From assembly GCA_000688615.1 (NCBI GenBank), contig JHVA01000001.1, positions 1,674,001 to 1,738,000 on the forward strand: 64,000 nt of DNA, in the 5' to 3' direction. How positions within the stretch are numbered: position 1 is the stretch's first letter; each line of letters begins with the position of its first letter. The position numbers and the translations under genes were made by a program. The DNA comes from Acidobacteriaceae bacterium KBS 146 (GTDB taxonomy: Bacteria; Acidobacteriota; Terriglobia; Terriglobales; Acidobacteriaceae). A model generated the notes under the pieces. It was not told where the DNA came from. It ran no database searches and worked only from the letters and a program-made list of their open reading frames with translations. Below are positions 1 through 64,000 of the stretch, piece by piece.

Positions 1-33
1 GGGCTTTCCCTCCGGCCAGCCCCGGGATTCTAA
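1..33 (+). CDS. 3' end of an upstream gene (product unknown)
   Basis: An open frame enters from the left edge (reading GLSLRPAPGF) and stops at a TAA that overlaps the ATG of holA as TAATG. Such an overlap suggests translational coupling to holA. In many bacteria the LPS-assembly lipoprotein gene lptE precedes holA, but ten residues are too few to identify the product. Confidence 0.35.
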   Translation, partial: GLSLRPAPGF

Positions 34-1199
34 TGGCATCAACCCTTCGCAGCTTTGCCTCCACAGACCGGTTCGTTGCCGAGATCGCCTCGCCGACCTC
101 CATCCGGCCCGGCTACGTTCTGATCGGCGATGAGATCTTTCTGTATGACCGGTGCCGCCGGGCAGTTCTCTCCAGCCTGATTCCGGAAGACGCCCGTGAC
201 TTTTCTCTCCACGATCTCGACCTGGCAGAGACGAGCATCTTCGAAGCTCTGGACCGCGCGCAGACGCCGTCCCTCATGGCTCCGTTTCAAGTCCTCTTTC
301 TCCGTAATCTCAAGACACTTTACGGTCGCGGCTCCAAGAAAGAGGAGTTTGCTGCCATTGACGCCTACTTTCGCTCTCCAAATCCGCAGGCACTCCTGCT
401 CTTCGTCGCCGACCATATCCGCATCCCCGCCGATCTGCGCCGTATGGACTACCAAGACAAGGAGCGCTATGAGCGCATCCGCGAGACTCTTGGTGACTGG
501 TGCGGCATCGTCGAGCTGGCTCGCGTCGATGAGAGCGATGCGGTCCGGTGGATCATCGACACGGCAGAGGGTCACGGTGTCCGATTCGATCCCGATGCCG
601 CGCGCGAACTGGCCGACTCGTTGGGAGCCGACATGATGCTGATCTCCAGCGAGTTCGAAAAACTGCTTTTGTACGTGGGTGTTCGTGGAACCGAGGAGAT
701 TGCAAGAAACCGTGTCACGCTGGGCGATGTGGAGACCATGGTGCTGGCCGCCAAGCAGCGGTCCCTGTATGAACTGACGGACGCCATCAGCGCCAAGGAT
801 CGCGCTCGCGCACTGGCCCTGCTGCATGGCCTGCTCAACGCGTCGGATGGAGGCGAGGACGCAGCGATCGGGCACCTTTATATGCTGGCACGCACCTTCC
901 GCCAGATGATGATCATTCTCGAGAAGAACGTTCGAGATTCCCGGGCCATCTGGCAGGCGCTGTGGCAGGGCTTTCGCATGCCGCCCTTTGCTGCCGAAGA
1001 TCTGATACGGCAGGCGCGCCGCTACAAATCACGCCGCGAGCTGACCCGGGCTCTCCGGCTGGTGGCGCGAGCAGATCTTGAACTGCGGAGTTCTCCGGTC
1101 AGTAAGGTCCTGGTGCTGGAACGTCTGGTGCTCGATCTGTGCGCGGAGCCAAAATCTGCGCTCTATGAGGCTTCCATGCAGTTCGCGATGGAACTCTAG
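33..1199 (+). CDS. holA: DNA polymerase III delta subunit
   Basis: The 388-residue protein fits the delta subunit of the clamp-loader complex, which opens the beta sliding clamp and loads it on primed DNA. Family features seen are an N-terminal region with VLIGDEIFLYDRCRRAV, where delta proteins begin their degenerate AAA+ fold, the central LGADMMLISSEFEKLLLY helix region typical of domain II, and a helical C-terminal collar domain ending in KVLVLERLVLDL. Length is slightly above the usual 330-350. The start overlaps the stop of the preceding frame, supporting coupling. The C-terminal motif recurs in degraded form about 900 bp downstream (2086-2169). Confidence 0.9.
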   Translation: MASTLRSFASTDRFVAEIASPTSIRPGYVLIGDEIFLYDRCRRAVLSSLIPEDARDFSLHDLDLAETSIFEALDRAQTPSLMAPFQVLFLRNLKTLYGRGSKKEEFAAIDAYFRSPNPQALLLFVADHIRIPADLRRMDYQDKERYERIRETLGDWCGIVELARVDESDAVRWIIDTAEGHGVRFDPDAARELADSLGADMMLISSEFEKLLLYVGVRGTEEIARNRVTLGDVETMVLAAKQRSLYELTDAISAKDRARALALLHGLLNASDGGEDAAIGHLYMLARTFRQMMIILEKNVRDSRAIWQALWQGFRMPPFAAEDLIRQARRYKSRRELTRALRLVARADLELRSSPVSKVLVLERLVLDLCAEPKSALYEASMQFAMEL

Positions 1200-1256
1200 A
1201 GCTCGGGAAGTACAAACCTTCCCTATCACCGTCTAAGTCCATCTCAATAGTGCAAT

Positions 1257-1955
1257 TCATTTTGCGATTGCTACGGAAATTAGCGTGGAATCGCACTGGT
1301 TGTTCGCTTTGGGGTCTGCAATAAAGTAGATGACCTCTCCTTTGTCAACTCCGACCGATTTCACGCTGAATCCAGAAGAAGACAGAGATGTATCGCCTGA
1401 AGCCAGAACACTCGTTCCTTTTTCTACAGACCAGCGAACTCCATCACCGCATGGAATCGAGGGGTACAGAGACTTAATCGTGCCTTTGATATCTATCTTC
1501 AATTCCTGTGGGCTGCGCCATGCGACGACCGCAAGGCGAGTCGTTTCGGGATGCATCGTCATGCTGTGAGCTGGATGCGTACTTGAGAAAGGATCAAAAA
1601 TAGCATGATCGGTGAAATTGACCTCAACATGAGGGAACGCAGCCAGTGGATTCGATGGCTCCAACGTATCCCACCAGCAAGCCAAGCCGACCACCCCTGA
1701 GGAAGCAGGGCAGACAGCCGAGTATTTTGGCAAAAATTGATATGTGACCGGATCATGCACAAGGGAGGTACCTTCCATGAAGTACCAAACACCGTTCGCC
1801 TCTTGATTGAACGAAATCTGATTTGAGGTATCCAGTACATCCCCCGGTAGTTCCCATCTGGTCTTACTTCCGTGGTTATCCTTCCCGTCAATGTTTGCAA
1901 GGTCCTGTGTGAAGAGGCTGGTGCTTAGAACTAACAACAAAATAAGCGTTTCCAT
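1257..1955 (-). CDS. secreted protein of unknown function
   Basis: The 232-residue protein starts at an ATG with AGGAG about 8 nt upstream. A longer frame reaches 2066 but its extra 37 residues are not needed. The N-terminus METLILLLVLSTSLFTQ looks like a cleavable signal peptide. The rest is beta-rich with several aromatic and Gly/Ser stretches and four Cys, consistent with a periplasmic or exported domain. I do not recognise a family. It lies opposite in direction to holA and between holA and a holA-like tail remnant, so it may have arrived as an insertion there. Function is unknown. Confidence 0.6.
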   Translation of the reverse strand: METLILLLVLSTSLFTQDLANIDGKDNHGSKTRWELPGDVLDTSNQISFNQEANGVWYFMEGTSLVHDPVTYQFLPKYSAVCPASSGVVGLACWWDTLEPSNPLAAFPHVEVNFTDHAIFDPFSSTHPAHSMTMHPETTRLAVVAWRSPQELKIDIKGTIKSLYPSIPCGDGVRWSVEKGTSVLASGDTSLSSSGFSVKSVGVDKGEVIYFIADPKANNQCDSTLISVAIAK

Positions 1956-2040
1956 CGGTATCACTCCTAATCCTGACCAAGATTTGTGCTGTCGGAAAAG
2001 GGCCCGCCCGAGGTAGGTCACCGAGTATACGCCCCTTGGG

Positions 2041-2169
2041 CTGAGTGCTGGTCTTACAGATCTCAAATCGCATGGATCATATGAACGCCTGGTCGCCCCG
2101 CAAAATAAATTGCTTGTGATCGAGCGCGTTATCCTCGATCTCTCACCCAGCCGAACCTTCGCTCTATAA
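2041..2169 (+). pseudogene. remnant resembling the C-terminus of holA
   Basis: Frame +1 from 2041 reads through KLLVIERVILDLSPSRTFAL and then stops at 2167-2169. This matches the intact holA end KVLVLERLVLDL(8 aa)AL at about half of its residues, with mostly conservative changes elsewhere. Upstream residues TDLKSH also recall ADLELRS in holA. There is no start codon, and stops occur a little farther upstream, so it is not a gene by itself. It may be a leftover of a partial duplication or of an insertion near the end of holA. Confidence 0.45.
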
Positions 2170-2215
2170 GCCCTTTACCAGCTTGCGATAGAGCTTTGGC
2201 TGGAACAGGCACGTC

Positions 2216-3016
2216 TCAACCTGAATATTTCCAGAGAATGACCCGTTCCTGCTGGCTCCCGAACCGGTCTGCGGCGGCCTCCTCTGGCGTGAAGACGAAG
2301 GTGCGCTCCCACTCCCGCTTCATCTTCGGCAGGTACTTCGGCACCAGCTTTTCAAAGGATGGGTTGGCATAGATCAGGTAGATCTCGCGCGGCTCTTTTT
2401 CGAGCGACTTCGCCAGCTGCTTCAGGCACTTCTTCAACACGGGGGCGAGAAATGGATTGTAGAGATAGAGCACCAACGGTCCAGAGGGATAGGCAAACTC
2501 GGTGGCGTCGCCATGGATGGCTTCGATATTGCGGCAGGCCTGCCAGGGAGCGGAGAACTTTGTAATGTTTGCCGCCGCCGCCTCGCTGAGCTGCGGAATA
2601 AACTCGACCCCGATGATCTTTCTGAAGGGAAAACGAGAGGCGACCAGAAGAGCCCTGCCTTTGCCAGAGCCGAGGTCGATGAAGGTGAATCGCTCCCAGT
2701 GGAGGTTGAGGCTGGAGATCACGTCGGTCAGCAATGATGGCGAGATTCCGTAGTAGGCGGTGCTCCAAAGATCGTTGCGGTGTCCGGACGTAAGATCCTC
2801 GCCCCAGATGAGACCGCTGGTATCAGTGCCGTATTCCTCGTCGAAGGGATGGACAGGCCTTGCGACCGTCGCTGCGGCCTTTTGCTCGGTGGAGCTTTCG
2901 GCCACCTTCACCAGGTTGAGGCGCTGGCCTACTTTTTGCGCTGCGAGAACGCAGAAGCCCCATGGCCCCCGGTTGACGAGCACCTGCAGGAATCTTCTGG
3001 TAATTGTCCGAGCCAT
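2216..3016 (-). CDS. class I SAM-dependent methyltransferase
   Basis: The 266-residue protein contains the SAM-binding motif I FIDLGSGKGRALL near residue 112, followed by an acidic VEF at the end of strand beta-2 and LVLYLYNPF at motif IV. This is the layout of a Rossmann-fold methyltransferase. The first 60 residues are basic and carry a hydrophobic stretch (WGFCVLAA), with no clear signal peptide. The substrate cannot be told from sequence. Related acidobacterial proteins are usually just annotated as class I methyltransferases. It is transcribed away from the sialidase-like gene that follows. Confidence 0.7.
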   Translation of the reverse strand: MARTITRRFLQVLVNRGPWGFCVLAAQKVGQRLNLVKVAESSTEQKAAATVARPVHPFDEEYGTDTSGLIWGEDLTSGHRNDLWSTAYYGISPSLLTDVISSLNLHWERFTFIDLGSGKGRALLVASRFPFRKIIGVEFIPQLSEAAAANITKFSAPWQACRNIEAIHGDATEFAYPSGPLVLYLYNPFLAPVLKKCLKQLAKSLEKEPREIYLIYANPSFEKLVPKYLPKMKREWERTFVFTPEEAAADRFGSQQERVILWKYSG

Positions 3017-3229
3017 CCCCGCTGATTCTAACGTCGACGTGCAAGGATTCCAGCGATCTATTTTTCAGTCCGCTCGTTTTAGAGGCGGCATCCCTTGCAA
3101 AATATTCTCGCGCGCCGGAGTATTTCAGAAACGTGGTTTAACTTTCCTTTTCCCACTTATGCGTGAGGACCCCCCTTCCGATCGGCTGTTCGTTTTCTGC
3201 ACTCCGGATCTTTATAACGACCTTTGGTG

Positions 3230-4312
3230 ATGATGAAAAACAATCTGCTTCGTGCCTGCCTTCTGCTTCTGCTACCTGCATCCATGCCCTTGATAGCTCA
3301 ACCCGCCTCGCCCGAAATTACCAAGGAATTTATCTACACCACGGCCTCTTTTCCCTCGGCCCATGCTTCCACCGTAGTGCAGCTCAAGAATGGCGACCTT
3401 TTTGCGGCGTGGTTTGGCGGAGATCATGAGGGAGCCACGGACGTTGCGATCTGGGGGGCGCGCCGGACGTCTGCTGGTGGATGGTCGGCTCCGACACTGC
3501 TGGTGCGTGAGCCGAATGTCCCGACGTGGAACCCCGTGCTGTTTGAGACCCACGATGGAAAGCTGTGGCTCTATTACAAGTACGGCTTCAATCCGCGGGA
3601 GTGGACCGGCGCTCGGATCGTCAGCACGGACCAGGGCAAGACATGGTCGCAGGCGGAACACCTTCCGGCCGGTCTTCTGGGTCCAATCAAAGACAAACCT
3701 CTCGTCCTCGCTAACGGAACGATCGTTAGCGGAACCTCGGTCGAGAGCTACTCCTCGTGGGCTGTGTGGGTAGACCGCAGTACTGACAATGGAGCGACAT
3801 GGCACAAGTTCGGCCCAATCACTGTGCCCAGCAAGCTGATCCCTTCTCCCGCTTCGGTGCAGCCTCCTCTCAAGCCAGGCGCAGAGCACGTTACGGGAAT
3901 CATTCAGCCGACTGTGGTGCATCTCGGAAAGAAGCATCTGCGGCTGTATGCGCGTTCTACTCGCGACATTGGCCGCATCTGCGCTGCCGACTCCTTCGAC
4001 GACGGAGTGACCTGGACGGAGGCGCATCCGCTGGACCTGCCGAATCCCAACTCGGGCATCGATGCGGTCGGGCTGCCCGATGGACGCGTGGTGATGATCT
4101 ATAACAACACCACCAGCGGCCGCTCCCCGCTCAACCTGGCGGTCAGCAAAGATGGAGAGCACTTCACCATGTTCCACACGCTCGAGAGCGAGCCAGGAGA
4201 GTACTCCTATCCGGCGATCATTCAAGGGCGCGACTCCAATCTGTATGCGACCTATACGTGGAACCGGAAGCGGATCGCGTCCGCGAAGATTCCTCTCGCG
4301 AGCGTTCCATAG
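3230..4312 (+). CDS. secreted sialidase-like (BNR/Asp-box) glycosidase
   Basis: The protein of about 360 residues has a signal peptide (MMKNNLLRACLLLLLPASMPLIA) and a six-bladed beta-propeller signature. Three Asp boxes are visible (STDQGKTW, STDNGATW, SFDDGVTW), plus the WFGGDHEGA segment common to the BNR_2 sialidase-like family. True sialidases need an Arg triad, which I cannot assign with confidence, so the substrate could be sialic acid or another sugar polymer. TTG and GTG codons lie just before the ATG chosen, and no strong ribosome site helps to decide. An AraC regulator follows 45 bp later. Confidence 0.75.
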   Translation: MMKNNLLRACLLLLLPASMPLIAQPASPEITKEFIYTTASFPSAHASTVVQLKNGDLFAAWFGGDHEGATDVAIWGARRTSAGGWSAPTLLVREPNVPTWNPVLFETHDGKLWLYYKYGFNPREWTGARIVSTDQGKTWSQAEHLPAGLLGPIKDKPLVLANGTIVSGTSVESYSSWAVWVDRSTDNGATWHKFGPITVPSKLIPSPASVQPPLKPGAEHVTGIIQPTVVHLGKKHLRLYARSTRDIGRICAADSFDDGVTWTEAHPLDLPNPNSGIDAVGLPDGRVVMIYNNTTSGRSPLNLAVSKDGEHFTMFHTLESEPGEYSYPAIIQGRDSNLYATYTWNRKRIASAKIPLASVP

Positions 4313-4357
4313 CCGTGAGCTCTTCCCAAGGCGGTTGCGGCCTGAGAGACTAGGTCC

Positions 4358-5242
4358 GTGGCCGCCGGACGACAGTCACGGAGCAGCAAACCGCGGGAGG
4401 TGCCGGAGATCTTTGCACAGGCAGAGACCGCGCACGGCGTCGTCTTTCAGTTGCGCCAGGATGCAATCGGATCGCTGAATCTTCCGGGGATCGAAAAGAC
4501 CATCCTCTGTGTGCACGTCGGTCCCGCCGCCCTGCTGTCCTGCCGCCGCGACGGAAAGCAGTACAACGGCACGGCGGTTCACGGGGACGTGGACATCATC
4601 CCGGCTTACACACCCAGCCAATGGGTGGCCCATGATCATAACGACCGCAATCTTCTGCTGAGCCTGCCACAGACGCTGATTCATTCGGTCGCGGAACAGG
4701 CTGGGCATGATCCTCTGCGGCTGGAGATTCGCAACCGGTTCCAGGTGCGCGACCCCGAGCTTGAGTTTCTGGCGAACGCGATCTACCGGGAGATTGAGAA
4801 CGGCCAGCCTTCGGGCAGGCTCTACACGGAGGGTCTCGTCGTCGCGATGACGTCGCGATTGGTCTCGCAGCACAGCTCGGTCTCGCAGCCTTTGCGGATG
4901 CCGGAGGCCATCCTTTCGGGGAGGCGGCTGAAGCAGGTGCTCGCGTTTATTGAAGACCAGCTGGCGGAGGATCTGTCACTCGAGCAGATTGCATCGGTCG
5001 CCGGTGTGAGCCCTTCGCATCTCAAGACGCTGTTTCGCCGGGCCACCGGCCTGCCGGTGCATCAGTATGTGATTCAGCGCCGCATCGAGCGCGCCAGAAC
5101 ACTGCTGGCGCAGGATCACCTGACGATGGCGGAGATTGCCGCAGCCACTGGCTTTGCCCATCAGAGCCATCTGGCCCGCCATATTCGCCGGGTTACGGGC
5201 GTCTCTCCCAGCATGATGCGCCGCAGATTCGCAGCCGACTGA
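4358..5242 (+). CDS. AraC-family transcriptional regulator
   Basis: The 294-residue protein has the AraC/XylS architecture. The N-terminal part is a cupin-like sensor domain. The C-terminal 100 residues hold two helix-turn-helix motifs: LSLEQIASVAGVSPSHLKTLFRR and the conserved MAEIAAATGFAHQSHLARHIRRVTGVSP. It starts at a GTG. It lies between the sialidase-like gene and a Tat-exported hydrolase on the same strand and could regulate either, but the sequence does not show which. The ligand is unknown. Confidence 0.88.
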   Translation: MAAGRQSRSSKPREVPEIFAQAETAHGVVFQLRQDAIGSLNLPGIEKTILCVHVGPAALLSCRRDGKQYNGTAVHGDVDIIPAYTPSQWVAHDHNDRNLLLSLPQTLIHSVAEQAGHDPLRLEIRNRFQVRDPELEFLANAIYREIENGQPSGRLYTEGLVVAMTSRLVSQHSSVSQPLRMPEAILSGRRLKQVLAFIEDQLAEDLSLEQIASVAGVSPSHLKTLFRRATGLPVHQYVIQRRIERARTLLAQDHLTMAEIAAATGFAHQSHLARHIRRVTGVSPSMMRRRFAAD

Positions 5243-5314
5243 TTCCCTCCGTTTGTGCTCGTTGCCAGCCAAATGTGCGCGTACCTTCGAGGAAGAATCG
5301 CGATACTTCGTCAC

Positions 5315-6283
5315 ATGACTCGCCGCCAATTTCTCAAAAACTCTGCCACCGCACTGCCCGCCGTCGTGGCCGCTCCTCGTCTTCTCACGGTTCCGTCCGG
5401 TCCTTTTGACAAGGGCTGGTACGATCGCACGCGGCGTTTCGCGCACCTGCCTATGGCCCGCGTCGCCTACGTCGAAGCCGGACAAGGACCGGCGGCCCTC
5501 TTCGTTCATGGATATCCGCTGAACAGCTACCAGTGGAGAGGAGCGCTTGAACGGCTTTCACCGTACCGCCGTTGCATCGCACCGGACCTGATGAGTCTCG
5601 GGATGACGGAAGTTCATGGAGGCCAGATCATCTCGCCGCATACCCAGGCGGCGATGCTGGCAGCGCTGTTGGACCGGCTGAAGGTGGATGCGGTCGATCT
5701 CGTCGCCAACGACAGTGGAGGGTTGACTGCCCAGATCTTCGTTGCAAAGTATCCAGGCCGGGTGCGCTCGCTCCTGTTGACGAACTGCGATGTGGATACG
5801 AACAGTCCTCCCGCAGGCTTTCTTCCCCTGGTGGATCTCGCGCGGAAGGGCGTTCTGGTGGATCGATTTTTTGTTCCGCAACTGCAGGATAAAAACCTTG
5901 CCCGGTCGGACAAGGGCCTGGGAGGACTGGCGTTCACCTATCCCGATCGCCTCACGGACGAGACGATCGAGATCTATCTGCGGCCGCTTGCGCAGTCACA
6001 GCTTCGTAAAGCGCAGCTTGACCAGTTCACTCTCGCTCTTGCGGTCAACGACCTTGTGGGTATTCGCAGCAAGCTGAAGGAGTGGAAGGGTCCAGCCCGT
6101 ATGGTCTGGGGCCTCAAAGACCCTCTCTTTGGTGTGGAGTGGGCCGAGTGGATGGATCGAACGCTTCCCGGATCCCAGGGAATTCGCCGGGTTGAGGGAG
6201 CCAATCTTTTCTTTCCAGAGGAGATGCCGGACCTGATCGCAGAAGAGGCGGTGAAGCTGTGGAAGGCGAATCAGAAAGCCTGA
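5315..6283 (+). CDS. Tat-exported alpha/beta hydrolase
   Basis: The 322-residue form starts at the ATG giving MTRRQFLKNSATALPAVVAA, a twin-arginine signal, so the enzyme is probably exported folded. A 20-residue upstream extension in the same frame would bury that signal and is rejected. The fold is alpha/beta hydrolase: oxyanion segment FVHGYPLNSYQW near residue 65, and a nucleophile elbow in VANDSGGLTAQ. The order Asp-Ser there resembles haloalkane-dehalogenase-type families, where Asp is the nucleophile. The late acid and histidine region is less clear (VEGANLFFPEEMPDL), with the expected His replaced by Asn, so activity needs testing. Confidence 0.75.
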   Translation: MTRRQFLKNSATALPAVVAAPRLLTVPSGPFDKGWYDRTRRFAHLPMARVAYVEAGQGPAALFVHGYPLNSYQWRGALERLSPYRRCIAPDLMSLGMTEVHGGQIISPHTQAAMLAALLDRLKVDAVDLVANDSGGLTAQIFVAKYPGRVRSLLLTNCDVDTNSPPAGFLPLVDLARKGVLVDRFFVPQLQDKNLARSDKGLGGLAFTYPDRLTDETIEIYLRPLAQSQLRKAQLDQFTLALAVNDLVGIRSKLKEWKGPARMVWGLKDPLFGVEWAEWMDRTLPGSQGIRRVEGANLFFPEEMPDLIAEEAVKLWKANQKA

Positions 6284-6292
6284 TGTCAGTCC

Positions 6293-6329
6293 GGAGTGGC
6301 ATAATTGGTTCGACCAATTATGCCACTCC
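6293..6329. promoter_or_regulatory. perfect palindrome over the GH28 start, GntR/FadR-type operator candidate
   Basis: Arms of 17 bases, ggagtggcataattggt and accaattatgccactcc, are exact reverse complements separated by tcg. The core TGGT-tcg-ACCA fits the half-site pattern TNGTnnnACNA of FadR-subfamily GntR regulators, and the flanks AATTGGT/ACCAATT recall ExuR/UxuR-type sites that control hexuronate genes. The right arm contains the likely ATG of the GH28 gene at 6320. No T tract follows, so it is not an ordinary terminator, although it could fold strongly in RNA. Confidence 0.55.
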
Positions 6330-7708
6330 CCACCCGCCTCTCTGTCCTGCTGTTCGTGGCTTTAGCCTCTTCTCTTCCGCTCCTGGCGCAGGATTCCCGC
6401 AAGGTATCTGAACCTGTCGTGCCGCCGGTCTGTAGCGTCGTAACCGCGCATCTTCGCACTGCTTCGGGGGAGATTGCCGAAGCCGACGAAGAGAGGCTGG
6501 ACACAGAACGCATCCAGAGGGCTCTCGACCGCTGCGGAGCGGGTCATGCGGTGGCCTTGCGAACGAGCGGAGAGGCAGACGCATTCCTCAGCGGTCCGCT
6601 GGAGCTGCGGCAGGGCGTGACGTTGCTGATCGATCGGGGAGCGACGCTCTTTGCTTCGCGTGACCCCAGGCTGTATGAGACCTCTTCCGGCTCCTGCGGC
6701 GTTGTCAATGACGAGCGCAACGGTTGCCGACCGCTGATCTCGGTCCGCAATATCAGGAGCGCCGCTGTGATGGGAGATGGCACCATCGATGGTCGCGGAG
6801 GGGCAAAGCTGCTTCACCACGAAGTGACATGGTGGCAGCTGGCGGAGCAGGCCCGCACCGGTGGACGGCAACAGGTTCCCCGCCTGATTGTGGCTGATCA
6901 TGCGAATGACTTCATTCTCTACCGGATTACATTGCGCAACTCTCCGAACTTTCACGTGGTTTACAACCACGGCGATGGCTTTACGGTCTGGGGCCTGAAG
7001 ATCGACACCCCACGGCGTGGCGCGAGAAACACCGACGGCGTCGATCCCGGCGGATCGCGAAACGTGACCATCACGCACAGCTATATCCGCACCGGCGACG
7101 ACAATGTGGCGATTAAGGGCGGTGAGGCCGTCTCATACATCACCATCGCGCACAACCACTTTTACTGGGGCCATGGAATGTCGATCGGGAGCGAGACGAA
7201 TGGCGGCGTCAGCCATATCCGGGTGAACGATCTATCCCTCGACACACCGGACTCGGGGATTCGCATCAAGTCGATGGGGACGCGTGGCGGCGTAGTTGAG
7301 GATGTGAGCTATGATGATGTGTGCATCCGGAACTCCCCTCGGCCGATCGATATTTCGGCAGCGTACTCAGCCAATGGTCCGGTAAAAGGCAATTCGCCTC
7401 CGACGTTTCGTGACATTACTCTCCATGACGTGCGTATCTCTGGCGGGGGCAGGATTCTGTTCGAAGGCTATGACGAGATACATCCCGCTCAGGTTCGACT
7501 GGATGACGTTCAGCTGACGGATGACGCTGCTTATACATACTCCGTCATGCATGCTGATGTTGCCTTTGGGCAGGGTCCGGTTAATCTGAAGCTGCCTGCA
7601 GGGCTGGACTCTACCATGCAGGGAACCCCGCAGAAGGCGGAAACGGCGTCCTGTGCCGACAAGTTCGTTCCCTTCCCTGCAACCTCAGCATCGCCTGTTG
7701 CACCATAA
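6320..7708 (+). CDS. secreted glycoside hydrolase family 28 (polygalacturonase-like)
   Basis: The 462-residue protein has a signal peptide (MPLPTRLSVLLFVALASSLPLLAQ) and the right-handed beta-helix pattern of pectinases. GH28 signatures are present: NTDGVDPGGSRNVTI around the catalytic Asp, TGDDNVAIKGG with the paired Asp, a GHGMSIGSE motif, and RIKSMGTRGG with the substrate-binding Arg-Ile-Lys. It probably cleaves galacturonan or a related pectic chain in the periplasm or outside. The ATG has no ribosome site because it lies inside a 17-bp palindrome. An alternative TTG at 6305 would add five residues and lies in the palindrome too. Confidence 0.9.
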   Translation: MPLPTRLSVLLFVALASSLPLLAQDSRKVSEPVVPPVCSVVTAHLRTASGEIAEADEERLDTERIQRALDRCGAGHAVALRTSGEADAFLSGPLELRQGVTLLIDRGATLFASRDPRLYETSSGSCGVVNDERNGCRPLISVRNIRSAAVMGDGTIDGRGGAKLLHHEVTWWQLAEQARTGGRQQVPRLIVADHANDFILYRITLRNSPNFHVVYNHGDGFTVWGLKIDTPRRGARNTDGVDPGGSRNVTITHSYIRTGDDNVAIKGGEAVSYITIAHNHFYWGHGMSIGSETNGGVSHIRVNDLSLDTPDSGIRIKSMGTRGGVVEDVSYDDVCIRNSPRPIDISAAYSANGPVKGNSPPTFRDITLHDVRISGGGRILFEGYDEIHPAQVRLDDVQLTDDAAYTYSVMHADVAFGQGPVNLKLPAGLDSTMQGTPQKAETASCADKFVPFPATSASPVAP

Positions 7709-7746
7709 AGAGATAGCCTTACGGCACCATCTCCGGGCGAGGTCGC

Positions 7747-8802
7747 ATGCAAGCAAGTCCAGAAGCATCTTCATGGAAGCAGATCACACTCTTTCTCCTT
7801 ACCCTTGGTGTCCTCATCGTCTGCGCTCTTGTTCTGCAGCCATTCCTGGTGGCGATCGTGGGAGCGATTGTGGTTGCCATCACCACAGAGCGGCCTTACC
7901 TGTGGCTGGCGGAACGTATCCGGAGCCGTAATGTGGCCGCCACCGCTGCGCTACTGCTGGTGACGCTCAGCATCATGGTGCCGGTGTTCTTTCTCGCGCA
8001 GGATGTTGGGGCGCAAGTCACCGGCCTGATTACCAGCCTGCGCAGCGATACCACGCAACAACATATCTCGGACTACTTCAGCCGGCATCCGGCGCTGGCA
8101 CAACGCATTGAACTGATCACAGACAATATCGATATCCACAACACAGCGCAGACGACGGCAGCCTTTCTGGGAAAGAAGTTTGCTGTCCTGATCGGAAGCT
8201 CCATCGGAGCGATCACGCAGATCGTCGCGATGCTGTTCATCCTGTTCTTCCTCTATCGCGACCATGAACTGGCGGGGAGATTCGCGCGATCGTTGCTGCC
8301 GCTCAACGACAGAGAGGCTGATGTCTTCCTCGACCGGATGCGGGGAACCATCTATGCGACCGCACTGGGGCGCCTCGCGATTGCAGGGCTGCAGGGTGTC
8401 CTTGCAGGGCTGGCATACTGGATTCTGGGCGTGCCCAACGCTCTGCTGTGGGCCATCCTGACCGGAGTGATGTCCATGATCCCCGCGTTCGGAGCCTTCC
8501 TCGTATGGGTTCCCGTGGCCCTTTACCTTGGCTTCTCAGGCCACTGGATCAAAGCAGCAGCGCTCTCCATCTGGGGCGGTGGCATTGTGAGCCTCGTGGA
8601 TAACTTCCTTTATCCCGTCCTGGTTGGACCGCACCTGCGCCAGCACTCGGTGGCCGTTTTGCTCTCGATCCTCGGAGGAATTGCGCTCTTCGGCATCACG
8701 GGCATCGTTCTGGGACCGCTTGCGTTCGCAGCAGCGGCGACGCTGCTGGACCTGTGGCGCGCCCGCAGTCGAGGAGAGATCATCACGTCGCCTCTGGACT
8801 GA
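7747..8802 (+). CDS. AI-2E family (PerM/YdiK-like) membrane permease
   Basis: The 351-residue protein shows about eight hydrophobic segments, a soluble stretch around residues 90-140, and the late conserved motifs of the AI-2E exporter-like family (LPLNDREADVFLDRM, FGAFLVWVPVALYL, DNFLYPVLVG). Members include TqsA, linked to autoinducer-2 release, and several Na+/H+-type transporters, so the substrate is open. Its stop codon is directly followed by the stop of the convergent esterase gene, with no intergenic base between them. Confidence 0.85.
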   Translation: MQASPEASSWKQITLFLLTLGVLIVCALVLQPFLVAIVGAIVVAITTERPYLWLAERIRSRNVAATAALLLVTLSIMVPVFFLAQDVGAQVTGLITSLRSDTTQQHISDYFSRHPALAQRIELITDNIDIHNTAQTTAAFLGKKFAVLIGSSIGAITQIVAMLFILFFLYRDHELAGRFARSLLPLNDREADVFLDRMRGTIYATALGRLAIAGLQGVLAGLAYWILGVPNALLWAILTGVMSMIPAFGAFLVWVPVALYLGFSGHWIKAAALSIWGGGIVSLVDNFLYPVLVGPHLRQHSVAVLLSILGGIALFGITGIVLGPLAFAAAATLLDLWRARSRGEIITSPLD

Positions 8803-10314
8803 CTACTTTCCACCAGCACTCGCGGAAGCAGCGTGCGCAGGCACGCCGACGATGTCGGGTTCGAGCTCCACCTGCAGGCGCACGAGACGGTCCGCGACCA
8901 TGCGGCCAAACAACTCCTGGCCCTTTGGATTGAGATGGGTCCGATCGATCTTGACCTTGCCGTTCTCTGCACTCTGATCTGCGTGGCCGGTGGCGTCGAA
9001 TTGATCGGCCTCTTCCTGCGTCATCCCGGTCAACAGCTTGGTCGACATGGCGTTGAGATCGACGACGTTGACGTCTTCTTCTGCGGCGACGCGTTTTGCA
9101 GCTGCCGCATAGTCATTGAGGTCTTCGATCAGTTTTCCGTCTTGATAGTTGCGGCGCGACAACGACGTCACGATCACCGGAACCGCGCCGATGGCGCGAG
9201 CATCGCGAATGTAGCGGCGGATGTTGGCCGCGTACGTCGTCTCGGGATCGGTCTCGCGCTTAGGCCCTTTGCCTTTCCTGTCGTTATGGCCAAACTGAAT
9301 GAGATAGTAGTCTCCTCTGTCAGCCAGAGCCTTTGCCCATGCTCCCTCATCGATAAAACTCTTGGAGCTGCGGCCGTTGAGAGCGTCGTTGATACATGTA
9401 ACATTCGGAGTCACAATATCGCAGAAGCCTTTGCCCCAGCCTCCTTCGGCGTTGACCGTTGAGTCTCCGACGAGGACGATCTTCACCGGACCACCTTCGA
9501 TCACCTTCATCGCTTTGAGCCCCTCAGGAGGAAGCTGTGCTGCTTTTGGCCGTACGTAGGGCGCGAGCGCAGGTACAGCTTTGCCGAGATCGACGGCGAC
9601 GATTCTTCCGAAGGCGTAGGACCCGGCCCAGTTGAGGTGCGTCTTATCCGGGATCGTTTTACCATCGGCATCCTTCTTAGTGATTCCCAGCTTCGTTCCC
9701 TGGGCTTCCCCGATGCGATCGAGATAGGCGATGCTGTCTTCCTGCAGATCGACCAGCGGCACCTTCATCTCACTGGCGACCCGCTTCATGGTTGCCGCGT
9801 GGGCGAGCAGGTCGGAGTGGATCTTGCCGTCGGGGCCGAAGTAGCGCCGGGTCAGGGGCGTTACCAGAATTGGCTTGATCCCGGCGGCGCGAGCCTCCTG
9901 GACAAAGCGGCGCAGATTCGTCCCGTACTGCTCCATAGGGACCTGCCGCTCCAGATGCTCTTTGGTCTCCATATCGTTATGCCCAAACTGGATGACCATG
10001 TAATCCGGCCTGGTGGCCAGCGCTTTGTCCCACAGGCCCTGTTCGCGGTAGGTCCTGGTGCTGGCTCCCCCCTGGGAGAGATTGACGCAGTCCACTTTGG
10101 CAGTCAGATTGGCGCAGAATCCGCGGCCATAACCGGCGTTGTTGGTCTGCGTGGAGTCACCAATCAGATCGATGCGTACGCTGGTGCCGGGGGCGCGAAC
10201 TGCTGCAGTCGCGGGATTGAAGAGACGAGGGGAGTCTCCCTGAGCCACAGCCCCTGCCAAACAAGCTCCATTCAGTATTGCCAGACACAAAAGATAATGA
10301 AGTCCACAACGCAT
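8803..10314 (-). CDS. secreted tandem SGNH esterase (rhamnogalacturonan acetylesterase-like)
   Basis: The 503-residue protein has a signal peptide and two consecutive SGNH/CE12-type domains. Each has a complete catalytic set: GDST with Ser54, GHND at 111-114 and DKTH with Asp223/His226 in the first; GDST with Ser285, GHND at 342-345 and DRTH with Asp457/His460 in the second. Such enzymes deacetylate rhamnogalacturonan or related pectin. Most are single-domain proteins of about 230-260 residues, so this is an internal duplication with both active sites kept. It fits with the GH28 enzyme nearby on the other strand. Confidence 0.87.
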   Translation of the reverse strand: MRCGLHYLLCLAILNGACLAGAVAQGDSPRLFNPATAAVRAPGTSVRIDLIGDSTQTNNAGYGRGFCANLTAKVDCVNLSQGGASTRTYREQGLWDKALATRPDYMVIQFGHNDMETKEHLERQVPMEQYGTNLRRFVQEARAAGIKPILVTPLTRRYFGPDGKIHSDLLAHAATMKRVASEMKVPLVDLQEDSIAYLDRIGEAQGTKLGITKKDADGKTIPDKTHLNWAGSYAFGRIVAVDLGKAVPALAPYVRPKAAQLPPEGLKAMKVIEGGPVKIVLVGDSTVNAEGGWGKGFCDIVTPNVTCINDALNGRSSKSFIDEGAWAKALADRGDYYLIQFGHNDRKGKGPKRETDPETTYAANIRRYIRDARAIGAVPVIVTSLSRRNYQDGKLIEDLNDYAAAAKRVAAEEDVNVVDLNAMSTKLLTGMTQEEADQFDATGHADQSAENGKVKIDRTHLNPKGQELFGRMVADRLVRLQVELEPDIVGVPAHAASASAGGK

Positions 10315-10456
10315 GCGTGTTGCTCTCTCCTGAATGTGAAAAGCTTATCCCAAAGTCCATCAAATTGGACGGACCACTTGAAATAAGTACCTTCAATAAG
10401 TCCCTTCCAGGAGAGACCATATGGCGTCATCTCGTTCTGTGCGCTGAACCTGTGAG

Positions 10457-10484
10457 TTGACAGGGCCTTTGGGCAGGCTAATCC
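10457..10484 (+). promoter_or_regulatory. predicted sigma-70-type promoter of pckG
   Basis: TTGACA at 10457-10462 and TAATCC at 10479-10484 are 16 bp apart, about 25 bp before the pckG start. AGGAGG of the ribosome site lies between promoter and ATG, 13 nt from the ATG, so the leader would be short. Confidence 0.5.
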
Positions 10485-10508
10485 TTATCAGGAGGAATCT
10501 GGCTGGCC

Positions 10509-12359
10509 ATGAAGAACGAAAAGACCCTTACTGCTGTCCTTCCTTCCGCGCCCCCAACGACGAATAAGCACCTGATCCGCTGGGTGGAAAAGATGGCGGA
10601 CCTTACCCAGCCTGACGCCATTCATTGGGTGGATGGATCCCAGGCGGAGTATGACCTGCTGTGCCGCCAGCTGGTCGATGCCGGCACCTTTGTCAAATTG
10701 AATCAGAAGCTTTGGCCGGGATGTTTTTACGCTCGCTCCGCCCCCAACGACGTTGCGCGGGTCGAGGATCGCACCTTTATCTGTTCGTTGTCGAAAGACA
10801 ATGCCGGACCAACCAATAACTGGGAAGACCCTTTCGTGATGCGCCGCAAGCTGAAGCAGCTCTTCCGGGGCTGCATGCGCGGCCGCACGATGTACGTGAT
10901 GCCCTTCTCGATGGGGCCGGTGGGCTCACCGATGTCGCAGATCGGGGTGCAGCTGACCGACTCCGCCTATGCCGTGGTGAGTATGCGGATCATGGCGAGG
11001 ATAGGGGCTCCGGTGTTCGCCGAGATCGACAGAGACATCAAGCGCGTCGTGCCGTGCATGCATTCGGTCGGGGCTCCACTTGAGCCCGGCCAGCAGGACG
11101 TATCGTGGCCCTGCAACGACGAGAAGTACATCGTCCACTTTCCGGAGACTCGGGAGATCTGGAGCTACGGATCGGGCTACGGCGGAAACGCGCTGCTGGG
11201 CAAGAAGTGCTTCGCACTCCGCATCGCCTCGAACATCGCCCGCGACGAAGGCTGGATGGCCGAACATATGCTGATTCTGGGCGTGGAGTCGCCCAGCCAC
11301 GAGAAGACCTATGTTGCCGCAGCCTTTCCTTCAGCGTGCGGAAAGACCAACTTCGCCATGATGATTCCGCCAGCCGGGTTTGAGGGCTGGAAGATATGGA
11401 CCGTTGGGGACGACATTGCCTGGATCAAGCCGGATGCGACGGGCAGGATGCGCGCCATCAACCCGGAGGCCGGGTTCTTTGGCGTGGCTCCGGGAACCTC
11501 GGCGAAGACCAACCCGAACGCCATGGCGACTCTCGCAAAAAACACGATCTTCACGAATGTAGCGCTCACGCCTGACGGTGGCGTCTGGTGGGAGGGCATG
11601 ACCGATGCTCCCCCGGCAGAGTGCCTGGACTGGCGCGGCAATCCCTGGACGCCGGAGATCGGAAAACAGACCGGCCAACCCGCCGCACACCCCAACGGCC
11701 GCTTTACCGCTCCGGCGAGTCAGTGCCCAACAATCGACCCCGACTGGGAGGCTCCGGAGGGCGTGCCGATCTCCGCCATCATCTTTGGCGGGCGCCGTTC
11801 GACGACGATGCCCCTGGTCTATCAGGCCTTCAACTGGTCCGGCGGAGTCTATGCAGGAGCCACGATGGGGTCAGAGACGACGGCTGCCGCAGGCGGAGCG
11901 CTGGGCAAAGTCCGCCGCGATCCGATGGCGATGCTTCCCTTCTGCGGGTATCACATGGGCGACTACTTCCGGCATTGGATCAAGATGCAGCGAACCCTGA
12001 ATGCGACGCCCCGCATCTTCCACGTGAACTGGTTCCGGAAAGATGCTGACGGCAGATTTCTGTGGCCGGGCTATTCGGAGAATATGCGCGTGCTGAAGTG
12101 GATCGTGGACCGTGTCCGCGGCCGTGCCCAGGGTAAAGAGACTCCCATTGGCTGGACCCCTCACTATGAGGACATCCGGTGGGAGGGCTTGCCGATGTCC
12201 GAGGAGAGGCGGCGTGCCATCTTCGAGGAGCTGCAAACCGTCGATCGGGCGGCCTGGCGACGCGAGGTGATGGATCACGAAGAGCTATTTCTCGCCCTCC
12301 ACGACCACCTTCCGCCGGAGATGATCTACGAGCGGGAGCTTCTAATTTGCCGGCTCTAG
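10509..12359 (+). CDS. pckG: phosphoenolpyruvate carboxykinase (GTP)
   Basis: The 616-residue protein has the usual length and motifs of GTP-dependent PEPCK, which interconverts oxaloacetate and PEP with GTP/GDP in gluconeogenesis. The phosphate-binding loop is [15 protein letters not shown] near residues 272-284, followed by the metal-site region WTVGDDIAW and the guanine-site segment FHVNWFRKD. The substrate site [19 protein letters not shown] is also visible. An AGGAGG ribosome site stands upstream. It is monocistronic here, between a convergent-type esterase gene and an RNA-rich intergenic region. Confidence 0.95.
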
Positions 12360-12464
12360 ATTGCTTGAAAACTCGATGGGCGGATTGCCATATACCATTG
12401 AATATAAAATAGATAACGGATATATGGAGGGGCCGTTTCTTTAGACTTCCTGACTGAAATTATC

Positions 12465-12493
12465 TTGACGCTGTAAAAAATTATCTGTATCTT
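12465..12493 (+). promoter_or_regulatory. predicted promoter P1 of the leader RNA
   Basis: TTGACG at 12465-12470 and TATCTT at 12488-12493 are separated by 17 bp. Transcription would begin near 12500, just before a run of three hairpins. The DNA between 12360 and 12464 is AT-rich and shows nothing else I can name. Confidence 0.5.
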
Positions 12494-12499
12494 AACCGG

Positions 12500-12612
12500 T
12501 GTGGCAGGACTCCCTTCGGGTTGAGTCGGTCATAACGAAGTCCACCCACTTCGTTGATTAACGGAACACCCACGCAACAGCCCCCACCGCGCTGCGTGGG
12601 TTTCCTTTTTAT
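12500..12612 (+). ncRNA. candidate structured RNA of about 110 nt
   Basis: Downstream of P1 three stem-loops follow in order. GACTC(CC)/(GG)GAGTC at 12508-12527 is capped by a cUUCGg tetraloop, AACGAAGT/ACTTCGTT at 12534-12555 has a 6-nt loop, and a terminator hairpin lies at 12568-12601. No convincing ORF is present. It could be a small RNA or a riboswitch-like leader. I cannot match it to a known class by eye. Confidence 0.45.
12568..12610 (+). terminator. terminator hairpin T1
   Basis: ACCCACGCA at 12568-12576 pairs with TGCGTGGGT at 12593-12601 and is followed by ttccttttt. Its loop (acagcccccaccgcgc) is nearly the same as that of T2 220 bp downstream, so the two look like duplicates. 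Confidence 0.7.
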
Positions 12613-12639
12613 ACGGACGAAATTTTCCACGGTCTGAAC

Positions 12640-12668
12640 TTGACGCAATCCCCGGAACCTTTTAACCT
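12640..12668 (+). promoter_or_regulatory. predicted promoter P2 of the Cys-rich leader ORF
   Basis: TTGACG at 12640-12645 and a weak TAACCT at 12663-12668 are 17 bp apart. The predicted start point, 7-8 nt after the -10, falls at the ATG at 12676. This would give a leaderless message, in line with the absence of a Shine-Dalgarno sequence. Confidence 0.4.
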
Positions 12669-12675
12669 TCTCTCA

Positions 12676-12762
12676 ATGGGATTGATGCGCATCGCGGCCT
12701 GTAGCTGTTGTCCTTGTTGTAAGGGCACCTGTTGCTGCTGCGCTGGAATCTCCCTCGCCTAG
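12676..12762 (+). CDS. polycysteine leader peptide (28 aa), putative cysteine sensor
   Basis: An ATG-to-TAG frame of 29 codons carries Cys at positions 9, 11, 12, 14, 15 and 19-22, nine in all, with a central CSCCPCCKGTCCCC. There is no ribosome site upstream and a promoter can be placed so that transcription starts at the ATG. A terminator hairpin (T2) follows 37 nt after the stop. Then come a small membrane protein and a YeiH-type putative sulfate exporter. The distal Cys codons (12733-12742, tgctgctgcg) can pair over 9-10 bp with cgtagcagcg in the left arm of T2. This is the layout of a cysteine-responsive ribosome-stalling attenuator, as described for leaderless polycysteine ORFs in mycobacteria. 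The link to cysteine is inferred. Confidence 0.6.
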   Translation: MGLMRIAACSCCPCCKGTCCCCAGISLA

Positions 12763-12798
12763 GTCCACACCGTAAAGTAAGACCTGGAAGATCTCTGG

Positions 12799-12837
12799 AA
12801 CCCACGTAGCAGCGCCTACCGCGCACGTGGGTTTTTC
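12799..12837 (+). terminator. attenuator terminator hairpin T2
   Basis: AACCCACGT at 12799-12807 pairs with ACGTGGGTT at 12825-12833, an inner GCGC/GCGC helix extends it, and a T run follows. Its left arm and adjacent loop (cgtagcagc, 12805-12813) are complementary to the Cys codon run of the leader ORF, giving an alternative antiterminator pairing. Confidence 0.75.
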
Positions 12838-12886
12838 TATTGCCCGCGGGAAACCTCAAAAAACTCAGCGTTGAATCGAGGCAATC

Positions 12887-13003
12887 ATGGCAGTCCCCCA
12901 AATATCCAATAGCCGAATCAATATCGACCTGATCGCTGTAGCGATCGCCCTTACGCTGGCCGGATTGATTCGCTTCAACCTGATTCCGCCAGTCGGATTC
13001 TAA
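12887..13003 (+). CDS. 38-aa small membrane protein
   Basis: A short ATG frame preceded by GAGG at a suitable distance encodes a polar N-terminus (MAVPQISNSRINID) and one hydrophobic helix (LIAVAIALTLAGLI) ending near a Pro-Pro. The TAA is part of the AAGGA ribosome site of the YeiH-type gene 9 bp later, so the two are probably translated together. It could be a subunit or regulator of the transporter. I do not recognise the family. Confidence 0.6.
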   Translation: MAVPQISNSRINIDLIAVAIALTLAGLIRFNLIPPVGF

Positions 13004-13012
13004 GGAATCTTC

Positions 13013-14104
13013 GTGTCGGTCCAGACGATCCCGCTAACCGCGCCTGCGCCATCACTCAGCACAAGGTTTCTTCGCCTTCTGCCGGGGGTTGCGCTGCTCT
13101 TCGGGATCGGTCTTATGGGCAAATTGCTGCAGGAGATGTTCACCCTTCTCCGCGCCTCCCATCCTGGTATTCCCTTTCCTCATCTTGAATATGTGCTCTG
13201 GGCAATCCTGCTGGGATTGTTTGTCAGCAACACCTTTGGCGTAGCCCGGTTTCTTCAGCCGGGAGTGGCGACCTATGAACTTTGGCTGAAGCTTGGCATC
13301 GTCCTTGTGGGAGCCCGATTTCTGCTGCAGGACATTCTGCACATCGGCGGTCTTTCTCTCGCTCTGGTTGCGGTGGAGCTGACGCTCTCGCTGTCGATGA
13401 TGCATCTACTGGGACGGCTCTTCCGCCTGCCGCCAAAACTGACTTCTCTGCTTGCGATTGGATCGAGCATCTGCGGCGTCACGGCGATCATGGCCGCCCG
13501 CGGTGCCATCGACCCTGAAGAGAAGGAGACCTCCACCGCCATCGCCGCCATTCTTACGCTGGGCGCGATCGCGCTGTTTACCTTTCCCGCCATCGGCCAT
13601 GCGCTCCACATGAGCCAGCAAGGGTACGGCATGTGGGCCGGGCTGGCCGTCGACAACACGGCCGAGTCTCTCGTCACCGGATCGCTGTATGGCGAAGAGG
13701 CGGGACGATGGACCGTACTGGCAAAGACCGCACGCTCGGGCTTCATCGGCTTTGTGGTGCTTGCCTACGCTGTCTACTGGTCCTCGCGAGGACTGGCACC
13801 GGATGTGGAACACAAGGGCCTGTTTCTCTGGCGCAAGTTTCCGAAGTTCATTCTTGGCTTCATCGCGCTTTCGATTCTGGCGACCGCGGGCTTCTTTACC
13901 CATAGCCAGCTCACCAGCCTGACCAATCTCTCCAAGTGGGCCTTCCTTCCTGCATTCGCTGGAGTGGGCCTCAGAACGAATCTGCGCGATCTGACCGGCC
14001 AGGGATGGCGTCCGCTGATCGTCGGCATCCTCGGGGAGATCGCGATTGCGCTGATCACGCTGGGGCTCGTTTACTGGAGCTACAACCACGGAATCGCACG
14101 ATGA
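13013..14104 (+). CDS. YeiH/UPF0324 family putative sulfate exporter
   Basis: The 363-residue membrane protein begins at a GTG with AAGGA upstream. About ten hydrophobic segments are visible, with the family-typical LLAIGSSICGVTAIMAARGAI and AGLAVDNTAESLVTGSLYG. Members are annotated as putative sulfate exporters and are often placed with sulfur or cysteine genes, though the transported ion is not settled. It is the last gene behind the polycysteine leader and T2 attenuator and is therefore probably controlled by them. The context supports a role in sulfur anion handling. Confidence 0.82.
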   Translation: MSVQTIPLTAPAPSLSTRFLRLLPGVALLFGIGLMGKLLQEMFTLLRASHPGIPFPHLEYVLWAILLGLFVSNTFGVARFLQPGVATYELWLKLGIVLVGARFLLQDILHIGGLSLALVAVELTLSLSMMHLLGRLFRLPPKLTSLLAIGSSICGVTAIMAARGAIDPEEKETSTAIAAILTLGAIALFTFPAIGHALHMSQQGYGMWAGLAVDNTAESLVTGSLYGEEAGRWTVLAKTARSGFIGFVVLAYAVYWSSRGLAPDVEHKGLFLWRKFPKFILGFIALSILATAGFFTHSQLTSLTNLSKWAFLPAFAGVGLRTNLRDLTGQGWRPLIVGILGEIAIALITLGLVYWSYNHGIAR

Positions 14105-14246
14105 CTTCCTTCTTCCCTGCTGCAATCGATCGCTGTTGTCGTCGCTCCTAAGGCGAGGACCAGTCCTCTTTTCACAAAACAAAAGATCCCTCATATAACT
14201 TGCTGCCCCTTACCAGAGGTGCACCTTTCGCTTTTCGGAGACCACC

Positions 14247-17200
14247 ATGTACGACCGCACCCATACGTCTATCCTGTTCCGCCGCTCTCGCGCCGGGTTC
14301 CTTCTCAGCGCGCTGCTGGCTTTTCTCATTGCGCCATTTTCCTTAACGGCTTACTCCCAGGTTGTCGGAGGAACTCTCTCCGGCGTCGTCAGCGATCCCA
14401 GCGGAGCCGCGCTCTCCGACGCCACAGTGTTGATCCACAATGATGAGACCGGCAACGAGAGAAAGCTGGTAACAGGCGGCGATGGCCGCTTCTCTGCACC
14501 CTCGGTTCCCATCGGGAGCTATACCATCACGGTGCAGCATGACGGTTTCAGCAATCAGCGTCACACGGGAATCCCGCTCACCGTGGGCCAGAGCAAGGAG
14601 ATCAACTTCTCGCTGACCGTCGATGCGATTGAGCAGCAGGTGACGGTTGAGGACACTCCTTCGGTCGTCAACCTCTCGACGCAGCAGACATCCGGCCTGG
14701 TGGATGAGCGACAGATCAAACAGCTGCCGCTGAACGGACGAAGCTACGATCAGCTGATTACGCTGAACCCTGCCGTCGTCAACTACACCGGTCAGCGATC
14801 GGGAACGATTGGAACCTCAAACTCCTCCGTGGGGAACATGTTTTCGATCTCCGGCCGCCGTCCGCAGGACAATCTCTTCCTGTTGAACGGAATCGAGTAC
14901 ACGGGAGCTTCGCTGATCAATGTAACTCCGGGAGGCACGAGCGGCCAGCTTCTTGGCGTCGACGCCGTGCGCGAGTTCAACGTCGTCAGCGACACCTACT
15001 CGGCGAGCTACGGCAAGCGCCAGGGTGCGCAGATCTCGATCGTGACCGCTTCGGGCACCAACCACATTCATGGGTCTGCGTATGAGTTTCTGCGCAACTC
15101 TGCTCTGGATGCGCGCAACTACTTCGACCAGGCGACGATTCCACGCTTCCAGCGCAACAACTTCGGCGGATCGCTTGGCGGTCCCATTCGCCGCGACAAG
15201 GCATTCCTCTTCGCGAACTACGAAGGCTATCGGCAGAACCTGGGCCTCTCCGACGTCACGTTTGTTCCCGATGCGCAGACACGCCAGGGTTATCTTCCCG
15301 ACCCGGCAAATCCTAATGGTCCACGCAAGAACTACGGCATAGCTCCGGGCATCGCTCCGCTCTTAAACCTCTGGCCCGAACAGAACGGCCCTGCGCTGTT
15401 GGATGGCAAAGGAAACCAGACCGGTATTGCGCTGGCGTATTCGAACCCGATGCAGCACATCCGCGAAGATTTTGGGACGACGCGCGCTGATTACAACATC
15501 GGCACGCGCGACCTGTTCTTTGGCGTCTATACCATCGACGATTCGACTGCGGATACACCTACCCAGAATCCTCTCGCTTCCATCAACGAAGACCTCCGCG
15601 AACAGGTTGCCAGTCTGCAGGAGCAGCACATCTTTTCTCCTCGCCTGCTCAACACTGCACGCTTCGGATTTTCGCGTGCTTCGTTCTTCTTTCTGGGAAC
15701 CTCGTCTCCGCTTGGCGGCGCCGATGTGCCCGGCTGGGTCGCGGGCAAGCCCGTCGGCGCGATCGTCATCGCTGGCTCGACTGCATCCAACGGTTCTTCC
15801 CAGATCACAGGCGCCGGAGCCAACGTCGGCTCCAACAACGCGACCACGCGCAATCTCTTCACCTTCGACGACCATATCTTCTGGACCCACGGCCGTCATC
15901 AGATCGAGGCAGGAGGCTGGCTGCAGCGGCTGCAGTCCAACGACAACCTTGCACAGAATCAGTTTGGGCAGGCATCGTTCGCCTCGCTGACGACGTTCCT
16001 GCAAGGTACGGTGAAGACCTTCACCGTTGTGCCTTCGCCAACCAAGCTGGGATGGCGTTCGTGGATGGGAGCCGGATACCTGGAAGACACCATCAAGCTG
16101 ACGCCGCGCGTTGAGCTGCGCGCCGGCCTTCGCGTGGAATCCACCAACGGCTTCAATGAGTCGCAGGGCCGCGCCTCGAACTATGCCTTCACCAACGGCG
16201 TCATCAATACCAATCCGTTCGTTGGGTCTTCTCCTCTGACGGAAAACCGCGCAAAGTTCCTGCCCGCACCGCGACTTGGTCTGGCGTGGGACGTACACGG
16301 CGATGGCAAGACCAGCGTTCGCGCCGGATTCGGCATGCACTACTCTCTGCTGGACAATCTGAACTATCGTCTCGATCAGGCAGCGCCGTTCAATACCACG
16401 CTGTCGCTGGCCAATGTCGCTGTCTCCAGCCTTCACATCTCCTCTTCCACGCAGCCATCGCCGGGGACGCTGATCTCTCCGTCGAATGTGCAAACCAATC
16501 TGGCAACACCGACCGTGTTGTCGTGGAGCCTGCAGGTCGAGCAGCAGATCGCTTCGAACACCTCCCTAACCCTCGGCTACATCGGCTCGCGTGGTTATAA
16601 CCAGATTCTCTCCGCCGACCTCAACGAGCCCGAAGCCACCGTGGTCAACGGGAGGATCTACTACCCTACAACCACGAAGGTGAATCCCGCTGTCGCCAAT
16701 ACCACTTCATGGATCTCGCGTGGATACAGCAACTACAACGGCCTCGTAGTCGATGTGCGCCGCAACCTCTCCCGAGGACTGCAGATTCGCGGGAACTATA
16801 CCTTCTCGAAGAATCTCGACAACGGCTCCGCATGGAATACGAGCGTCAGCGCCAATACGCCGGCCTTCGTCTCCTACCCGGCGAATCCTGACGTCGACTA
16901 CGGCCCGTCCGCAAGCGACATTCGGCATATCGTGGCCATTAACGGGACATACGACCTTCCTCTGGGACAGGGCCACGCTCTGGGCTCCAACCTCTCCGGC
17001 ATTGCAAATCGGTCTGTCAGCGGATGGACGCTCAGCTCGATTCTGACCTTGCAGTCGGGCTTCCCCTTCTCGCCGCAGCTTGGCTACAACCCGACCGGTT
17101 CGGGCGATACCCGCAATCCGGTGCGTCCGGACATCAATCCTGACTTCCACGGCAAGCTGTATCCGCGAACCCCGCAGCAGTACTACAATCCTGCCGCGTT

Positions 17201-17522
17201 TCTTGCTCCCGCCTACGGCACGGTTGGCAACCTTGGACGCGACACGCTGGTTGGACCAGGACTCGCAAACTTCGACCTCTCTCTCCTGAAGGCAACGCAG
17301 ATCAGCGAGAGGGTTCGCACTCAGTTCCGGGCTGAGTTCTTCAACGTTCTCAACCGTGCCAACTTCGCAACTCCCAATCCTGTGATCTTTACCTCGGGAC
17401 CGACGCAAGGCACTCCGGCCAACCAGACTGCGTCAATCGTGGCCAGTCCTACGGCTGGGGTCATCACTTCGACTGCAACAACCTCGCGGCAGATCCAGTT
17501 CGGCCTGAAGGTTCTCTTCTAA
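14247..17522 (+). CDS. TonB-dependent receptor, Oar-like, with carboxypeptidase-regulatory-like N-domain
   Basis: The 1091-residue outer-membrane protein has a signal peptide ending near YSQ, then a carboxypeptidase D regulatory-like beta-sandwich (residues about 45-125: GTLSGVVSDPSGAALSDATVLIHN), a plug domain (VDERQIKQLPLNGRSYDQLITLNPA; SISGRRPQDNLFLLNGIEYTG), and a large beta-barrel ending in a C-terminal aromatic (GLKVLF). This architecture is greatly expanded in Acidobacteria. Substrates are thought to be oligosaccharides or peptides but none can be assigned here. The gene stands alone, closed by a terminator. Confidence 0.9.
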   Translation: MYDRTHTSILFRRSRAGFLLSALLAFLIAPFSLTAYSQVVGGTLSGVVSDPSGAALSDATVLIHNDETGNERKLVTGGDGRFSAPSVPIGSYTITVQHDGFSNQRHTGIPLTVGQSKEINFSLTVDAIEQQVTVEDTPSVVNLSTQQTSGLVDERQIKQLPLNGRSYDQLITLNPAVVNYTGQRSGTIGTSNSSVGNMFSISGRRPQDNLFLLNGIEYTGASLINVTPGGTSGQLLGVDAVREFNVVSDTYSASYGKRQGAQISIVTASGTNHIHGSAYEFLRNSALDARNYFDQATIPRFQRNNFGGSLGGPIRRDKAFLFANYEGYRQNLGLSDVTFVPDAQTRQGYLPDPANPNGPRKNYGIAPGIAPLLNLWPEQNGPALLDGKGNQTGIALAYSNPMQHIREDFGTTRADYNIGTRDLFFGVYTIDDSTADTPTQNPLASINEDLREQVASLQEQHIFSPRLLNTARFGFSRASFFFLGTSSPLGGADVPGWVAGKPVGAIVIAGSTASNGSSQITGAGANVGSNNATTRNLFTFDDHIFWTHGRHQIEAGGWLQRLQSNDNLAQNQFGQASFASLTTFLQGTVKTFTVVPSPTKLGWRSWMGAGYLEDTIKLTPRVELRAGLRVESTNGFNESQGRASNYAFTNGVINTNPFVGSSPLTENRAKFLPAPRLGLAWDVHGDGKTSVRAGFGMHYSLLDNLNYRLDQAAPFNTTLSLANVAVSSLHISSSTQPSPGTLISPSNVQTNLATPTVLSWSLQVEQQIASNTSLTLGYIGSRGYNQILSADLNEPEATVVNGRIYYPTTTKVNPAVANTTSWISRGYSNYNGLVVDVRRNLSRGLQIRGNYTFSKNLDNGSAWNTSVSANTPAFVSYPANPDVDYGPSASDIRHIVAINGTYDLPLGQGHALGSNLSGIANRSVSGWTLSSILTLQSGFPFSPQLGYNPTGSGDTRNPVRPDINPDFHGKLYPRTPQQYYNPAAFLAPAYGTVGNLGRDTLVGPGLANFDLSLLKATQISERVRTQFRAEFFNVLNRANFATPNPVIFTSGPTQGTPANQTASIVASPTAGVITSTATTSRQIQFGLKVLF

Positions 17523-17547
17523 CCGGCCACCGAATTACGGCATAACC

Positions 17548-17583
17548 AAGGGCGGAGCCGGCGAAAGCTCTCCGCCCTTTGTC
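17548..17583 (+). terminator. terminator after the TonB-dependent receptor
   Basis: AAGGGCGGAG at 17548-17557 pairs with CTCCGCCCTT at 17570-17579, followed by a short T run. Confidence 0.75.
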
Positions 17584-17760
17584 ATCTGCATCTCCGCCTT
17601 CCATGCCTCGCATAAGGTATCCTAGTAACTGACGTGCAGCGCGGTTTTTGTGCCGATTCATCGCACGCCGCTCCCACTCATCCAGGGACCGTCATCCATC
17701 AGCCCAGGCTTGTGGATTTGCCGTTGCGCCCAGCATCGCGCCCGGCAGGAAGGCATTACG

Positions 17761-19878
17761 TTGAATACCTCCTTTGCTCCAACTGCCGGCCAGCTTGCCG
17801 CAACGCGACTTGCGCACTGGCATCATGACGAGCAACCGCTCCTTACGGTTGAAACGCTGCGCGACTGGGTCGCCACGAGCGGCCTGGTTCTTTACACGCC
17901 CCGTCCACAGCAGTTTCCCGTCTCTGCCCCGACATTTGCAGAAGCCGTCCTTGGAAGCGCCTCTCCCGCCCTCACACTGTCGCAGCTTGAGCAGCCCCGT
18001 ACCCTGCTCGCGCGACTCATCGCAGAAGGCACTGTGATTCCGCTGCACCTGTTCGGTTCGCCGACGGGAGCAGGATCAGAGACGCCGGACTTCCTCGCTT
18101 CTCCCGCCGTGCTGCCGTATATCTTTACCCTTCGCGGCGACAAGGCCTGGAAGCAGCCGCCTGTCACCAGTGGTGCCGCCAAGGTCTCGCCTCTGGCCCT
18201 CGCGAGCTTCAACCTGCTCACGACCAAAGGCCGCATGTCGGCTGTCGAACTTGCCTCCGAGCTTGGAAACGAAGTGACAGAGGCCGCCGCCCTCCGCGCT
18301 TTGACGGAACTCTGGGAACATCTGCGCGTGCTTCCGGTGCTGCAGGCAGATGGCACAGCGACGCTCTGGGAACTTGCGAGCACCCGCTACACCAAGCAGA
18401 TCAAGTCGGGCATCAACGCTGGGCTTCCTACCGCGCTCTCTGCGCTGATCTCGTTTTTTATCGGTCAGGCCATTCTGCCGTCAGAAGACGAGATCGAGCT
18501 CTTCCTCTCCCCTCTCGCAGCACGCTCGCGCATCCGCGAAGTTGTGCGAGCCCTCCTCGCCGCCCGCCAGCTCGAAAGCCTGGTTCTCGAGGGAAAGAGT
18601 CATCTGTATGTCGCTGGTGAGCTGCCGGTCTTTGCTCCTCTTGCGCAACCTGTCGCCGATGATGTCGATGCCCAGGTCGTGACGACAGAGGGCGATGCAG
18701 CGAAAGGCCAGACGACAGAGCGCATCGCCAAGTTTGTTCCCTCGCGCAAGCCGTTCGTGAAGCGCGGCCGGGACGATCGCGCAGCAGGTGGCCGCGACGA
18801 CGAGCGCAGACCGCGTCCGGCACAGAGTTTTGACCGCGAACGAAGGCCCTTCCGTCGCGATGAGCAGAAGCCTCGCTTCGATCAGGATCGGCCGAAGCGG
18901 GATTTCACGCGGCCGTGGGAGGAAGAGAAGCGCGATCGCGACGCCCGCAGGCCGCGCTCCTTCGAGGCATCAGCCGGCGATGCTCCTCGTCCGCGCAGGC
19001 CGCGTCCTGAAGGTCAGGATTTTGAGCGGCGCGGCGCTGATGACCGTCGACCTTCTTTTGGTTCGCGTCCTCGCCCCTCCTTCGGAGACAGACCCCGAAA
19101 GGGCTTCGGGGACAAGCCTCGAAGAGACTTTGGAGACAGGCCTCGGAAAGACTTCGCAGACAGGCCTCGGAAAGACTTCGCAGACAGGCCTCGAAGAGAC
19201 GCAGCAGATCGGCCCAGGAAGGACTTTGGAGAGAAGCGGCCCTTCGGCCGCGATGATCGGGAGCGCCCGAGCCGTCCGCGCGGAGAGTTTTCCGGCAAGC
19301 CTCGCTTCTCACGCGAGTCCGGCAGCGAAGACCGTGGCGCTCGAGAGGGTCAGCGTCCGGGCAGGCCGCCGTTCCGCAAGTTCGATGCTCCGCGCGACTT
19401 CCGTAAGCCTCGGCCAGCACCACGGTTTGACGCCGATGCTACGCCCACACGTGCCGAGGGCCGTCCGAAGCGCAGCTTCGGTGACCGGGAGCCCTTTGCC
19501 CGCAGGAAGCCCTCCGAAGGCGGGAAGAGCTTTTCAGGTGGTGGCGCGAAAAGCTTCTCTGGTGGCGGTAAGAGCTTCTCTGGTCCCAGGAAGAGCTTCG
19601 GCGGACCGCAGGACGGACGAAAGAAATTTGCGCCGCGAAAACCGTTCGCCGATGGAGAATCCACCTCTGAGCGGCCACGGCGTTTCTCCTCGCCGGAAGG
19701 AGCGGCTGGCGCGAAGAAGAAGTCCTTCGGCAAGCCCGCTGGCAAGTTTTCGGACAGGCCGCGGGGGGGTGACTCCGGCAAACCCGCCGGCCCATTCGAT
19801 AAGTTCAAGGGAAACAAGAAGCCTTTCGGCAAGCGGGGAGCTCCCGCCCGGAAGGTTCGCGAGAAACGGGAGGAGTAG
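17761..19878 (+). CDS. winged-helix-like protein with a long disordered basic tail
   Basis: I place the start at TTG 17761 because AGGAAGG lies 8 nt before it. A GTG 37 codons upstream has no such site. Of 705 residues, the first 290 or so are ordered. The part around [19 protein letters not shown] to [12 protein letters not shown] resembles the winged-helix modules of the AlkZ/YcaQ-like DNA-glycosylase group, but I see no catalytic signature and call this tentative. From about residue 335 on the protein is rich in Arg, Lys, Asp, Phe, Pro and Gly, with DRPRKDF-type repeats and later GGGKSFSG and RKSFGGP segments, like RGG-type RNA-binding tails. It may bind nucleic acid or form condensates. 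It is followed 65 bp later by cmk. Confidence 0.6.
19087..19230 (+). repeat. six tandem 24-bp coding repeats
   Basis: Six consecutive 24-bp units encode the 8-residue pattern D-R/K-P-R-K/R-D/G-F/A-G/A inside the disordered tail. The units at 19135 and 19159 are identical, so recent slippage or unequal exchange is likely and length variation between strains may be expected. Confidence 0.85.
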
Positions 19879-19943
19879 TCACTTTGGAACTCCCCCGCGA
19901 TCGATTCCCTACTCTCGAAGCACAGACCATAAGATAGTCGCGC

Positions 19944-20741
19944 ATGAACAATCGCATCGACACCGTCTCCACAGCCTCCACCTCGGCGCCTGCCCGGCGT
20001 GAGCGTCCCATTATCGCTATCGACGGCCCTGCCGGGGCGGGTAAAAGCACGCTGGCCGCACATCTGGCCCGGCGATTCGGCTTTCTCAATCTTGAGACCG
20101 GAGCCATGTACCGGGCCCTGGCCCTCAAGGCCATCGAGAACGATCTTGCCTTTGACGAAGAGGCTCCCCTGCTGGATCTGGCCGCCTACACCCGCATCCG
20201 GCTGGAGCCGCAGATCGAAGGCAATCGGGTTTTGCTGGACGAGTTGGACGTCTCGCGCCGCATTCGCGACACCGACGTGACGGCAGCCGCCTCCCGCATC
20301 TCAGTGCATCCCCGGCTCCGGGCGTGGATGGTGGAACAGCAGCGAGCACTTGGGCGACAGGGCGGCGTCGTGATGGAGGGGCGGGATATCGGAACCACCG
20401 TCTTTCCCGATGCCGAGGTCAAAATCTTTCTGGATGCTTCGCCCGAGGTTCGTGGCGATCGACGCTATCGGCAGGTCATCGTTCCCCGAAATCTGCCGGA
20501 TGGCCCCACACCAGCTGTCCCGGCAAAGGCGACTCCGGAGCAGGTGGCAGCGCAGCAGAAGATGCTGCAGGAGATGAAAGACCGCGACCAGCGGGATCGC
20601 AATCGTGCCGAATCTCCCCTCCGGCCTGCGGAGGATGCAGTTGTTCTGGATTCCACTACGCTAACCCTGGAACAGGTCCTGGACGAAGCCGAACAGATTG
20701 TCCGTTCTCATCTCCCGCAAGATTCTCCCTCCGCGCAATAA
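19944..20741 (+). CDS. cmk: (d)CMP kinase
   Basis: The 265-residue protein phosphorylates CMP and dCMP with ATP. It has the P-loop IDGPAGAGKST near residue 29, followed by LETGAMYRALALKA of the NMP-binding domain, VVMEGRDIGTTVFPDAEVKIFLDAS and the lid-region DRDQRDRNRAESPL. A 20-residue Ser/Ala-rich N-terminal extension precedes the usual start, and an alternative start is not obvious. The final segment is normal in length. Confidence 0.93.
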   Translation: MNNRIDTVSTASTSAPARRERPIIAIDGPAGAGKSTLAAHLARRFGFLNLETGAMYRALALKAIENDLAFDEEAPLLDLAAYTRIRLEPQIEGNRVLLDELDVSRRIRDTDVTAAASRISVHPRLRAWMVEQQRALGRQGGVVMEGRDIGTTVFPDAEVKIFLDASPEVRGDRRYRQVIVPRNLPDGPTPAVPAKATPEQVAAQQKMLQEMKDRDQRDRNRAESPLRPAEDAVVLDSTTLTLEQVLDEAEQIVRSHLPQDSPSAQ

Positions 20742-21041
20742 TCGGAGAAAGAGATCCGTTTTGTCTCTAAGGGTGAAGATCACACAGGAATTGTAAAGAA
20801 AAGGTCTTCAGCAACTTGCCTTCCAACGGGCAAGCGCCGTGAAATGAGGCATAAGAGAGCCTTTTCCTCAAGCATTTGTTGCACCTTTTCTTGTGCAATT
20901 CAAAGATTTCTAAAAAAAATTTACTGAGTATGCTAACCTTCTGTCATCGTTTGAAACAGATTGGTTTTCTGCAATGCTTGTCAGCGCGAAACCCCATTTG
21001 AATCTACGGCAATTCAGTTGAAAACGAAGGAAAGAAACAAC
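20742..21041 (+). promoter_or_regulatory. upstream and leader region of the cold-shock gene
   Basis: No gene is visible. An inverted repeat TTGCAC-N8-GTGCAA lies at 20879-20898. A run of A is followed by tatgct at 20929-20934, which may be a -10 element. A long untranslated leader of about 100 nt would then precede the coding region, as is usual for cold-shock genes, whose leaders act as thermosensors. AAGGAAAG at about 21026-21033 is the ribosome site. Confidence 0.4.
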
Positions 21042-21242
21042 ATGGAACAGGGAACAGTAAAGTGGTTTAATGATGCGAAGGGGTTTGGCTTTATTAGCCG
21101 TCAGAACGGTGAGGATGTGTTCGTTCACTATTCGGCGATTAATACCAGCGGCTTCAAGAGCCTCCAGGAAGGCCAGGCAGTTCAGTTTAACGTTGTCAAG
21201 GGGCCTAAGGGTTGGCAGGCTTCTGATGTTCAGCCTCTGTAA
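21042..21242 (+). CDS. cold-shock protein (CspA family)
   Basis: The 66-residue protein is a single cold-shock domain, beginning [18 protein letters not shown]. It carries RNP1 (KGFGFI) and RNP2 (VFVHYSAI), the aromatic surface that binds single-stranded nucleic acid, and normal total length. A longer in-frame start 27 codons upstream lacks a ribosome site and is not conserved in the family. Two hairpin terminators follow. It probably acts as an RNA chaperone. Confidence 0.94.
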
Positions 21243-21284
21243 ACTATAGAAACCGGCTTAGGGCCAGCGACAACCGGTTTATTG

Positions 21285-21324
21285 AGAAAGGGATAGCCAC
21301 GAGCTATCCCTTTCTGTGTCTTTT
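21285..21324 (+). terminator. terminator after the cold-shock gene
   Basis: A 13-bp perfect stem AGAAAGGGATAGC/GCTATCCCTTTCT (21285-21297 with 21303-21315) has a 5-nt loop and is followed by tgtgtctttt. Confidence 0.8.
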
Positions 21325-21439
21325 GGCGAGAAAAGATCGCCCTGTCAAGAGGAATACACCTCTAAGTCTATCGTTATGAACGGTTTTTCTACGCCGATGT
21401 GACAGGCGCAAACTGCTATTCTTAATATACGAAGCAAGG
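21325..21439. other. intergenic DNA between two terminators, no gene seen
   Basis: This stretch, part of a 333-bp gap, holds no convincing ORF. Near its end, gtgaca and taatat 18 bp apart (about 21400-21429) look like a promoter whose transcript would run almost directly into the next terminator. That would produce only a very short RNA, so I give it little weight. Confidence 0.3.
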
Positions 21440-21470
21440 AAAGAGCCCCGGTCGTCCGGGGCTCTTTTTC
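21440..21470. terminator. bidirectional terminator between csp and sucA
   Basis: AAAGAGCCCCGG (21440-21451) pairs with CCGGGGCTCTTT (21456-21467). T runs exist on the plus strand and in weaker form on the minus strand. It may serve both the csp side and the convergent sucA gene. Confidence 0.8.
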
Positions 21471-21575
21471 AGTTGGGTTTGTCTTTAGCTCTTATCCCTG
21501 TGCAGGTCCAGAACTGGAAGTCCGGACCTAAGTAACTATTTTTGAAGACTTTGCACGAAAAAGTACGGGGGACTG

Positions 21576-24068
21576 TTAGCGATCCCCTGCTGCTCCGAGC
21601 GCCATATCGACGAGAGTCCTCTCTTCGATATCGTGAGCCTTCGCCGAACCGGTCGCCGGGGTCGCGCTGGCGCTTCGCTTTACGCTCAGCACGGCACGGT
21701 CCCGAGCCAGCCGTCGCAGCAATGGCATGACATACGAGAAGGCTCCCATGTTGGCCGGCTCTTCCTGGACCCAGACAATCTCCTCGGCGTCCGGATACTG
21801 GTCGAGCGCAGCCTGCAGTTCATGCTCGGGCCAGGGATAGAGCTGCTCAACAAAAATGATGCCGACGCCGGTTTCCTTACGCTTCTCCCGCTCGACACGC
21901 AGATTGTGTCCGATCTTGCCGCTGCAGACTAACAGGCGTCGCGGATTCTTAACGCTATTGTCGGGCAGAACATCCTGGAAGCGGTCGACGCTGAAATCGG
22001 AAACCGGCGATGAGGCATCCGGATGACGCAACATGCTCTTCGGAGTGAAGACAATCAGCGGCTTGCGCCACGGCCGCATCACCTGCCGACGCAGAAGATG
22101 GAAGTACTGCGCGGCGGTCGAAGGCTGGCAGATCTGAATGTTGTTGTTGGCGGCCAGCTGCAGATAACGCTCGATGCGGGCGCTCGAGTGTTCGGGTCCC
22201 TGCCCCTCGTAGCCGTGCGGCAGCAGCATTACTACACCGGAGAGCAGACCCCACTTGGCCTCTCCAGCAGCGATGAACTGGTCGATGATGATCTGGGCAC
22301 CGTTGGCAAAGTCGCCGAACTGCGCCTCCCACATCACCAGCGCCTCAGGATAGTCGCGCGCGAAACCGTACTCAAAGCCGAGGACAGCAGCCTCAGAGAG
22401 CAGTGAGTTGTAGACCTCAAAGCGTCCCTGATTCTTGCTCAGGTGGGCCAGCGGAGAGTAGCGAAGCTCGGTCTCGGTATCCACAACGACGGAGTGGCGC
22501 TGATTGAAGGTCCCACGCTGCGAGTCCTGACCGGTCAGCCGCACCAGCGTACCGTCTTCCAACAGTGAGGCGAAGGCAACAAGCTCCGCCGTTCCGTAGT
22601 CGAAAGGCTTCGCGCCCGATCCCATCTCCTGCCGCTGTTCAAACAGCTTCTTCACCTTGGGATGGATGTGAAAGTCCTTGGGAACGGAGGTGATCTCTTT
22701 GACGATCTGGCCCACACGCTCGGCAGAGATTCCTGTATTTACTTCGTCGGCGAGATCGAATTCGCAGCCCTTGTACTTGTCCCAATACGAGGGGAGTGTG
22801 GCCAGATGAGGGATATGACTGGCTTGCGTCGCCACCTTCTGCTGGTCCAGGAACTCCTGCTGAATCTTCTCAGCTTCCTTCGCGGGATTGACGCCGATCT
22901 TCTCGGCATAGAGCTGGTAGAGCGGCTTATGCTCCTTGATAAGGGCATAACGACGAGGCTGAGTGACGGTCGGATCGTCCACTTCGCTGTGTCCGTGGCG
23001 CCGATAGCCGATCAGGTCGACCACGACGCTTGAGCCGAAGCGCTGACGGAACTCGGTGACCATGGCCGCGACACGGACAACTGCATCCGGATCCTCGGCG
23101 TTGACGTGAATGATCGGAATCGGCAGACGCTTGGCGATATCGGTGGAGAAGCGGCTGGCGTTGGACTCCTCTGGGTTCGCTGTGAAGCCAAGAAGATTGT
23201 TGACGATCACATGGACGACTCCGCCGACGTTGTATCCGGGCAAGACCTCCATGTTGAGGGTCTCGGCGAGGATACCCTGTCCCGCGAAGGCGGCGTCGCC
23301 GTGGATGAGGATTGGAAGCACCTGCTTCTTGCCTCCCTCTCCGATACGCTCCTGGCGAGCGCGGCTGCGGCCAATCAGAACCGGGTCGATGGCTTCCAGA
23401 TGACTTGGGTTCGACGCCAGGTGAAGGCTGATCACCTTACCGCTGGGAGAGGTGTAGTCGCCGGTCGCGCCAAGATGGTACTTCACATCTCCGCCGCCCA
23501 GGGTGCTGCGCGGATCGACGTCTTCAAACTTGGTGAAGATCTCGGATGCCGGGCGTCCGATGGTGTTCGTCATCACGTTCAGGCGTCCGCGGTGATTCAT
23601 CGCGAGCATCGCCTTAGTGATGCCAAGGGTGGTGCCGATCTCGAAGATCTGGTCGAGGAACGGAATCAGCGCGGTGATTCCTTCGAGAGAAAAGCGCTTG
23701 GTTCCGAGATAGCGAGACTGAATGACCTGCTCGAAGAGATCGGCGCGGATGAGCTGTGTAAGAATCTGGGCCTGATTTGGTCTGGGGGGAATCTGTTCCA
23801 TCCGCTCCTGAAGCCATTGCCTCTGCTCAGGGCTGGAGATATGCATGAACTCGATGGCGATCGTCCCGCAGTAGTAGCGCCTGGCTTCGGCGGCGAGCGC
23901 GCCTTCAGGGGCGGACGTGGGAAAGGGCTCGGGTGGAAGATACTGTCCGAGAGGGTCGAGCGAGGCCTGCAGGTACCCCCATCGCCGAAAGATATCGAAC
24001 ACTGCATCGCGTTCCTGTGGATCGGTAACCGTGGGTGCTTGAGTCAACGCCTCTGCCTTGGTGGCCAT
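21576..24068 (-). CDS. sucA: 2-oxoglutarate dehydrogenase E1 component
   Basis: The 830-residue thiamin-diphosphate enzyme decarboxylates 2-oxoglutarate in the TCA cycle complex. Visible are HRGRLNVMTNTIGRPASEIFTKFED, GDVKYHLGATGDY, the ThDP-binding HGDAAFAGQGILAETLNM, and IGYRRHGHSEVDDPTVTQPRRYALIKEH. The C-terminal half has LTGQDSQRGTFNQRHSVVVDTET and the IVWVQEEPANMGAFSYV motif. The usual length is about 930, and the N-terminal E2-binding segment of E. coli SucA is absent. It starts with a GAGGAAG site. No sucB or lpd is adjacent, so the other subunits must be encoded elsewhere. Confidence 0.92.
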   Translation of the reverse strand: MATKAEALTQAPTVTDPQERDAVFDIFRRWGYLQASLDPLGQYLPPEPFPTSAPEGALAAEARRYYCGTIAIEFMHISSPEQRQWLQERMEQIPPRPNQAQILTQLIRADLFEQVIQSRYLGTKRFSLEGITALIPFLDQIFEIGTTLGITKAMLAMNHRGRLNVMTNTIGRPASEIFTKFEDVDPRSTLGGGDVKYHLGATGDYTSPSGKVISLHLASNPSHLEAIDPVLIGRSRARQERIGEGGKKQVLPILIHGDAAFAGQGILAETLNMEVLPGYNVGGVVHVIVNNLLGFTANPEESNASRFSTDIAKRLPIPIIHVNAEDPDAVVRVAAMVTEFRQRFGSSVVVDLIGYRRHGHSEVDDPTVTQPRRYALIKEHKPLYQLYAEKIGVNPAKEAEKIQQEFLDQQKVATQASHIPHLATLPSYWDKYKGCEFDLADEVNTGISAERVGQIVKEITSVPKDFHIHPKVKKLFEQRQEMGSGAKPFDYGTAELVAFASLLEDGTLVRLTGQDSQRGTFNQRHSVVVDTETELRYSPLAHLSKNQGRFEVYNSLLSEAAVLGFEYGFARDYPEALVMWEAQFGDFANGAQIIIDQFIAAGEAKWGLLSGVVMLLPHGYEGQGPEHSSARIERYLQLAANNNIQICQPSTAAQYFHLLRRQVMRPWRKPLIVFTPKSMLRHPDASSPVSDFSVDRFQDVLPDNSVKNPRRLLVCSGKIGHNLRVEREKRKETGVGIIFVEQLYPWPEHELQAALDQYPDAEEIVWVQEEPANMGAFSYVMPLLRRLARDRAVLSVKRSASATPATGSAKAHDIEERTLVDMALGAAGDR

Positions 24069-24330
24069 TGCTTCCTCGATTTTCTAAATAATCATTTTTG
24101 GCGATAAACGCCTGACATCTCTACTTATCTATGCTAGACCTTTCCATGCGGTGCTGCACACGGATTCCTGCAACTTCCGTTGGGAAGAGAGCAAAGAGTG
24201 GCATCAGACAGCCGAATACCGAACTGAACCGGTGGTCGACCTCAATTTTCAATAGGCTGGGGCGGTGGTACTACCTGCAATCGCAGGAGATACACAAACT
24301 ACCCGGCAAACTTGCATCGATCGTTCCGAA

Positions 24331-25251
24331 TCATTGAGGAGAAGGAGAAGACTCCTTGTCCTTCGTTGGTTCAGAATCTGAGGGTTGCTGGATGGTCCCG
24401 ACAGCAGGAAGGATCGTCGAGGTCGCCTTGAACTTGCGATAGTCGGAATCTGTCAGGAAGATGCTTCCCTCAAAGTGCACCAGCAGCAAGACCCGCGCCG
24501 CGCCGTGGCCTTCGATACGGGACGGAAGCCAGACCTCGTTGTTGATCTTCATCTGCTGCATCGAGAAGGTTGTTCCCTTCTGGATGGACATGACCATCCC
24601 TCCGCCGACCTTGAAGGAATCCGCAAAGTGTCCTTCGAGCCTTGTAATGGTCCGGTCTTCCTCGTCGATCCAGATGGTGCCCGCAAGATCGCGGATCACA
24701 CTCTCCAATCGATTTCGCGTCTTCGCCTTTGGATCTCCGGCGTAATTCACAGCAATTGTTTCCCGCCCGTTCAGTTGCAGGCGACGCGGGTTGGAAAAGG
24801 TCCCAAGCTCCAGAAAGCGCGAGACCGTTACCTCATCGCGGCCATGAGAGTCCGTCTCCTTGCCGTCGGCATCCGCTTTGCGTTTGCGTTCCTGGGCCCT
24901 CGCTACTTCTCTATCAATGCGATCACTCTCTTTTTTCTGTTCGTCCGAGGTCAGATCCTTGCCGTCTTTGCGAACGAGTTTGTGGACCTGAACACCGCGG
25001 AGCCAGAAGACATCGTATTCATTGGTCAAAGACTTTTTACCGTCCCCACGCTGTTCGCGGGCGACCTCGTGATAGAGATAGTCCTTCTGAATGGCTTCGG
25101 ACTGCTTCTGATGTTGCTCAACCTCTCGCATCAGCGAGGGAATATCGGGAAGCGGAGCTGAAGCCGGATGGATGGAAGAGACGTCCGGTTGTTGTGCGGA
25201 TCCAATCGCACAGGCAACCAGCAGCAAAGTTGTAGAGGCAATAAGCTTCAT
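24331..25251 (-). CDS. secreted LolA-like protein of unknown function
   Basis: The 306-residue protein has a signal peptide (MKLIASTTLLLVACAIGSAQQ) and a central highly charged helix (residues about 95-140). A beta-rich C-terminal domain contains GTIWIDEEDRTITRLEGHF and EVWLPSRIEGHG. It shares this pattern with the protein at 62842-63657 (GRLWIDQTSFRWVQVEAEV, GGTWLPSRFSMQS), so the two are paralogues. The fold recalls outer-membrane lipoprotein-sorting (LolA/LolB-like) domains, but function is unknown. Its ATG overlaps the MFS stop by 4 bp, so the two are probably cotranscribed. Confidence 0.7.
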   Translation of the reverse strand: MKLIASTTLLLVACAIGSAQQPDVSSIHPASAPLPDIPSLMREVEQHQKQSEAIQKDYLYHEVAREQRGDGKKSLTNEYDVFWLRGVQVHKLVRKDGKDLTSDEQKKESDRIDREVARAQERKRKADADGKETDSHGRDEVTVSRFLELGTFSNPRRLQLNGRETIAVNYAGDPKAKTRNRLESVIRDLAGTIWIDEEDRTITRLEGHFADSFKVGGGMVMSIQKGTTFSMQQMKINNEVWLPSRIEGHGAARVLLLVHFEGSIFLTDSDYRKFKATSTILPAVGTIQQPSDSEPTKDKESSPSPQ

Positions 25252-26993
25252 CGTGAGTCTGCAGTGTGGTGGTTTGGCGGAGGCTCGTTCGGCGTGATCT
25301 CACGAGCGTAGATCTGGTAGGAGATCCTGGGTGGTTCCGTTGCGTGATGGAGCTCCCGGACGCGAGCACGGATGGCCTCATCGGCTGCAGTGATACGTTC
25401 TCGCGAACGCAGATAGTCGAGCCAGGATTCCATCAGGAAGGTTTCGTTGAGCCGCTCCGGATCGATGACATCACGATAAATTCCCCAACGCATAGCGCCA
25501 TCCCGTAGTCGAACTCCGCGAAGCTGATGGATGGCGTGAGTGAATTCGGCATAACGTTCCAACGGAATCTGGTATTCGATCGAGATGCGAACCGGGCCGG
25601 CATGAATGAGGTCGTCGGCCTGCGCGGCAGAGTCTGCGAGCTGGAACGCACTGGGCTGCGATGAAGGACGCGACGAGCGAAAAGGGGTGTGATCGGGGAG
25701 CGGGCCCTGCAGGATGTGGAAGCGGCGAACGAAGGGAAAACTGAGTGCCAGACCGCATCCTGATGCTGCCAGCGCAATCGGCGTGGAGGTGTGTTCGGCA
25801 ACGAAGCCCCAGATGATGGAGCCGAGCGCCATGCCCCCCTGAAAGGTCATCAGGTAGGTTCCGAGCGCGCGTGCCTGCACCCATGCCGGTACCGAAAGCT
25901 GGACAGATGTGTTGAGCGTGGACATGGTGCTGGTCCAGGCAAAGCCAGAGAGGATGAGCGCCGGAATAATGATTGCGGGGTAGTGCACATAGGCAAGAAT
26001 GAAGAGGGTGATGACGTTATAGAACGTCGAGACGGCGATGATCGTATCGGCAGGGACACGCTGACGAATACGCGGGAGTTGCGTAGCAGCGATCACGGCT
26101 CCAAGGCCAAGGGAACCGTTGAGAATGCCATAACCCAGTGCGCCCTGGCTGAGAGCACGCTTTGCCACCACGGCGAGCAACGCCCAGATTGCGGAGACAA
26201 AGAAGGTGAAGGTAAAAGCACGGGCCAGCGAGGCCTGGAGCTCCGGAGCATAACGGACATACCGCAGGCCGGTCATGATGGAGCCGGCGATGCGCTCGGA
26301 AGGGAGCGCCGACTTGAACAGCGGCGTGCGCTTCCAGTTGAAGAGAACCCAGATCACTCCGGCAAAGGAGATGGCATTGAGAAAAAATACCGAGCCGGCG
26401 CCCGTGTGAACGCTCGCGAAACCAGCGACCATCAGGCCGCCAAGAGCAGGGCCGACGGCTCGCGCGAGATTGTTTGAGGCCGCGTTAAGAGAGACCGTAT
26501 CGGGGATCAGCTCGCGAGGAACGAGTTCCGGGACGATGGCCTGCCAGGCTGGGTTGTTCATCGCTGAGCCGATGTTGAGCAGGAAGGTGAAGGCCAGCAG
26601 AGCCCACGGCGAGATGAACCCGACGAACGTAAGCAGAGCGAGGATCGCGACCGAAACGAGCATCCACGCCTGCCAGAAGATGAGCAGCTTACGACGATCG
26701 AAGATGTCGGCGGTTGCTCCGGCGAGCAGTCCCAGCATCAGCACAGGAAGCGAGGCCGCCGTCTGCATGAGGGCGATCAACAACGGCGACGCGGTGAGCG
26801 AGGTCATCAGCCAGGTTCCGGCGGTGTCCTGCATCCACGTCCCGACAGAAGAGACGGTGGAGGCTATCCAGCGATCGCGAAAGAGCCGGATACGAAGCGG
26901 TGCAAAGCCGCTGGGGGTAGGGTTGGCGGCAGCGACGAGCGGACCGGTGTTTGGAGTCTCAAGAGGCATTCGCTCAGGTCTCAGTGTACCCAT
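25248..26993 (-). CDS. MFS transporter with C-terminal monooxygenase-like domain
   Basis: The 581-residue protein belongs to the EntS-like MFS_3 group. Twelve membrane segments are evident after residue 40, with the family motif GATADIFDRRKLLIFWQ between segments 2 and 3, and a soluble C-terminal region of about 140 residues carrying an antibiotic-biosynthesis-monooxygenase-like alpha/beta fold (RISIEYQIPLERYAEFTHAIHQL). Such tails occur in other members of this group. It is probably a drug or siderophore exporter. An ATG eight codons later is an alternative start. Confidence 0.82.
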   Translation of the reverse strand: MGTLRPERMPLETPNTGPLVAAANPTPSGFAPLRIRLFRDRWIASTVSSVGTWMQDTAGTWLMTSLTASPLLIALMQTAASLPVLMLGLLAGATADIFDRRKLLIFWQAWMLVSVAILALLTFVGFISPWALLAFTFLLNIGSAMNNPAWQAIVPELVPRELIPDTVSLNAASNNLARAVGPALGGLMVAGFASVHTGAGSVFFLNAISFAGVIWVLFNWKRTPLFKSALPSERIAGSIMTGLRYVRYAPELQASLARAFTFTFFVSAIWALLAVVAKRALSQGALGYGILNGSLGLGAVIAATQLPRIRQRVPADTIIAVSTFYNVITLFILAYVHYPAIIIPALILSGFAWTSTMSTLNTSVQLSVPAWVQARALGTYLMTFQGGMALGSIIWGFVAEHTSTPIALAASGCGLALSFPFVRRFHILQGPLPDHTPFRSSRPSSQPSAFQLADSAAQADDLIHAGPVRISIEYQIPLERYAEFTHAIHQLRGVRLRDGAMRWGIYRDVIDPERLNETFLMESWLDYLRSRERITAADEAIRARVRELHHATEPPRISYQIYAREITPNEPPPNHHTADSR

Positions 26994-27282
26994 TGCGGGG
27001 ACGATCGTGCTGACCGTGAACCGTTTCCGTTGTTGGAGTTGAGAAGAACTCCCGATGTGACACGTTCATGAGAGAGACGAAACACCTCAATCCACGCAGT
27101 CCTGAATTATTTTTTTGGATCCAAGCGATTTATTTTCGAGCGAACTCAGAAGCCGCTTGGAATCAACGAAGGCTGCCTTGCGCGAGGAAGCGAGACAGGC
27201 AACGTCCATGTCTACGCTGGCCGTCAGAGGTTGAGTGCAGGTTGTGCAACGCCTGTTGCTAGAGAAAGGAGAACGCAACGCT

Positions 27283-28116
27283 ATGACCAAAATTCTGTCA
27301 CTCGTCTCGCTTGCGGTTGTATCAGTGGGTATGCAGGCGCAGACCACGGCCTCTCCTCAGGCACCCGATCCAGCCATGACGCCCGGTACGACACAGACGG
27401 GATCTCAGCCGCGCGCCGCCACGGACGCCGGAACTCCGGAGGCTACGCAGAAGGCTGCGCAGGTACAGGCTGCCAACGTTTCGGCAGAGTTAACGAAAAG
27501 GATCGACTCCAAGAAGGCGAAGGTAGGAGATGAGATCAACGCCAAGACCGTCGAGGAAGCGAAGCTTCCGGATGGCACCGACTTGCCGAAGGGAACGAAG
27601 CTGGTCGGGAATGTCGTCGATGTAAAAGCAAAGTCGAAAGGGGAGAACAGTTCGCATCTCGTGCTGTCGTTGAATCGCGCCGTGCTGAAGGATGGGCATG
27701 AGGTGCCGATCCGAGCGGCGGTCACTTCCATGACGGCTCCGGCGGTGAACGCGGGGATGGACATGGCTGGTGGGGGCGGCGGCAGCGCAATGGCTGCGCC
27801 TTCCGCTGGCGGCGGTGGCAGCTCGACCGGAACTGGAGGAGGAACCTCGAGTGGCGCGGCACCGATGCCGAGCGCACCTCCGATGCCATCGGGCAGTAGC
27901 ACGAGCTCTTCGGAAGCAGCGGCTCCTGGACAGATGCTGAAGAGCGCTAATGACCGTGTCGCCGTCGGCAATAAGCCGAAGGTGATGTTGAGCGCACCGA
28001 CCACCCCAGAGAGTGCAAGCGTGTTGGACGCTCAGGGCGAAAACATCGCTCTCGATAGTGGAACGAAGTTCACCGTGAACGTCGCATCCGCCAAGAGTAT
28101 GGGCCAAGGTCAATAA
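27283..28116 (+). CDS. secreted protein of unknown function
   Basis: The 277-residue protein starts at the ATG after AAAGGAG, giving a signal peptide MTKILSLVSLAVVSVGMQAQ. The middle contains AELTKRIDSKKAKVGDEINAKTVEE and LPKGTKLVGNVVDVKAKS, which recurs in acidobacterial exported proteins and resembles the beta-rich tail found in some VirB10/TrbI-like proteins. A long Gly/Ser/Ala-rich linker (residues about 160-220) precedes the last 60 residues, which end in SVLDAQGENIALDSGTKFTVNV. Function is unknown. Confidence 0.65.
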   Translation: MTKILSLVSLAVVSVGMQAQTTASPQAPDPAMTPGTTQTGSQPRAATDAGTPEATQKAAQVQAANVSAELTKRIDSKKAKVGDEINAKTVEEAKLPDGTDLPKGTKLVGNVVDVKAKSKGENSSHLVLSLNRAVLKDGHEVPIRAAVTSMTAPAVNAGMDMAGGGGGSAMAAPSAGGGGSSTGTGGGTSSGAAPMPSAPPMPSGSSTSSSEAAAPGQMLKSANDRVAVGNKPKVMLSAPTTPESASVLDAQGENIALDSGTKFTVNVASAKSMGQGQ

Positions 28117-28141
28117 TCTTTTACCCTTCGACGAACGCAGC

Positions 28142-28168
28142 GGGCGGCCGAGTATGGCCGCTCGTTTT
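28142..28168 (+). terminator. terminator after the 277-aa secreted protein
   Basis: GGGCGGCC at 28142-28149 pairs (one wobble) with GGCCGCTC at 28156-28163, followed by gtttt. It lies between convergent genes. Confidence 0.6.
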
Positions 28169-28173
28169 GCATT

Positions 28174-30120
28174 TCAGATGCGGTGAAATGCCTTCTGAAT
28201 ATCTTTCAGCGAATAGCGCAACGCGATGGGCCGACCGTGGGGACAGCTTGTCGGATGGTCCGTCTTTGCCAGCTCGGCCAGGAGCCAGCTGATCTTAACC
28301 GGTTCCAGCGGCGTATTGATCTTGATGGCGGCATGACAGGCGATGGACGCCGCGATGCGATGCCGACGAGCTTCCGCATTTTCGACCTGCTGCTCGCGAT
28401 CGGGGACAGAGAGAACCTCTTCGATCATGCGCTCGAGTTCCCTGCCCTCCAGTCCAACCGGCGCCGCCTTGATGGCAATGGTCTGGGGGCCGAACGGCTC
28501 GGCTTCAAAGCCATTGCGTTCAAGTTCCTGTGCCAGCCGCGTAAAAGTGATCATCTGCGCTGGAAGAAGATCGACAAGCAGCGGCATCAGCAGACGCTGG
28601 CGCTGAACTCGCTCGACCTCGCGATCGCGAAGGATTTTTTCGAAGAGCACCCGCTCATGAGCGACGTGCTGATCGACGATCCAAAGGCCTTCCTCATTGA
28701 CCGCGAGGATGAAGGAGTCGTGAAGCTGACCAACGGGCCGTAGGGTCGCCAACGCATTCAGGGTCTCCGCTTCACCATCGGGCTGCAGCCTTGCCTCCGA
28801 AGTCGGCGCGTCGTAGCCGACCGGGATGGACTCGGTGAATGCGAGGCGGCTGGATACGGGCATCACAGGCGCCGATTGGAGTGTAAAGCTGTCGGTATCT
28901 CCCGCTGTCGGCGGCGCCTCGGAGCCGAAGCCCGCTGGGTTTCGCACCGGATCGAAGACCGGAGGCTCAGGGCCGTCCGGAAGCGGGCTAACGTCCACGA
29001 GCAGCGATGCACTTGCGAGCGGACTGTTATGCAGCGCCTGCAGAAAATCAGCAGCTGGCCTAGCGTGCATCAATGCAGCTCGTACGGTGTCGCGTACAAA
29101 GTCGTGCACAAATGCGGATTGACGGAAGCGGACTTCAGTCTTGGCTGGATGGACGTTTACATCGATCTCCTGTGGAGGCATCTCCAGAAAGAGAAGGACC
29201 ACAGGGTAGGAGGTTGGGGGAATGATGTTGCGATAGGCCTCGGTGAGCGCATGCAGGATGAGACGATCCCGGATCAACCGTCCATTTACAAAGACGTAGA
29301 TCGAATTGCGATTGAGCTTCTGCAGCTCGGGCTTGGAGACGAAGCCCGACAGACGAAGGAAGCCGGGTTCGGGGGGCTCGTAATCCGCTTCTCGTTTCCA
29401 GGGCGGAGGTTCGGGAATTCCCGTGCGGGTGAAGTCCATCTCCGCTGTCGTGGGAATCATGTGCGAGCTGGTCTCCCTGCCGAAGATCTGAAAGAGGCGA
29501 TCGGCGCTGCTTGCTGCAACAGACGCGGTGAGAAGCGCCTGCGTGGAGGAATGCAGCTCAAAGTGCCGGTCAGGATTAGCAAGCGCATAGTGCGTAACGA
29601 GCGCTGCAATATGCGATAGCTCCGTCTGCTCAGAGCGAAGAAATTTGCGCCGCGCAGGTGTGTTGAAGAACAGATCGCGAATGGTGATGGTTGTTCCCGC
29701 GGGCAGGCCCACCGGTTCGACGCGAAGGATGTTGCCGCCTGCGATCTCGACGACGGTTCCGGCCTCCTCTTCGGCAGAGCGGGTTTCAAGGGTCAGGCGC
29801 GAGACGGAGGCGATAGACGGCAGCGCCTCCCCGCGAAAGCCGAGGGTGGCGATCGAGAGCAGATCGTCTGCGGTCCGGAGCTTCGACGTGGCGTGGCGCT
29901 CGAAGGCAAGCAGGGCGTCATCGGCCACCATACCGTGACCATTGTCGGCGACCCGGATGAGCTTGCGGCCTCCCGCCTCGACTTCGATCCGGATGCGAGT
30001 GGCTCCGGCATCGAGCGAGTTTTCGAGCAGCTCTTTGACGACTGAAGCCGGACGCTCGACGACTTCTCCGGCAGCAATCTGATTTGCCACCAGGTCAGAG
30101 AGGATGCGGATGCGGCCCAT
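28174..30120 (-). CDS. mutL: DNA mismatch repair protein MutL
   Basis: The 648-residue protein begins with the GHKL ATPase motifs IAAGEVVERPASVVKELLENSLDAGA and VADNGHGM, then FRGEALPSIASVSRLTL and ATSKLRTADDL. The C-terminal endonuclease-type motif DQHVAHERVLFEKIL is near residue 480 with Val in place of the usual Ala, and the last residues include CHAAIKIN and CPHGRPIALRY, typical of endonuclease MutL. It nicks the new strand at mismatches recognised by MutS, which is not in the window. It is convergent with the preceding secreted-protein gene. Confidence 0.95.
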   Translation of the reverse strand: MGRIRILSDLVANQIAAGEVVERPASVVKELLENSLDAGATRIRIEVEAGGRKLIRVADNGHGMVADDALLAFERHATSKLRTADDLLSIATLGFRGEALPSIASVSRLTLETRSAEEEAGTVVEIAGGNILRVEPVGLPAGTTITIRDLFFNTPARRKFLRSEQTELSHIAALVTHYALANPDRHFELHSSTQALLTASVAASSADRLFQIFGRETSSHMIPTTAEMDFTRTGIPEPPPWKREADYEPPEPGFLRLSGFVSKPELQKLNRNSIYVFVNGRLIRDRLILHALTEAYRNIIPPTSYPVVLLFLEMPPQEIDVNVHPAKTEVRFRQSAFVHDFVRDTVRAALMHARPAADFLQALHNSPLASASLLVDVSPLPDGPEPPVFDPVRNPAGFGSEAPPTAGDTDSFTLQSAPVMPVSSRLAFTESIPVGYDAPTSEARLQPDGEAETLNALATLRPVGQLHDSFILAVNEEGLWIVDQHVAHERVLFEKILRDREVERVQRQRLLMPLLVDLLPAQMITFTRLAQELERNGFEAEPFGPQTIAIKAAPVGLEGRELERMIEEVLSVPDREQQVENAEARRHRIAASIACHAAIKINTPLEPVKISWLLAELAKTDHPTSCPHGRPIALRYSLKDIQKAFHRI

Positions 30121-30198
30121 ACGTTGATTGTATGGTCAGGCGAGTGCGGAAAACGGGACAGAAACCTTCCTGCATCCTAGCCAGCAGAGGTAAGGGCG

Positions 30199-30348
30199 AT
30201 GATTCGTAAAATCAAGAGCGGTGAGTTCCGGATTTATTCCCGCCACGTGGATCCGAAGACTAAGAAAAGGAAGAATCTCGGGACTTTTTCGACACGCGCG
30301 AAAGCCGAAGAACATGAACGTGCGATCCAGTACTTCAAACAGCATTGA
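30199..30348 (+). CDS. 49-aa basic conserved-type small protein
   Basis: A short ATG frame with AAGGG just upstream encodes a compact, highly charged protein: MIRKIKSGEFRIYSR, then DPKTKKRKNLGTFSTRAKA, and EEHERAIQYFKQH at the end. I recall very similar small proteins in Acidobacteria and some Proteobacteria, where the core LGTF.TR..AEEHERA.QYFK recurs. It resembles the arm-binding module of integrases (beta-strands then a helix). No function is assigned. It lies 30 bp before the isoprenylcysteine-methyltransferase-like gene on the same strand. Confidence 0.7.
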   Translation: MIRKIKSGEFRIYSRHVDPKTKKRKNLGTFSTRAKAEEHERAIQYFKQH

Positions 30349-30378
30349 CAAAGAGAGATATCGCATCTTCCGGCAAAG

Positions 30379-30936
30379 ATGCATAATGGCGCTGTGCCTG
30401 GCTCGGTCCTTGTTTTCGTGGGGGTAGCTGTCTGGCTGGCCCCCCTTCTGATCGCAAAGCACGGCGCCGGTAGTCTCGTGGCTGTGGACAGACGAGCCCG
30501 GTGGGGCCTGCTGTTGCAGGTGGCTGGCCTCGGGATGATGTCACTCGGTGGATTCGGTGCGGTAACGAAGATCTCTTGGCGAATCCTTGCGGCGGTAATC
30601 TTTCTGGGATTGGCGGCGCTGCTTTCATGGACGGCAACCCGTGCTCTGGGCAGGCAGCTGCGTATTGACGCGGCCATCGGAGAAGAGCATGAGCTGGTCC
30701 ACCACGGCCCATACCGTGTGATCCGACATCCGATCTATGGCTCGATGCTGTGCCTGCTCTGGGGAATCGGCTTTATCGGTACCCCGCTGTGGATATTTTT
30801 AGCAGCTACCGCAGTGTTCGTTGCGGGAACTGAAATTCGGGTACGAATCGAAGACCGCCTGCTGGCGGACCGATTTGGAGAGGATTTCCGCCAATATCAA
30901 CGGTCGAAGCCCGCCTATGTTCCGCTGATTCGCTAG
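30379..30936 (+). CDS. isoprenylcysteine carboxylmethyltransferase-like membrane protein
   Basis: The 185-residue protein has about five hydrophobic segments and the C-terminal motif ELVHHGPYRVIRHPIYGSMLCLLWG, followed by E-R-x-L-x-x-x-F-G-x-x-F-x-x-Y, the SAM-binding core of the ICMT/phospholipid-methyltransferase group. In bacteria the substrate is not prenylcysteine and remains unknown. It may form a unit with the 49-aa protein upstream. Confidence 0.8.
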   Translation: MHNGAVPGSVLVFVGVAVWLAPLLIAKHGAGSLVAVDRRARWGLLLQVAGLGMMSLGGFGAVTKISWRILAAVIFLGLAALLSWTATRALGRQLRIDAAIGEEHELVHHGPYRVIRHPIYGSMLCLLWGIGFIGTPLWIFLAATAVFVAGTEIRVRIEDRLLADRFGEDFRQYQRSKPAYVPLIR

Positions 30937-30974
30937 CCCTGCAGAAAAGTGGATGCACCACCTGCTGAGAACTC

Positions 30975-31008
30975 AATAAAACACCCGGACCTCGGCAAGA
31001 GGTCCGGG
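30975..31008 (-). terminator. terminator of the PEP-CTERM gene
   Basis: CCCGGACCTC (30984-30993) pairs with GAGGTCCGGG (30999-31008). On the minus strand it is followed by tgttttatt, so it ends the PEP-CTERM gene starting at 31566. Confidence 0.75.
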
Positions 31009-31023
31009 AATGGAGTCAGAGGG

Positions 31024-31566
31024 TTAGAGAGCGCTGGCGCGAGCGAGGCGCAGGCGGCGATAAAGCTCTCCGCTGCCCCCCAGAATCCCAGTTGCCAGAA
31101 GGGCAAGAGAGCTAGGCTCAGGAACCGGCGAGGTGCCGGAGAGAGCCGCCCTGAAGGTACCGTAAGATGCCGCCTGTCCGTCGTTGTAGTAGAAGGCGTA
31201 TCCGCTGGTGGAGTGGAAGGTGTACCGATTCGGAGAGTTCCCGATCATCTCAGAGAAGGTAATGTCGTTCAGCTGGCCATTAAGAAACCGGACGAGTGTA
31301 TTTCCGTCGGCTCCGGCGAGATCAAAGGTTTGGCCATCGATCTGGAAGCTGACGTCCAGCAGCTTGCTATTGCTGACGGTGTAATCGGAGATTCCGCTCG
31401 TCAAAGGAGCTCCATCCAGTGTGATCGAGCCGGTCCCTCCATAGAGAGAGCCAGCGCTCGGGGTGAGAGTGAGGTTATAGGTAACGGTATCGGCCAGAAG
31501 ATGGGCCGGGGCAGAGAGAACCAGGGCAAGTGCAGCAAAAATTAGAGCCTTCAAGGTGCGTCGCAT
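31024..31566 (-). CDS. PEP-CTERM sorting-domain protein
   Basis: The 180-residue protein has a signal peptide (MRRTLKALIFAALALVLSAPAHLLA), a beta-rich body, and a C-terminal PVPEPSSLALLATGILGGSGELYRRLR. That is the PEP motif, hydrophobic helix and basic end recognised by exosortases. Such proteins are sorted to the cell surface and are often linked to exopolysaccharide. No exosortase gene is in the window. A GTG 13 codons upstream is possible as start, but the ATG gives the better signal peptide. Confidence 0.85.
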   Translation of the reverse strand: MRRTLKALIFAALALVLSAPAHLLADTVTYNLTLTPSAGSLYGGTGSITLDGAPLTSGISDYTVSNSKLLDVSFQIDGQTFDLAGADGNTLVRFLNGQLNDITFSEMIGNSPNRYTFHSTSGYAFYYNDGQAASYGTFRAALSGTSPVPEPSSLALLATGILGGSGELYRRLRLARASAL

Positions 31567-31947
31567 CCTTATTTTTGAACCGCCTGACGGGGATATGAAC
31601 TCCACACTCTGGGAGAAAGCAAGTCAAATTCCAAAGCTCCGGGAAAGGCCTTTCCCTCACTAAACCGGGCTTTCCGGGTTTTCCTGCATTGTGTTGCCGT
31701 TTTGGGGTGAAATCTTTTTCCACTCTCCGATACAGGTGGGAAGTTTTATAGCAAGCCACTGAAAAAGTGAGGGCATTCGGCAAGCTTTCCGATTAGAGTG
31801 GCCAGACCTCTTTAACTTTCGGTACACTTCGACGGCCAGACGAGCAGACCTGTTTCCGGTTCCAACCCCTCTGTGGAGTTCGTAATCGATCGAGATGGTC
31901 TGTCCACGGCACACTTTCGAAAATCTCTGATCGAGGAGCAAAAAGCA
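31567..31947. other. intergenic region, no gene seen
   Basis: This 381-bp stretch lies between divergent genes and so should hold their promoters. I see no convincing -35/-10 pair, no ORF with ribosome site and no clear repeat except short pairs such as ccgggctttccggg near 31666. GAGGAG at about 31933-31938 is the ribosome site of the following oxidoreductase gene. Confidence 0.4.
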
Positions 31948-33300
31948 ATGGGATCTGACCAGACGAGCCGGCGTGAGTTTGTAAAGATGGGCGCAGCCGT
32001 AGCCGGTACAGTCGCGACGTGGAATGCGACCAGCTACGCCAAGATTGTAGGAGCGAACGACCGGGTGAGAACCGCCGTGGTGGGCTGCGGAGACCGCATG
32101 AAGGGCGCCCTGATTCCATCTTTCCTGCAGCACTCCAAGGAGATGAACTTCGAGTTGGTGGCGATCTCTGACCTGTGGAGCAGGCGCCGCGAGGATGGCG
32201 TTGCTTATATCCAGAAGAAAGGCGGTCCCAAGGTTGAGACCGTACGAAACAATGACGAGCTTTATGCCCGTCAGGACGTCGATGCCGTCATGATTGCAAC
32301 GGCTGACTTTCAGCATGCCAAGCATGGGGTGGAGGCGGTGAAGGCGGGCCGCGATGCCTATGTTGAAAAGCCTTTGGCCCACAGCATGAAGGACGCACGA
32401 GCGATTCGTGAGACCGTGCATGCAAACAAGCAGATTGTGCAGATCGGTACCCAGCGCCGCTCGACCCCGAGCTATCAGAAGGCTTACGAGTACATCAAGT
32501 CGGGCAAGTTCGGCGACATCAACATGGTGGAGATGACGTGGAACGTGAACCAGCCGGGCCGCTGGCGGCGGCCTGACGTGGTGCCGCTGCTGAAGGAGCA
32601 GGACACGGACTGGAAGCGCTACCTGATGGATCAGCCGTATGAGCCGTTCGACGCGAGGAAGTACCTGGAGTTCCGGTTGTTCTGGCCGTACTCATCAGGC
32701 ATTCCCGACCAGTGGCTGGTGCACCAGATCGATACGGTTCACTGGTTCAGCGGATACCCCAATCCGCGCAGCGTCGTCGCGAACGGCGGAATCTACCAGT
32801 GGCACGATGGCCGCAAGAACTGGGACACGATGACGGCGGTGTTCGACTACGGCCCGGAGAACGACCCGACGAAGGGATTCCAGGTGCTGTACTCGTCAAG
32901 GCAGACAAACTCCGCCGGTGGCGTGAAGGAGATCTACTACTCCAATGGCGGTTCGCTGGATATGGATAAGCAGGTCGTGAACTCGACCGGTGGACTGACG
33001 GCGAAGGCCGCGGCGGAGATGGGAATGAAGGCAGATCTGCTTCCGTCGTTCGCTCTGAGCGAGCACGCGGAAGCTGCTTCGACCTCCGCGGATACGGGTG
33101 CCGATCCTCAAACCTCGGCCAACATGAAGAACTGGATGGATTGCGTCCGATCGCGGAAGCAGCCCAATGCGAACGTGGATGCTGGATATAGCCACTCCGT
33201 CGCGCTGTGCATGACAATTGCGGCCATCCAGACGGGACAGCGCGTGACTTTCGATGCGAAGACCCAGCAGATCCTCGCAGGAGGAAAGGTCCATGCGTAG
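31948..33300 (+). CDS. Tat-exported Gfo/Idh/MocA-family oxidoreductase
   Basis: The 450-residue form starts at an ATG with GAGGAG upstream and gives a Tat signal (TSRREFVKMGAAVAG). A longer start 25 codons upstream is rejected. The NAD(P)-binding motif is TAVVGCGDRMKG, followed by EKPLAHSMKDARAI with the family Lys-Pro, and the C-terminal domain GIPDQWLVHQIDTVHWFSG. Members oxidise or rearrange sugars and inositols, and Tat-exported members are abundant in Acidobacteria, Planctomycetes and Bacteroidetes. The next gene overlaps by 8 bp, indicating an operon. Confidence 0.87.
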   Translation: MGSDQTSRREFVKMGAAVAGTVATWNATSYAKIVGANDRVRTAVVGCGDRMKGALIPSFLQHSKEMNFELVAISDLWSRRREDGVAYIQKKGGPKVETVRNNDELYARQDVDAVMIATADFQHAKHGVEAVKAGRDAYVEKPLAHSMKDARAIRETVHANKQIVQIGTQRRSTPSYQKAYEYIKSGKFGDINMVEMTWNVNQPGRWRRPDVVPLLKEQDTDWKRYLMDQPYEPFDARKYLEFRLFWPYSSGIPDQWLVHQIDTVHWFSGYPNPRSVVANGGIYQWHDGRKNWDTMTAVFDYGPENDPTKGFQVLYSSRQTNSAGGVKEIYYSNGGSLDMDKQVVNSTGGLTAKAAAEMGMKADLLPSFALSEHAEAASTSADTGADPQTSANMKNWMDCVRSRKQPNANVDAGYSHSVALCMTIAAIQTGQRVTFDAKTQQILAGGKVHA

Positions 33301-34321
33301 TCTGCTGTTGGGATGCGCGGTGGCCATGAGTGCTTTCCAGGTAGCCAATGCTGCAGCAAAAGGAGTTCAGGTGGTCGCCGACCAAGCGCATCAGCGCGTG
33401 GACGTAATCATCGACGGAAAGCCCTTTACGGCATATGTCTGGCCTTCAACGCTCAAGAAGCCGGTGCTCTTTCCTCTGGTAGCCGCCGATGGCGTAACCG
33501 TCACGCGCGGATATCCGCTCGCTCCTCGCGACACGGAGCGGGTGGATCATCCGCATCATGCGGGGCTCTGGTTCAACTACGGCAACGCCAACGGTTTCGA
33601 CTTCTGGAACAACTCCGACGCCATCAAGCCTGAGAACCGTGGAAAGATGGGGACCATTCACCACGAAAAAGTGGTCTCCGTCAAAAGCGGGGCGCAGGGC
33701 GAGTTGGTGGTTGATTCCGTCTGGGAGACCGGGGAAGGACAAAAGATCCTGAACCAGAGGACGAAGTATGTCTTCTCGCAAACGGGAGACACGCGCACGA
33801 TCGATATGACGGTGACGCTGAAGGCTCTCGACAAGGTCGTCTTCCACGATGACAAGGAAGGCGTCCTGGGAATCCGCGTCGCCCACTTTCTGGAATCACC
33901 GACGGAGAAGGGTGGAACCTTTGCCGACGCGAGTGGACGGGAGACGAAGGTGGAAGGCAATACAGCCGGAGCCACTGGAGTCTATCGGACGAGCGAAGGT
34001 GTGACGGGCGATGCGGTGTGGTCGACACGCGGACGATGGTGCGAGCTGACTGGTCACACAACCGATGGTCACACCGAGACTATCGCCATCTTCGATCACA
34101 AGGGGAATCCGGGTTATCCCACGTACTGGCATGCACGCGGCTATGGGCTGTTCGCTGCCAATCCTCTGGGAAGGAAGATCTTCGATTCGAAGCAGCCGCA
34201 GTTTGACTACACGCTGGAGAAGGACGCTTCGACGACCTTTCATTATCGAATCAGCATCTCGTCGCACGCGGTCTCTCCGAATGAGATGAACACGGCCGCA
34301 GACGCATTTGAAGCCAGATAA
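33293..34321 (+). CDS. secreted DUF6807 (PmoA-family) protein
   Basis: The 342-residue protein starts with ATG inside the last codons of the oxidoreductase gene, with AGGAGG about 10 nt upstream, and has a signal peptide (MRSLLLGCAVAMSAFQVANA). It carries the family signatures YVWPSTLKKPVLFPL and ERVDHPHHAGLWFNYGNANGFDFW, with late YPTYWHARGYGLFAANPLG. The name PmoA for this family is historical and unrelated to methane monooxygenase. Pairing with Gfo/Idh/MocA oxidoreductases is common, which suggests a shared carbohydrate pathway. The reaction is unknown. Confidence 0.82.
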   Translation: MRSLLLGCAVAMSAFQVANAAAKGVQVVADQAHQRVDVIIDGKPFTAYVWPSTLKKPVLFPLVAADGVTVTRGYPLAPRDTERVDHPHHAGLWFNYGNANGFDFWNNSDAIKPENRGKMGTIHHEKVVSVKSGAQGELVVDSVWETGEGQKILNQRTKYVFSQTGDTRTIDMTVTLKALDKVVFHDDKEGVLGIRVAHFLESPTEKGGTFADASGRETKVEGNTAGATGVYRTSEGVTGDAVWSTRGRWCELTGHTTDGHTETIAIFDHKGNPGYPTYWHARGYGLFAANPLGRKIFDSKQPQFDYTLEKDASTTFHYRISISSHAVSPNEMNTAADAFEAR

Positions 34322-34344
34322 GAGAGGAAGCTGCTTGCAGGAAG

Positions 34345-34376
34345 AAGGCCGCCGATGAAAGGCGGTCTTTCTTTTT
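34345..34376 (+). terminator. terminator after the DUF6807 gene
   Basis: AAGGCCGCC (34345-34353) pairs with GGCGGTCTT (34361-34369, one wobble) and is followed by tctttttag. Confidence 0.75.
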
Positions 34377-34396
34377 AGTTCCGTGACAGCCAACCG

Positions 34397-35596
34397 CTAT
34401 GCGTGAATCCCATCCTTGTACTCACGACTCCGGCGCATCCCGTTCCATGCGGTCGCAGGCGTGTCCATAGCCTTCTTGAACGATGTCTGGAAGGCCTCCA
34501 TCTCCGAAGGCAGGCCCACCGTAACACGAACGTAGGTTGGCCATGCCGCCCAGCTGCGGCCGATGTGGACGTCGTCCTTAGCCATGAGAGTACGGATCTG
34601 CGGACCTGGGCGCTTGACGTCGATCATGAAGCAATTGCTCTCGGATGGGATAAAGGAATAGTTGTTCGCCTTCAGCCACGCGAAGGTCTTGTTGCGCGTA
34701 TCGGCGATCAGCTTCTTGCGTGCCGGAACAAGATCGGCATCCATCAGGCTGGCCTGGGCGGCGATCATACCGGTAATAGGCATCGGCGATTGACCGTAGT
34801 GCTCCAGCTTCTTCAGCAGATCAGGACGGGCGATCGCAAAGCCGCAACGAATGCCTGCCATACCGTAGATCTTGGAGAAGGTTCGCAGGATGATGACGTC
34901 TTTGCCGGCCTTAACGTGATCCATGGCGGAGGCGGTGTCGGAGAGATGGATGTAAGCCTCGTCAATCAGGAGGACGGAGCCCGCGGGCTTGTTGGCTACG
35001 GCAAAGTCAATCTGCTCCTTGCTGGTACAGGTTCCCGTCGGGTTGTTGGGATTACAGATATAGATCAAGCCGGCCGCGGGATCTGCTTTGACCATCGCGG
35101 CCACGTCATGAGAGTAGTCCTTGGCAAGAGGAACGGCATGAATCTTGGCGCCTGCGATCTCCGCAGCACGCTGTCCGGCCTCGTAGGTGGGATTGCCGCA
35201 GACGAAGCTTCGCGTTGGCGAGGTGAAGGCGAGAGAAGCGTAGTGCAGCGGTGGGCTGGAACCGTCGTACACCATCACGTAGTCGGCAGGGACTCCCATC
35301 TGCTCAGCGAACATCTTCATCAGGCTGAAGTAGAGCGGAGGAGCGTACCGTCCGCCATTGGGAAGGATGTCGGCGATCGCTTTGCGAGCCGCATCCGAGG
35401 GCCCGAGAGGGTTCTCATTGGCATCGAGGTAGATGCCGCTCATGGAAAACTCAGGAACCGCGGCCGCCCCCATTGCGGCGCGAGCGAAGTGAGCCTCCGT
35501 CAAGATAGGAGCCACGAGAACGGCGGACGAGGCAGAACGGAGAAAAGAGCGACGGGAGAAGGAGAGACTCTTGGAAAAATCGTTCAAAGAAGGCAT
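34397..35596 (-). CDS. Tat-exported PLP-dependent aminotransferase (histidinol-phosphate aminotransferase-like)
   Basis: The 399-residue protein is a class I/II aminotransferase with the substrate segment LDANENPLGPSDAARKAI, the PLP-pocket YICNPNNPTGTCT, the active-site Lys in LRTFSKIYGMAGIRCGF, and LLIDEAYIHL. It is preceded by a clear twin-arginine signal (FSRRSFLRSASSAVLVAPILTEA). Cytoplasmic HisC lacks this. An exported PLP enzyme must carry its cofactor across folded, which Tat allows. The substrate in the periplasm is unknown. It is convergent with the DUF6807 gene. Confidence 0.85.
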   Translation of the reverse strand: MPSLNDFSKSLSFSRRSFLRSASSAVLVAPILTEAHFARAAMGAAAVPEFSMSGIYLDANENPLGPSDAARKAIADILPNGGRYAPPLYFSLMKMFAEQMGVPADYVMVYDGSSPPLHYASLAFTSPTRSFVCGNPTYEAGQRAAEIAGAKIHAVPLAKDYSHDVAAMVKADPAAGLIYICNPNNPTGTCTSKEQIDFAVANKPAGSVLLIDEAYIHLSDTASAMDHVKAGKDVIILRTFSKIYGMAGIRCGFAIARPDLLKKLEHYGQSPMPITGMIAAQASLMDADLVPARKKLIADTRNKTFAWLKANNYSFIPSESNCFMIDVKRPGPQIRTLMAKDDVHIGRSWAAWPTYVRVTVGLPSEMEAFQTSFKKAMDTPATAWNGMRRSREYKDGIHA

Positions 35597-35727
35597 GACA
35601 GGCTCCTGATGGGAAGCAGCGCGAGTGGATTTGTATTGTCGGCCGGGAGATGCGAGGAACAGACATGGTCACGCTCGCTGGCATAAGCGTAACGCCGCAG
35701 GAGATTTTTGCACAAGGAAATGTGACG

Positions 35728-35756
35728 AAATAAAAGGCCGCCTGTTCGGGCGGCCT
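35728..35756 (-). terminator. terminator of pyk
   Basis: On the minus strand AGGCCGCC-cgaaca-GGCGGCCT is followed by tttattt (35756 down to 35728), 24 bp after the pyk stop. Confidence 0.8.
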
Positions 35757-35779
35757 GGTGGGCTTCAATTTTCTTGTTT

Positions 35780-37339
35780 CTAGCGTTTCTTCTTACCGGC
35801 TGGCTTTCGTGCTGGTTTGCCTTCCTTGGGCTCAGATGCCTCCTGCGGTGAATCGATGTCTCGATCTCCAATCATGTGCAGTCGCATGAAGTTGGTGGCA
35901 CCGGACCGGGTGCGGGTTCCGGCGACGATTCCGACGATCTGCCTCTCGCGAACGCGCCCATGGCTTTCCAGGATCTCTTCAGCCATGTTGACGAGCGTGT
36001 CAGTGTCGTGGAAACGGCCGCAGAGGATGGGATAGGTTCCCCAGAGCAGCATGGAGCGATTGATGACCTTCTCGAACGGCGAGAGTGCGTAGATGGGGGG
36101 GTCCGGTCTGTACTTGGACAGCAGGCGAGCGGTCGCACCGGTTTCCGTGAAGATAGCAATGGCAGCTACGTCCAGATCATCGGCGGCGTGCGCCATACAC
36201 TCGCAGATCGTCTCGGCGACGGAGAGTCGCATTCCACGGGGATGGCTATGCCCTGGAGGAGGATCGAGATGGATCTGCTCTTCCGTCTCGCTGACAATCT
36301 TTGCCATCATGGCGACGGCCTCAACGGGATACTTGCCGGCGGCACTCTCGGCGGAGAGCATGACCGCGTCCGTTCCGTCGTAAACGGCATTGGCAACGTC
36401 AGAGGCCTCTGCGCGGGTGGGGCGCGGATTCTCAATCATGGATTCAAGCATCTGGGTCGCCGTAATGACGGGCTTCCGGTACTCTGCCGCGCGGCGAATG
36501 ATGTGTTTCTGGATGGCGGGAACCTTCTCGGGTGGAACCTCGACACCGAGATCGCCTCGCGCCACCATGATGGCGTCCGTCGCTTCAAGAATGGAATCGA
36601 GATGCTCGATCGCCTGCGGCTTCTCCAGCTTCGCTACGATCCAGGCATCGGAGTTCAGCGCTGCCAGACGGCCTTTGACGTGACGGATATCATCGGCAGT
36701 CCGAACAAACGATACGGCAATCGTGTCCACACCTGCGCCGATGGCAAAGACGAGATCCTCTTCATCCTTTTCTGTCAGTGATGGAACTTTGACCGGAATT
36801 CCAGGAAGATTAATGCCCTTGTTTTCACCGAGCAGACCGCCGTTGATGATCTTGCAGACTACATCACCACCCTTCACCTGCTCGACGCGCAGCTCAATCA
36901 AGCCATCTGAGAGGAGAATGCGCGATCCGGGTTCAAGATTCTCGGCGAGCGTTGTGAACGTGGTTCCGACCATCGAGGCCGTGCCGACGACTTCTCCCGG
37001 AGTGATGATGAGCTGCTTGCCGGCGACCAACTGCACCGGCTTGTGGTCCTTCAGCTTTCCAGTACGAATCTTCGGCCCTTGCAGGTCAGCCAGAATACAA
37101 ATGGGCTTCTGTTCTTCGTGCGAGACCTGGCGCACCATTCGAATCAACTCCGCCTTCTGCTCGTGGGAACCATGAGAAAAGTTGAGGCGAGCGACGTCGA
37201 GACCAGCACGAACAAGCTGACGGAAGACTTCGATGGAACTGGAAGCAGGCCCGAGAGTTGCGACGATCTTGGCGCGGCGACCACGGAGAGCCCCGTTGGA
37301 GAGGGTGTCGAGAAGCATAGGATTCGTGGAGGTTGTCAT
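35780..37339 (-). CDS. pyk: pyruvate kinase
   Basis: The 519-residue enzyme makes ATP and pyruvate from PEP and ADP. It has RRAKIVATLGPASSS, LARLNFSHGSHE-type VARLNFSHG, ADLQGPKIRTG, the active-site region VEVPPEKVPAIQKHIIRRA and the C-terminal domain with IAIFTETGATARLLSKYRPD. The last 20 residues form a Lys/Arg/Pro-rich tail (KEGKPARKPAGKKKR) beyond the usual end. The opposing enzyme PEPCK lies 23 kb away. It is transcribed alone, with a terminator. Confidence 0.95.
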   Translation of the reverse strand: MTTSTNPMLLDTLSNGALRGRRAKIVATLGPASSSIEVFRQLVRAGLDVARLNFSHGSHEQKAELIRMVRQVSHEEQKPICILADLQGPKIRTGKLKDHKPVQLVAGKQLIITPGEVVGTASMVGTTFTTLAENLEPGSRILLSDGLIELRVEQVKGGDVVCKIINGGLLGENKGINLPGIPVKVPSLTEKDEEDLVFAIGAGVDTIAVSFVRTADDIRHVKGRLAALNSDAWIVAKLEKPQAIEHLDSILEATDAIMVARGDLGVEVPPEKVPAIQKHIIRRAAEYRKPVITATQMLESMIENPRPTRAEASDVANAVYDGTDAVMLSAESAAGKYPVEAVAMMAKIVSETEEQIHLDPPPGHSHPRGMRLSVAETICECMAHAADDLDVAAIAIFTETGATARLLSKYRPDPPIYALSPFEKVINRSMLLWGTYPILCGRFHDTDTLVNMAEEILESHGRVRERQIVGIVAGTRTRSGATNFMRLHMIGDRDIDSPQEASEPKEGKPARKPAGKKKR

Positions 37340-37459
37340 AAGTGCAGCTAGATCCTTTTGTGGCCGTCGCGGAAGAGTCCCCGATGGTATGACCAGTAAT
37401 TAATCGTACGTTCGCCATTCTAACTGTGCAGAGCATACTTGGGGTAAAACGGTTCAGGA

Positions 37460-38314
37460 TTAGCTTTGAGGATGTTGGTGCAGGCGAAAGGCAAAGTTAA
37501 ACTCAGCGCCGAAGAGAACGCTGAGAGACACGATATACAGCCAGAACAGAAGTGCGATTCCGGCTCCAAGAGAGCCGTAGACCTGAGAGTAGTTGGCGAA
37601 CCGGGTGATATACCACCCAAAAGCCAGCGTCGTGACAAACCACATCGCGGTGGCGGCGATCGCTCCGGGTAGCACCTGACGCCAGGGCTGACGGATGGGT
37701 GTTCCCATGTGATAGATCAGCGCGATCAATCCAACAGAGCCGGTCAGTGCAACCAGCCACCGAATGATCAGCGCCACAACGTAAACTTCGGTTCGGATAG
37801 AAGGCATAACGTGATTCGCTAACCAGCTCGTAAAGAAGTGGCCAAATACGATGAGGGAGCTGGCGATTCCCAGAGGAATGAGAGAGAGCGGCACGAGAGC
37901 ATAGGCGCGGGCGCGGCGGCGCCAGAATGTCCAGCAATCGAAGGGAAGATCGTTCGCCCTGCGAAATCCCTCCATGTAGGTCGCGATCACGCTCGATGCC
38001 CCGGTAAACGAGACGAAAAAAGAGATTCCCAGAAGATGGGTGGATTTGCTGGTATGGGGCGAGCTGACGAAATAGCCCTCCAGGATAGGGAGGACATCTG
38101 AGGGCAGGATGCGTTCAAAAAACGTTCCAAGCTGGCTGCGGACAGGAGCCGTATCCGGCAGAAGCGCGATGAGAGCTGCCGCCACGATCAATGCGGGAAA
38201 CAACGCGACCATCGCCGAATAAGCTGAAGACTGCGCTAGGTTCAAGACATCATGGTCGAGAGCACGCACCACGGCTCGATGAGAGATAAGAGGGATGCGC
38301 AGCAGTCGTCTCAC
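37460..38314 (-). CDS. YihY/BrkB-family membrane protein
   Basis: The 284-residue protein has six hydrophobic segments and family motifs SAYSAMVALFPALIVAAALI near the N-terminus, GASSVIATYMEGFRRAN, and YGSLGAGIALLFWLYIVSLSVLFGAEFNF at the end. The family was once called ribonuclease BN by mistake. Its true function is unknown, possibly transport. The thioredoxin gene ends 49 bp upstream on the same strand, so the two may be one unit. Confidence 0.85.
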   Translation of the reverse strand: MRRLLRIPLISHRAVVRALDHDVLNLAQSSAYSAMVALFPALIVAAALIALLPDTAPVRSQLGTFFERILPSDVLPILEGYFVSSPHTSKSTHLLGISFFVSFTGASSVIATYMEGFRRANDLPFDCWTFWRRRARAYALVPLSLIPLGIASSLIVFGHFFTSWLANHVMPSIRTEVYVVALIIRWLVALTGSVGLIALIYHMGTPIRQPWRQVLPGAIAATAMWFVTTLAFGWYITRFANYSQVYGSLGAGIALLFWLYIVSLSVLFGAEFNFAFRLHQHPQS

Positions 38315-38362
38315 GGATTCAGTCTATGCTCGCACGCATGCCCGAAGTCTACGAGAAAAAAA

Positions 38363-38845
38363 TCATGCCTTCCAACGGTTGAGAAACTTCGTCACGTCGC
38401 TGAGGGTGGTGTGCTCAAACTCTTTTTCCTTTTCCGAGTAGAGCAGCCTGCCGTTCGCATCGAGCACGGCAAGTGCAGGAACGCCTTTTGTGACAGGTAC
38501 TTTATACTGCCTGGCAACGTCCATATTGTTGTCCATGTGGCCGATATCGACGTGAACGACGATAAAGTGCTTCTCGAGAACCTTATCGTTGGGGCCTTGG
38601 TGCATGTACATGTCCAGCACAAGGCAATCACCGCACCAATCGCCCCCGAAATCGAGAATGACACGCTTTTTTTGCGCCCTTGCCTGCTTCAGGGCCGAAG
38701 CTATATCAGCCTTCGCATTTGCGGTAGCCGAATAAAGATGCTTCCGAACAAAAGGTGTCGTCATCTGCGCTGTGCCCTGTGAAAGTGGCGCTATCGAAGA
38801 TGCCAGGACCGCAATCCCGGCCCATAAGAAAATCTGTCGAAACAT
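38363..38845 (-). CDS. secreted thioredoxin-fold protein
   Basis: The 160-residue protein has a signal peptide (MFRQIFLWAGIAVLASSIAP) and a thioredoxin fold with active site WCGDC (Trp70, Cys71, Cys74) and the cis-Pro segment KGVPALAVLD with Pro123. The Gly-Asp dipeptide differs from the Gly-Pro of thioredoxin and from the Pro-His of DsbA, so the redox potential may differ too. It is likely a periplasmic disulfide reductase or isomerase. The gene is upstream of the BrkB-family gene on the minus strand. Confidence 0.8.
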   Translation of the reverse strand: MFRQIFLWAGIAVLASSIAPLSQGTAQMTTPFVRKHLYSATANAKADIASALKQARAQKKRVILDFGGDWCGDCLVLDMYMHQGPNDKVLEKHFIVVHVDIGHMDNNMDVARQYKVPVTKGVPALAVLDANGRLLYSEKEKEFEHTTLSDVTKFLNRWKA

Positions 38846-39364
38846 GATGTTGTCGCCCTCCCGGAGGCCCCTGCGAGGGTCTTCCTTGATGATGCACGAA
38901 GGTCATCGCCAGTCGCAAGGAAGCGGGAGTGAGTGCATTTCTCCACCGCACCGATATTTCCATGGCTTTTCCTTACCTTCTCGCTTCGGGTTGCAGTCGA
39001 GAGTTGAGCTTGTGGCTCGTGCAGATCCGATAAAAGTCCGGCATTTCGTATCAAATATGGTTTTCTACCTGGAATACAGACTCAAAAATCCAACCCAAGG
39101 TTCGCCGAAAAATCACAAGTCTACAAACCTTCGTAACCTTTTTGGTGTATCCCAAAAGAGGGATGCTGCGTAGACGGAAAGAATGATCTTCAATCGAAAC
39201 AGAGAGTTGCGATATGTCTCTGCTGCAGGCGCGAGTTTCCCGGAAAAGGCTTTGAAAACCCTACAGTAGATGCTACTTTGCATCATTAGGAAATGGTCTT
39301 GGGAATTTATTTTCGATGTAAGGTAGATCGGTGATTTGCATGTATTCCTTGCGGAGCGATTCTC
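38846..39364. other. 519-bp intergenic region, no gene seen
   Basis: It separates divergent genes for a thioredoxin and a GGDEF/EAL protein. I found no ORF with a good ribosome site. I also looked for a c-di-GMP riboswitch because of the downstream gene, but saw no recognisable GEMM core. A GGAG-like site precedes the TTG at 39365. Confidence 0.4.
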
Positions 39365-41716
39365 TTGAGGACTCGGGTGTTTGATCCTCCAACTCGACCG
39401 TGGAACTGGCAGGACCGACTGACCTCACTACCAGCCTGTGTTGCGATTGGTAAGCTCTCGCACACATATCACGGAGTTGTGCTTAGCGGCGTTGCGGCTA
39501 CTTCAGTCGCAGCAACAAGCCTGACTCTTATCGGATGGCTTGGATGGCGCGAGTACAAATGCCGGATGCTTGAGAAACGCCGGGAAGAAGAGCAGACCAG
39601 ATTTATCGGTGCCGCAGAAGCCAGCCTGGATGCGTTTTCACTTCTTGATGCAATACGCGACGGAAGCGGAAGGATCATTGATTTTCGGATTCACTATGTA
39701 AACCACAATGCAGAGGCCCTGGTAGGAATCTCGCGAGAAAAACTCCTCGGTCATAGTCTTTGTCAGGTTGTTCCGGACATCGAAAAGTCGAGGCGTCTCG
39801 ATCGATACCGCGAGGTCGTCGAGACCGGAGTGCCGATGGTCGAGGAGTACCCGGTCCCCGAGCATACCGGGTGGCAGGCTACCTGGGTTCGATATCAGGC
39901 TGTAAAACTTGGAGACGGATTAGCTGTTACCTGTACGGATATTAGCGCAATCAAAGAGGCTCAGGCACGTTTTGAAGACCTGGTCGAGTTTAACGACTCC
40001 ATCTTCCAGCATGCTCCGTTCAGCATCATCGCCACCGACGTCTCAGGCATGGTCACTGCAATGAATATTGCGGCAGAAAAGCTTACCGGTTATAGCCGCA
40101 ACGAACTCGTTGGGAAGGCCTCGTTGACGATTCTGCACGATGACCGAGAGCTTGCCAACGCGACCCGGGATGCGATCGCGAGCGACGACTCTGTCAATAC
40201 CGCGGGATTCGAAGTTCTCTCTGCGGGAGCCCGTGAAGGCGAGATCCAGGAGAAGGAGTGGACCCTCATCAAGCGCGATGGCGGCCGCACACCAATCAAT
40301 CTCGCCATGAGAGCGGTGACCTCAGAGAATGGAGAGATCAGCGGGTTTGTCGGCATTGCTTTCGATATCACCGAGCGCCGACAGATGCTGCAATATGTCA
40401 CGCATCTGGCCTCACACGATCAGTTGACCGGCCTGGTCGGCCGTGCTCTGCTCCGCGATAAAACGGTGGAAGCCGTCGAACGGGCACGTCGTTATGGCAC
40501 CAAGGTAGCCGTCTTCGTCATCGATCTCGACCAGTTCAAGCGCATCAATGATTCTCTTGGCCATACCTCCGGCGATCAGATTCTGATTGAGACCGCAGGC
40601 CGGCTGAGGCGTTCCACTCGCAGCAGCGATATCGTTGCCCGCGTGGGAGGCGATGAGTTCGTCGTGGTGATGCCGGATATCACCAGTGTCGCGGACGTGG
40701 AGCTCTGTGCCCTGAACCTGATCGCAAGAATGTCTCCGGAGATTCAGATCGACGAGCAGTTGGTGAACGTAACCTTGAGCATCGGCGTCTGCATCTATCC
40801 TGACTTTGCACTGGACGCAAAGCATCTTTTGAAGCGCGCCGATTCCGCCATGTACGCAGCCAAGGAGAGCGGACGCAATCAATATCAGATCTTCAGCGAG
40901 AGTATGTTGAAGGAGACGGCGGACCGTCTGTCGATGGAGCATGCGCTTCGCCACGCACTCGCCAACAGCGAATTGAATCTTCATTACCAACCGCAAATTT
41001 CTCTGACGACTGGCCTGATCACCGGTGTTGAAGCCCTGTTGCGGTGGACTCATCCGAAACTTGGCAATGTACCCCCGGCCCAATTTATCCCTCTCGCAGA
41101 GGAGACCGGTCTGATTGTTTCGATTGGAGAGTGGGTCTTTATGACGGCCTGCCGGGAAGGTAAAGCGCTGCAGGATGAGATGGGAGCCGATCTCACGATC
41201 TCTGTGAATCTCTCTCCCCGCCAGTTTCAACAACGCAACCTGGTGCAGGTGATTGAACACGCTTTGGCCGGCAGTGGTCTCGCAGCGAGAAACCTTGAAA
41301 TCGAGATCACGGAAAACCTCCTGATGGTGAACTCAGAAGGAAATCTCGAAAAGCTGCAACAAATTCGGGAACTGGGTGTGCGGATCTCTATCGACGACTT
41401 CGGAACCGGCTTCTGCAGCTTCTCTTATCTTCTTCAGTATCAGGTTGACCGCCTGAAGATCGATCAGAGCTTTATCAAACAGGCGGGAACCGATCCCAAT
41501 GCAGCCGCCGTTGTGCGGACTATCATCGCCATGTCACACGGCCTTGCTATCCGGGTCGTCGCCGAAGGCGTAGAAAGCGAGGAACAGCTTCGCTTCCTTA
41601 TGCGCCGCCGCTGCGACGAAGCACAGGGTAACTATCTCGGCTTCCCTGTTTCGGCACAGGAATTCGTGTCTTCTCTTCAGGGATATAACGGGATTGGTGT
41701 GCTGCAAAATATTTAG
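39365..41716 (+). CDS. membrane-linked PAS-GGDEF-EAL protein
   Basis: The 783-residue protein begins at a TTG (GGAG upstream) and has one hydrophobic segment around residues 38-60, two PAS-like domains (about 75-200 and 205-345), GGDEF (intact GGDEF in ARVGGDEFVVVM near 427) and EAL (GVEALLRW near 555, DDFGTG, VVAEGVE). Both catalytic signatures look complete, so it could make and degrade cyclic di-GMP, the balance being set by its PAS sensors. The C-terminus ends GNYLGFPVSAQEF instead of the common QGYLFGRP. No other c-di-GMP gene is in the window. Confidence 0.92.
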   Translation: MRTRVFDPPTRPWNWQDRLTSLPACVAIGKLSHTYHGVVLSGVAATSVAATSLTLIGWLGWREYKCRMLEKRREEEQTRFIGAAEASLDAFSLLDAIRDGSGRIIDFRIHYVNHNAEALVGISREKLLGHSLCQVVPDIEKSRRLDRYREVVETGVPMVEEYPVPEHTGWQATWVRYQAVKLGDGLAVTCTDISAIKEAQARFEDLVEFNDSIFQHAPFSIIATDVSGMVTAMNIAAEKLTGYSRNELVGKASLTILHDDRELANATRDAIASDDSVNTAGFEVLSAGAREGEIQEKEWTLIKRDGGRTPINLAMRAVTSENGEISGFVGIAFDITERRQMLQYVTHLASHDQLTGLVGRALLRDKTVEAVERARRYGTKVAVFVIDLDQFKRINDSLGHTSGDQILIETAGRLRRSTRSSDIVARVGGDEFVVVMPDITSVADVELCALNLIARMSPEIQIDEQLVNVTLSIGVCIYPDFALDAKHLLKRADSAMYAAKESGRNQYQIFSESMLKETADRLSMEHALRHALANSELNLHYQPQISLTTGLITGVEALLRWTHPKLGNVPPAQFIPLAEETGLIVSIGEWVFMTACREGKALQDEMGADLTISVNLSPRQFQQRNLVQVIEHALAGSGLAARNLEIEITENLLMVNSEGNLEKLQQIRELGVRISIDDFGTGFCSFSYLLQYQVDRLKIDQSFIKQAGTDPNAAAVVRTIIAMSHGLAIRVVAEGVESEEQLRFLMRRRCDEAQGNYLGFPVSAQEFVSSLQGYNGIGVLQNI

Positions 41717-41780
41717 AGCCGGTCCGGGTTCCCACGGTGTTCATTACACGAGAGAACCCATTGGACAAGAGCATCAAAAA

Positions 41781-42038
41781 TTAGACAACCTGACGGCGTT
41801 TAAAGAAGTGATAGATCGCAAGCAGAATGACGGCTCCAATAAAAGACATGATGAATCCTGCCGACTGTCCTTCCTGATAATGGCCAATCATGCGTCCTAA
41901 GAACGTCCCTAGGAAAGATCCCGCAATTCCGATAATCATGGTTACCAGTATCCCGCCCGGATCTTTACCGGGCATGACCAGCTTGGCAAGTGCACCGACG
42001 ATAAGACCGATGATTGCGGTCCAAAGCAGGCTAAACAT
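41781..42038 (-). CDS. GlsB/YeaQ/YmgE-family stress membrane protein
   Basis: The 85-residue protein starts with GGAGG 8 nt upstream, and a longer frame to 42323 is not real. Three hydrophobic helices and the family signature GALAKLVMPGKDPGGILVTMIIGIAGSFLGTFLG are present. Related genes are induced by stress in enteric bacteria, with unknown mechanism. Confidence 0.9.
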   Translation of the reverse strand: MFSLLWTAIIGLIVGALAKLVMPGKDPGGILVTMIIGIAGSFLGTFLGRMIGHYQEGQSAGFIMSFIGAVILLAIYHFFKRRQVV

Positions 42039-42252
42039 AGAAGCTGCCCTCCAGCACTCGATGATTTTAACGGGTTGAGCCCGGCCAAACCCCGTGGTGG
42101 GGACAAGCATACTCCACGTGCCTGAAATTGCACTTATAAAAATCGGGAAACCTGAACTATTGCTTCCACCGTAACCGGGGGTACAGTCATGAGGACGACG
42201 AATCCAGCGACCGGGGGTTGATGCTTTTAGCCTCCGAAAACATCCAACCGAT

Positions 42253-42762
42253 ATGAGCGAATCTACCGTTACCTCCAGCACACGGATTGATCCGGACGTC
42301 CGGTTGGGCCATGTCCATCTCAAGGTGGCGGATCTCGATCGTGCCTTAGCTTTTTACCAGGGTGTTCTCGGATTCGATATCACGCAGAGGCTGGGAAACT
42401 CGGCTGCGTTTCTGTCTGCAGGTGGCTATCACCATCACATCGGATTGAACACGTGGGAGAGTTATCACGGTTCCCCTCCGCCTCCCGGGGCGACTGGACT
42501 GTATCACCTCGCCCTCCTCTATCCCACGCGCGCTGCCCTCGGGGATGCATTGCATCGGCTGCTCCAAGCCGAGATTCCTCTCGAGGGGGCGGCGGATCAT
42601 GGCGTCAGTGAAGCGCTGTACCTGCGGGATCCAGACGGAAATGGAGTCGAGCTGTATTGGGATCGCCCCCAGGAAGGGTGGCCTCGCGACGAACACGGCG
42701 CGCTGACAATGTATACCCGGCCTCTGGATCTGAAAGCACTGCTCTCCGAAGCGAAGGCTTAG
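42253..42762 (+). CDS. VOC-family (glyoxalase/catechol dioxygenase-like) protein
   Basis: The 169-residue protein has one vicinal-oxygen-chelate unit pair: LGHVHLKVADLDRALAFYQGVLGF at the start and LYHLALLYPTR and DGNGVELYWDRP in the second half, so the metal ligands His, His and Glu are plausible. It resembles CatE-type catechol-2,3-dioxygenase-like proteins, but the substrate is not evident. Its last four bases overlap the last four of the convergent histidine-kinase gene. Confidence 0.82.
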   Translation: MSESTVTSSTRIDPDVRLGHVHLKVADLDRALAFYQGVLGFDITQRLGNSAAFLSAGGYHHHIGLNTWESYHGSPPPPGATGLYHLALLYPTRAALGDALHRLLQAEIPLEGAADHGVSEALYLRDPDGNGVELYWDRPQEGWPRDEHGALTMYTRPLDLKALLSEAKA

Positions 42763-44198
42763 TAGGCCCTCATACGATTGATGGGAATACGAACCTGAAA
42801 GCAGGTGGCTCCTGGTCTTGAGTCGAGTGCGACCGTCCCACCATGTTTGTTCACGATTCGCTGCACGGTATCGAGGCCAAGTCCCATCGCTGTTCCAAGG
42901 GGTTTAGTCGTGAAGAATGGTTCAAAGATACGCGACTGAATCTCCTCTGCGATCCCCGGACCATCGTCTTTAATCTCTACGATCGACACCTGCCCGCTGA
43001 TCCGGATGGAGACAGTAAGGGTGCCGCGATCGTGCATCGCGTCCAGCGCATTTTCAATTAATGCCGACCATACCTGATTGAGTTCGCTGCCATATGCGCT
43101 TACCTGCGGCAGCCCAGGTTCAAACTCCACTGCGATCTTTACGTGCGCCGTTCGCGATCGGAACATCGTCAGCGTGTTTTCGATGGATAAGGGCAGATCG
43201 ACGTCCTGGACCGGAGCCTGATCCATAAATGAATAACCGCGGATGGCGCTGATCAACTCAAAGATGCGGCCACTGGAGTCCACGACCGTGTCGGCCATGC
43301 GCTCTACGCGAAGCGCGCTCGCGAAACTGGCGAGCGCGGACGACAGTGTCTGGGGGGAGATGGCTCCGGCGAGCGAATCCAGCATAGGAACGGGGATCCG
43401 CGCCTCCGCGAGCGTCGGCCCTATGCTCCATGGAGTCGAGACGTGATGATCTTCGAGCCATCGCGCAATCTCTTCTTCGTAGTCGCTCGCATCAAGCGGA
43501 CTCTGCGGAAGGGGAGAGAACGCTGCAGAGGCTCGGATGTGATCCCATGCGCGCTTCGTCCAGGCGCTATATCGTTCGAGCTCCTCGTCAGAACGAAACA
43601 TGCGCCCCAGACGATACTTCGTCTCATCGGATTCGCGTAACTCTGTCGATAGGCTTACAGCAGAGCGCTGCGCTGCCGAGGCTGGATTATTAAGCTCGTG
43701 TGAGAGGTTTGCGGCAAGCTTGCCCAAAGCCAAAAGCTTCTCCGCCTGCTCATCCATGCGGGTGAAATCTCTTACGCGATCCAGCAGGAGGGCCACACAT
43801 CGCTGCGCCATCGAAGGTATCGCATGCAGCATCTCTTCGAACAGATCTTCATGAATATCGAGAACCCAGACTTGTCCAACGGTGCGACCGTCCGCGCCCC
43901 AGCTCTTCATGCGAGAAAACGGAAGCTTCCCCGTCAGTCTTGATGTTCTTCCTACAAAGCGCGCCACGGGCCCGGACTTTCTCCGCTGGGCCATGACCTC
44001 CCCTCGCAGAATGATGTTCATGTGGTGCGAGGGTTCGTCTTCGCGGAAGATCAAGACACCATCAGGGCCGACACGCTCGGTTGCATGCGTCGCCAGCCAA
44101 TCGTATTCGGTATCAATCAACCCATCCAGAGCCGGAATAGCACGGAGCGCAGATATGATCTGATCCTTTGGAGTCGCTTCAGACGGAGCTGTAGCCAT
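42759..44198 (-). CDS. sensor histidine kinase with cyclic-nucleotide-binding-like domain
   Basis: The 479-residue protein starts with a cNMP-binding-like beta-roll (residues about 25-145: PDGVLIFREDEPSHHMNIILRGEVMA). It continues with a HisKA-like dimerisation region (KLAANLSHELNNPASAA, His near 168), and a GHKL ATPase with QVWSALIENALDAM, KDDGPGIAEE, FEPFFTTKPLGTAMGLGL. No transmembrane helix is visible, so it is probably soluble. No response regulator is adjacent, so it is an orphan kinase or is paired elsewhere. Confidence 0.85.
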   Translation of the reverse strand: MATAPSEATPKDQIISALRAIPALDGLIDTEYDWLATHATERVGPDGVLIFREDEPSHHMNIILRGEVMAQRRKSGPVARFVGRTSRLTGKLPFSRMKSWGADGRTVGQVWVLDIHEDLFEEMLHAIPSMAQRCVALLLDRVRDFTRMDEQAEKLLALGKLAANLSHELNNPASAAQRSAVSLSTELRESDETKYRLGRMFRSDEELERYSAWTKRAWDHIRASAAFSPLPQSPLDASDYEEEIARWLEDHHVSTPWSIGPTLAEARIPVPMLDSLAGAISPQTLSSALASFASALRVERMADTVVDSSGRIFELISAIRGYSFMDQAPVQDVDLPLSIENTLTMFRSRTAHVKIAVEFEPGLPQVSAYGSELNQVWSALIENALDAMHDRGTLTVSIRISGQVSIVEIKDDGPGIAEEIQSRIFEPFFTTKPLGTAMGLGLDTVQRIVNKHGGTVALDSRPGATCFQVRIPINRMRAY

Positions 44199-44368
44199 CT
44201 GTTCGCGCTCTGGAGCAACAGAGGTCAGGTCGAAACTGGTTTGCGTTGCGATCTTTTTATGCCTCCCTTAGCCGATCTGCTCTTCGATTAAAGCAGAGAA
44301 ATGCTCCGGATGGGCAAAACAGAAAACTGCGAGGCAGTTTCCGCGCTGGTGACGGTGCATAGACCGCC

Positions 44369-45313
44369 CTACACGATGCTCTTCGGCACGGCCTTTAGAA
44401 AGCGTGGTAAGTGTTGATACCACAGGATAGAAGAGCGTTGGTCCGGAGGTAATTCCTGAGCGAAGGACCCCAGTTGCGAGCGAGACAGATCCGACCGTTC
44501 GCAAAAAAAAGGATGACGTGGCGTTCGCGCAAAATAGCTATGAAAGACGACATGGCGAGATTGCGCCACTGCAGGCTTTCCACGATGAAAGAGTCGTGCT
44601 GTATCCATGAAGATGACCGTCCCTGCCGGCCCCGTACAGGAAGTAATGTCGCCGTCCGCAATTTTTCTGCGGAGCTGCTTCTCGAGATCTTCGTGGCTGA
44701 GAATGGGATACCGGAAATCGCGGTCCGTGGACCCTTCAAAGATCTCTCGCTTGATGGCCTGCAAGGGACCACCATCCTCGGTCACCTCGTGGAGGTAGAT
44801 GGCAATCTTCATCATGCGCCGGTCTTCGCGATCACGATGCCAGAGGCGAGTTCCTGCCTGTCTGCCATCGGCAGGAGTGTACGCAACCTTAGGTCCGTCG
44901 TATGCCACCGGCAAGCCGAGATACGATTCGGCGATCCTGATCAGGGGTGGTGAAAGAGCCCACTGGACGAGGCTTTTGTAATGTCTGCTATCGGGTTCGC
45001 TTAACGGGGACGGCCGCGAGATGCGGCGAGTGCCGAAAGCGAGACCGATTCCGGCTGCAAACATCGCATCGGTCTTCTCCACCTGCAGCTGCTCGAGAGA
45101 AGTCATGAAGATGCCTTCCGTCTCGAGACTGGCTGCAGCGTCTTTTTCTATTCCGGATAGGATAGGAAGTTTTTGTCTGTGAACCGCCTGGGCCTCGAGG
45201 TGTGCCGTAAAAAGCCGACTCTCAATCACCTCAAGATTCATGACGTGATGCGCTGCTACGGCGGGGAGACTTACAGCGTGCCTCCCCAACTTGCGGAAGA
45301 GATTATCAGGCAT
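44369..45313 (-). CDS. phytanoyl-CoA-dioxygenase-like Fe(II)/2-oxoglutarate oxygenase
   Basis: The 314-residue protein is of PhyH type: LWHRDRED gives the metal-binding His159-x-Asp161, and FMDTARLFHRGKPAVAQSRHVV gives the distal His243 and the 2-oxoglutarate-binding Arg253. Together these fit a nonheme iron dioxygenase of unknown substrate. No secondary-metabolism genes are adjacent that would give a clue. A gap of 170 bp separates it from the histidine-kinase gene downstream of it, on the same strand. Confidence 0.7.
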   Translation of the reverse strand: MPDNLFRKLGRHAVSLPAVAAHHVMNLEVIESRLFTAHLEAQAVHRQKLPILSGIEKDAAASLETEGIFMTSLEQLQVEKTDAMFAAGIGLAFGTRRISRPSPLSEPDSRHYKSLVQWALSPPLIRIAESYLGLPVAYDGPKVAYTPADGRQAGTRLWHRDREDRRMMKIAIYLHEVTEDGGPLQAIKREIFEGSTDRDFRYPILSHEDLEKQLRRKIADGDITSCTGPAGTVIFMDTARLFHRGKPAVAQSRHVVFHSYFARTPRHPFFCERSDLSRSQLGSFAQELPPDQRSSILWYQHLPRFLKAVPKSIV

Positions 45314-45349
45314 ACCCAGCTCTTTTTTTGCCTAGCAAACTTACCATAG

Positions 45350-46111
45350 TTATCTTGCATTTCGTCTTGTTGGCCTGCGTGTGGACGCCCCACTGGTTTT
45401 GCGTTTGGGTGTGCTTGCAGCTCTGCGTCTGGGCTCGATCGAGACCTTCAGTTCTTCGCGCTCCTGCCACAATCGAATGCCGCCTTCAATCGCGTTGCTG
45501 TTAGACCCCATTACGACGTGCGGAGGGAGCTCCTTCATGAGCTTCGCATTTCCGCCTCCCAACAAAACGTACTCACAGATCAACGCATTCTTCAACCTCT
45601 CCACCACATCGAGCACTGACTTGCGCCAACGCTTTTTGCCTCGAAGCTCCAGCCCATCCTTGCCAACATAATCTTCGTAGCTTCGCCCCTTGCGGTATGG
45701 CAGATGCGCCAGTTCCAACGGCACCACAACGCCGTCGAAGACCATCGCAGACCCCATACCGGTGCCGATTCCGAGAAAGAGCATGCGGCCTCCGTGATAT
45801 CCGCCTAATGCCTGCATCGCTGCATCGTTGACGAATCGGATCGGCTTTTTGAACGCCTTCTGGTATGGGAAATCGATCCATCCGGATGCGAGGTTGTGTG
45901 GCTCTGCCAGAGGCCGGTCGTGCGTGACAGGCCCGGGATAACCGATCGAGATGCAGTCGTAATCCCATCCACGCGTCCCGAGAAGAACCTGCTCGGCCAT
46001 CGTTTCGGCATTCATGGTTGATCCAGAAGGAATTTTGAGAGGAACACGTTGCGTGGTTGAGGCTACCTTCACGTGCGTGCCGCCGATGTCGATGACGAGA
46101 ACATTTTTCAT
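45350..46111 (-). CDS. ROK-family sugar kinase (polyphosphate-glucokinase-like)
   Basis: The 253-residue protein opens with the ATP phosphate-1 motif VLVIDIGGTHVKVA and has FVNDAAMQALGGY and LFLGIGTGMGSAMV of the ROK/ASKHA fold. The sequence between (GYPGPVTHDRP, GWIDFPYQKAFKKPI) resembles polyphosphate glucokinases, which use polyphosphate or ATP to phosphorylate glucose. The C-terminal 30 residues are a Lys/Arg-rich tail not usual in the family. An ATG four codons earlier is an alternative, and no strong ribosome site helps. Confidence 0.75.
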   Translation of the reverse strand: MKNVLVIDIGGTHVKVASTTQRVPLKIPSGSTMNAETMAEQVLLGTRGWDYDCISIGYPGPVTHDRPLAEPHNLASGWIDFPYQKAFKKPIRFVNDAAMQALGGYHGGRMLFLGIGTGMGSAMVFDGVVVPLELAHLPYRKGRSYEDYVGKDGLELRGKKRWRKSVLDVVERLKNALICEYVLLGGGNAKLMKELPPHVVMGSNSNAIEGGIRLWQEREELKVSIEPRRRAASTPKRKTSGASTRRPTRRNAR

Positions 46112-46281
46112 GTCCGAAAGCATACAAGCCCAGACCTGTTTTGACGGAAATTGACCGGGAACAATCCGATTTACTGTGCAGTAATAAAACTCGACCACTC
46201 GCACTTTTTAAGGAACAAATTTCGTGGAATCGAGCATAACTAATTGAAAATAAACCAGATATATGTTCATAAATAAAATGA

Positions 46282-46311
46282 TTGACAGTCGTATCGCTTT
46301 GTCACCATAAT
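46282..46311 (+). promoter_or_regulatory. predicted promoter of the TonB-C-domain gene
   Basis: TTGACA (46282-46287) and CATAAT (46306-46311) are 18 bp apart, with AT-rich DNA upstream. An AGGAG ribosome site stands just before the ATG at 46347. Confidence 0.55.
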
Positions 46312-46346
46312 GGTGATGGGTACATATCAAGTTTAGGAGATTTATA

Positions 46347-46799
46347 ATGCGGAAAGCACTTCTGGCCACCTTCCTCCTGTCCCCCGTCCTGCTTAGCGCC
46401 CAGGCAAATTCGCCTGCCCCTTCCCAGGTCGCTCTCGCGGCCCGGCCAGCATCTCCTGCAGAGCTTGGTGCAGCTGCAGATCGCGGTACCGCGACTAACA
46501 AGCCTTTGCGAATTTCTACCGGAGTCATCGCACCGAAGTTGATTCACTCCGTCAGCGTCAACTCAGATGCAACGCGTCCCTGGACTGATGTAGCCACCAA
46601 TAAAAGCGTCACAGTTGGCATGATCATCGATCAGACAGGCAAACCCACCGATCTTAAGATCATCAAGTCCGCCGGTCCGGTGGTCGATCACAATGTTCTC
46701 GAAGCGGTGAGTCAATATCGCTTCCAGCCCGGCACCGTGAGCAATCAGCCCATAGATTTTCCGCTGAACCTCGAGATCAACCTCACGGCAGCCCGATAG
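46347..46799 (+). CDS. secreted TonB C-terminal-domain protein
   Basis: The 150-residue protein has a signal peptide (MRKALLATFLLSPVLLSAQA), a short linker, and a C-terminal TonB-like domain: VGMIIDQTGKPTDLKIIKSAGPVVDHNVLEAVSQYRFQPGTVSNQPIDFPLNLEINL. TonB proteins are normally membrane anchored and Pro-rich. Here there is no anchor beyond the signal, so it may be periplasmic. It stands alone with its own promoter and terminator. Confidence 0.8.
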   Translation: MRKALLATFLLSPVLLSAQANSPAPSQVALAARPASPAELGAAADRGTATNKPLRISTGVIAPKLIHSVSVNSDATRPWTDVATNKSVTVGMIIDQTGKPTDLKIIKSAGPVVDHNVLEAVSQYRFQPGTVSNQPIDFPLNLEINLTAAR

Positions 46800-46816
46800 T
46801 CCTCTGCAGCAATTCG

Positions 46817-46850
46817 AAAATGCGGATCCTGATGGGATCCGCATTTTGTA
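46817..46850 (+). terminator. terminator after the TonB-C-domain gene
   Basis: AAAATGCGGATCC (46817-46829) pairs perfectly with GGATCCGCATTTT (46835-46847), followed by gtattt. Confidence 0.85.
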
Positions 46851-46883
46851 TTTAATCCGATCCAGTTGCAGAACGATGCGGCG

Positions 46884-47279
46884 CTATCCCTGATACTGTT
46901 CGTCGCTCACCAACTCCATCCAGTCAACTGTCTTTCCATCGAGCTTTTCCTGAATGGCGAAATGAGTCATAGCGACTGTTGCCGTGGCTCCATGCCAATG
47001 TCTTTCCCCCGGCGCAAACCAGACCACATCTCCAGGGCGAATCTGCTCAACGGGGCCGCCTTCGCGTTGCGCCAGCCCACAGCCTGCTGTGACGAGTAAT
47101 GTCTGGCCCAGCGGATGAGTATGCCACGCGGTGCGGGCGCCAGGCTCAAAAGTGACACTGGCACCAACAACACGTGCGGGCTCCGGTGCAGCAAAGAGTG
47201 GGTCGATGCGCACCGTTCCGGTGAAATATTCCGCAGGGCCTTTTCCTGACGCCTGTGAGCCAATGCGTTTGATCTCCAT
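46884..47279 (-). CDS. small cupin, likely Mn-dependent hydroxynitrile lyase-type
   Basis: The 131-residue protein is a one-domain cupin with metal ligands His53, His55, Gln59 (HTHPLGQ) and His94, plus His96 (GERHWHG). I recognise it as extremely similar to the Granulicella tundricola hydroxynitrile lyase (GtHNL), which joins cyanide to benzaldehyde to give (R)-mandelonitrile and uses Mn at the same residues. The physiological reaction in soil bacteria is unknown. A ribosome-type site GGAGAG precedes the start. Confidence 0.85.
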
Positions 47280-47361
47280 GTCATCTCTCCTTTGAGTAAG
47301 AATTCCAACGAGTGCCTGAAAGATAGAGGTCGAGCAGAACCTTTCGGTCAGTTTCTTTTTT

Positions 47362-47396
47362 AAAGCAAGACGGCAGAGCCAAAGCCCTGCCGTCTT
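47362..47396 (-). terminator. terminator of the rpl-rpo cluster
   Basis: AAGACGGCAG (47367-47376) pairs with CTGCCGTCTT (47387-47396). On the minus strand it is followed by gctttaaaa-like bases after the rpoC stop. The plus strand also has T after it. Confidence 0.7.
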
Positions 47397-47428
47397 TTGT
47401 TGCGCGAAGCGCGGTTTTCTGGAGCGTC

Positions 47429-51619
<4,191 letters not shown>

Positions 51620-51751
51620 ATTTGGCGTCTCCGTTGCAGCATTGGCTGCGGTTACTAAATCCTCTGCGATAACTCTCGGCGCATCGCGTTACCGTGGTTC
51701 TAAGGCTGAAGCTCAATTTCGATTGTCTTGCCACTGCTCAAAGTGAGTGGC

Positions 51752-51783
51752 GCCTGAGGAAGCCATCGATGGCCTCCTCAGGC
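51752..51783 (-). other. long hairpin between rpoB and rpoC
   Basis: The minus-strand transcript can form a 16-bp stem with one G-U pair (arms gcctgaggaggccatc and gatggcttcctcaggc) and essentially no spacer. No T run follows, so it is more likely a processing or pausing site than a terminator. Confidence 0.5.
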
Positions 51784-51792
51784 TTACTTGTA

Positions 51793-56265
<4,473 letters not shown>

Positions 56266-56910
56266 GCTATCTCCTGAATACGTACCTTCGAGGACCTTCA
56301 GAGGATGCCTTTCAGGTCATCTTCACGAAGGGGAGAATCACGGCCCTGATTCTCCTGGTTGGCTCCCTTGCGCCTCTGGTCTCATCGGGTTCCGCCGTCC
56401 TCGATTCCGGCCAACCCGTGCGCAAAATATCTCGCCGCCTGCTCTCCCGACGGCAATTCTTTAAAACTTCAAAAACTTTTCACCACACCCAACTCGTCCG
56501 GTGCCGGCTGAATCTGCTATAAGAAATGCGAAGTCCGGCTAAAGTTCGAGCCCTTCAGGGCCGAAACTACAGAAAAACGCGGCAAAGCGCTCGCAGAGAC
56601 AGCGTGTCCCACGAGCGCAAAGGTCGACTTGTGCACTATTTCGATCGAAATGATATGAATGTCTGCCGCCATTTTGAGGCTCGCCTTGCCCCAAATTCGC
56701 TGCTGTATGCCTGAAACCTGTGGCACCATATATCTCCGCCGCTAGAGACACATGATGGCCGGCCCCTTAGCCTCTGCCGTGAGAGGATGGACCGGAGTAC
56801 TACCCTGTAAGCATCTTTTCAACCAAATCCGCCACTAGCACATCAGGCGGAACGGATCTTCTTATAAAGAATATCCCGTTCCGCCCAGAAGTGCAACTGG
56901 GTGAGACTGC
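56266..56910 (-). promoter_or_regulatory. 645-bp rplL-rpoB intergenic region
   Basis: No ORF with a ribosome site is convincing. On the minus strand I can place TTGAAA and TACTCC 17 bp apart (56822 to 56794), a possible internal promoter, and there is a 14-bp palindrome atttcgatcgaaat at about 56639-56652. A long hairpin lies near the rplL stop (56846-56885). In E. coli this interval holds an attenuator and an RNase III site. Confidence 0.4.
56846..56885 (-). other. long hairpin after rplL (attenuator or processing site)
   Basis: GGCGGAACGG (56846-56855) pairs with CCGTTCCGCC (56876-56885), with an inner tctta/aaga helix. It starts 26 bp after the rplL stop on the minus strand and has no T run behind it. 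Confidence 0.5.
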
Positions 56911-57288
56911 TTATTTGATCTCGACGGTGGCAACACCCTCGAACTTCTTCGCGATTGCAGCCGCGTCGTCCTTCGAGATGTTCTCCTTCAAGGGCTTCGG
57001 AGCGCCGTCAACCAGGTCCTTGGCTTCCTTCAAGCCAAGAGCGGTGACTTCGCGTACAGCCTTGATGGTGTTGATCTTATTCGCGCCGGCATCCTTGAGG
57101 ATAACGGTGAACTCGGTCTTCTCCTCTGCCGGAGCAGCTGCTGCTGCACCGCCGCCCGCAGCCGGGGCCGCTACTGCCGCTGCCGCTGCCGATACGCCGA
57201 GGCGCTCCTCGAGCTTCTTTACCAGAGCCGAAGCCTCGAGCAGGCTGAGGCTAACGATCGAATCTTCCAACTGCTGAATGTCTGCCAT
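56911..57288 (-). CDS. rplL: ribosomal protein L7/L12
   Basis: The 125-residue protein has the N-terminal dimerisation helix region ([28 protein letters not shown]), an Ala/Gly hinge, and a C-terminal [47 protein letters not shown] that binds elongation factors. It forms the mobile stalk. Spacing of 137 bp from rplJ is longer than usual. Confidence 0.97.
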
Positions 57289-57425
57289 TTTTCTTCTCCA
57301 ATACTTCTAAACTTGTACTGCTGATTGCTTCTCCGGAAGCCGTGCTCCGCTCCGGTCGCCTGCTCTCTTCCGGGTTTCCGTTGCGCCCAGACCAGCGCAC
57401 CCGAATAAGACCAGACAAAACCTGA

Positions 57426-58127
57426 TTACCCCTCGACCGGCTCCGAACCAGCAGCCTCGCCAGCCTGCGACGCAGTGGCATTTTCCGGCTGTGCTGCGCC
57501 CGAAGGCTGCTCTCCGCCCGTCGATTCCTCGACATGAGCCTCGGCTACGACCGAAGCCGATCCGACATCGCCTGACGGTGCTGCAGCCGCGGGAGCCGAT
57601 CCAGAGAACTTCTCCTTTTCGACGCCCTGGTTGATTACCACAGCCAGATCCCGTCCGGTTGCGTTGATGACCGTCGCCAGACGCTGCGCAGGAGCATTGA
57701 TCAGGAACAGGAGCTTCGAGAACAGCTCTTCCTTGCCCGGCATATTCGCCAGCTCGGTGATCTCCTGAACATTGATGACCTTGCCATCGACGATTCCCAG
57801 CTTGAAGGTGAACTCCGAATTATCCTTAACCCACGTAGAGAGGGCTTTAGCCAACGCTACCGGATCGCCCGAAGTGTAGGCTACAGAGTTGACCCCCTTC
57901 AGTCCCTTCAGCGCGCCTTCGATCTTTGTGCCTTCGGCTGAGCGCGCCACCAGCTTGTTCTTTACTACGTGGTAGCTTCCACCCGCCGCGCGAACCGTCT
58001 TGCGCAGGCTGAAGTCCTTTTCCGCCGTCAGCCCGGTAAATGTACCGATAATGGCCGACGTCGAGGTCTCCAGCTCGCTTGCAAGCTTCTTTACCTTATC
58101 CGACTTCTGTGATCTGGACAGTGCCAT
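57426..58127 (-). CDS. rplJ: ribosomal protein L10 with long acidic tail
   Basis: The 233-residue protein has the normal L10 core (KVKKLASELETSTSAIIGTFTGLTAEKDFSLRKTVRAAGGSY; NMPGKEELFSKLLFLINAPAQRLATVIN). It then has an extra 60-residue C-terminal tail rich in Ala, Gly, Ser, Pro and Glu. Typical length is 165-175. The core should anchor L7/L12 to the ribosome. The tail follows the helix that binds L12, so it may affect the stalk. Confidence 0.95.
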   Translation of the reverse strand: MALSRSQKSDKVKKLASELETSTSAIIGTFTGLTAEKDFSLRKTVRAAGGSYHVVKNKLVARSAEGTKIEGALKGLKGVNSVAYTSGDPVALAKALSTWVKDNSEFTFKLGIVDGKVINVQEITELANMPGKEELFSKLLFLINAPAQRLATVINATGRDLAVVINQGVEKEKFSGSAPAAAAPSGDVGSASVVAEAHVEESTGGEQPSGAAQPENATASQAGEAAGSEPVEG

Positions 58128-58208
58128 AACAATTCCTAGCCTTCGCTGCTAGCTCTAAACGCCAGCTGAAAATTTGACCGCCGCAACGGCGGCAACCCCT
58201 GAAAGTGC

Positions 58209-58919
58209 TTACGCTTTACCGGCAGCCTCAGCCGCCGCGTAGTCAAGCTGGATCCCGGGTCCCATCGTCGAGCTCAGCGTGACGCCCTTGATGTACTTAC
58301 CCTTGGCAGCCGAAGGCTTCGCTTTAACTACACTGGTAATAACCGTGCTCGCATTGTCGATCAGCTTCTGAGGATCGAACGACAGCTTGCCCACAGGAAC
58401 ATGAACCAGGGCAGTCTTATCGGTGCGGAACTCGACCTTACCAGCCTTGATCTCCTTCACCGCATCGGCCACGTTCGTCGTGACCGTACCCGTCTTCGGA
58501 TTCGGCATCAGGCCCTTCGGACCCAGAACCTTACCCAGACGTCCAACCGACTTCATCATGTCGGGTGTCGCGATCAGAGCGTCAAAGGCAGTCCAGTTCT
58601 CTTTCTGAATCTTCTCCACCAGCTCTTCGCCGCCGAAGAACTCAGCTCCCGCTGCCTCAGCATCGCGGACCTTGTCGCCGGAGGCGATCACGGCCACGAT
58701 CTTGGTCTTACCCAGGCCGTGGGGAAGAACGACGGTGCCGCGAACCATCTGGTCCGCGTGGCGGGGATCGACACCCAGACGCAGCGTCAGGTCGACCGTC
58801 TCATCAAACTTTGCGTATTTTGCCTTCTGGAGCAGCGGAACCGCGTCCGCCAGAACGTAAGAACGGGGCTCAACGAGCGCACGCGCCTTCGCCAGATTCT
58901 TGGAGATCTTCCTAGCCAT
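58209..58919 (-). CDS. rplA: ribosomal protein L1
   Basis: The 236-residue protein has the standard L1 layout, with [57 protein letters not shown] and [11 protein letters not shown] near the end. It is a 50S stalk-base protein and often represses its own operon by binding its mRNA. GAGGGAAG precedes the ATG. No rplK, nusG or secE stands upstream in the window, and a promoter can be seen just before it. Confidence 0.97.
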
Positions 58920-59006
58920 CTTCCCTCATCTCCCACCTCACTCGGATCAATTCTTCCGGGACGTGGTTATCGACTGGTCTCAACGGCGAGTTGAGACGCT
59001 CTTTCG

Positions 59007-59035
59007 AGTATGCCAGAGGGATAGGAGTGGGTCAA
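59007..59035 (-). promoter_or_regulatory. predicted promoter of the rplA-rpoC unit
   Basis: On the minus strand TTGACC (59035-59030) and CATACT (59012-59007) are 17 bp apart, about 90 bp before the rplA start. This supports an independent transcription start behind the aldo/keto-reductase gene. Confidence 0.55.
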
Positions 59036-59092
59036 CTTATTTCGGAGATGACGGAGGCCCGGAACACTTCGTCTGAACCCCCGCAGAGGGGC

Positions 59093-60085
59093 TCAGCCAT
59101 TGAGATTTTTCATCATCTCCGGCGCATATCGCTCGCCCTCGACTGCTCCCTTTGGGAGAACGGTTTCGATTCGGTCAAGATCCTCTTCGCTCAAAGAAAG
59201 ATCCGCGGCCCTGATGTTTTCCTCCAGACGGGCCACGCTACTGGTCCCAGGAATCGGAATTACATCCGGATGACGCCGAAGCAGCCACGCCAGCGCCAAC
59301 TGCGCGGCCGTGCAATGCTTCTCTTCCGCGATCTCCTGTAACCGGTCTGCGATAGCCAGATTGCGTGCAAACTGCTCACCTTGAAAGCGCGGATTCCCTC
59401 GCCTCCAGTCATTCGGAGCGAGGTCGTCTACACTGCGGAAACGACCGCCCAGAAACCCCCGCCCAAGCGGGCTGTATGCCACCAGCGCGATGCCAAGCTC
59501 CCGCAGAACGGGAAGCAGTTCCTGCTCCGGGTCGCGAGTGAATAGCGAGTACTCATTCTGAAGTGCGGCGATCGGATGAACCTTGTGGGCACGGCGTACC
59601 GTCTCCGGGGCTGCCTCAGACAGCCCGAGATGGCGTACCTTTCCCGCTTTCACCAGATCGGCCATCGCACCCACGGTCTCCTCGATCGGAACCTGGGAAT
59701 CGACACGATGCAGGTAGTAAAGGTCGATCTGATCCACCCCTAGTCGCTTAAGCGACTCGTCACAGGCACGCCGCGCGTTCTCCGGACTTCCGTCCACGCC
59801 TCGATTATGCAGATCCGATCCCAGCACGATACCGAACTTCGTCGCCAGGACAACCTTATCTCTCCGCCCGCGCAACGCCTTGCCAACCTTCACCTCGGAA
59901 TCGCCATAGATGTTCGCCGTGTCCAGAAAGTTGATCCCGAGATCGAGAGCATGGTGAATCAGCTCCACAGCCTTCGCATCATCCTGTACGCTGCTCGTAT
60001 AAACGTCGGCGATTCCAATGCTCATGCAGCCGAATCCTATCGCTGAAACCTCCGGTCCCTGCACACCGAGCCGTCTCATCTCCAT
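59093..60085 (-). CDS. aldo/keto reductase
   Basis: The 330-residue form starts with GGGAGAG upstream, giving [22 protein letters not shown] frame reaching 60259 is rejected as upstream DNA. The fold is a TIM barrel NADPH reductase: [17 protein letters not shown] with the catalytic Asp and Tyr, LATKFG with Lys, LYYLHRVD with His, and the C-terminal cofactor site [13 protein letters not shown]. It probably reduces aldehydes or sugars. The stop overlaps a hairpin (59073-59096) without T run. Confidence 0.9.
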
Positions 60086-60197
60086 ACGAACTCTCCCACC
60101 CTCACAAATCTTTTTGAACTTGGATGCCAGCCTTCGGGACAACGACTCACCATGATGTCGATCGCTCCGTGAACCGCAGGCTGTTAAAAACTCTTGC

Positions 60198-60226
60198 TTG
60201 ACGACACCGAAGGACCATCTTATGCT
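60198..60226 (+). promoter_or_regulatory. predicted promoter of the radical SAM gene
   Basis: TTGACG (60198-60203) and TATGCT (60221-60226) are 17 bp apart, 21 bp before the ATG at 60247. AAAGG lies between. Confidence 0.55.
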
Positions 60227-60246
60227 CATTCCAGAAAGGCGAACAA

Positions 60247-61395
60247 ATGGCGAAAACACCTCGACCCGCCGAATCGCTCTTCCCCATCCTTAACCAGCCC
60301 TCCGCTTCACCCACCGGCATCGCCCGCATGGCCTTCGAATCTACCCATGCCGATGGCGGCCATCTCATTGAATTTAAGGCCCTGAAGGTTCGCAGCATCC
60401 TCAATCGCTCCGTCTCCAAACGCATGACGTGGATGGCCTGGAGCATCAATCCGTATCGCGGCTGCGAGTTTGCCTGCCGCTACTGCTACGCCCGCTATAC
60501 GCACGAGTTCATGGCCCCCGCTCTGGGCCAGCCTCAGCCCGTGGGCCAGCCCGACTTCCGCGACCCCGACACCTTTGAGCGCCTCATCTTCCTCAAGCAG
60601 AACGCCGCCTGGCTGCTTGAGCAGGAGCTGCGCCGCCACCATCCCCACGACCAGATCGCCATCGGCACCGCCACCGATCCCTGGCAGCCCATCGAGCGCC
60701 GCGCTCGCATTACTCGCAGCCTGCTGGAGGTCTTCGCCCGCCACTCCGGCTACAACATCGGCATCGTCACCAAGTCCCGCCTCATCCTCCGCGACACCGA
60801 CCTGCTGCAGGAGATCAACCGCCGCAACCGCCTCACCGTTCATATCACCATCACCACGCCGGACGCTGCTCTCGCTCGCCTGCTTGAGCCCCGCGCCCCA
60901 CGCCCGGACCTCCGGCTCGAGACCGTTCGCCGCCTTCGTCAGGCAGGCATCACCACCGGCATCCTCTGCTCGCCCCTGCTGCCGGGAATCACCGATACCG
61001 AAGAAGCGATCGACCGCATGGCCCGTCACGCCGCCGAGGCCAACGCGAGCTTCTTCGCCGCCAATCCCCTCTTCCTCAAGCCGTGCTCCCGTCCTACCTA
61101 CCTGAGCTTCGTTCGGGAGCACTTCCCTTCGCTCCTGCCCGAGTACGAACGCCGCTTCGGTCACGCCGACTTCGCCACAAAGCCCTACGCGCAGCATCTG
61201 AGCCACCTCGTCTCTCAGGCACGCCAACGACACGGTCTCAACCGTCGCTGGCGCGAAGACCACGACGACCTCGGGGACCACACGGAGCTTGCGGCTGACG
61301 GTCCGCGTTCGCTTGCACCCGCGCGCTCGTCCCTCAGCTTGAAGAAACAACCGGCGTCGGTGCTGCCGCCGGAGCAGCAAAGCCTCTTCGCTTAG
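60247..61395 (+). CDS. radical SAM protein (Rv2578c/SplB-like)
   Basis: The 382-residue protein has the iron-sulfur cluster motif CEFACRYC (Cys73, Cys77, Cys80) in [21 protein letters not shown]. This arrangement belongs to the Rv2578c-type group related to spore photoproduct lyase, of unknown function. The later [39 protein letters not shown] carries the barrel continuation. The last 60 residues are poorly conserved. It has its own promoter. Confidence 0.85.
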
Positions 61396-61424
61396 GAAGC
61401 TCTCCCCTCAGCAAACCAGAGTCT

Positions 61425-61760
61425 CTAACCCAAATCGATTGGAGTGAAGGATGCAAACATGGTGGACGATTCGGCTAGTTGGTTCAAGGGCACGATCTCG
61501 CAGACGGCGGCGTATCTCTCCCAAAGCTTCAGGACTGCCGCATTGGAGTGCGCGCGCTCCACACCGCCTGCAGCCCACTCGAAGGCCTCCACGATCGTGC
61601 CGTCCGCTGCTTTTGTTGCGATCACCGCACGATCTGTGACCAAGCCCTCTCTATGAAGCAGCGGAACTTGCTCCCTGGTCAGTTGCAGCAACTCGGCTTC
61701 TTTGCCTGCTTTCGGTCGGTAGGCGACGATCACTACGGTTGCTCCTGACGCTGCCTGCAT
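61425..61760 (-). CDS. antibiotic-biosynthesis-monooxygenase-like small protein
   Basis: The 111-residue protein looks like a dimeric alpha/beta-barrel domain (VVIVAYRPKAGKEAELLQLTREQVPLL; EAFEWAAGGVERAHSNAAVLKLWERY), a fold of the ABM group with varied substrates including quinones and haem. No active-site residue can be named. Independent of the similar domain in the MFS exporter. Confidence 0.7.
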   Translation of the reverse strand: MQAASGATVVIVAYRPKAGKEAELLQLTREQVPLLHREGLVTDRAVIATKAADGTIVEAFEWAAGGVERAHSNAAVLKLWERYAAVCEIVPLNQLAESSTMFASFTPIDLG

Positions 61761-61871
61761 GGTGTCTCCCTTTATCTGCTCTACAACCGGGTGCTACCGT
61801 AAAGCTCTGGCGAAGAGACCGCGGAATCGTCGCATGCTGGGCCTTGAATGCTTGGGCACTTTCCGCGCAAT

Positions 61872-62789
61872 TTATTTTTGGGGAACAACCTCAGCGGGAC
61901 GACCTTTGAGTTTAACGAGTTCAGTGACAAAAAGCTGGTTTTCAGGAAATTCCGTAACCAATTCCTGAAGTTGGGCGCGGGCTACTTCAGGCTTCTTTTC
62001 CCGCAGAGCCGCAAGCGCCAGCATAATCTTCGCAAATGGGCGGAGATAGTGGCCGTACGCGGCTGCGATTTCGAGTTGCCGGATGCCGACCCGCTTGTTG
62101 CCATGAATCCCGGCAAAGCCGAGAAAAAGTCTCTTGAATCTGGGTAGACTTCCGATAATGTAGTTCGCCGCGCCCAGAGTGAGATAGGCATCGGCGGCAT
62201 CCGGCGCCGCCACCAGTAACCTCTGGGCATATTTATCAGCATCCCGGACCATCTTCATACTTTCCATCTGATGCTTGTCGATCAGGCTGGCATAGTCGGA
62301 CTGCATACCCAAGCTCAGAGTCATGGCGAACAGAGCGTTCGTGTCGCCAGGGTCAGTCTTCAAGCGCTGCTGCGCCAACTCCTGGGCCTCCTTATCCGCC
62401 GCGAAGAAAGCCGCGCGTAACTCTGGATCAGGCTTTAGAGGGACGTCGCCAAGAAAGCGCTTATCGTCCAGGAAAAACTCAGAAGTCAGAATGTCCTGCC
62501 GATAGCACTCCTCAAACAGATAACTCGCCGCTTCCGATGCGCTTCCCAGAGGGTCTTCCGGGTGGGACTTCCGCCATGCATCAAATCGGCTGCGAGCTTC
62601 CACAAACTTGAGTTCGTAAAGAAGGTGAAATCCTGCATCCAGCTCTGGCACCTGCAACGCCACAACTGGAGTTTGCCTCGAGAATGCCAGTGCCGCTTGA
62701 TCACCTATGATGTTTAACATCAGCGCGATACAAAGCAGCAAACGAAGATGACCGTAGTCTTCCTTCAGAGCTTTCAATATACGGATCAT
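61872..62789 (-). CDS. TPR-like secreted or membrane-anchored protein
   Basis: The 305-residue form starts MIRILKALKEDYGHLRLLLCIALML and has one hydrophobic N-terminal segment. The body is alpha-helical with TPR-like units (FHLLYELKFVEARSRFDAWRKSHPEDPLG; LAQQRLKTDPGDTNALFAMTLSLGMQ; LLVAAPDAADAYLTLGAANYIIG; ALAALREKKPEVARAQLQELVTEFPEN). It probably serves as a scaffold in the periplasm. It lies just before the LolA-like gene on the same strand. Confidence 0.7.
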   Translation of the reverse strand: MIRILKALKEDYGHLRLLLCIALMLNIIGDQAALAFSRQTPVVALQVPELDAGFHLLYELKFVEARSRFDAWRKSHPEDPLGSASEAASYLFEECYRQDILTSEFFLDDKRFLGDVPLKPDPELRAAFFAADKEAQELAQQRLKTDPGDTNALFAMTLSLGMQSDYASLIDKHQMESMKMVRDADKYAQRLLVAAPDAADAYLTLGAANYIIGSLPRFKRLFLGFAGIHGNKRVGIRQLEIAAAYGHYLRPFAKIMLALAALREKKPEVARAQLQELVTEFPENQLFVTELVKLKGRPAEVVPQK

Positions 62790-62841
62790 TGGCGTCGTAC
62801 AGAATCTGTGACCGATTCCCCTAGCTGAGCGCAATCAGATC

Positions 62842-63657
62842 TTACGGCTCCTGGCAGGACTCTGGCGAGAGCAGCCCGCTAGCCTGGTAGTTGAAATACG
62901 TCTCGTCCGCCTGCGACGATTTCGGGAAGAGTAGAAAAATCTTGGTATGGGATTGCATTGAAAACCGAGATGGAAGCCATGTGCCACCATTATCGATAGG
63001 CAGTTCTTTCAACTTGAATCGAGTTCCAGCATCGACTCGTGCGACAAATCCTCCGATCATCACAGGGCGGATAACTTCGGCCTCAACCTGAACCCAGCGG
63101 AACGATGTCTGATCAATCCATAATCTACCGCGCATTCCTTTCAACACTGAAGTCTGCACGCTCTTCGGGACGTAACCGGGTTTTGGATTTGCATCGAGGA
63201 CATAAGTTTCGTATCCATCGATTCGCTCCATACCCTTCCAAGTGAATTGCATAGCTACGGTGAGTTCTTCGAGCATCAGTCGATCGTTCTGTCTTTCTTT
63301 TTCGTACCGAGCTACTCGCCTATGACGTTCCTCAGCGGTCTCCCGTTGCCGCTGTCGCACCGTAGCTTCGAGCTTCTTAGCCTCTTCTTCCTGGTCCTCA
63401 GCCGAAAGGCTCTTGCCGTTTATAGCAATAAGGCGGTTGTAGGGAGATCCGGCAATCATTTGGACCTGATATGTCTTTACGTCCTTTCCGATCCGGTCCG
63501 ACTCGCAAAAGTCGAAGCTCGGAGCCTTCTCCCAATCGGCATGAGTGACCTGAGATGATCGCTGAATAATGTCCTCCACCGTAAAAGGCGATGGCTGGCT
63601 CAGGCGCGGAGCTGCCAGGAATGATAACCAGAGGATGGATATCTTCTTGACCAGCAT
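62842..63657 (-). CDS. secreted LolA-like protein, paralogue of the one at 24.3 kb
   Basis: The 271-residue protein has a signal peptide (MLVKKISILWLSFLAAPRLSQ) with GGAGATTCC upstream of its ATG. After a charged helix (residues about 95-130) it carries the beta-rich domain with GMRGRLWIDQTSFRWVQVEAEV and GGTWLPSRFSMQSHTKIFLLF. These match the order and wording of the protein at 24331-25251. Function is unknown. It lies beside the TPR-like gene and is perhaps cotranscribed. Confidence 0.7.
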   Translation of the reverse strand: MLVKKISILWLSFLAAPRLSQPSPFTVEDIIQRSSQVTHADWEKAPSFDFCESDRIGKDVKTYQVQMIAGSPYNRLIAINGKSLSAEDQEEEAKKLEATVRQRQRETAEERHRRVARYEKERQNDRLMLEELTVAMQFTWKGMERIDGYETYVLDANPKPGYVPKSVQTSVLKGMRGRLWIDQTSFRWVQVEAEVIRPVMIGGFVARVDAGTRFKLKELPIDNGGTWLPSRFSMQSHTKIFLLFPKSSQADETYFNYQASGLLSPESCQEP

Positions 63658-63740
63658 AAGGAATCTCCATGAGTCGTTTATCTCGGCCGCGTAAGCCGAG
63701 TCCGATCATGCAGCACTTTAGCACCGCATGCCAACTCCAT

Positions 63741-64000
63741 AATTTCGTGTTCTGGGATCGATGGCTACGATAGGTTGCCAATCTTGGAGCACCCCACATT
63801 CATCCCGGTGGGTCCATCACACTCAGCTACTGAATCATCGGGATTCGCCCATGGAAGGGACTCAGCGCAGGGGTCATTCGAACTCCGCTCTGGAGCGGCA
63901 TGACCGAACAGGATCACGACACCTCTTCGCCGATACTGCCGCCAGACTTCCCGTTGGCCGCGTCGGTGAACCGGAAGACATCGCCGAGACATATCTCTAC
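63741..64000 (+). pseudogene. decayed short-chain dehydrogenase/reductase gene, continues past the right edge
   Basis: Frame +3 from about 63750 reads GAPHIHPGGSITLSY and later LSAGVIRTPLWSGMTEQDHDT, which match the middle and C-terminal parts of SDR proteins (PHxxPGGSIxL; LSPGVVxTPLW). The frame is interrupted by stops at 63771 and 63831 and a missing piece between. A frameshift near 63918 then leads into LFADTAARLPVGRVGEPEDI, the SDR motif PVGRxGEPEDIA, reading to the window end. No intact start exists. It is a degraded gene copy. Confidence 0.7.

Follow-up and report, generated by a model that had tools for sequence, protein, structure and literature searches.

The short cysteine-rich ORF that precedes a yeiH-like gene in the window (the whole stretch of 64,000 nucleotides that was analysed) is very probably the leader of a trp-type, ribosome-mediated transcription attenuator, which would sense Cys-tRNA through an apparently leaderless poly-Cys ORF. 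A cysteine-responsive attenuator had been proposed at this place by the first-pass annotation of the sequence, and this reading is supported by the conservation of the leader, the leaderless-type geometry of its promoter, the mutually exclusive structures predicted for its RNA and the presence of comparable leaders in front of the cysD operon. As expected for a trp-type attenuator, the leader is rich in a single amino acid (9 Cys among 28 codons) and an intrinsic terminator is located before the structural genes; in addition, folding predicts an exclusive antiterminator switched by the position of the ribosome in 41/41 leaders. The elements discussed below are the following.

12640-12668, + strand: predicted promoter TTGACG-17-TAACCT (-35 TTGACG at 12640-12645, 17-bp spacer, -10 TAACCT at 12663-12668)
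12676-12762, + strand: poly-Cys leader ORF, MGLMRIAACSCCPCCKGTCCCCAGISLA, 28 codons, 9 Cys, TAG stop
12700-12720, + strand: Cys cluster 1, coding for C-S-C-C-P-C-C; segment 1, where the ribosome is proposed to stall
12730-12746, + strand: Cys cluster 2 and the following GG; segment 2, the predicted antiterminator arm, complementary to the left arm of the terminator
12759-12787, + strand: stop-codon hairpin, CUAGGUC (12759-12765) with GACCUGG (12781-12787), inside the antiterminator
12797-12835, + strand: intrinsic terminator, 8-bp core ACCCACGT (12800-12807) with ACGTGGGT (12825-12832), then a T-run
12800-12813 and 12825-12832, + strand: left (segment 3) and right (segment 4) arms of the terminator, with compensatory changes at several pairs
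12887-13003, + strand: small protein of 38 aa with a single transmembrane segment (TM), SD-like GAGG
13013-14104, + strand: YeiH-like (PF03601) membrane transporter, 363 aa, GTG start

The ORF of 28 codons, nine of them for Cys, is present as first annotated. No SD-like motif was found in front of it in the window, nor in front of any of the 38 leaders tested (0/38), in agreement with the earlier remark that a ribosome site is missing. The -10 element lies 7 nt from the ATG. A TTGAC -35 and a TAnnnT -10 with a spacing of about 17 bp are found in 38/38 tested leaders, at a distance of 6-11 nt between the -10 and the start codon (3 nt in one of them), and the promoter placement formerly described as fitting an RNA that begins at the ATG is thus kept throughout the sample. 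From this geometry, the first base of the transcript is predicted to be that of the ATG or one beside it, which would make the RNA leaderless; in some relatives, the 9-11 nt between the -10 and the ATG would leave a few untranslated bases at the 5' end. The Cys codons of cluster 1 in the leaders are TGT in 151 cases and TGC in 52, the corresponding figures being 0 and 18 in the sampled yeiH genes and 6 and 16 in the genes of the window.

The leader is widely conserved among the relatives. A protein search of 61 genomes recovered 17 close yeiH orthologs (at least 74% identity), the one of the window among them, as well as a clade of paralogs with an identity near 60%. All 17 close orthologs belong to the same genus and are preceded by a poly-Cys ORF. 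Scanning named genomes, in which Edaphobacter modestus is the closest named relative (89%), extended this result to nearly all named Acidobacteriaceae yeiH genes, in Edaphobacter, Granulicella, Terriglobus, Bryocella and Paracidobacterium. The leaders contain 6-11 Cys in nearly all relatives, and some of the peptides are strongly diverged among the named ones, such as MKQIHTAAFCCMCCRMPRCRAGVCLL. The comparison of the Cys run and the hairpin in other Terriglobia, suggested as a check by the first-pass annotation, is therefore positive across several genera. A profile of the main-clade leader recovered 11 genomes among 299 of the class, all from the genus of the window; two weak matches outside the genus looked like chance. 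Genome-wide scans for Cys patterns returned mostly chance matches in coding frames and missed the cysD leader described below. One Acidobacteriaceae yeiH copy (L118, 2386-4131) is clearly devoid of a poly-Cys leader and stands directly behind the APS kinase gene cysC, which links the family to sulfate activation.

In the classical trp-type attenuator, the leader ORF is enriched in codons for a single amino acid, and its RNA can form 1:2, 2:3 or 3:4 pairings as alternatives. The same three pairings are predicted here, in which the ORF folds on itself (1:2), the second half of the ORF pairs with the left arm of the terminator (2:3), or the two arms of the terminator pair with each other (3:4). 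The strong terminator hairpin noted earlier after the ORF is indeed present at 12797-12835, and the proposed pairing of the second Cys cluster with its left arm is confirmed by nine uninterrupted pairs out of nine, one of them G-U, between GCTGCTGCG (12734-12742) and CGTAGCAGC (12805-12813). This 2:3 pairing encloses the stop-codon hairpin. Compensatory changes are found in the terminator (for example ACCCACG/CGUGGGU versus GCCCACG/CGUGGGC, and also CAAGC/GCUUG), and the stop-codon helix covaries in most relatives (CUAAGC/GCUUAG, CUAGGUC/GACCUGG, CUAAACC/GGUUUAG). The core pairs of the antiterminator are kept nearly always across the leaders. In the Paracidobacterium leader (L139), bases have changed in all segments and complementarity is kept (GCUGACA with UGUCAGC); outside Paracidobacterium, the covariation of the 2:3 pairing is modest. 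The antiterminator scored 24.06 with its own partner, 23.34 with swapped partners (sd 0.18, best of 2000 24.14) and 16.1 after shuffling of the codons. No Rfam family was matched in positions 11500-14600 with E up to 1.

The effect of the ribosome was modelled in 41 leaders by constrained partition functions, with a block placed either on Cys cluster 1 or on the stop codon. The mean probability of pairing between the left arm and the 3' half of the ORF was 0.79 when the ribosome occupied Cys cluster 1 and 0.09 when it had reached the stop codon; the pairing of the left arm with the ORF reached 0.33 without a ribosome and 0.46 when the codon order was shuffled. The stalled state exceeded the stop state in 41/41 leaders: in these predictions, a block on cluster 1 promotes the antiterminator and one on the stop codon frees the terminator. 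According to the mechanism proposed on this basis, RNA polymerase would initiate at the ATG or beside it, and translation by a 70S ribosome would begin at the 5' end. If cysteine is sufficient, the ribosome would proceed to the stop codon, and behind it the first half of the ORF would pair with the second (1:2); the terminator (3:4) would then form, and neither the small membrane protein nor YeiH would be made. When cysteine is short, the ribosome would be stalled on Cys cluster 1 and would mask segment 1, leaving Cys cluster 2 to pair with the left arm of the terminator around the stop-codon hairpin (2:3), and the operon would be transcribed. Since the 3:4 form is often more stable than the antiterminator once the whole terminator is present, this model requires that the antiterminator be formed earlier, and the order of synthesis matters. 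Synonymous recoding with local codon usage did not weaken the 2:3 pairing in the main clade; the test is non-discriminating there, and selection at the level of the bases on the main-clade codons is thus not proven.

Poly-Cys leaders are not restricted to this locus. In the same genome, an operon of cysD-like, cysN-like and PAPS-reductase genes is preceded by the leader MANLTQRACCCRRMLPCPCARCCR with a leaderless-type promoter, TTGCGG-17-TATAGT-7-ATG (L189, 5342-5416; contig C1 of this genome, about 4351341). Leaderless-type poly-Cys leaders were detected before the cysD/cysN/PAPS-reductase operon at 22 of the 26 loci of relatives, as against 5 of 442 control windows, and ACCCAC...GTGGGT terminators are present at several of them. 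These cysD leaders have only the Cys runs in common. A second yeiH gene of the same genome has the leaderless-type poly-Cys leader MIPIFQLVTSGQIAACCCR, and most loci of this second clade carry endings such as ...RCCCS, with a full promoter match in 5/14. An apparent lack of leaders in the second clade was an artefact of a strict filter (at least 4 Cys); a relaxed filter found CCCS/CCCR leaders in most loci. The sulfur or cysteine genes downstream of poly-Cys leaders are yeiH (PF03601) and the cysD operon. As similar leaders precede sulfate-assimilation genes in the same soil bacteria, the yeiH leader looks like part of a cysteine regulon, or control network, of the Acidobacteriaceae.

Other explanations were weighed against an attenuator governed by Cys decoding. 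The Cys-rich peptide could itself be the product or the sensor, as a metal- or thiol-binding molecule or an arrest peptide, the speed of Cys decoding playing no part. The Cys positions are indeed the most conserved residues of the leader, but its sequence and Cys arrangement are very different from clade to clade, unlike the promoter geometry, the antiterminator and the terminator, which are retained, and the little that the cysD leaders share also speaks against a conserved peptide, which makes this explanation very unlikely. Attenuation could also be real with a leader translated from a longer transcript that has a normal 5' UTR, arising for example by read-through from upstream, where a unit with a promoter and a terminator is found at 12465-12612. 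This is improbable, given that this unit has its own terminator at its end and that the 38 leaders combine the lack of SD-like motifs with a promoter at a nearly fixed distance from the start codon. As for a plain terminator preceded by a chance Cys-run ORF with no relation to it, short Cys-containing ORFs are not rare in this GC-rich DNA (23 in the window); leader and hairpin nevertheless co-occur and are kept across orthologs and genera, which already contradicts a chance association and leaves it hardly credible.

Two genes follow the attenuator, as first annotated, a small membrane protein and a member of the YeiH family (PF03601); the label of exporter fared less well. The TIGR00698 model (NCBI YeiH family putative sulfate export transporter) gave 112.8 bits, under its curated cut-off of 232.6, so that "sulfate exporter" is a family-level label only. 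In Salmonella, YeiH is required to resist sulfite, and the name "sulfate exporter" is no more than an annotation (PMC12880088). The label is thus doubtful for the YeiH-like protein: an exporter induced by cysteine shortage would be odd, unless sulfite is vented or the protein imports. Control by cysteine starvation would fit either the relief of sulfite made by assimilation or uptake. AlphaFold gave only a poor model of YeiH (pLDDT 47), which was not taken as a basis for a fold search. The small membrane ORF is present between leader and yeiH, with SD-like sequences, in 17/17 close orthologs; the protein of the window had no Pfam or NCBIfam match. A single-TM protein of 33-48 aa precedes yeiH in both Acidobacteria clades (L138, 2837; L139, 2779), and one is also found ahead of yeiH in Orenia (Bacillota; MELEKIGVSTDWLAVIIALILCLLVKFGLITNIPW). 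On the basis of this recurrent position, the small protein is likely to be a conserved partner of the transporter.

Compared with the classical trp-type attenuator, the present one shares the alternative pairings around a leader rich in a single amino acid and differs by its predicted leaderless start and by an antiterminator arm that is located in the second Cys cluster and closes around a stop-codon hairpin. Leaderless poly-Cys attenuators have been reported for mycobacteria (Canestrari et al. 2020, doi 10.1111/mmi.14498, as cited in PMC9031893). They share with the leaders described here a short ORF with contiguous Cys codons and an operon downstream, and their leaderless start and their control through the speed of the ribosome on these codons are also predicted here; they belong to another phylum, and the control described in PMC9031893 is one of translation, whereas a conserved intrinsic terminator and antiterminator are found here. 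Poly-Cys leaders were also predicted upstream of actinobacterial cys operons, with no conserved terminator hairpin for those of Mycobacterium (PMC1262725). In the Rhodobacterales, the Cys attenuator uORFC-8-2 was predicted before cysS (PMC8632094). It likewise combines a uORF containing Cys codons with an intrinsic terminator downstream; it has only two tandem Cys codons and precedes the gene of cysteinyl-tRNA synthetase, and the passage that describes it mentions no leaderless start. A search of open-licence papers found no report of such leaders for Acidobacteriota. The elements are individually of known kinds, and their combination, the phylum and the targets are new to the literature searched.

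These leaders suggest that cysteine control by leaderless poly-Cys ORFs is no mycobacterial peculiarity and that a full terminator/antiterminator switch operates in another phylum. For the YeiH family, which is poorly characterised, control shared with sulfate assimilation provides a regulatory clue. Tentatively, such attenuators might govern sulfate assimilation and YeiH-type transport in the Acidobacteriaceae, either replacing a dedicated transcription factor or acting above one, and YeiH, together with its small membrane partner, might be a cysteine-starvation protein serving assimilation and not a plain sulfate exporter.

The unit located just upstream of the leader, at 12465-12612 on the + strand, corresponds to a separate and strikingly conserved RNA, some 115 nt long, which has a promoter (TTGACG-17-TATCTT) and a terminator of its own and for which three hairpins with C-rich loops are predicted. 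It was found in 24 same-genus genomes among 250 of the class (89-100% identity), with one further weak partial match, and it often occurs without a neighbouring poly-Cys leader. The Rfam search that covered 11500-14600 gave no match to it, and it is a candidate for a new small RNA. In one genome (L272, neighbours L275 and L276), the terminator part of this RNA is found three times in a row.
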